Source of the DNA: Chitinophagaceae bacterium
GTDB lineage: Bacteria > Bacteroidota > Bacteroidia > Chitinophagales > Chitinophagaceae
Length of the DNA stretch: 33,367 bases
Assembly: GCA_947380605.1 (NCBI GenBank)
Contig: CANCRO010000024.1
Coordinates: 1 to 33,367, forward strand
Direction: 5' to 3'
Shown one piece after another: positions 1 to 33,367 of the stretch (positions within the stretch are counted from its first letter, which is position 1; each line of letters opens with the position of its first letter). The translations under genes were made by a program, and so were the position numbers. A model generated the notes under the pieces. The model was not told the origin of the DNA. It searched no databases and saw only the letters and a list, made by a program, of their open reading frames with translations.

Positions 1-530
1 TTATGCTCTTTGGTAAATTCAATAGGTGTTTGAATTCCATGGGTACTTTTTCCTTCATGTTCTAGTAACCATTTTTTTCTCCACTGATCACCGTTATATC
101 CTTTTAGTTCTCCATTACTCCCTATTACTCTGTGGCAAGGGATTACTATGCAAATTGAATTTTTTCCATTGGCGGTACCTACCGCCCTAATAGCCTTACT
201 ATTTCCAATTCTTTTTGAAAGTGCTAGATAGTTGATTGTTTTACCAAATGGAATCTTATTTAGTTCGGACCATATTTTTTGTTGAAACGCTGTCCCTGCT
301 TGCTCTAGTGGTAGTTCAAAAATCGTCCTTACTCCACTAAAATATTCAGCTAATTGTTGATGACAAATTTTTGTTAGTGGGTATTTGCTTTGTTGTAGCG
401 TTATATTTTCAATTATTGGGATATTTTTTCTCTCCGTATCAGTAAATAATATTGAACATACAGATTGAGTAGAAACCTTTATTTCGATGTTGCCTATTGG
501 GCTATTGAAATAGGTTTGTTCGAAGGACAT
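1..530 (-). CDS. Methylated-DNA-[protein]-cysteine S-methyltransferase, 3' end cut by window
   Basis: This protein repairs O6-alkylguanine (and O4-alkylthymine) in DNA by transferring the alkyl group to its own cysteine, a single-turnover suicide reaction in the cytoplasm. I translated 176 codons from the ATG at 530 down to the window edge without reaching a stop, so only the last few residues should be missing. The active-site motif IPCHRVIG is present (Cys132), preceded by the DNA-binding helix with RAVGTANGKN (Arg115 as the likely base-flipping arginine). The N-terminal part (about residues 1-70) is the variable Ogt-type domain. There is no Ada zinc or AraC-type domain, so it is an Ogt/MGMT-type enzyme rather than an adaptive-response regulator. 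It lies 46 nt downstream of the DUF952 gene on the same strand and may be cotranscribed with it. Confidence 0.93.
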   Translation of the reverse strand, partial: MSFEQTYFNSPIGNIEIKVSTQSVCSILFTDTERKNIPIIENITLQQSKYPLTKICHQQLAEYFSGVRTIFELPLEQAGTAFQQKIWSELNKIPFGKTINYLALSKRIGNSKAIRAVGTANGKNSICIVIPCHRVIGSNGELKGYNGDQWRKKWLLEHEGKSTHGIQTPIEFTKEH

Positions 531-576
531 GCTTAATTTATTAAAATAAAATCTTCTATTTTTTGGACAAAGAAAT

Positions 577-870
577 TTAAAGAGAAGAAGTCTCTATAAC
601 GGCATCGATATTAATACTTCCATAAATGTGAGGAAAGAGTTCATTTATCGAAGGAGCTAATTCGTATTTTAAAACTGAAGTTAATTTCGTCTCGTCTATG
701 TGCAATAAAAGTAAATCAGTTTTATTTTTGTAATATCTTTCTACTACACCCTTCACCTGATGACTATCACTAGCATGAATAAAGCCTTCAGTTGCAAGTG
801 ACTCAGCCTCATGAAATCCTTGAGATACTGATTGTTTCCAGTGGGAGAGGGTAGTTACATGATAAATCAT
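577..870 (-). CDS. DUF952 family protein
   Basis: This is a 97-residue protein of the DUF952 family, whose function is not established. It is recognised by the opening MIYHVTT, the central motif GFIHAS and the C-terminal segment with FPHIYGSI, and its length matches the family. There is no signal peptide or membrane segment, so it is probably cytoplasmic. Its ATG overlaps the TGA of the upstream SirB1-like gene in an ATGA arrangement (867-870), which suggests translational coupling. I see no promoter of its own. The link to the neighbouring alkyltransferase may be only positional. Confidence 0.85.
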   Translation of the reverse strand: MIYHVTTLSHWKQSVSQGFHEAESLATEGFIHASDSHQVKGVVERYYKNKTDLLLLHIDETKLTSVLKYELAPSINELFPHIYGSINIDAVIETSSL

Positions 871-1736
871 TCGTCTAATAATTTTACAAGGCTTAATAAT
901 TCTTCTTTTTTATAAGCGTTTAATTCGTCATTGAAGCATTTACTTAACTCTTCCAATAAAAACCGAATAATTTTTTTATTATTGAGCGGTCTAAAAAATG
1001 TAGAGGAAGGTGAAATTGATATTCGATTAAAGTATTTTTCAATATCCTTGTGAGAATGAATATTTCCATTTAAGGGGTCGATGAAAAAAAATATTTTTTC
1101 AGCACTATGACTCACTGGCTGACCGAATTCATGTTGAGGGTCGAAATACCCTAAAACAAACTGTTTGGGAATATTGGTTGCATTTACTGAGATATCGAGT
1201 AATTGACAAAGGATTAAATATACTATTCCATTACTTAAAGCATTTCCTCGATTATTTTCAAGTGTTTTGTTGATTAAAAAATCATCTGGTTCATTATAAG
1301 CAACCACTAATCCTTTTTGTTGGTAATAATTATATAGAATGCTAGTGATAACATTTACCTGTTCTAGCGGGGTAAGATAATTATTTAATTCAAGCCAAAT
1401 ATTGCGACGGATTTTTTCAATTTTTTTAAGGATCGGGGTATCCTGCATTTCAGGATATTGATATTTGGCAACGAGTAAAGCTCCTTTTAATAAATCGCAA
1501 TCACTATTTTTCCACGAAATAAAATCATTGGTAAGGTCTCTGAAATGTAATTGGTGAATAATCTGCTGAATCCGTTCTTGCGTTTCTTCTTGTAGCGTAT
1601 TTTCCCATAAATTCTCGAGGTTAGGTATTATATCCTTTCCAAAAGAAAGAAGCTTATCACTCACGCTATGGTACACCACTTCATCTGGATCATCCATTAA
1701 ATGAAAAAGTGCTGCGATTTCTTTATTCTCGATCAA
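867..1736 (-). CDS. SirB1-like transglutaminase-fold protein
   Basis: This 289-residue protein resembles the SirB1/Transglut_core2 family, cysteine-protease-like folds of largely unknown role that often lack a complete catalytic triad. The N-terminal stretch (about 5-60) looks like a HEAT-type helical segment (LMDDPDEVVYHSVSDKLL). The family core follows with NRGNALSNGIVYLILCQLL (about 160-180), a conserved IPKQFVLGYFDP and a FIDPLNGNIHS block. The usual catalytic cysteine position in the NRGN block is Ala/Leu/Ser here, so peptidase activity is doubtful. The start is TTG at 1736; no ATG lies upstream in frame, and the first internal ATG (Met14) would cut into the conserved helical segment. 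It is the first gene of a probable three-gene minus-strand unit with DUF952 and the alkyltransferase. Confidence 0.8.
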   Translation of the reverse strand: MIENKEIAALFHLMDDPDEVVYHSVSDKLLSFGKDIIPNLENLWENTLQEETQERIQQIIHQLHFRDLTNDFISWKNSDCDLLKGALLVAKYQYPEMQDTPILKKIEKIRRNIWLELNNYLTPLEQVNVITSILYNYYQQKGLVVAYNEPDDFLINKTLENNRGNALSNGIVYLILCQLLDISVNATNIPKQFVLGYFDPQHEFGQPVSHSAEKIFFFIDPLNGNIHSHKDIEKYFNRISISPSSTFFRPLNNKKIIRFLLEELSKCFNDELNAYKKEELLSLVKLLDE

Positions 1737-1886
1737 AATTGTTTATTTAAAGATGAAATTCGGCAAATCTTATAAATAATTCATTGTAAACTTTCCACAA
1801 GGGTGTATAAATTTTCTCGCTGACTATATTTTGGTATTTTTTCAATCCACTGATTGAATCTATCTCGAAAACTAAAAGATTGAAAT

Positions 1887-1915
1887 AAAAAAGGCGTTGA
1901 TATTTCAACGCCTTT
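1887..1915 (-). terminator. Rho-independent terminator of topA
   Basis: A perfect 11-bp inverted repeat (AAAGGCGTTGA / TCAACGCCTTT, arms 1890-1900 and 1905-1915) has a 4-nt loop. Read on the minus strand it is followed by a T-rich run (TTTTTTATTT). It lies 20 nt after the topA stop codon on that strand, so it should end the topA transcript and separate it from the SirB1-like gene. Confidence 0.9.
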
Positions 1916-1934
1916 AAAGTATATTAAAAAAGAA

Positions 1935-4493
1935 TTATCCTTTTTTTGTTGCAGTTTTTTTCTTTACCGCTGACTTTTTCTTAACTGCTCCTTTTTTATC
2001 AAATGCCTTCGGTTCTTGAAGTAGGATCATTTTTTTTACTGCATCTAGTTCAATAGTAGCTAGTTCTTCGGCAGTATATTTTCCAGTTGGTCCAGCAGTT
2101 AGCTTCAGCATTTTTTTTCCGAATCTTATAAATGGACCCCATCTACCATTTTCAATCGCAATTTTTTCTTCTGGCCATTGTTGGATGAATCGGTTAGCTT
2201 CCTTTTCCCTCTTTTTTTCTATAAGTTCATTACAGTCTTGTTGTGTAAGGGTATCAAAATTATAAGCCCTTGGTATATTGATAAAGAGGTCGTTCCATTT
2301 AATGAATGGTCCAAATCGACCCTTTCCCTTGGTAATTGGTTTCTCATCAAAAAATCCAATAGGAGCATCCTCAACTTGTTTTGCATGAATAATTTCAACT
2401 GCTCTTACTAAATCAATTGAAGAAAGATCTTCCCCTTTTGGAATAGATATAAATTGCTCGCCCCATTTAACATAAGGACCGAAACGGCCGATATTGACAC
2501 TTACTTCAAGATTGTCATGCTCACCCAATGTAAGCGGTAGTTTAAATAATTCTAAAGCCTCTTCCAAACTAATTGTTTCAATACTTTGGTTTGCTTTTAG
2601 TTTAGCAAATCTTGGTTTCTCTTCGTCATTCTGAGAACCAACTTGTACCATTGGGCCGTATCTTCCCATTCTGGCCATGATAGGTTTTCCTGATTCGTCA
2701 ACACCTAAAATGCGCTCTCCAACTGCTCTTTCGGCTGTTTCTAATGTATGGGTTACACCGATATGAAAAGGAGTATAAAAATCCTCCACCATTTTGCTCC
2801 ATTGTATTTTACCTTCCGCTACCTCGTCAAATTCTTTTTCAATATTTGCGGTAAAAGAATAATCCATTACTTTAGTGAAGTGTTGATTTAAAAAATCAGT
2901 GACCACTAATCCAAGATCGGTAGGGAAAAGTTTGGATTTTTCAGCACCCGTATTTTCTTGCTCTATTCCTTTTTCAATTTTATCATCTTTCAGTTTTAGT
3001 ATTCTGAAATTCCTTTTAACTCCTTCTTTATCCTTTTTTTCAATATAGGTTCTTTTGATGATGGTAGAGATAGTAGGCGCATAGGTACTTGGTCTTCCAA
3101 TTCCGAGTTCTTCTAATTTTTTTACCAATGAAGCTTCTGTATATCTAGCGGAGTGTTTAGTGAATCGCTCAGTAGCGGTCATTTGATTAAAAACAAGCAC
3201 CTGGCCTGGTGCCAAATTGGGTAATCTACTTTCACCCTCTTTTTCGTTGTCCTCTTCTTCGTCATCACTACTTTCTAAATATACTTTAAGGAAACCATCA
3301 AACTTCATTACTTCACCAGTGGCTGTTAATTCTTGTTGATTGGTGCTAATATTTATTTTAGCTATCGTTTTTTCTAATTCCGCATCGCTCATTTGTGACG
3401 CAATGGTTCTTTTCCATATTAATTCATACAAACGATTTAAATCGGGATCATTTACTGTATGATTTTCCATGTAGGTAGGCCTGATCGCTTCATGTGCTTC
3501 TTGAGCACTTTCGTTTTTATTTTTGTATTTGCGAATTTGAAGGTATTTGTCACCATAGCTGCTTTTAATTTCAGAAACAATTGCATCCATGGCTGTTTCA
3601 CCCAAATTCACACTATCCGTTCTCATATAAGTGATCTTACCACTCTCATATAATTTTTGAGCGAGTAACATCGTCTTCGTTACTCCATATCCTAATTTTC
3701 TACTGGCTTCTTGTTGTAAGGTGGAAGTAGTAAAGGGTGCTGCAGGGGTTCTTTTACCAGGTTTTACCTGAATATCTTTAACCGTATAATTAGCGCCAAT
3801 ACAGCTTTCTAGGAATTTTTCAGCATCTTCAGTTACCTCATACTTTGCACCTTCTGCTTTAAAATTGACTGTACGATTACTATTATCTGTTGCTGATAAA
3901 GCTGCTTCAATTTTAAAACTGCTAGAAGCGGCAAAATGATTAATCTCTCTTTCTTTTTCTGCTATTAATTTAACTGCAACACTTTGTACACGACCAGCAC
4001 TCAACCCTCCGCTCATGCCTATTTTTCTCCAAAGAACCGGACTTAATTCAAAGCCAACCAATCGGTCAACTACTCGTCTAGCTTGCTGAGCATTCACCAA
4101 GTTCATATTGATAAGCCTTGGATTTTTAACCGCTTTTTCTATGGCAGGTTTCGTTATTTCGTGAAATACGATTCTTTTAGTAGTCGTTGGGTCTAGACCT
4201 AATACCTCCGCCAAATGCCAAGAAATACTTTCTCCTTCACGGTCCTCATCCGATGCAAGCCAAACTTCTTGACTTTTTTTAGCAATACTTTTTAATTCTT
4301 TTACCACCTTGTCTTTATCGGCTGGAACGATATATTTGGGTTTGAAGTGATTGTTGATGTCAATTCCCATATCATTTTTCTCCAGATCTCGAATATGACC
4401 GAAGCAACTTTTAACCTCAAAATCCTTTCCTAAAATACCCTCGATAGTTTTGGCTTTCGCAGGGGACTCAACAATTAATAAATTCTTCGCCAT
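1935..4493 (-). CDS. topA: DNA topoisomerase I (type IA)
   Basis: This enzyme relaxes negatively supercoiled DNA by transient single-strand cleavage through a 5'-phosphotyrosine link. The protein has 852 residues from the ATG at 4493; a TTG two codons earlier is possible but MAKNLLIVES is the normal family start. The TOPRIM domain (about 1-115) has the acidic motif SDEDREGE (82-88). The cleavage domain carries the active-site Tyr289 in GKITYMRTDS and the conserved GRVQSVAVKLI upstream. The C-terminus has no C4 zinc fingers. Instead it has four short repeats of the GRFGPF.KW type (GRYGPMVQVG, GRFGPYVKWG, GRFGPFIKWN, GRWGPFIRFG), as in many Bacteroidota enzymes, then a Lys/Ala-rich basic tail suited to DNA binding. 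It appears monocistronic, with its own promoter-like element and terminator. Confidence 0.97.
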   Translation of the reverse strand: MAKNLLIVESPAKAKTIEGILGKDFEVKSCFGHIRDLEKNDMGIDINNHFKPKYIVPADKDKVVKELKSIAKKSQEVWLASDEDREGESISWHLAEVLGLDPTTTKRIVFHEITKPAIEKAVKNPRLINMNLVNAQQARRVVDRLVGFELSPVLWRKIGMSGGLSAGRVQSVAVKLIAEKEREINHFAASSSFKIEAALSATDNSNRTVNFKAEGAKYEVTEDAEKFLESCIGANYTVKDIQVKPGKRTPAAPFTTSTLQQEASRKLGYGVTKTMLLAQKLYESGKITYMRTDSVNLGETAMDAIVSEIKSSYGDKYLQIRKYKNKNESAQEAHEAIRPTYMENHTVNDPDLNRLYELIWKRTIASQMSDAELEKTIAKINISTNQQELTATGEVMKFDGFLKVYLESSDDEEEDNEKEGESRLPNLAPGQVLVFNQMTATERFTKHSARYTEASLVKKLEELGIGRPSTYAPTISTIIKRTYIEKKDKEGVKRNFRILKLKDDKIEKGIEQENTGAEKSKLFPTDLGLVVTDFLNQHFTKVMDYSFTANIEKEFDEVAEGKIQWSKMVEDFYTPFHIGVTHTLETAERAVGERILGVDESGKPIMARMGRYGPMVQVGSQNDEEKPRFAKLKANQSIETISLEEALELFKLPLTLGEHDNLEVSVNIGRFGPYVKWGEQFISIPKGEDLSSIDLVRAVEIIHAKQVEDAPIGFFDEKPITKGKGRFGPFIKWNDLFINIPRAYNFDTLTQQDCNELIEKKREKEANRFIQQWPEEKIAIENGRWGPFIRFGKKMLKLTAGPTGKYTAEELATIELDAVKKMILLQEPKAFDKKGAVKKKSAVKKKTATKKG

Positions 4494-4576
4494 AATCAAC
4501 AGTATATTTGGTGCTTTTCCCTCAAGGAAAGTAGTTTTGTTAAATTATAATTCAAATTCTGAACAGCCAGGGATTG

Positions 4577-4584
4577 CAAAAATA
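4577..4584 (-). promoter_or_regulatory. Candidate -7 element for topA
   Basis: The minus strand reads TATTTTTG, an exact match to the Bacteroidota TAnnTTTG -7 box, about 85 nt upstream of the topA ATG. No TTG at the usual -33 spacing is evident, so only half the promoter is supported. Confidence 0.45.
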
Positions 4585-4709
4585 TACATTTCTACACCAT
4601 ATATTATAAAATATTTACAATTGTTATGGGGCTCAATTTGAAGTGCAATATTACTTTAAAATTGAAAATTCAAAATAAATCTTCTTTAAATAACTGTTTA
4701 GAACACTAT

Positions 4710-5555
4710 TTACAAGAAATTAATTACCTCATTTTTGATATCATTATCCCTATAAATTTTTTTGTGTCCAAGCCCGTTGGTAATAATAAATCGAATATTC
4801 GAAAAGTGCTCCGATTTAACTTTTAGCGCATCTGCCAAAGGAGTGATGTCATCTGACTCATCATGTATCCAAAGTACAGTAGCCTTAATATTTTTCATTG
4901 CCCTTTTAATTGAAAACCATTCTGTAGGGTATCCACTTTTTTCGAAAATGATTTTATCAAACTCTTTTCTGACTTGGTTATTTTTGATCTTTAACATCGT
5001 AAATGCCCCATCCACTGCAGTAGAAGTTTCTGTAGCAGGCGCTATTAACACAATATGAGTATCCTCGCTGTGTTTAATTTTTTCAATGGTTAGACTTAGG
5101 GCAATACCTGCAAAAGAATGGGCTAAATAACCGTTTATAGGTCCATAAAGGTCAATGACCTTTTCTATCATTTGACTATATTGAACTGCATTAATTGTTT
5201 TTCCTTCACTGTTTCCATGTGCAGGCGCATCAAAGGCTAGTACCTCATAGCCTTTATTAATTAATGGTCCAATATAAGCGTGAAAGTTATGCGCTGCAGA
5301 GCCAAATCCATGTAAAATCAATATTTTATTTGGACTACCTTGATTCCATCTAAAGCCGTTTACTTTTAAACCATTCAGTTCAAACTGGAGGGCTTCTGCT
5401 TTTGTAAAAATAGCTGGTGTTCTAGGTTCTGTCTGAATAAGCGGAGTACAAAAAAGTTCAAATGCTTTTTCAGCTGCTAGCCTTTTTGAAACGATGGCGA
5501 GTAATTTAAATTTTACCCTGATATATCCAATTGCTATTTTTTGTTTTAATTTCAT
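4710..5555 (-). CDS. Alpha/beta hydrolase
   Basis: This 281-residue alpha/beta-hydrolase has an unknown substrate; esterase, thioesterase or lipase-like roles are all possible. The oxyanion-hole motif is LHGFGSAAHN (about 81-90). The nucleophile elbow is AHSFAG with Ser147, an Ala-X-Ser-X-Ala variant of the usual G-X-S-X-G. The probable acid is Asp235 in HDESDDITPL and the catalytic histidine is His264 in GLGHKK. FDAPAHGNSEG is the typical strand 4 loop. There is no signal peptide, although the N-terminus is basic and may be membrane-peripheral. Its ATG is only 17 nt from the divergent DUF2520 gene, and the TATCTTTG element between them suggests a leaderless or nearly leaderless mRNA. Confidence 0.85.
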   Translation of the reverse strand: MKLKQKIAIGYIRVKFKLLAIVSKRLAAEKAFELFCTPLIQTEPRTPAIFTKAEALQFELNGLKVNGFRWNQGSPNKILILHGFGSAAHNFHAYIGPLINKGYEVLAFDAPAHGNSEGKTINAVQYSQMIEKVIDLYGPINGYLAHSFAGIALSLTIEKIKHSEDTHIVLIAPATETSTAVDGAFTMLKIKNNQVRKEFDKIIFEKSGYPTEWFSIKRAMKNIKATVLWIHDESDDITPLADALKVKSEHFSNIRFIITNGLGHKKIYRDNDIKNEVINFL

Positions 5556-5560
5556 TGTTA

Positions 5561-5568
5561 CAAAGATA
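5561..5568 (-). promoter_or_regulatory. Candidate -7 element for the alpha/beta hydrolase gene
   Basis: The minus strand reads TATCTTTG, matching TAnnTTTG. It ends only 5 nt before the hydrolase ATG at 5555, so transcription would begin at or next to the start codon. A matching -33 TTG is not obvious. Confidence 0.45.
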
Positions 5569-5572
5569 CAGG

Positions 5573-6340
5573 ATGAGAGTAGTAATTATTGGAGCAGGTA
5601 ATGTAGCCACCGTTTTTGGAAGATTGATTTCAGCAGCTAACCATACTATAATTCAAGTATTTAGTAGATCTATTGAGCGTGCTCAATTGTTAGGAAATGA
5701 ATGGGGATGTTCCTTTACAAATAATTTAAAATCAATTGATCCAACTGCTGATATTTATATAATCGCTTTAACGGATAAGGCTTTACAAAATATTCAGGAC
5801 AGTATTTTTTTAGGAGATAAATTGGTAGTTCATACTGCTGGCGCTGTTTCTAAGAAGGTACTCAGTAATATTTCCTCTCAGTACGGTGTGTTATACCCTT
5901 TACAATCGTTAAGAAAAGATCAGGTTGGAGAGCAGCCGAAAATTCCTTTGTTAATTGATGGAAATGATGAGTCCGTTGTTTCGGTAATTGAAGCATTCGC
6001 TTTAACTTTTTCCTCAATAGTATCTAAAGTAGGGGATGAAAAGCGTCTTTCCTTGCACCTAGCTGCGGTGATAGTAAATAATTTTATCAATCATTTATAT
6101 CACCTAACGGATGAATTTTGTAAAAATGAAGAGTTAGACTTTACAATGCTCCAGCCAATTATTGAAGAAACGGCAATGAGATTAAGGTCGAATTTTGCGG
6201 CTAATCTTCAGACTGGTCCTGCCATTAGAAATGATCAATCTACTTTGGATAAACATATTCAAGCATTGTCAAATCATCCTGAATTAAAATCGGTTTACCT
6301 AAGTTTTACAGAGCGTTTAATTAATCGCCGATTGGGTTGA
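5573..6340 (+). CDS. Rossmann-like and DUF2520 domain-containing oxidoreductase-like protein
   Basis: This 255-residue protein pairs an N-terminal NAD(P)-binding Rossmann domain with a C-terminal helical DUF2520 domain, an architecture related to pyrroline-5-carboxylate reductase and F420-dependent NADP reductases. The dinucleotide motif is VVIIGAGNVATVFG at residues 3-16. DUF2520 is recognised by the LYPLQSLRKDQ block, the helix LHLAAVIVNNFINHLY and the later TGPAIRNDQST. The substrate is unknown. I chose the ATG at 5573 because it begins directly at the Rossmann strand; an in-frame TTG at 5531 would add residues from the hydrolase overlap. It is divergent from the hydrolase gene. Confidence 0.88.
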   Translation: MRVVIIGAGNVATVFGRLISAANHTIIQVFSRSIERAQLLGNEWGCSFTNNLKSIDPTADIYIIALTDKALQNIQDSIFLGDKLVVHTAGAVSKKVLSNISSQYGVLYPLQSLRKDQVGEQPKIPLLIDGNDESVVSVIEAFALTFSSIVSKVGDEKRLSLHLAAVIVNNFINHLYHLTDEFCKNEELDFTMLQPIIEETAMRLRSNFAANLQTGPAIRNDQSTLDKHIQALSNHPELKSVYLSFTERLINRRLG

Positions 6341-6408
6341 TGATCCATTTTGATCTATCCTTTGAATCTTTCTTTAAACTAAGTTTTTATTAAATGGTAA
6401 TTCTGAAG

Positions 6409-6416
6409 TAGGTTTG
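6409..6416 (+). promoter_or_regulatory. Candidate -7 element for the ferredoxin gene
   Basis: TAGGTTTG matches the Bacteroidota TAnnTTTG consensus and lies 20 nt upstream of the ferredoxin ATG, giving a short leader. No clear -33 TTG is present. Confidence 0.4.
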
Positions 6417-6436
6417 CAACTCGAACTGTAGAAAAT

Positions 6437-6772
6437 ATGTATACAATTACTTATAATTTTGAACAAAAGGGATGTTCTCCTATAACCCTTGAGAATATTG
6501 AAGAAGGTCAATCTTTATTAGAGGTAGCATTAAAGAATGACATAGAATTGCATCATAATTGCGGTGGAGTTTGCGCTTGCAGTACCTGTCATTTATATGT
6601 AGACCAAGGGGATGTTTTATTGGAAGATTTGTCTGATAGGGAAGAAGATTTTATTGACAGGGCTGTAAATCCTCGTATCAACTCAAGGTTAGGTTGTCAG
6701 TGTATATTGAAAGAAGGAACTGGTACTATTGTGGTGACCTTACCTGACCAGACTCAATTTTTAGGAGAATAA
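6437..6772 (+). CDS. [2Fe-2S] ferredoxin, ISC/adrenodoxin type
   Basis: This 111-residue electron-transfer protein is of the adrenodoxin/Isc-Fdx type, which supplies electrons for iron-sulfur cluster assembly or other redox enzymes. The cluster ligands are visible as Cys42, Cys48 and Cys51 in NCGGVCACSTCH and Cys87 in RLGCQC; Cys46 is the additional conserved cysteine of this subfamily. The fold also shows the acidic helix LEDLSDREEDFID expected at the partner-binding surface. There is no signal sequence. It precedes iscX by 92 nt on the same strand, which supports a role in Fe-S assembly, although no other isc or suf gene is nearby. Confidence 0.93.
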   Translation: MYTITYNFEQKGCSPITLENIEEGQSLLEVALKNDIELHHNCGGVCACSTCHLYVDQGDVLLEDLSDREEDFIDRAVNPRINSRLGCQCILKEGTGTIVVTLPDQTQFLGE

Positions 6773-6864
6773 GTTATCCGATTTCTTGACTTATTGCATT
6801 TTTTAAAAATAGTAAGACATTAATAAATAATTTATTAGATCAGCTTATTTACAAAATACTTTTT

Positions 6865-7101
6865 ATGACTTTCGAACCGCCTATTCATTGGAATGATTAC
6901 GAAGATATCGCAATGAAATTGTATGATCGTTTTGGTGATGATTTTAATGAAAGCAAAATATATCGTATTCGCTTTACTGATTTACATAAATGGGTAATGG
7001 AAATTCCCAACTTCTCCGGGACTGCAGAGCAAAGTAATGAGGGTCATCTTGAAATGATTCAAAGTACTTGGGTATATGAATGGAGAGATAATCAAAAATA
7101 A
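6865..7101 (+). CDS. iscX: Fe-S assembly protein IscX
   Basis: This 78-residue acidic protein belongs to the IscX (YfhJ) family, which binds iron and the cysteine desulfurase IscS and modulates cluster assembly. Family hallmarks are the opening HWNDYEDIAMKLYDRFGDD, the motif RIRFTDLHKWVMEI and the SNEGHLEMIQSTWVYEW segment. The length is slightly above the usual 65-75 residues. It follows a ferredoxin gene, as in classical isc operons, but iscS, iscU and the chaperones are absent from this window, so these two genes form a detached pair. Confidence 0.9.
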   Translation: MTFEPPIHWNDYEDIAMKLYDRFGDDFNESKIYRIRFTDLHKWVMEIPNFSGTAEQSNEGHLEMIQSTWVYEWRDNQK

Positions 7102-7161
7102 CGTTCAGTTTCTATTTCGGCCTTAGGAGAATATTGAATAGAAAAAATATAAATTTTCTCA

Positions 7162-8106
7162 ATGAAATTATTGTTAGCATTTTTTCGATTAATTCGTTGG
7201 CCAAATCTTATTTTTATAGCCCTTACGCAATTCCTTTTTTATTATTGTATTATTATTCCCTCCTTACCGGTCGATTATTTTTTACAGCAAAAAGCATTAA
7301 CTCCAAGCCTTTTTTATTTTTTAGTGATTGCTTCTATTTTAATAGCAGCTGCAGGCTATATTATCAATGATTATTTTGATATCAATATTGACCAGGTAAA
7401 TAAACCTGCTAAGATGGTGGTACAAAAAATCATTAGCCGCCATTGGGCAATTCTTTTTCATCTATTGATAACATTGGCTGGTATCACTTTAAGTGGATAT
7501 GTAGCTTTTAAGACGAGTTGGGTAGTGTTTTTCGCCAATATTTTATGTGCTTTTTTATTGTGGTCTTATTCTACTCGGTTTAAAAAGAAATTACTTTCTG
7601 GAAATATTATCATTGCTGGCTTAACTGCCTGGACTGTGCTGGTTTTGTATTTTGCTATCAATACTTTATTGTTTACTTCTACAGTTGTCTCTGCTGGATT
7701 CATAACGGGTTTATCTAGAATTTATAAATTCGCCGCTTTGTATGCAAGTTTTGCTTTTATTATTTCATTAATTCGTGAAGTGGTGAAAGATATAGAGGAT
7801 ATGTCGGGTGATGCTAAGTATCAATGTAAAACGATGCCTATTGTGTGGGGTGTTCCTGCCACTAAAGTATTTGTTGGAGTTTGGCTAACCGTATTGATAG
7901 GGTCTTTGATTATACTTCAATTGTATGTTCTGCAAATTGGATGGTGGGGTAGTGCATTGTATTCATTGGTATTAGTTATTTCTCCACTTGTTTGGATACT
8001 AAAAAGATTTTATCATGCACATTCTACCGCTGAATATCATACCATCAGTACATTCATTAAAGTGGTTATGTTCACTGGTATATGTTCCATTTTATTAATG
8101 AAATAA
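7162..8106 (+). CDS. UbiA-family prenyltransferase
   Basis: This 314-residue integral membrane prenyltransferase belongs to the UbiA superfamily, which transfers polyprenyl chains to an acceptor ring or glycerol phosphate. The first Asp-rich motif is NDYFDINID (from about residue 68) and the second is REVVKDIEDMSGD (about 204-216), both binding Mg-diphosphate. Eight or so hydrophobic segments are spread along the protein. The sequence resembles Bacteroidota proteins usually named geranylgeranylglycerol-phosphate geranylgeranyltransferase, but the acceptor cannot be read from sequence and a menaquinone-type acceptor is an alternative. The following maf gene, 62 nt downstream, is a common neighbour in the phylum. 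Confidence 0.9.
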   Translation: MKLLLAFFRLIRWPNLIFIALTQFLFYYCIIIPSLPVDYFLQQKALTPSLFYFLVIASILIAAAGYIINDYFDINIDQVNKPAKMVVQKIISRHWAILFHLLITLAGITLSGYVAFKTSWVVFFANILCAFLLWSYSTRFKKKLLSGNIIIAGLTAWTVLVLYFAINTLLFTSTVVSAGFITGLSRIYKFAALYASFAFIISLIREVVKDIEDMSGDAKYQCKTMPIVWGVPATKVFVGVWLTVLIGSLIILQLYVLQIGWWGSALYSLVLVISPLVWILKRFYHAHSTAEYHTISTFIKVVMFTGICSILLMK

Positions 8107-8168
8107 GCCAACCTGTTTAGATAAATTATTTTTACTCCAATTATTTAAAATCATCTTTTAATTGTGCT

Positions 8169-8738
8169 ATGATTCAATCTGAGGGAATTATTTTAGCTTC
8201 ACAGTCACCTAGAAGAAAGCAGTTATTAGAATGGGCCGAAGTCCCTTTTACTGTTGTGGTTCAATCAACGGATGAATCTTATCCTGCTGGATTGTCTTTT
8301 GAAGATACGGCTATCCATATTGCCCGTAATAAGGCCTTAGCTGTGCAAATGGATTATTCATTCACTATTCCTGTATTAGCAGCTGATACAATTGTTGTAT
8401 TGGAAGATAGGGTAATTGGTAAACCTACTGATCGAGAAGATGCTATCGCTATTTTGTCTTCATTATCGGGTAAAATACATAGGGTAATTACCGGTGTGGT
8501 AATACTATTGAATGAAAAAGAAGTGGCATTTGCTGATACTACGGAAGTCTCTTTTCATCAACTTTCTAAGGAAGAAATTGTTTTTTATGTAGATAAATAT
8601 CAACCCTTTGATAAGGCAGGAGCCTATGCCATTCAAGAGTGGATTGGGGTAGTGGGTATTCAATCTGTTTCAGGCGACTTTTACAATGTAATGGGGCTTC
8701 CAGTAAGCAGGGTAGTTCAAGCATTAAAGCAATTATAA
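8169..8738 (+). CDS. maf: Maf-family nucleotide pyrophosphatase
   Basis: This 189-residue protein is a Maf/HAM1-related nucleoside triphosphate pyrophosphatase, which hydrolyses dTTP, UTP or modified nucleotides to the monophosphate and may prevent their misincorporation. The hallmark SQSPRRKQLLEWA lies near the N-terminus (about 11-23). ADTIVVL provides the metal-binding aspartate, and IGKPTDREDAI and DKAGAYAIQEW complete the active site. The length is normal. It probably shares a transcript with the UbiA gene upstream. Subtype (YhdE-like dTTP/UTP or YceF-like m7GTP) is not assigned; the DKAGAYAIQ motif favours the YhdE type. Confidence 0.94.
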   Translation: MIQSEGIILASQSPRRKQLLEWAEVPFTVVVQSTDESYPAGLSFEDTAIHIARNKALAVQMDYSFTIPVLAADTIVVLEDRVIGKPTDREDAIAILSSLSGKIHRVITGVVILLNEKEVAFADTTEVSFHQLSKEEIVFYVDKYQPFDKAGAYAIQEWIGVVGIQSVSGDFYNVMGLPVSRVVQALKQL

Positions 8739-8810
8739 TCTCTCTTTATTTATAGCGTATCCGCATTTTTAATTTTCTCCTATTCGTCAAAAGGAAATGA
8801 GCTAAGATTC

Positions 8811-8818
8811 TATTTTTG
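8811..8818 (+). promoter_or_regulatory. Candidate -7 element for the DUF2851 gene
   Basis: TATTTTTG matches TAnnTTTG and would give a leader of roughly 115 nt before the DUF2851 ATG. The -33 TTG is not seen. The leader holds no open frame I would support. Confidence 0.4.
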
Positions 8819-8937
8819 CATTTTAAATATTGTAAATAATTATAATATTACAGAATGATTTTTGTAGATTAGTGAATGTCAAAAAATTGGTATTCATTTA
8901 TTTTCATTGATCGTAACGGCATAGTTAAAAACCACTC

Positions 8938-10209
8938 ATGAACGAAAGGCTCTTACAATTTATATGGCAGCTTCAATATTATAACAGACAAGAATTGAAA
9001 ACGGGTGAGGGGGAAACTTTATTAATAGTTCATCCCGGAATAATTAATAAAAATCAAGGACCCGATTTTCTAAATGCTAAAATTAAAGTAAATGATACTT
9101 TTTGGGCTGGTAATATTGAATTGCATGTTTTGTCCTCTGATTGGAATAACCATCACCATAGTATTGATAAAAATTATGGCAATATCATTTTACACGTTGT
9201 TTGGAAAAATGATATACAGCTAAAAGAGAACTTTCATGTACTCGAATTACAAAGTCTAGTTTCAAAAATACTGCTGCAAAAATTCAATGAATTAATGTGT
9301 GCAAAATCTTTTATCGCTTGTGAAACAATGATTCCATCTATAACGCCTATGCTTTGGGTTTCATGGAAAGAAAGGTTGTTAGTAGAAAGAATGCAAAGAA
9401 AAACGTCTGTCATTCTTAATTTTCTCAATAGTAACAATAATCATTGGGAAGAAACATTTTGGTGGTTAATCGCTCGAAATTTTGGTTATACTGTCAATTC
9501 AGATTCATTTGAAAAAATGGCGCGTTCTTTACCGATTAGTATTTTAGCAAAACATAAAAATCAAATTCATCAAACAGAAGCTTTGTTATTTGGTCAAGCT
9601 GGGTTATTAGACAAAGATTTCGAAGAAGATTATCCTCAACTTTTAAAAAAGGAATATTTGTTTTTAAAGAAAAAGTATCATTTGTTTCCCATTCAGCTAC
9701 CACTCTATTTTTTAAGAATGCGCCCTTCTAATTTTCCTTCACTTCGGCTGGCGCAATTATCTATGTTGATTCATCAAAGCCTTCATTTGTTTTCGATTGT
9801 AAAAGAAACGATTTTATTAGAAGAGGTTAAAAAGCTGTTGTCAGTTACTGCCAACGACTATTGGCATTATCATTTTATTTTTGATGAGGTGTCAACTTTT
9901 CGTGAGAAAAATATTGGTAAACAAATGATTTATTCTTTGTTGATCAATACCATTATTCCAATTCTTTTTGCCTATGGTCATCATATGGGGGAAGCAAAGT
10001 ATAAGGATCGGGCAATGCTTTGGTTGGAGCAAATTTCAGCAGAACATAATAGTATTACCAATGGTTTTGCTCTATTGGGAATTGAAAATAAGAACGCTTT
10101 TGATTCTCAGGCGCTCATTCAATTAAAAAATGATTACTGTAATCAAAAGCGTTGCTTAGAATGTGCGGTGGGTAATAAGTTACTAAGACCAATTAGTTTA
10201 TCCGCCTAA
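8938..10209 (+). CDS. DUF2851 family protein
   Basis: This 423-residue protein belongs to DUF2851, a family common in Bacteroidota with no established function. The N-terminal third holds the strongest motifs: NQGPDFLNAKIKV, WAGNIELHVLSSDW and NYGNIILHVVW (about residues 38-90). The order of Asp, then Glu in a strand, recalls PD-(D/E)XK nuclease cores, but this is only a resemblance. The C-terminus ends with a conserved cysteine pair in NQKRCLECAVGNKLL. There is no signal peptide. The gene is convergent with osmC, the two stop codons being directly adjacent (10207-10212). Confidence 0.85.
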   Translation: MNERLLQFIWQLQYYNRQELKTGEGETLLIVHPGIINKNQGPDFLNAKIKVNDTFWAGNIELHVLSSDWNNHHHSIDKNYGNIILHVVWKNDIQLKENFHVLELQSLVSKILLQKFNELMCAKSFIACETMIPSITPMLWVSWKERLLVERMQRKTSVILNFLNSNNNHWEETFWWLIARNFGYTVNSDSFEKMARSLPISILAKHKNQIHQTEALLFGQAGLLDKDFEEDYPQLLKKEYLFLKKKYHLFPIQLPLYFLRMRPSNFPSLRLAQLSMLIHQSLHLFSIVKETILLEEVKKLLSVTANDYWHYHFIFDEVSTFREKNIGKQMIYSLLINTIIPILFAYGHHMGEAKYKDRAMLWLEQISAEHNSITNGFALLGIENKNAFDSQALIQLKNDYCNQKRCLECAVGNKLLRPISLSA

Positions 10210-10611
10210 TTAATTATAGTCAATATTAAGGACTAAGTCGGGATGAAGACTTTTCACAACAGGGCAGTTTTCACCAGTTCGCTGTAAAATAATTTTTTCT
10301 TTTTCTTCAAGTACTAAAGAGTTTGGAAATGAAACTTTAACATCAATTTTAGAAATCCTGCGGGGGTCACTTTGCATAATTTTAGTTACTGCAACCGTTA
10401 AACCCTTTAATTCTATGTTCATATCATTTGCTTTGATTGCCATGGTGGTGGCCATGCAGGTGGCTAGAGCAGTACAAACTAAGTCAGTGGGTGAAAATCG
10501 TTCTCCTTTTCCTCGGTTATCTGAGGGTGCATCTGTTTCAACGAGTGATCCGCTTTGTAAATGTTGGGCAATGCATCTTAAATCGCCTTCATATTGAATG
10601 GTTGCTGTCAT
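10210..10611 (-). CDS. OsmC family peroxiredoxin-like protein
   Basis: This 133-residue protein is of the OsmC/Ohr superfamily, thiol peroxidases that reduce organic hydroperoxides. The two catalytic cysteines are Cys52 in ALATCMATTM and Cys116 in ENCPVVKSL. The family motif FSPTDLVCTAL precedes the first. The arginine-containing N-terminal loop has TDAPSDNRGKGE. It matches the YhfA-like OsmC branch in size rather than Ohr. It is divergent from the secreted barrel-like gene, whose promoter lies across the osmC start, and it is convergent with DUF2851. Confidence 0.9.
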   Translation of the reverse strand: MTATIQYEGDLRCIAQHLQSGSLVETDAPSDNRGKGERFSPTDLVCTALATCMATTMAIKANDMNIELKGLTVAVTKIMQSDPRRISKIDVKVSFPNSLVLEEKEKIILQRTGENCPVVKSLHPDLVLNIDYN

Positions 10612-10624
10612 TGTGTTATTTTTG
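10594..10624 (+). promoter_or_regulatory. Bacteroidota-type promoter of the secreted barrel-like gene
   Basis: TTG at 10594-10596 is separated by 20 nt from TATTTTTG at 10617-10624. This fits both halves of the TTTG/TAnnTTTG promoter at the expected spacing and is one of the better two-part matches in the window. Transcription should start near 10630, about 23 nt before the ATG at 10653. The element overlaps the first codons of osmC on the other strand. Confidence 0.6.
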
Positions 10625-10656
10625 CATAAATTTACTGAAGTAAAAATTTATTATGC
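10624..10656. repeat. Imperfect palindrome over the 5' end of the barrel-like gene
   Basis: The arms GCAT (10624-10627) and ATGC (10653-10656) enclose ATAAATTT / AAATTTAT and ACT-GA-AGT. The structure covers the predicted transcription start and the start codon. It could be an operator shared with divergent osmC or an mRNA hairpin that hides the ATG. Confidence 0.5.
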
Positions 10657-11498
10657 GTAAATTATTTTTTGTTTTCCTAACTATTGTAATCGGTTTTCCT
10701 TCTTTTGCCCAAAAGTCAAAAAAGGATTTATTGATGGAAAAGAAGCAACGTATCAATGCACTTGTAAAACAAGAGGAGGAAGGGGTAATTTCTTATCATC
10801 AACAATCTGCATTTGGTATTAAACTTGCTTCAGATGGATATGGAGCTTTTTTTGAAATGGGAAAAGCTAAATCAGTTAAAAAATCCTTGCTATTTCAAAT
10901 AGAGTTAACAGAGCGCAAACATCCAAAGGAAGAGAAGCAGAGCAATGTTAATATACCATCTGCCCCTTTTGTATTTGGGAAAATAAATTATTTGTATCCC
11001 TTAAAGCTGGGGGTGCAACAGCAATTTTTATTAGGCAATAAGACGAATAGAAATGGAATAAGTGTTACCGGAAATATTGGTGGAGGTATTTCTCTTGCTT
11101 TGTTAAGGCCTTATAACCTTGAAGTAAATGATATGGATAAAGGGGGGCGTAAGTTCATTCGGTATGAATCTTCGGATAGTTCACTTTATTCAAGTTCAGG
11201 TCGATCTACCCATATTGCTGATAGTGTATTGTTTACTAATTCTAGTTTACTGGGTTTTATGCAGGTATCAGGAGGGGGATTTACCAAGGGCTGGAATCAA
11301 ATAAAGATTACTCCTGGTATTTATACCAAGGCATCTTTAAGATTTGATTATGGTAAATATAACGAGCAGCTGAGTGCATTGGAGGTGGGTTTAATGGCTG
11401 AGATGTATTCTAAGGCAATTCCTCAGTTAGTTTATACAAAGCCTAGTCAATATTTTATCAGTGTCTATGTTGCTATTCTATTTGGAAAAAGGAAATAA
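10653..11498 (+). CDS. Secreted, probably outer-membrane beta-barrel-like protein of unknown function
   Basis: I do not recognise a named family. The 281-residue product starts with a clear Sec signal peptide (MRKLFFVFLTIVIGFPSFAQ, cleavage likely after the Ala before Gln20). A charged Lys-rich stretch (QKSKKDLLMEKKQRINALV) follows. The remainder alternates polar and hydrophobic residues with Gly and aromatic residues, for example FGIKLASDGYGAFFEMG and FISVYVAILFGKRK, which is typical of outer-membrane barrels in Bacteroidota. It has its own promoter. The lipA gene follows after 130 nt with another promoter-like element, so the two are probably separate transcripts. Confidence 0.75.
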   Translation: MRKLFFVFLTIVIGFPSFAQKSKKDLLMEKKQRINALVKQEEEGVISYHQQSAFGIKLASDGYGAFFEMGKAKSVKKSLLFQIELTERKHPKEEKQSNVNIPSAPFVFGKINYLYPLKLGVQQQFLLGNKTNRNGISVTGNIGGGISLALLRPYNLEVNDMDKGGRKFIRYESSDSSLYSSSGRSTHIADSVLFTNSSLLGFMQVSGGGFTKGWNQIKITPGIYTKASLRFDYGKYNEQLSALEVGLMAEMYSKAIPQLVYTKPSQYFISVYVAILFGKRK

Positions 11499-11549
11499 TA
11501 GTGATTTTTTTTGTCATTCTTCTTTTCACACAAATGGTATTTTACAAAG

Positions 11550-11582
11550 TTGGTTACATATCAATTCTTACCATTAATTTTG
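11550..11582 (+). promoter_or_regulatory. Candidate promoter of lipA
   Basis: TTG at 11550-11552 and TAATTTTG at 11575-11582 match the two halves of the Bacteroidota promoter with a slightly long 22-nt spacer. The leader to the lipA ATG would be about 40 nt. Confidence 0.45.
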
Positions 11583-11628
11583 CTGAATAATTCAATTTTT
11601 AGTGTTTTTAAAAATATAATTTTATTGC

Positions 11629-12549
11629 ATGATAGAGTTACCCGTAATTGATGGAATAGTGGAGCAAAAAGTTAAAAAGCCTAACTGGCTAAGGGTAAAA
11701 TTACCTATCGGAGAGTCGTATAAGGAAGTCCGTAATTTGGTCGATACTCATCAGTTACATACTATTTGTGAAAGTGGTAATTGTCCTAATATGGGGGAAT
11801 GCTGGGGTGAAGGAACTGCAACTTTTATGATATTGGGTAATATTTGTACTCGGAGTTGTGGTTTTTGTGCCGTTGCTACAGGGAAACCAGATCCTGTGGA
11901 TTGGGACGAACCTCAACGGGTAGCTGAAGCTATTCATTTAATGAAAGTGAAGCATGCGGTAGTGACTTCGGTAGATAGAGACGAAATAGTCGATGGAGGA
12001 AGTATTATCTGGTTTAATACTATCAAGGCAATCAAATCGTTAAATCCCACTACTACGTTGGAAACATTGATACCTGATTTTAAAGCTGAAAAAGAAAATA
12101 TTCAACGGATTATTGAAGCTAGCCCTGAGGTAGTATCTCATAATATTGAAACAGTAGAACGATTAACTAAGCAGGTGCGTATTCAGGCTAAATACTGGAG
12201 AAGTATGGAAACCCTTCGCATATTGAAAGAAGGGGGAATGCGTACTAAAAGTGGAATTATGCTAGGTTTGGGGGAATCCAAGGAAGAAGTTGTTCAAACA
12301 ATGCAAGATTTAAATAGTAGTGGTGTAGATGTTATTACGATAGGTCAATACCTTCAGCCTAGTAAAAAGCATTTGCAAGTTCAACGTTTTGTTCATCCTG
12401 ATGAGTTTAAGGAACTAAGAGAAATTGGGTATAATATGGGCTTTGACTATGTGGAAAGTGGTCCGTTAGTACGTTCTTCTTACCATAGTGAAAAGCATGT
12501 GATAGCTGGGTGGGGAAGACAAAAATGGCAGGAGGAGAAGACTGCTTAA
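11629..12549 (+). CDS. lipA: Lipoyl synthase
   Basis: This radical SAM enzyme inserts two sulfur atoms into protein-bound octanoyl groups to form the lipoyl cofactor of 2-oxoacid dehydrogenases and the glycine cleavage system. The protein has 306 residues. The auxiliary 4Fe-4S cluster, the sulfur donor, is bound by Cys47, Cys52 and Cys58 in [12 protein letters not shown]. The radical SAM cluster is bound by Cys73, Cys77 and Cys80 in CTRSCGFC. The C-terminal serine motif RSSYHSEKH supplies the fourth ligand of the auxiliary cluster. All essential features are present. lipB is not in the window. Confidence 0.97.
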
Positions 12550-12586
12550 ATTAAAATTATTTCAGGTAAATAATAGAAAATCAATT

Positions 12587-12612
12587 AGTTACAATATTTA
12601 TAGTAACTTTAT
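12587..12612 (+). terminator. Weak hairpin after lipA, possible terminator
   Basis: The inverted repeat AGTTAC / GTAACT (12587-12592, 12603-12608) has a 10-nt AT loop and is followed by TTATTTT. The stem is short and AT-rich, so termination is only possible, not certain. It lies between convergent lipA and the ROK kinase gene. Confidence 0.35.
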
Positions 12613-12654
12613 TTTCCGATAAAAATGGGCAAGACTAGACAGGGAATGGTCTAT

Positions 12655-13614
12655 TTAGAGATTCCAAACCAATGCACTTGCTCCTAATATTGCTGCATCT
12701 GCTTCTTTCAATTCACTAAAAAGTAATTTCACCTTATTTTGATAAATCGGAAGTAAGTTAGCCTCCATATGTTTGCGCGTAGGGTTAATTAGTAAATTAC
12801 CCGCCTTGGTAAGGCCTCCAAATAAAATGATAGCCTCAGGAGAAGAGAACATGACAAAATTGGCCAGTGATTCCCCTAAAATTTGTCCTGTAAATTCGAA
12901 AATTTTATTAGCAATATCATCACCTTGCATGGCACAATCATATACCGTTTCGCTAGTGAGTTCATTGATCCGATAGTTGCGGAGTAAACTGTCGGTAGCT
13001 GGTTGATCGGTTAGCATTTCAATCGCTGTTTCCCTTACACCGGTGGCAGAAGCATAGGATTCAAGGCTTCCTCTCATTCCTGTAGATTTATGCATTCTTC
13101 CGCCTGGACGAATAATAGTATGCCCTAGTTCACCAGCAAACCCATCATGACCTAATAAAATCTTGCCATCGATAACGATTCCACTTCCTACGCCTGTACC
13201 AAGCGTTATCGTAATAAAGTGCTTGATATCTTTAGTACAACCGTACATCATTTCTCCAACTGCAGCTGCATTGGCATCATTGGTGAGGCGAGTGGTTAAT
13301 TTGAATTTTTTTTCAATTAAATCAGCAATGGGTATAATTCCTTTCCATTTTAAGTTAGGAGCATATTCAATTGTACCAGTGTAAAAATTTCCGTTGGGTG
13401 CACCCATTCCTATTCCAACAAAATTATCTATACCACCAACGCTGTCAATCATCGGCATTAACTTGGCATGCATATCATCTATAAAATCTTCTACTACTGC
13501 ATGTTCATTGCTGGGTACTCGATCCTGCTCAAGTATATGTCCATTTCTGTCTACAATTCCAAACTTAGCTGTGGTTCCTCCGATATCAATTCCTACTGCG
13601 TATTTTTTAAGCAT
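12655..13614 (-). CDS. ROK family protein, probable glucokinase
   Basis: This 319-residue ROK-family protein probably phosphorylates glucose (or another hexose) with ATP. The ATP phosphate loop is DIGGTTAKFG (10-19), the catalytic base lies in TNDANAAAVGE (Asp113), and TLGTGVGSGI is the second phosphate motif. The metal motif GELGHT (His165) is retained, but the usual CGCGxxGC zinc-binding run is replaced by HKSTGMRGS, so Lys176, Thr178 and Ser183 occupy the cysteine positions. SLESYASATGV follows as normal. There is no HTH domain, so it is a kinase rather than a NagC/Mlc-type repressor. It is divergent from glgA and glgC, which fits a glucose-6-phosphate supply for glycogen synthesis. Confidence 0.88.
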   Translation of the reverse strand: MLKKYAVGIDIGGTTAKFGIVDRNGHILEQDRVPSNEHAVVEDFIDDMHAKLMPMIDSVGGIDNFVGIGMGAPNGNFYTGTIEYAPNLKWKGIIPIADLIEKKFKLTTRLTNDANAAAVGEMMYGCTKDIKHFITITLGTGVGSGIVIDGKILLGHDGFAGELGHTIIRPGGRMHKSTGMRGSLESYASATGVRETAIEMLTDQPATDSLLRNYRINELTSETVYDCAMQGDDIANKIFEFTGQILGESLANFVMFSSPEAIILFGGLTKAGNLLINPTRKHMEANLLPIYQNKVKLLFSELKEADAAILGASALVWNL

Positions 13615-13754
13615 ATTCCGATCGATTGAAAAAATATTATTGAATGTCCAACTTTAAAATTTTTATAGATCTTAATCCAATCTATTCTCTTGTTTTCTAG
13701 GCTATTTTATAGTCGAAAATAAAGAGTACATTTTATAAGTTGCCCAATGTAGAA

Positions 13755-13762
13755 TATTTTTG
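13755..13762 (+). promoter_or_regulatory. Candidate -7 element for glgA
   Basis: TATTTTTG matches TAnnTTTG, 83 nt upstream of the glgA ATG, in the 231-nt divergent gap with the ROK gene. The -33 TTG is not at standard spacing. A 15-codon open frame, 13768-13815, begins just after it. Confidence 0.4.
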
Positions 13763-13845
13763 CCACTATGAAAAATTTTCATTTGATAATTTGTTTCTTG
13801 CTAAATACTGCTTAATTTCAAGGCTATTAATTATTTAAATATTCA

Positions 13846-15261
13846 ATGGAAATAGTACATGTTAGTGCAGAGTGTTATCCAGTGGCTAAAGTAGGTGGCT
13901 TAGGTGATGTGGTGGGTGCGCTTCCAAAATATCAAAATCAATTGGGGCATACTGCAAAAGTGGTTTTGCCCATGTACCGAACTAAGTTTTTATACGACCA
14001 CGAATTTGATACGGTTCATCAAGGTTCTTTCGACATGGGTGAACATTGGTTTACTTACTCCATTATTAAAGAAAGAGATAATGTACTCGGCTTTGATCTA
14101 TACCTAGTTGATATTAATGGGATGTTGGATAGGCAAGCAGTTTATGGTTATGGTGACGATTCAGAGCGATTTACAGCTTTTCAAATTGCGGTGGTTGACT
14201 GGTTGGCTCAGTGGAAACATCATCCTGATATAGTTCATGTGCATGATCATCATACTGGTTTAATTCCCTTTATGATGCAATACTGTACTGCTTATCGAAA
14301 TTTAGCCCAAATAGCAACTGTTCTTACAATTCACAATGCTCAATATCAAGGATGGATGGGCTGGGATAAATCGAGATACCTTCCCGATTGGGATAGCTTT
14401 GATTGGGGAAAGTTGGACTGGGAAAATAATATCAACCCGTTGGCTTCTGCAGTTAAATGTTCTCGTGTGGTCACCACCGTTAGTAAGCGCTACCTCGAAG
14501 AAATGCGTCAAAATGCCAATGGATTAGAAAAGTTATTTGATTATGAGCAAGGTAAATGTAAGGGAATCCTAAATGGTATTGATACGGAAGTCTGGGACCC
14601 ATCCCTTGATTCATCTATCAGTCCAAATTACAATGTTAAAGATGCTTTAGTAGGAAAGCTTGCCAATAAAAAGAAGTTGTGTGAGCAGTTTAATCTGGAT
14701 TTGGATAAACCATTATTCATATTTATAGGTCGATTGGTGTATGAAAAAGCTGCCGATCTACTTCCACAGGTAATCTATGATTCGATTCATCATATGGAAG
14801 GTAAAATGAATTTTCTTGTTTTGGGAAGTGGTGAAAGTTCAGTGGAGTCTGAACTAGAAAATATGAAAAGTCAATTCGTTGGATATTACAATTCTAAAAT
14901 AGGCTACAATGAACAACTAAGTCATCAAATGTATGCAGGGGCTGATTTTTTAATAATGCCTAGTAGGGTTGAGCCTTGTGGACTTAATCAAATGTATGCT
15001 ATGCGATATGGTACTATTCCTTTGGTTAGAAATACGGGAGGTTTGCAGGATACGGTAAAAGATTTTGGTGAACCAAAAGGCTATGGAATTTGTTTTAATG
15101 AAGCAACGGTTGGGGATATTACCTACTCTATCCATAGGGCGTTGGAAATTTATAACCAGCCAAAGTTGTTAAAAAAGTTAGTAAATAAAATTATGAAATT
15201 GGATAATAGCTGGGAAAGAAGTGCTAAAAAGTATTTGGATCTCTATCAAAGTATTTTGTAA
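13846..15261 (+). CDS. glgA: Glycogen synthase (GT5)
   Basis: This 471-residue GT5 enzyme transfers glucose from ADP-glucose to the growing alpha-1,4-glucan. The ADP-glucose-binding motif KVGGLGDV begins at Lys15, and the N-terminal MEIVHVSAECYPV is standard. The C-terminal GT-B half shows FIGRLVYEKAADLL and the catalytic loop MPSRVEPCGLNQMYAMRYG, with the acid/nucleotide-binding glutamate, followed by the NTGGLQDTV motif. The length is normal for a bacterial GlgA. glgC follows after 70 nt on the same strand, so the two probably form an operon. No branching enzyme or phosphorylase lies in the window. Confidence 0.96.
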   Translation: MEIVHVSAECYPVAKVGGLGDVVGALPKYQNQLGHTAKVVLPMYRTKFLYDHEFDTVHQGSFDMGEHWFTYSIIKERDNVLGFDLYLVDINGMLDRQAVYGYGDDSERFTAFQIAVVDWLAQWKHHPDIVHVHDHHTGLIPFMMQYCTAYRNLAQIATVLTIHNAQYQGWMGWDKSRYLPDWDSFDWGKLDWENNINPLASAVKCSRVVTTVSKRYLEEMRQNANGLEKLFDYEQGKCKGILNGIDTEVWDPSLDSSISPNYNVKDALVGKLANKKKLCEQFNLDLDKPLFIFIGRLVYEKAADLLPQVIYDSIHHMEGKMNFLVLGSGESSVESELENMKSQFVGYYNSKIGYNEQLSHQMYAGADFLIMPSRVEPCGLNQMYAMRYGTIPLVRNTGGLQDTVKDFGEPKGYGICFNEATVGDITYSIHRALEIYNQPKLLKKLVNKIMKLDNSWERSAKKYLDLYQSIL

Positions 15262-15331
15262 TATTAATTTGATGTCAACAACCTTTTATATATTGGATAA
15301 ATAGTAAATAATTTAAATCTTTTAGTAAAAT

Positions 15332-16609
15332 ATGGAAACTTCGAAAGTAATTGCAATTGTATTGGGTGGTGGAGCTGGATCAAGGTTATATCCTTTAACT
15401 GCTTCTAGGAGTAAGCCTGCAGTGCCTATTGCAGGTAAATACAGATTGGTGGATATTCCCATTTCTAATTGTATCAACTCTAGTTTGAACCGTATTTTAG
15501 TACTAACTCAATTTAATTCTGCTTCTTTAAATAGGCATATTAAAAATACTTACCAGTTTAGTATTTTTAGTAAGGGTTTTGTAGATATTCTAGCTGCGGA
15601 ACAAACACCAGATAATCCAAAATGGTTTCAAGGTACTGCTGATGCAGTCCGACAGTCTTTAAGACATATTGTTAATTATGATTTTGAATATGTACTCATT
15701 TTAAGTGGGGATCAGTTATATCAAATGGATTTTGCTGAAATGATTGATAATCATATTGCCAAAGGAGCTGATATTTCTATAGCAACGATTCCGGTAGTAG
15801 AAAGAGATGCGCCTGAATTTGGTATTTTAAAGTCCAATGACGAACAGACAATTACTTCATTTATCGAAAAGCCTTCCAAAAATATTCTGCCAGAATGGAT
15901 TAGTGATACCGGAGAGGCTATGAAGGCCCAAGGTAAGCGCTACCTGGCTTCTATGGGAATTTATGTTTTTAGTAGAAAATTATTATTTGATCTGCTAGAG
16001 AATGAAAACAAAGAGGCTACCGATTTTGGTAAAGAAATAATTCCTGGTTCTATTGAAAAGTATACTGTAGTAAGCTTTCAATATGATGGCTATTGGACAG
16101 ACATTGGAAATATTCATTCATTTTTTGATGCCAACCTTTCGTTAACATTAGATTTACCTCCTTTTAATTTATTTGATAATCAAAAAACTGTTTATAGTCA
16201 TGCAAGGATGCTACCACCTGCTAAAATCAGTGGAACAACTTTGGAAAAAACGATTATTGCTGAGGGATCAATTATCAATGCCAGTAGAATAGAAAATAGC
16301 GTGATAGGTATTCGAAGTCGCATTGGACATGGCTCAACGGTTGTAAGTTGTTATATAATGGGAAATGATTTTTATGAAACATTAGGGGATATAGAAAGCA
16401 ATAGTGGAAAAAATATTCCTAAATTGGGAATAGGTGATCGCTGTTATATCAAAAATGCAATTGTTGATAAAAACTGCCGGATTGGAAATGATGTTAGAAT
16501 AAATGGGGGAAATCATTTATCCAATGCTGACCATTCACTTTATTCAGTTAAAGATGGAATTGTGGTTATAAAAAAGGGTGCGGTGTTGCCAGATGGTTTT
16601 ATTATTTAG
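15332..16609 (+). CDS. glgC: Glucose-1-phosphate adenylyltransferase
   Basis: This 425-residue enzyme makes ADP-glucose from ATP and glucose-1-phosphate, the committed step of bacterial glycogen synthesis. The nucleotidyltransferase motif GGGAGSRLYPLT begins at residue 12, followed by SKPAVPIAGKYRLVDI, which contains the conserved effector and substrate residues. WFQGTADAVRQ, ILSGDQLYQMD and FIEKP are further substrate-binding motifs. The C-terminal third is a left-handed beta-helix with hexapeptide-like turns (IGIRSRIGHGSTV, IVDKNCRIGNDV), the allosteric and oligomerisation domain. It lies 70 nt after glgA and supplies its substrate. Confidence 0.97.
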   Translation: METSKVIAIVLGGGAGSRLYPLTASRSKPAVPIAGKYRLVDIPISNCINSSLNRILVLTQFNSASLNRHIKNTYQFSIFSKGFVDILAAEQTPDNPKWFQGTADAVRQSLRHIVNYDFEYVLILSGDQLYQMDFAEMIDNHIAKGADISIATIPVVERDAPEFGILKSNDEQTITSFIEKPSKNILPEWISDTGEAMKAQGKRYLASMGIYVFSRKLLFDLLENENKEATDFGKEIIPGSIEKYTVVSFQYDGYWTDIGNIHSFFDANLSLTLDLPPFNLFDNQKTVYSHARMLPPAKISGTTLEKTIIAEGSIINASRIENSVIGIRSRIGHGSTVVSCYIMGNDFYETLGDIESNSGKNIPKLGIGDRCYIKNAIVDKNCRIGNDVRINGGNHLSNADHSLYSVKDGIVVIKKGAVLPDGFII

Positions 16610-16666
16610 TTTATATTTTTTCTAAAAACAAGTCATTCATCTAGCAAACAAATAATTTACATTTAG

Positions 16667-16682
16667 CCCTCCTCAAGGGGGG
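16667..16682. repeat. GC-rich hairpin in the glgC-aminotransferase gap
   Basis: CCCTCC, loop TCAA, GGGGGG forms a 6-bp stem with one G-T pair, in otherwise AT-rich DNA and followed by an A run on the plus strand. It resembles the short GC-rich intergenic repeats seen in Bacteroidota genomes. No T-run follows it on the plus strand, so it is not a standard terminator for glgC. Confidence 0.4.
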
Positions 16683-16736
16683 ATTAAAAAAAATGAAATA
16701 AATTTGCTTTTATGCTAATTAGAGTTCATTTTCTTT

Positions 16737-16744
16737 TAATTTTG
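16737..16744 (+). promoter_or_regulatory. Candidate -7 element for the aminotransferase gene
   Basis: TAATTTTG matches TAnnTTTG and lies 18 nt before the ATG at 16763, giving a very short leader. No -33 TTG at the expected distance is seen. Confidence 0.4.
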
Positions 16745-16762
16745 CGCTTCAATTTATAATTC

Positions 16763-17953
16763 ATGCAACTATCTTCATTATTAGACCGTTTTTCAGAACC
16801 AGAAACTTTAAAGATGGCCAAATTGGGCCGTGAACTAAGGGCTAAAGGAATCGATGTAATTGATCTTAGCCTGGGCGAACCCGATTTTGATACTCCTCAG
16901 CACATTAAGGATGCAGCTATTAAAGCTATTAATGACAATTTTAGTCATTATACTCCAGTAGCTGGTTATCTAGATTTGCGAGAAGCAGTTTGTACCAAAT
17001 TGAAAAGGGATAATCAACTCGATTATAAACCTGAAAATATTGTTACTTCTACAGGGGCAAAACAAAGTTTAGCGAATGCAATTCTAGCTGTCGTTGATGA
17101 AGGGGAGGAAGTAATTATTCCTACACCTTATTGGGTTACCTATTCTGAATTGGTAAAAATTGCTAGAGCAAAAGTTGTAGAGGTTCATACCTCTTTAGAG
17201 AGTGGTTTTAAGATTACTCCACAACAATTGGAAGCTGCTATTACTCCTCAATCAAAGATTTTTTTATTCTCATCTCCTTGTAACCCATCAGGTGCTGTAT
17301 ATAGTAAAGCTGAATTGGAAGCATTGGCAGTAGTCTTTAGGAAATATCCTAACCTATATATTATTTCTGATGAAATATATGAATACATCAATTTTGTTGG
17401 TAAGCACGAAAGTATTGCTCAGTTCAGTGACCTGAAGGATCGTGTGATAATTGTTAATGGTTTAAGTAAAGGTTTTGCGATGACTGGCTGGCGCCTTGGA
17501 TATATTGCTTCCAATGTAGATATTGCAAAAGGTGCTGAGAAATTACAAGGTCAGTTTACTAGTGGTACTTGCTCTATTACTCAAAAGGCTGCTGTAGTGG
17601 CTTTAACAACTGATTTAAAACCTTCTTTGGAAATGACCGAGGAGTTTACAAGAAGAAGGGCTCGCGTAATGGATTTGATTAAAGATATTCCAGGATTCAA
17701 GTGTACAGAGCCTGAAGGTGCATTTTATATTTTCCCTGATGTATCTTATTATTATGGTAAAACAGATGGCGTTACTACCATTACGAATTCCGCTGATTTT
17801 TCTATGTATTTACTTCATACTGCTCACGTTTCTTCTGTAATGGGAGAAGCTTTTGGTGAACCAAATTGCGTTCGTTTTTCATTTGCAAATAGTATGGTAA
17901 ATATTGATAGAGCATGGGTAAGAATTAAAGAGGCATTGGCTAAACTTAATTAA
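16763..17953 (+). CDS. Class I/II pyridoxal-phosphate aminotransferase (aspartate aminotransferase type)
   Basis: This 396-residue fold-type I PLP enzyme is closest to the aspartate/prephenate aminotransferase group (AAT subgroup 1b). The Schiff-base lysine is Lys236 in NGLSKGFAMTGWRLGY. Other marks are SLGEPDFDTP near the N-terminus, STGAKQSLANA at the phosphate site, PTPYWVTY with the aromatic PLP-stacking residue, SSPCNPSGAVY with the ring-binding Asn, and SDEIYEYI with the Asp that pairs with the pyridine nitrogen. The C-terminal RFSFANS holds the substrate-carboxylate arginine. The exact amino acid specificity cannot be read from the sequence. A strong terminator follows, separating it from the polysaccharide locus. 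Confidence 0.93.
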   Translation: MQLSSLLDRFSEPETLKMAKLGRELRAKGIDVIDLSLGEPDFDTPQHIKDAAIKAINDNFSHYTPVAGYLDLREAVCTKLKRDNQLDYKPENIVTSTGAKQSLANAILAVVDEGEEVIIPTPYWVTYSELVKIARAKVVEVHTSLESGFKITPQQLEAAITPQSKIFLFSSPCNPSGAVYSKAELEALAVVFRKYPNLYIISDEIYEYINFVGKHESIAQFSDLKDRVIIVNGLSKGFAMTGWRLGYIASNVDIAKGAEKLQGQFTSGTCSITQKAAVVALTTDLKPSLEMTEEFTRRRARVMDLIKDIPGFKCTEPEGAFYIFPDVSYYYGKTDGVTTITNSADFSMYLLHTAHVSSVMGEAFGEPNCVRFSFANSMVNIDRAWVRIKEALAKLN

Positions 17954-17997
17954 CCTGTTTCTTTTAGAGAAGCTAACATTATAGATTCCTTTTTTTT

Positions 17998-18046
17998 AAA
18001 CTCAAACATTTTTTCTTATGAAGGAAATTTGTTTGAGTTTTTTATT
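17998..18046 (+). terminator. Rho-independent terminator after the aminotransferase gene
   Basis: The 11-bp arms AAACTCAAACA (17998-18008) and TGTTTGAGTTT (18030-18040) enclose a 21-nt loop that can itself pair partly (TTTC with GAAA). They are followed by TTTATTTT. This is a good intrinsic terminator and marks the boundary between the housekeeping half and the polysaccharide locus. Confidence 0.88.
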
Positions 18047-18264
18047 TTCATTTCTTTTTGACATCCATTATTCTTTTTCTTCTATTTTTCTTTTCCCCTC
18101 AAATAAAATAAATACAACTAATGTGACTGTTAGATTCAATTAGTCATTGGAAAAAAAAATACCATCTATAAAAAAAACGCTTGTGTTTACAGTATATATA
18201 TATTATTATTACAATATATTATAGATTAATACTATTGCTTTTACCTCAACAACCCTACCTAATA
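18047..18264 (+). other. AT-rich leader region ahead of the polysaccharide locus
   Basis: The gap between the aminotransferase stop and the small sorted protein is 311 nt. Its first part holds the terminator; the rest is very AT-rich, with homopolymer A runs near 18150-18175 and a TA-repeat stretch (about 18190-18225) that is nearly self-complementary. No exact TAnnTTTG element and no convincing gene is seen. An in-frame ATG at 18181 would extend the next gene but would put a long hydrophobic stretch ahead of its normal signal peptide, so I treat this DNA as untranslated. Confidence 0.5.
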
Positions 18265-18495
18265 ATGAAACAATTTCCAAAATTGGTTTTTGCATTTTGC
18301 ATAATCCTGTTTTTTTACTGCTCGATTCCTTCTACCTCTTTTGCTCAAGGTCCTGGTGACCCTAATTCACCTGGTGATCCTGGAGGTGACCCAGATGCAC
18401 CTATTGATGGTGGAATCGGTCTGTTGTTAGGAGCAGGAGTACTTTATGGTATCCATAAAATAAGGAGGGAGAAAAAAAGAGGACTCAGTAGTTAA
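18265..18495 (+). CDS. Small PID-CTERM-like cell-surface-sorted protein
   Basis: This 76-residue precursor has three parts. Residues 1-29 are a Sec signal peptide ending TSFAQ. Residues 30-48 are a short Gly/Pro/Asp spacer (GPGDPNSPGDPGGDPDA). Residues 49-76 are a sorting-type tail: the tripeptide PID, a hydrophobic helix (GGIGLLLGAGVLYGI) and a basic end (HKIRREKKRGLSS). The tail matches from memory the Bacteroidota PID-CTERM signal, thought to be processed by an exosortase-like membrane peptidase. After processing almost nothing but the spacer would remain, so the protein may be a tiny surface peptide, a carrier or a regulator. It heads the polysaccharide locus, 160 nt before the Wza-like gene. 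No exosortase is in the window. Confidence 0.75.
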   Translation: MKQFPKLVFAFCIILFFYCSIPSTSFAQGPGDPNSPGDPGGDPDAPIDGGIGLLLGAGVLYGIHKIRREKKRGLSS

Positions 18496-18655
18496 AATAT
18501 AAGGTCAATAAAATGCTTTAACTAGGCGATTTCTTTAGGTTTTTAAAGCTGTGGTAAAGCAAATATTTTTTCTAAATCAAATTTCATTTCGCTCAAATTC
18601 ATTTTTTCGGTTCGTCAATATTTTTTGTGATTGGATTTTAATATCTCTGATAAAC

Positions 18656-19423
18656 ATGATGTATAAATTTTATAGGCCTTTATTGATTATACTAACGGTT
18701 ACGGTTATATATTTTTCATCTTGTAAAATATATAGTCCTACCTATTATTTTAAAGATATCAGTCGTGATACTATCATTAATGGTTTTGTAAACAATGAAC
18801 TGGAATTAAAAATTCAATCCAATGACCAATTGGCAATAGCTATAGCCAGTTTAAGTAGTTTAGAGGATGCACTGTTTAATAGCCGAGAAATTGACGGTAC
18901 AAATAAAAATAATTTCCAGGTAAATCAAGAGGGGTTTATTTACTTACATAAGTTAGGTAAATTAAAGGTAGCAGGACTCACTAGAAAAGAGTTAAAAATA
19001 TTGTTAGAAACTGAGCTTTTACCTTATCTCAAAGATCCTATCGTTACCATCAATTTTAACAATCATCGCGTGACGGTATTGGGTGAAGGAAGCTCACAAG
19101 TAATAGAAATTCCTTTAGAAAAAATTTCATTATTGGAAGTAATGGCTAAAGCAGGAGGCGGCTTACCGAATGCGCAATTAAATAATGTGATGATCATAAG
19201 AGAATCACAGCATACCAAACAGGTTAAACACCTCAATCTAGAAAATTCCTCCATTCTTACTTCCCCTTGGTATTATTTACAACCCAATGATATTGTCGTT
19301 ATACAACCGAATGAATTAAAATCAAATTCGGAGCAACGTAGAAATAATAATCGCTTGATATACACTACCGTTTTATCAAGTATCACCTTTGCCTTTTTGA
19401 TAATTGATCGGATTTCTAGATAA
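18656..19423 (+). CDS. Polysaccharide export lipoprotein, Wza/SLBB type
   Basis: This 255-residue outer-membrane lipoprotein of the polysaccharide-export family would form or join the export channel. The start at 18656 gives a lipoprotein signal ending in the lipobox YFSSC; the upstream in-frame GTG at 18551 would bury it. The Poly_export domain covers about residues 45-130 (IQSNDQLAIAIASL, GFIYLHKLGKLKVAGLTRKE, YLKDPIVTINF). An SLBB-like segment follows (VTVLGEGSSQVIEIP, LLEVMAKAGG). A C-terminal hydrophobic helix (TTVLSSITFAFLII) is typical of Bacteroidota members. The Wzc-like kinase follows after 26 nt, and Wza-Wzc pairs work together in trans-envelope export. Confidence 0.9.
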   Translation: MMYKFYRPLLIILTVTVIYFSSCKIYSPTYYFKDISRDTIINGFVNNELELKIQSNDQLAIAIASLSSLEDALFNSREIDGTNKNNFQVNQEGFIYLHKLGKLKVAGLTRKELKILLETELLPYLKDPIVTINFNNHRVTVLGEGSSQVIEIPLEKISLLEVMAKAGGGLPNAQLNNVMIIRESQHTKQVKHLNLENSSILTSPWYYLQPNDIVVIQPNELKSNSEQRRNNNRLIYTTVLSSITFAFLIIDRISR

Positions 19424-19449
19424 TCAAAATACCCTATTTAATAACGTTA

Positions 19450-21840
19450 ATGAAAGAGGAACAATTTTTTAAGGAAATGCAAGCAACGAATATTTTTATT
19501 CAGTTGTTACAAAAATACTTGCCTTTTTGGCCTTTGTTTGCTTTAACGATTCCAATTTCAATGAGTGTTGCTTATGTTTATTATAGAGCCGAAGTGCCTA
19601 TTTACGTGGCTTCTGCAAAGGTATTACTTAAAGATCCTAACAAAGGATCGGGAGATTCTAAAGTATTAGATGCACTTAACATTTTTAGTGAAAAAAAGAT
19701 TGTAGAAAATGAAATTTTAGTTTTACGCTCTTCAGGATTGATGCAGGAAGTGGTTAGTTCACTTGATTTATATACAACCGTTTTTAACGAAGGTAAAGTG
19801 AGATTGGAAGAATTATATGGTGATAATACTCCGGTTAGTTTTGTAGCAGTTGAAAAAGAAGGGAATTATACTTTTGGAAAGTATCCATTTAAGATGGATT
19901 GGATAAATAAAAAAATAAATATTAATGGTGAGCAGGTAAACTTTACCGGAAAGGTATTATTGGGAAATACCTGGTATCGCCCTATAGTAAATATGACTTA
20001 TAGTAAGAATTTATCAGGTAAAAATTATTTTCTTATAACTAATTCTGTAAGTTCTGCTGCTGCCTCAATCATTAGAGATTTAAAGGCATCTCCTATATCT
20101 TCTTCTTCTACTGTTTTGGAAATAAAATTACTTACTCCTTTACCTGATAAGGGAAGAGATATTTTATACCGTCTTTTTGAAGTATATAATAAGGATGGTA
20201 TTGATGACAAGAATCAGATTGCTTCTAAGACTCTTAATTTTATTGACGATCGGTTGAACTATGTAATCCATCAGTTGGATAGTGTAGAAGAAAATATTGA
20301 AGCATATAAAAATCGTGAATCTTTATATAGTGTTGGCACACAAGGTGAGTTATATCTAACCGAAGTGCGTGAATTGGATAATAAGAAAGGAGAAGTCAAT
20401 TTACAATTGGAAATACTGCAAGACACTCGTGACTATGTTTTGAGTAAGGGTAGGAGGCCTGGAACTGTTCCTTCATTGTCTTTACTAACTGATGTTACCT
20501 TGAGTGGACTTTTGAGTGATTTGTATAAAGCAGAATATGATCTTGAAAATGCCTCTCGAGTGACTGGTGAAAATAGTGAACCTGTGCTGCAAGCAAAAGC
20601 CAAAATAAGTAGGTTGAAGTCCGATATATTGGAAAATATAGTTACCATTAAAAATAATTTGGTAACAGTAAAAAATAATATCAGTAAAAAATTAGCGCTC
20701 AATAATGGATTACTTCAGACGGTTCCTCAAAAGGAAAGGGGGCTTTTAGAAATCAGCCGACAACAAGTTATAAAAAATAACATTTATTCTTATTTACTTC
20801 AGAAGCGAGAAGAGACTGCTATTTCCTCTGCCTCTACATCGGCAGATCTTAGGGTTATTGAAACTCCAACGGTGACTGGTCCTGTAACACCTGTTGCAAA
20901 GAATTTTTATCTCACTGGTTTTATTATTGGTTTATTGATAGCAGTTTTTATGGTTTTAATGAAGGAGCAATTTAAAAGCAAAGTTTTATTTCGAGATGAT
21001 ATTGAGGATAAAACTTCTATTCCATTTGTCGGTGAGATTGCTCAATCCAATTCAAAGACCCCTATTGTTATTCAAGAAGGAAAAAGAACAGTTATTGCTG
21101 AACAACTTAGATCGCTTCGTACCAACCTTGCTTATATGGGTCTGAATGATCGACAAAAAACATTATTAATAACTTCTAGTATATCTAGTGAAGGGAAGAG
21201 TTTTCTGGCTATTAATCTGGCCATCAGTTTTACACTCACTGGTAAAAAAGTAGCCTTGATGGAAATGGATCTTCGCAAACCAAAGCTCAGTAGAATGATG
21301 AATGTGCCGCGTGATCCTGGAATATCAAACTATGTAGTGGGTAAAGCTGATATAAAACAAATTATTAGACCTACATCTATACCCAATTTATTTATTATAC
21401 CAGCTGGAGCAATTCCTCCGAATCCAACAGAGTTGATTGGAAAGCCTGCCTTTGGTGAAATGATGGATTTTATTAAAAAAGAGTTTGATTATGTTTTTAT
21501 AGATACGGCTCCGATTGGGCCAGTGATAGACGCACAGTTATTAAAAGACTATGCCGATGTTACCCTATATGTGATAAGACATGATCGAACACCCAAAATT
21601 TTCCTTAAAATGATTAATGAATTTAATCAGCAGAAAAAATTCAACAATATGTGTATTGTTTTCAATGGGGTTAAAAAACGGGGAATAAATTTAGGGCATT
21701 TGGGGAATGGCTATGGTTATGGATATGGCTATGGATATGGTTATGGATATAGCTATGGGTATGCTATAGAGGATAAAGAGAATAGTTTTCCTTCTTGGAA
21801 GCTGCTCTGGGAAAAGGGAAAACAGATAGTTAAGGGATAG
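19450..21840 (+). CDS. Wzc-like chain-length determinant and tyrosine autokinase
   Basis: This 796-residue inner-membrane protein fuses a Wzz-type chain-length regulator with a BY-kinase. The first membrane helix is at about 25-47 (FWPLFALTIPISMSVAYVYY). A long periplasmic coiled-coil region leads to a GNVR-type segment and the second helix at about 485-505. The cytoplasmic kinase has Walker A SSISSEGKSFLA (about 577-588), Walker A' ALMEMDLRKPKL (about 601-612) and Walker B YVFIDTAPIG (about 680). The tail (754-771) is nine tyrosines alternating with Gly or Ser, the autophosphorylation cluster expected for this family. It probably controls polymer length and export with the Wza-like protein upstream. 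Confidence 0.95.
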   Translation: MKEEQFFKEMQATNIFIQLLQKYLPFWPLFALTIPISMSVAYVYYRAEVPIYVASAKVLLKDPNKGSGDSKVLDALNIFSEKKIVENEILVLRSSGLMQEVVSSLDLYTTVFNEGKVRLEELYGDNTPVSFVAVEKEGNYTFGKYPFKMDWINKKININGEQVNFTGKVLLGNTWYRPIVNMTYSKNLSGKNYFLITNSVSSAAASIIRDLKASPISSSSTVLEIKLLTPLPDKGRDILYRLFEVYNKDGIDDKNQIASKTLNFIDDRLNYVIHQLDSVEENIEAYKNRESLYSVGTQGELYLTEVRELDNKKGEVNLQLEILQDTRDYVLSKGRRPGTVPSLSLLTDVTLSGLLSDLYKAEYDLENASRVTGENSEPVLQAKAKISRLKSDILENIVTIKNNLVTVKNNISKKLALNNGLLQTVPQKERGLLEISRQQVIKNNIYSYLLQKREETAISSASTSADLRVIETPTVTGPVTPVAKNFYLTGFIIGLLIAVFMVLMKEQFKSKVLFRDDIEDKTSIPFVGEIAQSNSKTPIVIQEGKRTVIAEQLRSLRTNLAYMGLNDRQKTLLITSSISSEGKSFLAINLAISFTLTGKKVALMEMDLRKPKLSRMMNVPRDPGISNYVVGKADIKQIIRPTSIPNLFIIPAGAIPPNPTELIGKPAFGEMMDFIKKEFDYVFIDTAPIGPVIDAQLLKDYADVTLYVIRHDRTPKIFLKMINEFNQQKKFNNMCIVFNGVKKRGINLGHLGNGYGYGYGYGYGYGYSYGYAIEDKENSFPSWKLLWEKGKQIVKG
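21709..21762 (+). repeat. Hexanucleotide array encoding the Gly-Tyr tail of Wzc
   Basis: Nine consecutive 6-nt units of the form GGN-TAT (one AGC-TAT) encode nine Gly/Ser-Tyr dipeptides. The unit keeps the reading frame if copies are gained or lost, so the number of phosphorylatable tyrosines could vary between strains. Confidence 0.85.
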
Positions 21841-21977
21841 TTATTTTGAATTTTAAAGAATAGTAGGTTCGGAAATTGGGATAAGAGTAAATTGAAAGTA
21901 GCTAAATGTTCTGCTTTTGAGTTAATTTTACCTCCAATGAACAAAGGAAAAAATATATATAATCAATTAAGGATGTT

Positions 21978-22004
21978 CTTCAGTCAACCGGTGTGTGACT
22001 GAGG
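21978..22004 (+). other. Hairpin upstream of the UpxY-like gene
   Basis: CTTCAGTCA (21978-21986) pairs with TGACTGAGG (21996-22004) to give a 9-bp stem with one G-T pair and a 9-nt loop, ACCGGTGTG, containing an ACCGGT palindrome. It ends 17 nt before the ATG at 22022. No T-run follows, so it is not a terminator; a regulatory RNA or DNA site is possible. Confidence 0.5.
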
Positions 22005-22021
22005 GTAAGCAACGCTATATT

Positions 22022-22528
22022 ATGGAGAAAGATGATTTACATTGGTTTGCAGTTTATACTAAACCAAGATGGGAAAAAAAAGTGGCTAGTTTATTAGACG
22101 ATAATGGTATCGAAAATTATTGTCCTCTTAATAGGGTAGTAAAACAGTGGAGCGATCGTAAAAAAGTCATTTTAGAACCTTTGTTCAAGTCTTATGTATT
22201 TGTTAGGGTTAAGGATTCAGAGAAATGGGATCTTAAAAATATTAATGGAATCCTCAATTTTGTATATTGGCTTGGCAAGCCTGCAAAAATAAAGGACGAG
22301 GATATTTTTACAATTAAGAAATTTTTAAATGAATTTTCTGATGTACAGATTGAAGAGGTTTCTGGGTTAACAGTAAATTCTAAAGTAAGAATAAAACAAG
22401 GTTTATTAATGAATTATAATGGAGTGCTTGTTGAAATCAACGGAAGTAGGGCAAAGGTTAGAATTGAAACAATGGGGGTTCAATTGAGTGCCAACTTTGA
22501 TAAGAAAAATTTAGAACCTATTGTTTAA
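22022..22528 (+). CDS. UpxY/NusG-like transcription antiterminator
   Basis: This 168-residue specialised NusG paralogue should bind RNA polymerase and prevent premature termination in the long polysaccharide operon. The NGN domain spans about residues 5-110 (LHWFAVYTKPRWEKKVASLL, CPLNRVVKQWSDRKK, LEPLFKSYVFVRV). A KOW segment follows (VNSKVRIKQGLLMNYNGVLV). The start at 22022 places MEKDDLHWFAVYTK normally; an in-frame GTG at 21995 would lie inside the upstream hairpin. In Bacteroides, UpxY is first in capsule loci; here it comes fourth, after the sorted protein, Wza and Wzc, and just before the sugar-building genes. Confidence 0.9.
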   Translation: MEKDDLHWFAVYTKPRWEKKVASLLDDNGIENYCPLNRVVKQWSDRKKVILEPLFKSYVFVRVKDSEKWDLKNINGILNFVYWLGKPAKIKDEDIFTIKKFLNEFSDVQIEEVSGLTVNSKVRIKQGLLMNYNGVLVEINGSRAKVRIETMGVQLSANFDKKNLEPIV

Positions 22529-22645
22529 TTAATTTTTGAAGTTTATATTTTTATTTTCAGCAATTCTATTTACTTCTTTTTATTGTAGTTTTAAATAGTT
22601 CCTACCTAAAACAAACTTTCTCTTTTTTAATGGGTTTACATATTA

Positions 22646-24430
22646 ATGTGTAGGATTGCAGGAATGCTGGATCACTCTTTGCCAATTGATGTTATTGAAA
22701 CTAAGGTAAAAGATATGTGTAGTATTCAGCAATCGGGTGGTCCCGATGAAGAGGGTATTTATTCTAATGCTCTCCATTCTGTAGTATTAGGGCATCGAAG
22801 ACTTTCAATCATTGATTTATCCACTACTGGTCAACAACCTATGTCTTTTGAAAAAGAAAGATATTGGATTACTTACAATGGTGAATTATACAACTATCTC
22901 GAATTAAGACAGGAGCTTTTATTGTTGGGATCCAAGTTTTCTGGAACTAGTGATACCGAAGTGATACTAGCTTCTTTTGCTACCTGGGGTACAGATGCTT
23001 TTGCTCGGTTTAACGGAATGTTTGCTTTTGCTATGTGGGATACTTTAAATCTAGAACTTTATTTAGTAAGAGATTCTGCAGGTATTAAACCTCTTTATTA
23101 TTCCATCACTAAAGATGGATTGGTCTTTGCATCTGAAGTGAAGGCTTTTAAAAATAATAAATTACTTCAAAATGAACATCCTAACTGGAAAGTGTATATG
23201 ATGGCTTATGGTCATTTACCAGAACCTATTACTACGATTCAAGGTGTTCATCCATTAGAAAAAGGAACCTGGTTAAAATACCAAGCACCTAGTAAAAAAT
23301 GTTTTGTTAAAAAGTATTTTCAAATTAGTTATACTGAAACTATATGTGATAGAAATGATGCCATTGAATTGATTAAAATTTCTTTATCAAAATCAGTAAA
23401 GCGACATCTCTTGGCCGATGCACCAATTGGAGTTTTTTTAAGTGGTGGATTAGATTCTAGTATTCTATCCGTATTGGCAAAAAAAGATCAGAAAGAATTA
23501 AAAACGATCTCACTTGACTTAGAGCAAAGTCAGTTTTCTGAAAAAAAATTCCAGCAGGCATTACAGCAACATTTAAATTGTAATCACTTTCAACATTTAC
23601 TAAAAGAGGATGATTTTCATCAATATTTACCAACAATTATTGAATCAATGGATCTTCCAAGTAGTGATGGAATTAATACTTGGTTTATAAGTAAGTATGC
23701 CAAGGAAAGTGGTTTAAAGTCAGTATTGTCTGGAATAGGAGGAGATGAATTATATGGAGGATATCCTTCTTTTAATCGTATTCGATCGGCATTGTTTTTT
23801 AAAAATTTTCCAAATGTTATTTTAAGAGCGGGCAAGTTTAGCGCATTGAAAAAATTTAGGAGACTGGTTTATCTAAGTATTGAGGGGCCGATAGGGCGCT
23901 ATCTTTTCTTACGCGGTCAGTTTACACCCAATGAAATCGCTATCCAGCTTGGGGCATATGAGCATGAAGTTTGGAAATTACTTTCCGAAAGTCCTGTATT
24001 GTCTGATATTGATCAATTGACACCACAAAATCAAGTAAGTTGGATGGAGACTAATTTGTACATGCAGAATCAATTGTTACGAGATGCGGATGTGATGAGT
24101 ATGGCCCATGGCCTTGAGATAAGAATGCCATTTTTAGATGCTGATTTTACTAAGCTTTCGCTTCAGATAAGTTCTACTGTAAAATATGATGGCATCCTAG
24201 GTAAACAATTATTGATTGATTCTTTTAAAGATATACTACCTGAGATTATTTGGAATAGGCCCAAGATGGGCTTTACATTTCCTTTTAAAAGCTGGCTGAT
24301 GAACAACAACTATGTTAGAGACTTACTTGGTAAAGACAGCCATGGAAATTATAAAAAATTTGAATCAGGAGAAATTCACTGGTCTCAATACCTAACCTCT
24401 ACATTAATAGCTCAACATCAACATGTCTGA
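22646..24430 (+). CDS. Glutamine-dependent asparagine synthase homologue (glycan-locus amidotransferase)
   Basis: This 594-residue AsnB-type protein has an N-terminal class II glutaminase (about 1-200) with the nucleophile Cys2 (MCRIAGML), plus GHRRLSIIDLS and TYNGELYNY. A C-terminal synthetase domain carries the pyrophosphate loop FLSGGLDSS (about 262-270) and LSGIGGDELYGGYP. Both sites look intact. Within polysaccharide loci such proteins are usually thought to amidate a sugar acid or a peptide-like substituent rather than to make free asparagine; that is inference from context. The GT4 gene starts 8 nt before the stop, indicating translational coupling. Confidence 0.88.
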   Translation: MCRIAGMLDHSLPIDVIETKVKDMCSIQQSGGPDEEGIYSNALHSVVLGHRRLSIIDLSTTGQQPMSFEKERYWITYNGELYNYLELRQELLLLGSKFSGTSDTEVILASFATWGTDAFARFNGMFAFAMWDTLNLELYLVRDSAGIKPLYYSITKDGLVFASEVKAFKNNKLLQNEHPNWKVYMMAYGHLPEPITTIQGVHPLEKGTWLKYQAPSKKCFVKKYFQISYTETICDRNDAIELIKISLSKSVKRHLLADAPIGVFLSGGLDSSILSVLAKKDQKELKTISLDLEQSQFSEKKFQQALQQHLNCNHFQHLLKEDDFHQYLPTIIESMDLPSSDGINTWFISKYAKESGLKSVLSGIGGDELYGGYPSFNRIRSALFFKNFPNVILRAGKFSALKKFRRLVYLSIEGPIGRYLFLRGQFTPNEIAIQLGAYEHEVWKLLSESPVLSDIDQLTPQNQVSWMETNLYMQNQLLRDADVMSMAHGLEIRMPFLDADFTKLSLQISSTVKYDGILGKQLLIDSFKDILPEIIWNRPKMGFTFPFKSWLMNNNYVRDLLGKDSHGNYKKFESGEIHWSQYLTSTLIAQHQHV

Positions 24431-25535
24431 AGGTACGCTGTTACTTACACTTAATATGTTTTCAGCTACTGGGGGCATTGAAAAAGTATCAAGAGTAGTT
24501 GGTAAGGCATTGCAAGATATAGCTTCTGAGAAATTGGGTGAAAAGGTTTGCGTTTATTCGATGTACGATAAGCAAGTGGATGTAGATGAAAGATATTTTC
24601 CAGCAGCTATATTCAGTGGGTTTGGAGAAAATAAATGGCGGTTTGTCTATGAAGCGGTTAGAAAGGGGATCAATAGTCGGCAGGTAATATTGAGTCACAG
24701 TAATTTATTACTACCTGGTTTTTTAATTAAAATATTTTCTCCCAAAACAAAATTGATTTTATTAGCTCATGGTATTGAAGTCTGGAATCAATTTTCATTT
24801 GTAAAAAAAATGATGCTAGGTAAATGCAGTGGTATAGTAGCGGTTAGTCATTTTACAAAAAATAAAATAGCGTCAGTTCAGAAATTATCTAACAATAGGG
24901 TTAGTGTTTTAAATAACTGCTTAAATCCATTTTTGGAACTTCCAATAAATAATGGCAAAGATGAATCCCTGTTACAACGATATGGTTTAAGCACACAAGA
25001 CAAGGTTTTGATGACTTTGACCCGTCTTTCATTTAAAGAGCAATATAAAGGATACGATAATGTATTGTATGCCATTAAAATGTTAATAATAAAATATCCT
25101 TCAATAAAATATTTAGTAGTAGGTAAATATGATCAAGCAGAACTTGAAAGGTTAAAGGTGATCATTGCTGAAATGAATTTACAATCACAAATAATCTTTA
25201 CTGGATTTATCTCTGATGATGAATTGGCAGCGCATTACAGTATTGCCGATTTATATATTATGCCTAGTAAAAAAGAAGGTTTCGGATTAGTATTTATAGA
25301 GGCTATGTATTATGGAAAGCCAGTAATTGCAGGTAATTTGGATGGTTCGGTGGATGCATTAGGGAACGGAGACTTTGGGCTGCTAGTGAATCCAAATGAG
25401 GTAGTTGAAATTGCAGAAGCCATTAATAAGGTTCTAGAAAATCAACAAGCGTATGTTCCCAAACGTGAGCAGGTAATAAAAAGATTTGGATATACCAATT
25501 ATAAAGAAAATTGGAATAAGATTCTAAACGATTAA
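24423..25535 (+). CDS. Glycosyltransferase, GT4 type
   Basis: This 370-residue retaining GT-B glycosyltransferase of the GT4 group adds a sugar from a nucleotide donor to the lipid-linked glycan on the cytoplasmic face. The acceptor-side motif GGIEKVSRVVG lies near the N-terminus and LAHGIEVWN in the middle of the N-domain. The C-domain has LTRLSFKEQYKGYD and the EX7E motif in EGFGLVFIEAMYYGKP. The donor and linkage cannot be read from sequence. Its ATG overlaps the asnB-like stop by 8 nt. The 40-bp tandem array begins within a few bases of its stop. Confidence 0.92.
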   Translation: MSEGTLLLTLNMFSATGGIEKVSRVVGKALQDIASEKLGEKVCVYSMYDKQVDVDERYFPAAIFSGFGENKWRFVYEAVRKGINSRQVILSHSNLLLPGFLIKIFSPKTKLILLAHGIEVWNQFSFVKKMMLGKCSGIVAVSHFTKNKIASVQKLSNNRVSVLNNCLNPFLELPINNGKDESLLQRYGLSTQDKVLMTLTRLSFKEQYKGYDNVLYAIKMLIIKYPSIKYLVVGKYDQAELERLKVIIAEMNLQSQIIFTGFISDDELAAHYSIADLYIMPSKKEGFGLVFIEAMYYGKPVIAGNLDGSVDALGNGDFGLLVNPNEVVEIAEAINKVLENQQAYVPKREQVIKRFGYTNYKENWNKILND

Positions 25536-25540
25536 GTCCC

Positions 25541-25880
25541 TAAACCTCTAAACCCAAAATTAATAATTTAATAAATATAATACTCTTCTAAACGCGAGAA
25601 TAATAATCTAATAAATACAATACTTCCCTAAACCCAAGAATAATAATCTAAAAATTCAATACTCCCCTAAACCCAAGAATAATAAACTAATAAATTTAAT
25701 ACTCCTCTAAATCCGAGAATAATAATTCAATAAATTTAATACTCCTCTAAACCCGAGAATAATAATCTAATAAATTCAATACTCCCCTAAACTCGTGCTT
25801 AATAAACTAATAAGTTTAATGAGCCTCTAAACCCGAAAATAATAACCCAACAAATTTAATAAGCCCCTAAACCCAACTTG
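25541..25880 (+). repeat. 40-bp direct tandem repeat array, about 8.5 copies
   Basis: The 342-nt gap between the GT4 stop and the wzm start consists almost wholly of contiguous, imperfect 40-bp units: 25541-25580, 25581-25620, 25621-25659 (39 bp), 25660-25699, 25700-25739, 25740-25779, 25780-25819 and 25820-25859, plus a partial unit, 25860-25880, that runs into the wzm TTG codon. Each unit opens with a core close to CTCTAAACCCGAGAATAAT and continues with an A/T-rich half ending AATTTAA or AATTCAA. The plus strand is very poor in G. The unit is not a multiple of 3 and is full of stops, so it is not coding. No spacers separate the units, which excludes a CRISPR. The role is unknown. Confidence 0.95.
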
Positions 25881-26741
25881 TCAACTACTCAAAAACCACC
25901 ACCAACCTGGGATTTAATCATCGAGCCAAAAGCTGCTTTATTGGATTTGAATATCAGTGAACTATGGCAATACCGAGATTTACTTTGGTTGTTTGTAAAG
26001 CGTGATTTTACTGCACAGTATAAGCAAACGATTCTTGGACCGCTATGGCATTTCATTCAACCGATATTTACCACGATTGTATTTTTAATGGTCTTTGGAA
26101 AAATTGCCAATATACCCACTGATGGAATTGAGCCAGTATTGTTTTATATGAGTGGCATTAGTATTTGGAATTATTTCAGTGCCTGTCTTACCACCACCTC
26201 TAATACATTTGTCGCCAATGCGGGTATTTTTGGAAAAGTATATTTTCCAAGGTTGGTAATGCCGCTCAGTTCAGTGATGAGTAATATGGTAAAGTTCGGG
26301 ATTCAATTTATTTTACTATTGGTAGTAATGGCATGGTTTGGTATGAAGCAGCATTATTTTTATATGGGTTCAAGTTGGTTACTGATTCCTTTATTGGTTG
26401 TGATGATGGCAGGAATGGGATTGGGATTAGGTATTATTATCTCTTCGCTCACCACTAAGTATCGAGACTTTACAGTGTTGATTGGATTTGCAGTTCAATT
26501 ACTCATGTACGCCACACCGATAGCCTATCCTTTATCATTTTTAAAGACTAAATCTTTTGCATCTTGGTTTACTTGGAATCCATTAACTCCGATTGTAGAA
26601 GCTTTTCGCTATTCTCTTTTTGGGACCGGTACGGTAGATTCATTGGGGTTGTTGTATAGTGGGGGATTTATTGTTGTTACGTTACTATTAGGTATGGTAT
26701 TTTTTAGCAAGGTGGAGCGGACTTTTATGGATACGGTTTAG
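25878..26741 (+). CDS. wzm: ABC-2 type polysaccharide export permease (Wzm-like)
   Basis: This 287-residue integral membrane protein is the permease of an ABC exporter that flips lipid-linked O-antigen or capsule glycan across the inner membrane. It has about six hydrophobic helices. Family motifs include RDLLWLFVKRDFTAQYKQT and LGPLWHFIQP on the cytoplasmic amphipathic region (about 32-60) and WNPLTPIVEAFRY near the C-terminus. The only possible start is TTG at 25878, the last codon of the tandem array: no in-frame ATG or GTG lies between a stop at 25860 and the conserved N-terminus. The ATPase gene follows after 30 nt. Confidence 0.93.
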   Translation: MSTTQKPPPTWDLIIEPKAALLDLNISELWQYRDLLWLFVKRDFTAQYKQTILGPLWHFIQPIFTTIVFLMVFGKIANIPTDGIEPVLFYMSGISIWNYFSACLTTTSNTFVANAGIFGKVYFPRLVMPLSSVMSNMVKFGIQFILLLVVMAWFGMKQHYFYMGSSWLLIPLLVVMMAGMGLGLGIIISSLTTKYRDFTVLIGFAVQLLMYATPIAYPLSFLKTKSFASWFTWNPLTPIVEAFRYSLFGTGTVDSLGLLYSGGFIVVTLLLGMVFFSKVERTFMDTV

Positions 26742-26771
26742 GTAATTATTAAATTAAATTTTTATAATATT

Positions 26772-28049
26772 TTGAGTTCAGTTATTCAAGTAGAAAATCT
26801 TTCAAAGCAATATAGACTAGGTACTGTTGGAACAGGTTCTTTTTCGCATGACTTTAATAGAGCCTGGCATCGAATAAGGGGTAAGGAAGATCCTTATTTA
26901 AAAATTGGCGATGTCAACGACAGAACCCAGCGTGGAAAGAGCGATTATGTTTGGGCGCTAAAAGATATCAATTTCGAAGTGAAGCAGGGTGAAGTGATGG
27001 GTATCATTGGTCGAAATGGTGCAGGAAAAAGTACGCTATTAAAAATACTCAGTCGCACTACTTCCCCCAGTTCCGGATCTGTAAAAATAAAGGGGAGGGT
27101 AGCTAGTTTGTTAGAGGTAGGAACTGGTTTTCATCCTGAACTAAGTGGTAGGGATAATATTTTTTTAAATGGTGCCATACTAGGAATGAGTAAACAGGAA
27201 ATTAAATCCAAATTTGATGAGATTGTTGATTTTTCAGGGGTAGAGCGATACATTGATACGCCTGTAAAAAGATACTCCTCAGGTATGTATGTGCGGCTAG
27301 CATTTGGAGTCGCAGCACATTTAGAACCTGAGATTTTAATTGTGGATGAGGTACTTGCAGTGGGTGATGCGGAGTTTCAAAAAAAGGCATTGGGAAAGAT
27401 GAAAGAGGTTAGCACCAAAGAGGGGAGGACGGTATTGTTTGTGAGTCATAATATGGGTGCTATTAGGGCATTATGCCAGACAGCGATAATATTGAAAAAC
27501 GGCACTACTCATTATATTGGTGAAGTAGAAGATGGAGTTTCTAACTATTTACGAATTTCTTCTGAAAACTTTCAGGGTAGTCTTTTGAAAAGAACAGATA
27601 GAGAAGGGAACGGTAAATTTAAGTTTATTAATATAGATATCAAAAATGAGAAGGGCGAAAGGACGAATACATTATTCTGTAATGAAAGTGTAAGTTTTTT
27701 AATTCAATTTACTAGGGAGGGAATTGATGTTTCTAGGATAATATTATCATTAGGATTAAAAGATCAAAACAATGAATTGATTGCATTCTTTACTTCTGAT
27801 GAAATGGGCTTTTACTTGAATGAAGATAGTAATTGCTATCAATTAGATATTCCTCATCTGGCTCTGCGTGCAGGAGATTATTCTGTTTGGTTATTTGCAT
27901 CTTATCAGACAACTGATCCTAAAGATTTCTGCGATGTGATAGATTCAGCAATAATGATTTCTATTTTGCCTATCGACTTTTGGGTATCCGGTAAAATGAT
28001 ACGAGCTAGAAACACGGCTTTTTTTAATGGTATTTATTCACAACTATAA
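26772..28049 (+). CDS. wzt: Polysaccharide ABC exporter ATPase with Wzt C-terminal domain
   Basis: This 425-residue ATPase partners with the Wzm-like permease. Walker A is GRNGAGKST (about 80-88), the Q-loop region SLLEVGTGFHPELSG is typical of the Wzt/TagH group, the signature is KRYSSGM (about 167-173), and Walker B is ILIVDEVLAVGD. The C-terminal 170 residues (from about 255) form a beta-sandwich of the Wzt_C type, which in known systems binds the modified end of the glycan and so sets export specificity. The start is TTG at 26772; no nearby ATG gives a complete N-terminus. FkbM follows after 44 nt. Confidence 0.95.
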   Translation: MSSVIQVENLSKQYRLGTVGTGSFSHDFNRAWHRIRGKEDPYLKIGDVNDRTQRGKSDYVWALKDINFEVKQGEVMGIIGRNGAGKSTLLKILSRTTSPSSGSVKIKGRVASLLEVGTGFHPELSGRDNIFLNGAILGMSKQEIKSKFDEIVDFSGVERYIDTPVKRYSSGMYVRLAFGVAAHLEPEILIVDEVLAVGDAEFQKKALGKMKEVSTKEGRTVLFVSHNMGAIRALCQTAIILKNGTTHYIGEVEDGVSNYLRISSENFQGSLLKRTDREGNGKFKFINIDIKNEKGERTNTLFCNESVSFLIQFTREGIDVSRIILSLGLKDQNNELIAFFTSDEMGFYLNEDSNCYQLDIPHLALRAGDYSVWLFASYQTTDPKDFCDVIDSAIMISILPIDFWVSGKMIRARNTAFFNGIYSQL

Positions 28050-28093
28050 ATCTCAATAAAACTATATATTCTTCGCAGGATAATATTTAAATT

Positions 28094-28984
28094 ATGGACG
28101 CAGAATTACTTAAAAGGCCACGCTTGTTTTTAACTAAATTGTTAAGGCGTTACACACTCAAGCATGGATCGCGAGGGATTAGGAATTATATTAGAAATTC
28201 CGGTAGAAAATGGTGTGTAGATGACGAACTTAAAGTGCCTACTAGCCAGGGATTTTGGATGCGAGCCTCACCTAAAGACTATGCAACTTATGGGATTTAT
28301 TTTTTTGGCAATTACGATCTATCAATGACTTCTGTTTTTTCACATCTCATAAAACCAGGTGATACTGTTTGGGATATTGGTACCGAGCGGGGCTGGTTCA
28401 CATTGCAGATGGCAATGCTAGTTGGTGCAAATGGAAGGGTGGATTCATTTGAGGCTTTTCCGCCAACAGTTGAAAAATTGAAAGCTAATGTTGACTTAAA
28501 TAACTTTCACCATGTTCATGTGAACGGCGTTGCCGTATGTGATGTAAATTCAAAAATGTGGTTTGTACCTCCATCGAATAATGTAACAAATAACATAAGT
28601 TTTTTAGATCATTGTAATGGCATAGGATATTTAACAGTTAGCCAGGAATCAGGAGCCATTGAAGTAAATACTATTAATCTAAATGATTACTATGAATCTG
28701 AGAAGATTCAAAAAGTATCACTTATGAAAATTGATATTGAGGGCGCAGAGGTAAGTGCGCTGAGGGGTGCAGATAAGCTAATACGAAAAGATAAGCCTGT
28801 AATTGCCATTGAATATAATCGTCAAACAGCCTTACGCGGTGGTTCCAGTGTCGAAGAATTAAATGAATTGATTCTCTCATATAATTATAAGCTTTTTCTC
28901 TTTGAAAAAAAGTTTGTCCCTTTTGATTTATCAATGCATACCAGTGAGGATGTTGTATTAAATGTCTACTGTTTTCCAAACTGA
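28094..28984 (+). CDS. FkbM family methyltransferase
   Basis: This 296-residue SAM-dependent O-methyltransferase is of the FkbM family, which commonly methylates sugars in polysaccharide loci. The SAM motif I is DIGTERGWFT (about 93-102), where relatives usually have DIGANIGYYT, so Ala-Asn is replaced by Thr-Glu. The acidic ribose-binding residue lies in DSFEAFPPTVEKLKAN, and the family signature MKIDIEGAEVSALRGA is intact. Adjacent to a Wzt with a glycan-binding domain, it might add a terminal methyl group that caps the chain, as in some ABC-exported O-antigens; that is inference. Confidence 0.9.
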   Translation: MDAELLKRPRLFLTKLLRRYTLKHGSRGIRNYIRNSGRKWCVDDELKVPTSQGFWMRASPKDYATYGIYFFGNYDLSMTSVFSHLIKPGDTVWDIGTERGWFTLQMAMLVGANGRVDSFEAFPPTVEKLKANVDLNNFHHVHVNGVAVCDVNSKMWFVPPSNNVTNNISFLDHCNGIGYLTVSQESGAIEVNTINLNDYYESEKIQKVSLMKIDIEGAEVSALRGADKLIRKDKPVIAIEYNRQTALRGGSSVEELNELILSYNYKLFLFEKKFVPFDLSMHTSEDVVLNVYCFPN

Positions 28985-29007
28985 TATAGAATAAATTTTT
29001 ACTATAA

Positions 29008-30204
29008 TTGACAATAGCTTTTTTTGTTACAGCGTTTCCTAGTTTGTCAGAAACATTTATTTCAAACCAAATTATTTCATTGCAAGATAATGGGCACTTA
29101 GTTCATATTTTTTCACAGGAAAAACCGTCCGATAAAAAAATACATAAGGTAGTTGAGGAGGCCGACTTACTTAGAAATACTTTTTATCTACAATGTATTT
29201 CGAAAAATCGGATAGGAAGAATTGCTAATCTTCTATCTAAACTAGTACGCTACTTCACTATCGATAAAATAATAAAGGTTTACAATTTTTCCTTTAAAAA
29301 TAAAGGGAAATGCTCTGTTTATGAACTTACTCATTATCTAGACAAACCAGCTTATGATGTTTTACATGCTCACTTTGGGCAAAATGGCAACTATGTGGCA
29401 CAATTAAGAATTAACGGCTTATTTAAAAATGCTAAATTTGTAACATCTTTTCATGGGTATGACCTAATGGTTAAACCTAGCTTTTATACCCAACTGTTCG
29501 ATTCGGATGTGACTATTACTGTTAATTCGAAATTTTCAAAAAATCAAGTATTAAACCTTAATTGCACTTTAGATAAAGTTCATATTTTACCGGTAGGACT
29601 CAATACCAATTTTTTTACCAGAAACAACACAAATAGTAAAGTATTCTGTTTGTTATTTGTGGGAAGACTTATAGAATTGAAAGGTCCAGATATATTTCTC
29701 GAAATTTGTAAGGAATTGTTAGCGAGAAATAAAATAATTTTCAAGGCTATTGTTGTTGGAGATGGGGTATTAAAAAATCAATTGGAAAAGAAAATAGATA
29801 GCTTGTATTTGAATTCTATTGTTGAATTAGTTGGCTCAAAAACACAGGAGCAAATCAAAGAATATATGGAAAAGGCTGATGTTTTTATTTTGCCTGGTAT
29901 TACTTATAAGGGTAGATCTGAAACCCAAGGTTTAGTGATACAGGAAGCGCAATCAATGCAAATTCCGGTAATTATTTCTGATGCAGGAGGAATGGCGGAA
30001 GGGATATTAGATGGCATAACGGGTTTTGTGGTGAAACAAAATGCTATTAAGCAATTTGTTGAAAAAGTCGAATTGTTAGCATGTGAAAATGTTGTAAGAA
30101 AAAGAATGGGATATGTTGCTAAAAAATTCGTTAAAGAAAAATATGAAATTGAAAAATTAACTAATCAATTACTTACAATATATGACTGTAGGTTGGATAA
30201 ATAA
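29008..30204 (+). CDS. Glycosyltransferase, GT4 type (WcaL/AmsK-like)
   Basis: This 398-residue GT-B enzyme resembles colanic-acid-type glycosyltransferases of the WcaL group. It has the typical opening FPSLSETFISNQI, then HAHFGQNGNYVAQL and TSFHGYDLM in the N-domain. In the C-domain it has FVGRLIELKGPDIFL and the EX7E motif in SETQGLVIQEAQSMQIP. The start is TTG at 29008, 23 nt after the FkbM stop; the protein begins directly at its first Rossmann strand, so nothing is missing. Donor and acceptor are unknown. Confidence 0.9.
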   Translation: MTIAFFVTAFPSLSETFISNQIISLQDNGHLVHIFSQEKPSDKKIHKVVEEADLLRNTFYLQCISKNRIGRIANLLSKLVRYFTIDKIIKVYNFSFKNKGKCSVYELTHYLDKPAYDVLHAHFGQNGNYVAQLRINGLFKNAKFVTSFHGYDLMVKPSFYTQLFDSDVTITVNSKFSKNQVLNLNCTLDKVHILPVGLNTNFFTRNNTNSKVFCLLFVGRLIELKGPDIFLEICKELLARNKIIFKAIVVGDGVLKNQLEKKIDSLYLNSIVELVGSKTQEQIKEYMEKADVFILPGITYKGRSETQGLVIQEAQSMQIPVIISDAGGMAEGILDGITGFVVKQNAIKQFVEKVELLACENVVRKRMGYVAKKFVKEKYEIEKLTNQLLTIYDCRLDK

Positions 30205-31153
30205 TGAGTTTATTAAAGGACTCGTTTCTGTTATTATTCCTACTTATAACCGTAGTAATTTATTGTCGGAAGCTATTCATTCAGTCATTTCTCAATCTTA
30301 TAGACCCATTGAATGTATTATAGTGGATGATGGGTCGATTGATAATACAAAAGATATTTATAATAATGTAGTTGACTATATTGATGATCAATTTAGTATT
30401 AAGTATATATATCAAATAAATAGTGGTGTTCAAGTTGCTCGTAATATAGGAACAATCGCATCGTCTGGTGAATTTATTCAGTACTTAGACTCTGATGATT
30501 TGTTGATGACTGATAAATTATTGATACAGGTAGATTATTTAAATAATCATACAATATGTGATGGTGTATTTGGCGACTGGCAAGTAGGTACTTTAGTGAA
30601 TTACAAAGTAATCATAGCTCATAAGGAAGATGACTTGATTACTCAGTTTCTTACTGGGTGTTGTATTTCAAACTTTAGCTTTTTAATGCGAAGAAACATT
30701 ATAGCCAAAATTGGGTGCTGGGATATAGGTATTAATCGAAATCAAGAAATTGATTTTCAATTGCAAGGATTATTGATAGGCGCGCGTTATGATTACCTTT
30801 CATTAATGTGTGGTTTTTGGCGATTTCACAAAAATGATCGAATTTCTATTAATACTGGATTAAAAGAAACAATCATTTTTTTTGAAAAATGGGAAACAGT
30901 TTTGTCAAAAAATATGTTACTTACTCCAATATTGTGTAAAAGACTTGCAAATTTATATTGGTGGTTATTTACTCAAAACAAATTTGATGATAAGGATTTA
31001 CTATTAAAATTGCTCAAAAAGTTGGTTATATTCGATCCAGCCTTTCATCTTTTCACCTTCACTAGATTTAAATTATTATCAAATATATTGGGTTATTATT
31101 TTTGTTTGAGGATCTCGTTTTATAGATTAAGGGTTATATATTTTCAAAAGTGA
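30182..31153 (+). CDS. Glycosyltransferase family 2
   Basis: This 323-residue inverting GT-A glycosyltransferase has the opening strand VSVIIPTYNRSNLL, the nucleotide motif IIVDDGSIDNT and the metal-binding DXD region QYLDSDDLL. The C-terminal part (about 200-323) is helical, with hydrophobic and Lys-rich segments that may bind the membrane. The ATG at 30182 overlaps the upstream GT4 gene by 23 nt in another frame. No later ATG precedes the GT-A core, so this start is preferred. The next gene starts within its stop codon (TGATG). Confidence 0.9.
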   Translation: MTVGWINNEFIKGLVSVIIPTYNRSNLLSEAIHSVISQSYRPIECIIVDDGSIDNTKDIYNNVVDYIDDQFSIKYIYQINSGVQVARNIGTIASSGEFIQYLDSDDLLMTDKLLIQVDYLNNHTICDGVFGDWQVGTLVNYKVIIAHKEDDLITQFLTGCCISNFSFLMRRNIIAKIGCWDIGINRNQEIDFQLQGLLIGARYDYLSLMCGFWRFHKNDRISINTGLKETIIFFEKWETVLSKNMLLTPILCKRLANLYWWLFTQNKFDDKDLLLKLLKKLVIFDPAFHLFTFTRFKLLSNILGYYFCLRISFYRLRVIYFQK

Positions 31154-32682
31154 TGGTATTTATTAAGAATAAAGTTTCAATAATAATTACATGTTTTAAC
31201 CAACAGTTATTTATTAGTGAGTGTGTTCAAAGTGTTTTATCTCAAACCTATATAAATTGGGAATGTATTATAATTGATGACGGATCATCAGACAATACTA
31301 AATTAATTTGTGAAAATTTTGCTTCAATAGATAATAGAATCCGATATTATTATCAAGATAATCAGGGAGTAACAATCTCCAGAAACAATGGGTTTAAAAT
31401 TGCCAATGGTGAATATGTACACTTTTTAGACGGAGATGATTATATAGCATCTGAAAAATTTGCTATTCAAATTGAGTTTATGAATGATCATCAAGATATT
31501 GATATTTGTTATACAAATCATACACATTTATTTCATGAGAAAAAGATTTCAGTCCAATATAAATTTAAACCACTCAATGGATGTCCCTTAAAAGAATTAC
31601 TATACGAATATGATTACGGTGTTAGTATTCCTATTCACTCTGCTATGTTAAGGCATACAATTTGGAATAAAGATGAAATGCCTTTCGAAATTGATTATCA
31701 AGGTAGATATGAGGATTGGGTATTCTGGGTTAATATTGCTTTAAAGAAAAGAAATTTTTATTTTATTAATTATGATTTAGCAGTTTATAGAATTCATCAA
31801 CTTAATTTTTGCAGTAATCCGATTGAAGTATTAAATCATTCTACTAATGCAATGTTATTTATTTCTACAAAACTCTTTGGTTCTGATAAAGACAATTTTT
31901 TGTTGAATAGACAACTTCTATTAATGAACCGCTATCAGGATTATTTATTTTCGGCTATTCAACCAAAATTTATTTTTAAAAATATAGTAGATTATTTAAT
32001 TCTATTTTCAAATAGATTTAAAAATAGATCTCTTAAAACAAAACTTGACATCATTAATTTTATTTCATTTAAAAAATACCTATTTCAAATTTTTATCTCT
32101 AGAAAAAGATTATCTAATAAGAATTTTTCAATTATTTCTAATAATTGTTGGGGTGGTCGTGTTTATAAAGAGTTAAAAGTTCCTTACTTTACACCGACAA
32201 TAGGGTTGTATTTTTTTTCTTCCTGCTATATTAAATTTGTACAAAATTTAGAATATTACTTAAATCAACCGCTAAATTTTATTATTACTTCAAAATATGA
32301 GAAAGCAAATAATTTAAGAGTTAATAATCCTTATCCAATTGGAATATTAAATAATGATGTAGAAGTTCATTTTTTGCATTATTATACTAAATCGGATGCC
32401 TTAGAGAAGTGGAATAGGCGAAAAGATCGTATAAACTATAATAATTTATTTTTTTCTTTTACTGATAATGAATCTTGTTCTTTTGACGAGATTCAAGCTT
32501 TTGACAATTTAGATTTCAATAAGGTTTTTTTTTCTTCTAAAAATCTTGAAAGTATTCAATCTTTAATTTGGTTAAAGCAGTTCACTGCTAGTGACGGAAT
32601 AGGTGATATTTATTCTAATCCAAGAGTATACAGAAAGTATTTTGATGCTGTTGATTGGTTGAATTCTACAACTAATCAATAG
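31153..32682 (+). CDS. GT2 glycosyltransferase fused to a DUF1919 domain
   Basis: This 509-residue protein appears to have two domains. The N-terminal part (about 1-230) is a GT2 transferase with VSIIITCFNQQLF, CIIIDDGSSDNT and the DXD motif HFLDGDDYI. After a basic, aromatic-rich linker (about 230-325), residues 328-500 match what I recall of DUF1919, found in exopolysaccharide loci: SNNCWGGRVYKEL, TPTIGLYFFSSCYIKF, YPIGIL, VEVHFLHYYTKSDALEKW and a final FSFTDNESCSF block. DUF1919 has no established activity. The fusion suggests that both act on the same growing glycan. The start is the ATG at 31153, sharing one base with the previous stop codon. Confidence 0.85.
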   Translation: MVFIKNKVSIIITCFNQQLFISECVQSVLSQTYINWECIIIDDGSSDNTKLICENFASIDNRIRYYYQDNQGVTISRNNGFKIANGEYVHFLDGDDYIASEKFAIQIEFMNDHQDIDICYTNHTHLFHEKKISVQYKFKPLNGCPLKELLYEYDYGVSIPIHSAMLRHTIWNKDEMPFEIDYQGRYEDWVFWVNIALKKRNFYFINYDLAVYRIHQLNFCSNPIEVLNHSTNAMLFISTKLFGSDKDNFLLNRQLLLMNRYQDYLFSAIQPKFIFKNIVDYLILFSNRFKNRSLKTKLDIINFISFKKYLFQIFISRKRLSNKNFSIISNNCWGGRVYKELKVPYFTPTIGLYFFSSCYIKFVQNLEYYLNQPLNFIITSKYEKANNLRVNNPYPIGILNNDVEVHFLHYYTKSDALEKWNRRKDRINYNNLFFSFTDNESCSFDEIQAFDNLDFNKVFFSSKNLESIQSLIWLKQFTASDGIGDIYSNPRVYRKYFDAVDWLNSTTNQ

Positions 32683-32750
32683 TTTTTAATGATCATATTG
32701 TAGGTTATGAAATCGTATATTAGTAAAATTCTTTTCTTTTGCAATAATTT

Positions 32751-33367
32751 ATGACTGCTATTAAGGTTTCTGTGATTATTCCTGTATTTAATGCTGAAAA
32801 ATATTTGAAGCAGTGTATTTATTCCATTATTCATCAAACCCTTAAAGAAATTGAAATTATTATTATTAATGATGGTAGTACTGATGAAAGTAGATGTATT
32901 ATTGACAATTTTTTAGCATTGGATCGTCGAATTATTTTTATTGATGGACACAATAAAGGGGTTAGTTCAGCGAGGAATAGTGGAATTGAAATTGCTCAAG
33001 GGGAATTTGTTGGTTTTGTTGATGCTGATGATTGGATTGATCCTGATATGTTTTTTAATTTATATTCTACTGCTAAAGAATCTAAAGCTGATATGGTTAT
33101 TTGTAATACAAATATTTTTCTCAATAATGTTTTAGTGAATGACCGTCTTAATTTGTTAGATATTTATATTGATAACTCAAAATTAAAGAACCTTGAATTT
33201 ATAAATTTGATGCGTTTTAAATATGATTACGCTAATTGGAATAAACTTTATTCTTTATCAATGATTAAACATAATCATCTTCAGTTTAATGAACAAATGC
33301 ATATATTCGAAGATCTTTTTTTTAATTGTTGTTGCTTTCTTTTTACAAAAAATATTTCAATTTATCC
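32751..33367 (+). CDS. Glycosyltransferase family 2, 3' end cut by window
   Basis: I translated 205 codons from the ATG at 32751 to the window edge without a stop. The protein opens with VSVIIPVFNAEKYLKQCI, followed by IIIINDGSTDESRCI and the DXD motif GFVDADDWIDPDM, all diagnostic of a GT-A family 2 transferase. The later NWNKLYSLSMIK and FEDLFFNC are common in capsule GT2 enzymes of the EpsJ/WfgS type. It lies 68 nt after the GT2-DUF1919 gene. A TTCTTTTG element, one mismatch from TAnnTTTG, lies shortly before its start. The locus therefore continues to the right. Confidence 0.92.
   Translation, partial: MTAIKVSVIIPVFNAEKYLKQCIYSIIHQTLKEIEIIIINDGSTDESRCIIDNFLALDRRIIFIDGHNKGVSSARNSGIEIAQGEFVGFVDADDWIDPDMFFNLYSTAKESKADMVICNTNIFLNNVLVNDRLNLLDIYIDNSKLKNLEFINLMRFKYDYANWNKLYSLSMIKHNHLQFNEQMHIFEDLFFNCCCFLFTKNISIY

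What the first reader, a model, noticed from the sequence alone, without database searches (positions are those of the whole stretch)
25541..25880. 40-bp tandem repeat array filling the gap before wzm in a polysaccharide locus
About 8.5 contiguous imperfect 40-bp units occupy essentially the whole intergenic region between a GT4 gene and wzm, ending exactly at the wzm TTG start. The units have diverged (a few substitutions each, one 1-nt deletion), so the array is not recent, yet the period is held at 40 bp. The plus strand is nearly free of G. The last GT4 codons (ATT CTA AAC GAT TAA) resemble the repeat core, so the array may have grown from that gene end. It could act as a copy-number-variable expression switch for the exporter, a protein-binding array, or an RNA leader that separates two translation units.
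Basis: partly seen in the sequence, partly recalled or inferred. Interest (0 to 1): 0.62.

Follow-up and report, generated by a model that had tools for sequence, protein, structure and literature searches.

The report
Dispersed minisatellite leader before wzm gene
The gap before a sugar-polymer exporter gene in this bacterium is filled by eight imperfect copies of a ~40-letter repeat; the same repeat family sits in front of seven other genes in this genome and stays at the same genes in sister species, so it is a repeated, structure-free gene leader and not a switch special to this exporter.

Summary
In detail: eight units of 39-40 bp (25548-25866, plus an 11-nt remnant) fill the 342-bp gap between a GT4 gene and wzm and end at the wzm TTG codon; the sense strand is 5% G. 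It is not special to wzm. The same family, elsewhere with a 41-bp unit, occurs as seven further arrays in this genome, all upstream of a start codon in sense (rmlA, pdxH, an isomerase-like gene, an AraC-type gene, three paralogous secreted-protein genes). Of 93 genomes of the genus, essentially two others carry it; there, arrays sit at the same genes with other copy numbers, although rmlA fourfold sites are near saturation against the more distant one. The wzm array is a diverged, locally homogenised subfamily not seen at other wzm genes. The gap lacks a TAnnTTTG promoter element, lies in a UpxY-type polysaccharide cluster, and is nearly unstructured as RNA. Best reading: a slippage-grown minisatellite serving as a long unstructured intercistronic leader, with neutral filler a near rival. 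Other genus members carry CTAAACYY octamer arrays that point outward to gene boundaries and often form gap-spanning hairpins; that pattern is the more interesting lead.

The parts
25548..25877 (+). tandem array: eight CTAAAC-anchored units (40,40,39,40,40,40,40,40 bp) plus an 11-nt partial unit ending at the wzm start
25536..25877 (+). whole GT4-wzm intergenic gap (342 nt), 5% G, no TTTG/TAnnTTTG in sense, C exceeds G in every 78-nt window
25827..25866 (+). start-proximal full unit; the closest of the eight to the family profile built without the wzm units (score 30.8 against shuffles 11.9 +/- 2.0)
24423..25535 (+). upstream GT4 glycosyltransferase gene (Glycos_transf_1)
25878..26741 (+). wzm, ABC-2 polysaccharide export permease, TTG start directly after the array
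26772..28049 (+). wzt, ATP-binding subunit with Wzt_C domain
21995..22528 (+). UpxY-family transcription antiterminator gene of the same gene cluster (NF033644, 139.3 bits, cut-off 100)
22646..24430 (+). asparagine synthase-like gene, overlaps GT4 by 8 nt (co-transcription likely)

Best explanation
The array is one locus of a dispersed, lineage-specific minisatellite family (consensus about CTAAACYCGAATTTAAAAGNACNAANAATNATNATACTCNN, 39-43 bp) that occupies gaps upstream of start codons in a three-genome clade of a Ferruginibacter-like genus. SHOWN: family membership, sense orientation at all eight profiled arrays of this genome, conserved position at rmlA and other genes across species, absence of the usual -7 promoter motif in the wzm gap, near lack of RNA structure. 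INFERRED: it is transcribed as an untranslated spacer between GT4 and wzm in a UpxY-type polysaccharide operon, it grew by slippage or unequal exchange of units with local homogenisation, and its effect is to hold the wzm initiation region single-stranded and independent of upstream translation, in a phylum that initiates without Shine-Dalgarno pairing.
For: DNA similarity of the wzm array to four other arrays (E 1e-5 to 1e-7) and PSSM scores of its units against a profile built without them. Family restricted to G000, G045 and G019 among 93 genus genomes at strong scores. Arrays at the same orthologous gaps: rmlA in all three genomes (8, 5 and about 2 matched units), the isomerase-like gene in two (2 and 4), secreted-protein genes in all three, while rmlA fourfold sites are 64% identical G000-G045 and only 32-39% G000-G019. 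Six genes with arrays fall at the 0.2-8.8 percentile of pairing around the start among 624 genes. No consensus structure in the unit. Initiation in Bacteroidetes is SD-less and tuned by structure and upstream A (PMC6847099).
Against: No transcript or protein data. The openness follows from the G-poor composition and need not be selected; the array RNA is not less structured than its own shuffles. The wzm start itself is weak (TTG, C at -6), so enhancement is not evident from its context. The pdxH array lies upstream of a TATCTTTG promoter-like element, so it is probably not in the leader there. One G045 array is antisense, abutting the rmlB stop, and one (C98) has no start downstream; over independent loci the sense bias is 8 of 10 (p about 0.055). 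Orthologues of wzm work without any such array.
Confidence: 0.45

Rival explanations
1. Neutral gap-filling minisatellite. The repeats arise by slippage and ectopic copying, are tolerated in intergenic DNA mainly in the orientation that leaves no structure or promoter next to a start codon, and do nothing for wzm.
For: Present before unrelated genes; no such array at the wzm orthologues examined; copy number drifts between species; other taxa fill the same wzm gap with unrelated short repeats; arrays coincide with contig ends, as for unstable repeats (C66, G045 C106/C143).
Against: Persistence of the unit at the same genes although fourfold sites are near saturation against G019 is more than free drift predicts, unless ectopic conversion keeps re-seeding it.
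Confidence: 0.33
2. Rho entry point and polarity switch: the untranslated C>G stretch lets Rho load between GT4 and wzm, and the cluster's own UpxY antiterminator carries RNA polymerase past it.
For: C exceeds G by 8-18 in every 78-nt window; Rho gene present (632.6 bits); UpxY gene upstream in the same cluster; UpxY proteins prevent premature termination in capsule operon leaders (PMC7819879).
Against: No regular chain of six YC dimers at 9-13 nt spacing in the gap; other gaps and some coding stretches reach the same bubble score; known UpxY action is in leaders upstream of upxY; the family also occurs at genes such as pdxH with no link to UpxY.
Confidence: 0.12
3. Copy-number (phase-variation) switch for the exporter: gain or loss of 40-bp units changes spacing or expression of wzm within a population.
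For: Tandem array in front of a surface-polysaccharide export gene; copy number at orthologous genes differs between species.
Against: The units are about 80% alike, rather diverged for frequent slippage; no promoter motif inside or below the array to be spaced; the same family sits before housekeeping genes such as pdxH; no strain data available.
Confidence: 0.05
4. Single-arm remnant of a gap-spanning inverted repeat. Genus relatives carry (GTTTAGRR)n...(CTAAACYY)n hairpins whose arms abut the two flanking genes; at wzm only the right arm survived or expanded.
For: Polarity rule (56 of 70 octamer arrays end nearer the gene they point to, p 4e-7; 22 of 22 two-armed gaps in the order reverse-left, forward-right); the rmlB-S23-rmlA cassette has arrays at the same sites and polarity as octamers in G069 and as 41-mers in G045.
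Against: No reverse arm or inverted repeat around the wzm gap; octamer and 41-mer units share only the CTAAACYY core; the loci for one search were chosen by the motif.
Confidence: 0.05

Closest known systems
TAACTGA heptamer direct repeats of Beggiatoaceae, Cyanobacteria and some Bacteroidetes (MacGregor 2015, PMC4679880)
   Same: Intergenic direct repeats, in Beggiatoaceae and Flexibacter mostly in forward orientation and within a few to about 40 nt of a start codon, before genes of unrelated function, G-poor, overlapping where a ribosome site would be; a translational role was proposed there too.
   Different: Unit 39-43 bp instead of 7, another sequence, eight arrays instead of up to hundreds, position conserved across three species, diverged units.
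Bacterial minisatellites / VNTR loci
   Same: Head-to-tail array, imperfect units, copy number differs between species at the same locus, local homogenisation.
   Different: One sequence family at many gene starts with a preferred polarity; within-species variation unknown.
Cis leaders of UpxY/RfaH-controlled polysaccharide operons
   Same: Long untranslated stretch in a cluster that encodes a UpxY antiterminator.
   Different: Here it lies inside the cluster, downstream of upxY, and the repeat family also occurs at unrelated genes.
(CTAAACYY)n octamer gap elements of other genomes of this genus (described here)
   Same: Share the CTAAACYY core, the C-rich strand pointing at the gene boundary, and the rmlA and rmlB sites.
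   Different: 8-bp unit, often two inverted arms forming a hairpin.

Membership tests
CTAAAC 41-bp array family (defined here) | unit of 39-43 bp beginning CTAAAC, similar along its length to the family profile | tested here: met
   the wzm units are a diverged subfamily, 57-65% to other arrays
CTAAAC 41-bp array family (defined here) | array upstream of a start codon, in sense | tested here: met
   array remnant ends at 25877, TTG at 25878; all eight profiled arrays of the genome in sense
TAACTGA-type heptamer leader repeats | direct repeats of the heptamer TAACTGA | tested here: not met
   unit is 40 bp and begins CTAAAC
TAACTGA-type heptamer leader repeats | forward orientation close to start codons of functionally unrelated genes | tested here: met
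VNTR minisatellite | tandem array with constant period | tested here: met
VNTR minisatellite | copy number varies between strains of the species | not testable with these tools
   one genome per species held; only between-species variation seen
Rho utilisation site | C>G bubble in a stretch expected to be untranslated | tested here: met
Rho utilisation site | regularly spaced YC dimers | tested here: not met
   no chain of six YC at 9-13 nt spacing
Rho utilisation site | Rho-dependent termination in vivo | not testable with these tools
   needs RNA-seq with Rho inhibition
Gap-spanning inverted octamer hairpin | two inverted arms | tested here: not met
   no inverted repeat in 25400-26000

The most novel reading that the evidence does not exclude
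In this genus, CTAAAC-based repeats form a 'gene-boundary' system: arrays whose C-rich strand points outward to the neighbouring start or stop codon, whose unit length can switch (8 to 41 bp) while position and polarity at the same genes are kept, and which set the structure, translation or termination of the junction between adjacent genes.
Probability: 0.2. Interest if true: 0.7.

Novelty: new variant of a known kind. Interest (0 to 1): 0.42.

Why it matters
It shows non-coding tandem repeats kept at the same genes across species whose silent sites are nearly scrambled, ending at or close to the coding sequence. If the leader reading holds, it gives a natural copy-number series (about 2 to 8 units before orthologous genes) for testing how long unstructured leaders affect initiation and termination in bacteria that do not use Shine-Dalgarno pairing.

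Tried and rejected
Coding repeat: the period is not a multiple of 3 and TAA/TAG stops recur in the units, so rejected. Known RNA family: none in Rfam. tRNA: none. RNA structure of the unit: no pairs. Inverted repeat or terminator in the gap: none. Plasmid source: no match. Growth from the GT4 end: not significant. wzm coding start derived from the repeat: no (p 0.5). General property of gaps in this genome: no, the arrays are outliers (wzm and C89 gaps C-G 0.175-0.2 against mean 0.015, sd 0.05). S23-gene-associated mobile element: S23 genes occur in only 4 of 60 octamer loci, so not general. A literature search for tandem repeats in Ferruginibacter gave nothing relevant. The identity matrix printed counts shared gaps wrongly and is not used.

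Full report
WHAT IS THERE. The GT4-wzm gap (25536-25877, 342 nt) contains eight CTAAAC-anchored units of 39-40 bp from 25548, then an 11-nt remnant that ends at the wzm TTG. TRF gives period 40, 8.3 copies, 82% matches; lag-40 self-identity is 0.74, z about 30 against shuffles. Composition is 157 A, 91 T, 77 C, 17 G. The TTG start is supported by orthologues (L044, L046) that also begin TTGTCAA.

CONTEXT. The gap lies in a polysaccharide cluster: Wza-like export protein, Wzc-like kinase, UpxY antiterminator (NF033644, 139.3 bits against a cut-off of 100), asparagine synthase, GT4, wzm, wzt, FkbM methyltransferase, glycosyltransferases. No gap from 17954 to the end of the window carries the Bacteroidota -7 element TAnnTTTG (motif from my own knowledge) in sense; the wzm gap has not even a TTTG. 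This is weak evidence, since only 39% of divergent upstream regions have the strict motif (13% in shuffles), but with the 8-nt overlap of the asparagine synthase and GT4 genes it suggests one long transcript that crosses the array.

NOT SPECIFIC TO WZM. BLAST of the array in its own genome finds four more arrays (E 1e-5 to 1e-7); a spacing pattern and a profile model bring the count to eight arrays and about 48 units. The others precede rmlA (C66), pdxH (C17), an AraC-type HTH membrane protein gene (C89), a sugar isomerase-like gene (C68; function judged by eye, no Pfam match) and three paralogous secreted-protein genes starting MHLKS (C7, C39, C119). All eight are in sense with the gene they precede, from 0 to about 60 nt before the start. 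A ninth stretch, two reverse octamers at the very start of C66, is cut by the contig end. The unit elsewhere is 41 bp; wzm has a 40-bp subfamily, 80% alike internally and 57-65% to the others. Against a profile built without wzm units, its units score 14-31 (shuffles about 10.5 +/- 1.9), the start-proximal unit best.

DISTRIBUTION. Wzm relatives place the organism in or near Ferruginibacter. Of 93 genomes of the genus, strong matches occur only in G000, G045 and G019; seven others have one or two weak matches. In these three, arrays stand at the same genes: rmlA (8, 5 and about 2 matched units, G019 with two copies of the locus), the isomerase-like gene (2 in G000, 4 in G045), MHLKS genes (all three). 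G045 adds arrays before bcp and rmlB and one antisense array abutting the rmlB stop. rmlA fourfold sites are 64% identical between G000 and G045 and 32-39% between G000 and G019, yet units at MHLKS genes of different genomes are still 71-76% alike. Either the units are constrained or they are repeatedly re-seeded and homogenised. Over independent loci of the family the orientation is 8 in sense to a start against 2 not (p about 0.055), so the bias is suggestive only. Close wzm homologues were not found in G045 or G019, but the G019 GT4 orthologue runs off its contig, so that gap cannot be seen. The other wzm orthologues examined have no such array; several taxa, including two Chloroflexi MAGs, have unrelated G-poor short-period repeats before wzm.

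HOW IT MAY WORK. The sense RNA is nearly unstructured (-16.9 kcal/mol over 360 nt, against -70.3 for the other strand), although it is not less structured than its own shuffles. Genes with arrays have among the most open initiation regions in the genome sample: percentiles 0.2, 1.1, 2.6, 3.4, 3.7 (wzm) and 8.8 of 624 genes. In Bacteroidetes, initiation does not use Shine-Dalgarno pairing and is tuned by structure and upstream adenines (PMC6847099). I therefore read the array as an untranslated, structure-free leader that separates wzm from GT4. Whether this was selected or is a harmless result of which repeats are tolerated there is open; I give the leader reading 0.45 and neutral filler 0.33. 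Rho loading is possible (C>G in every 78-nt window, Rho and UpxY present), but the regular YC pattern is absent.

A WIDER PATTERN. Other genomes of the genus carry (CTAAACYY)n octamer arrays. In 60 gaps taken from them, arrays end nearer the gene boundary they point to in 56 of 70 cases (p 4e-7), and where both polarities occur in one gap the order is reverse-left, forward-right in 22 of 22; many of these gaps fold as one long hairpin. The rmlB-S23-rmlA cassette has octamers in G069 and 41-mers in G045 at the same sites with the same polarity. The wzm array may thus be a one-armed, long-unit version of a genus-wide boundary element. Limits: genes were called mechanically, loci were chosen by motif, and related loci are not all independent.

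COMPARISON WITH WHAT IS KNOWN. The nearest described kind is the TAACTGA heptamer repeats (PMC4679880): forward, next to start codons, before unrelated genes. Works-like is plausible; membership fails on the unit.

VERDICT. A real, diverged minisatellite, ordinary in kind, unusual in being a dispersed family tied to gene starts and kept at the same genes across species. A function specific to the exporter is not supported.

Noticed in passing
L208-L267 (other genomes of the genus), e.g. L223:1961-2057, L234:2043-2111, L214:1965-2060: Intergenic gaps filled by two inverted octamer arms (GTTTAGRR)n...(CTAAACYY)n that run from gene boundary to gene boundary and fold as long hairpins; 22 of 22 two-armed gaps have the same outward order.
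   Followed up: partly
L244:1983-2461 and L165:1378-2428: A 23S rRNA intervening-sequence-type protein gene (PF05635) sits between rmlB and rmlA, flanked by outward-pointing CTAAAC arrays; in L244 the rmlB stop codon TAG is itself part of the first GTTTAG unit.
   Followed up: partly
L003:1674-1740, L169:1444-1510, L006:1732-1800: The first about 18 codons of the MHLKS secreted-protein genes resemble the repeat unit (p about 0.005-0.05), as if start codon and N-terminus arose inside the array.
   Followed up: partly
L003:1352-1460, L004:1401-1489, L006:1413-1493: A G-rich, nearly C-free heptamer array (GTGAATG)n precedes the C-rich 41-bp array, with GTTTAG-T-CTAAAC or a close variant at the switch of strand asymmetry.
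   Followed up: no
L063 (Chloroflexi MAG), 120 nt before wzm: G-poor heptamer repeats (CTCAATCCTCAACA...) directly before the ATG of a Bacteroidota-like wzm in a Chloroflexi MAG.
   Followed up: no
window 18181-18495: PID-CTERM sorting-domain small protein at the head of the polysaccharide cluster (NF046080).
   Followed up: no
window 21707-21767: In-frame repeat at the end of the wzc-like kinase gene encoding a GYGYGYGYGYGYGYSYGYA tail.
   Followed up: no
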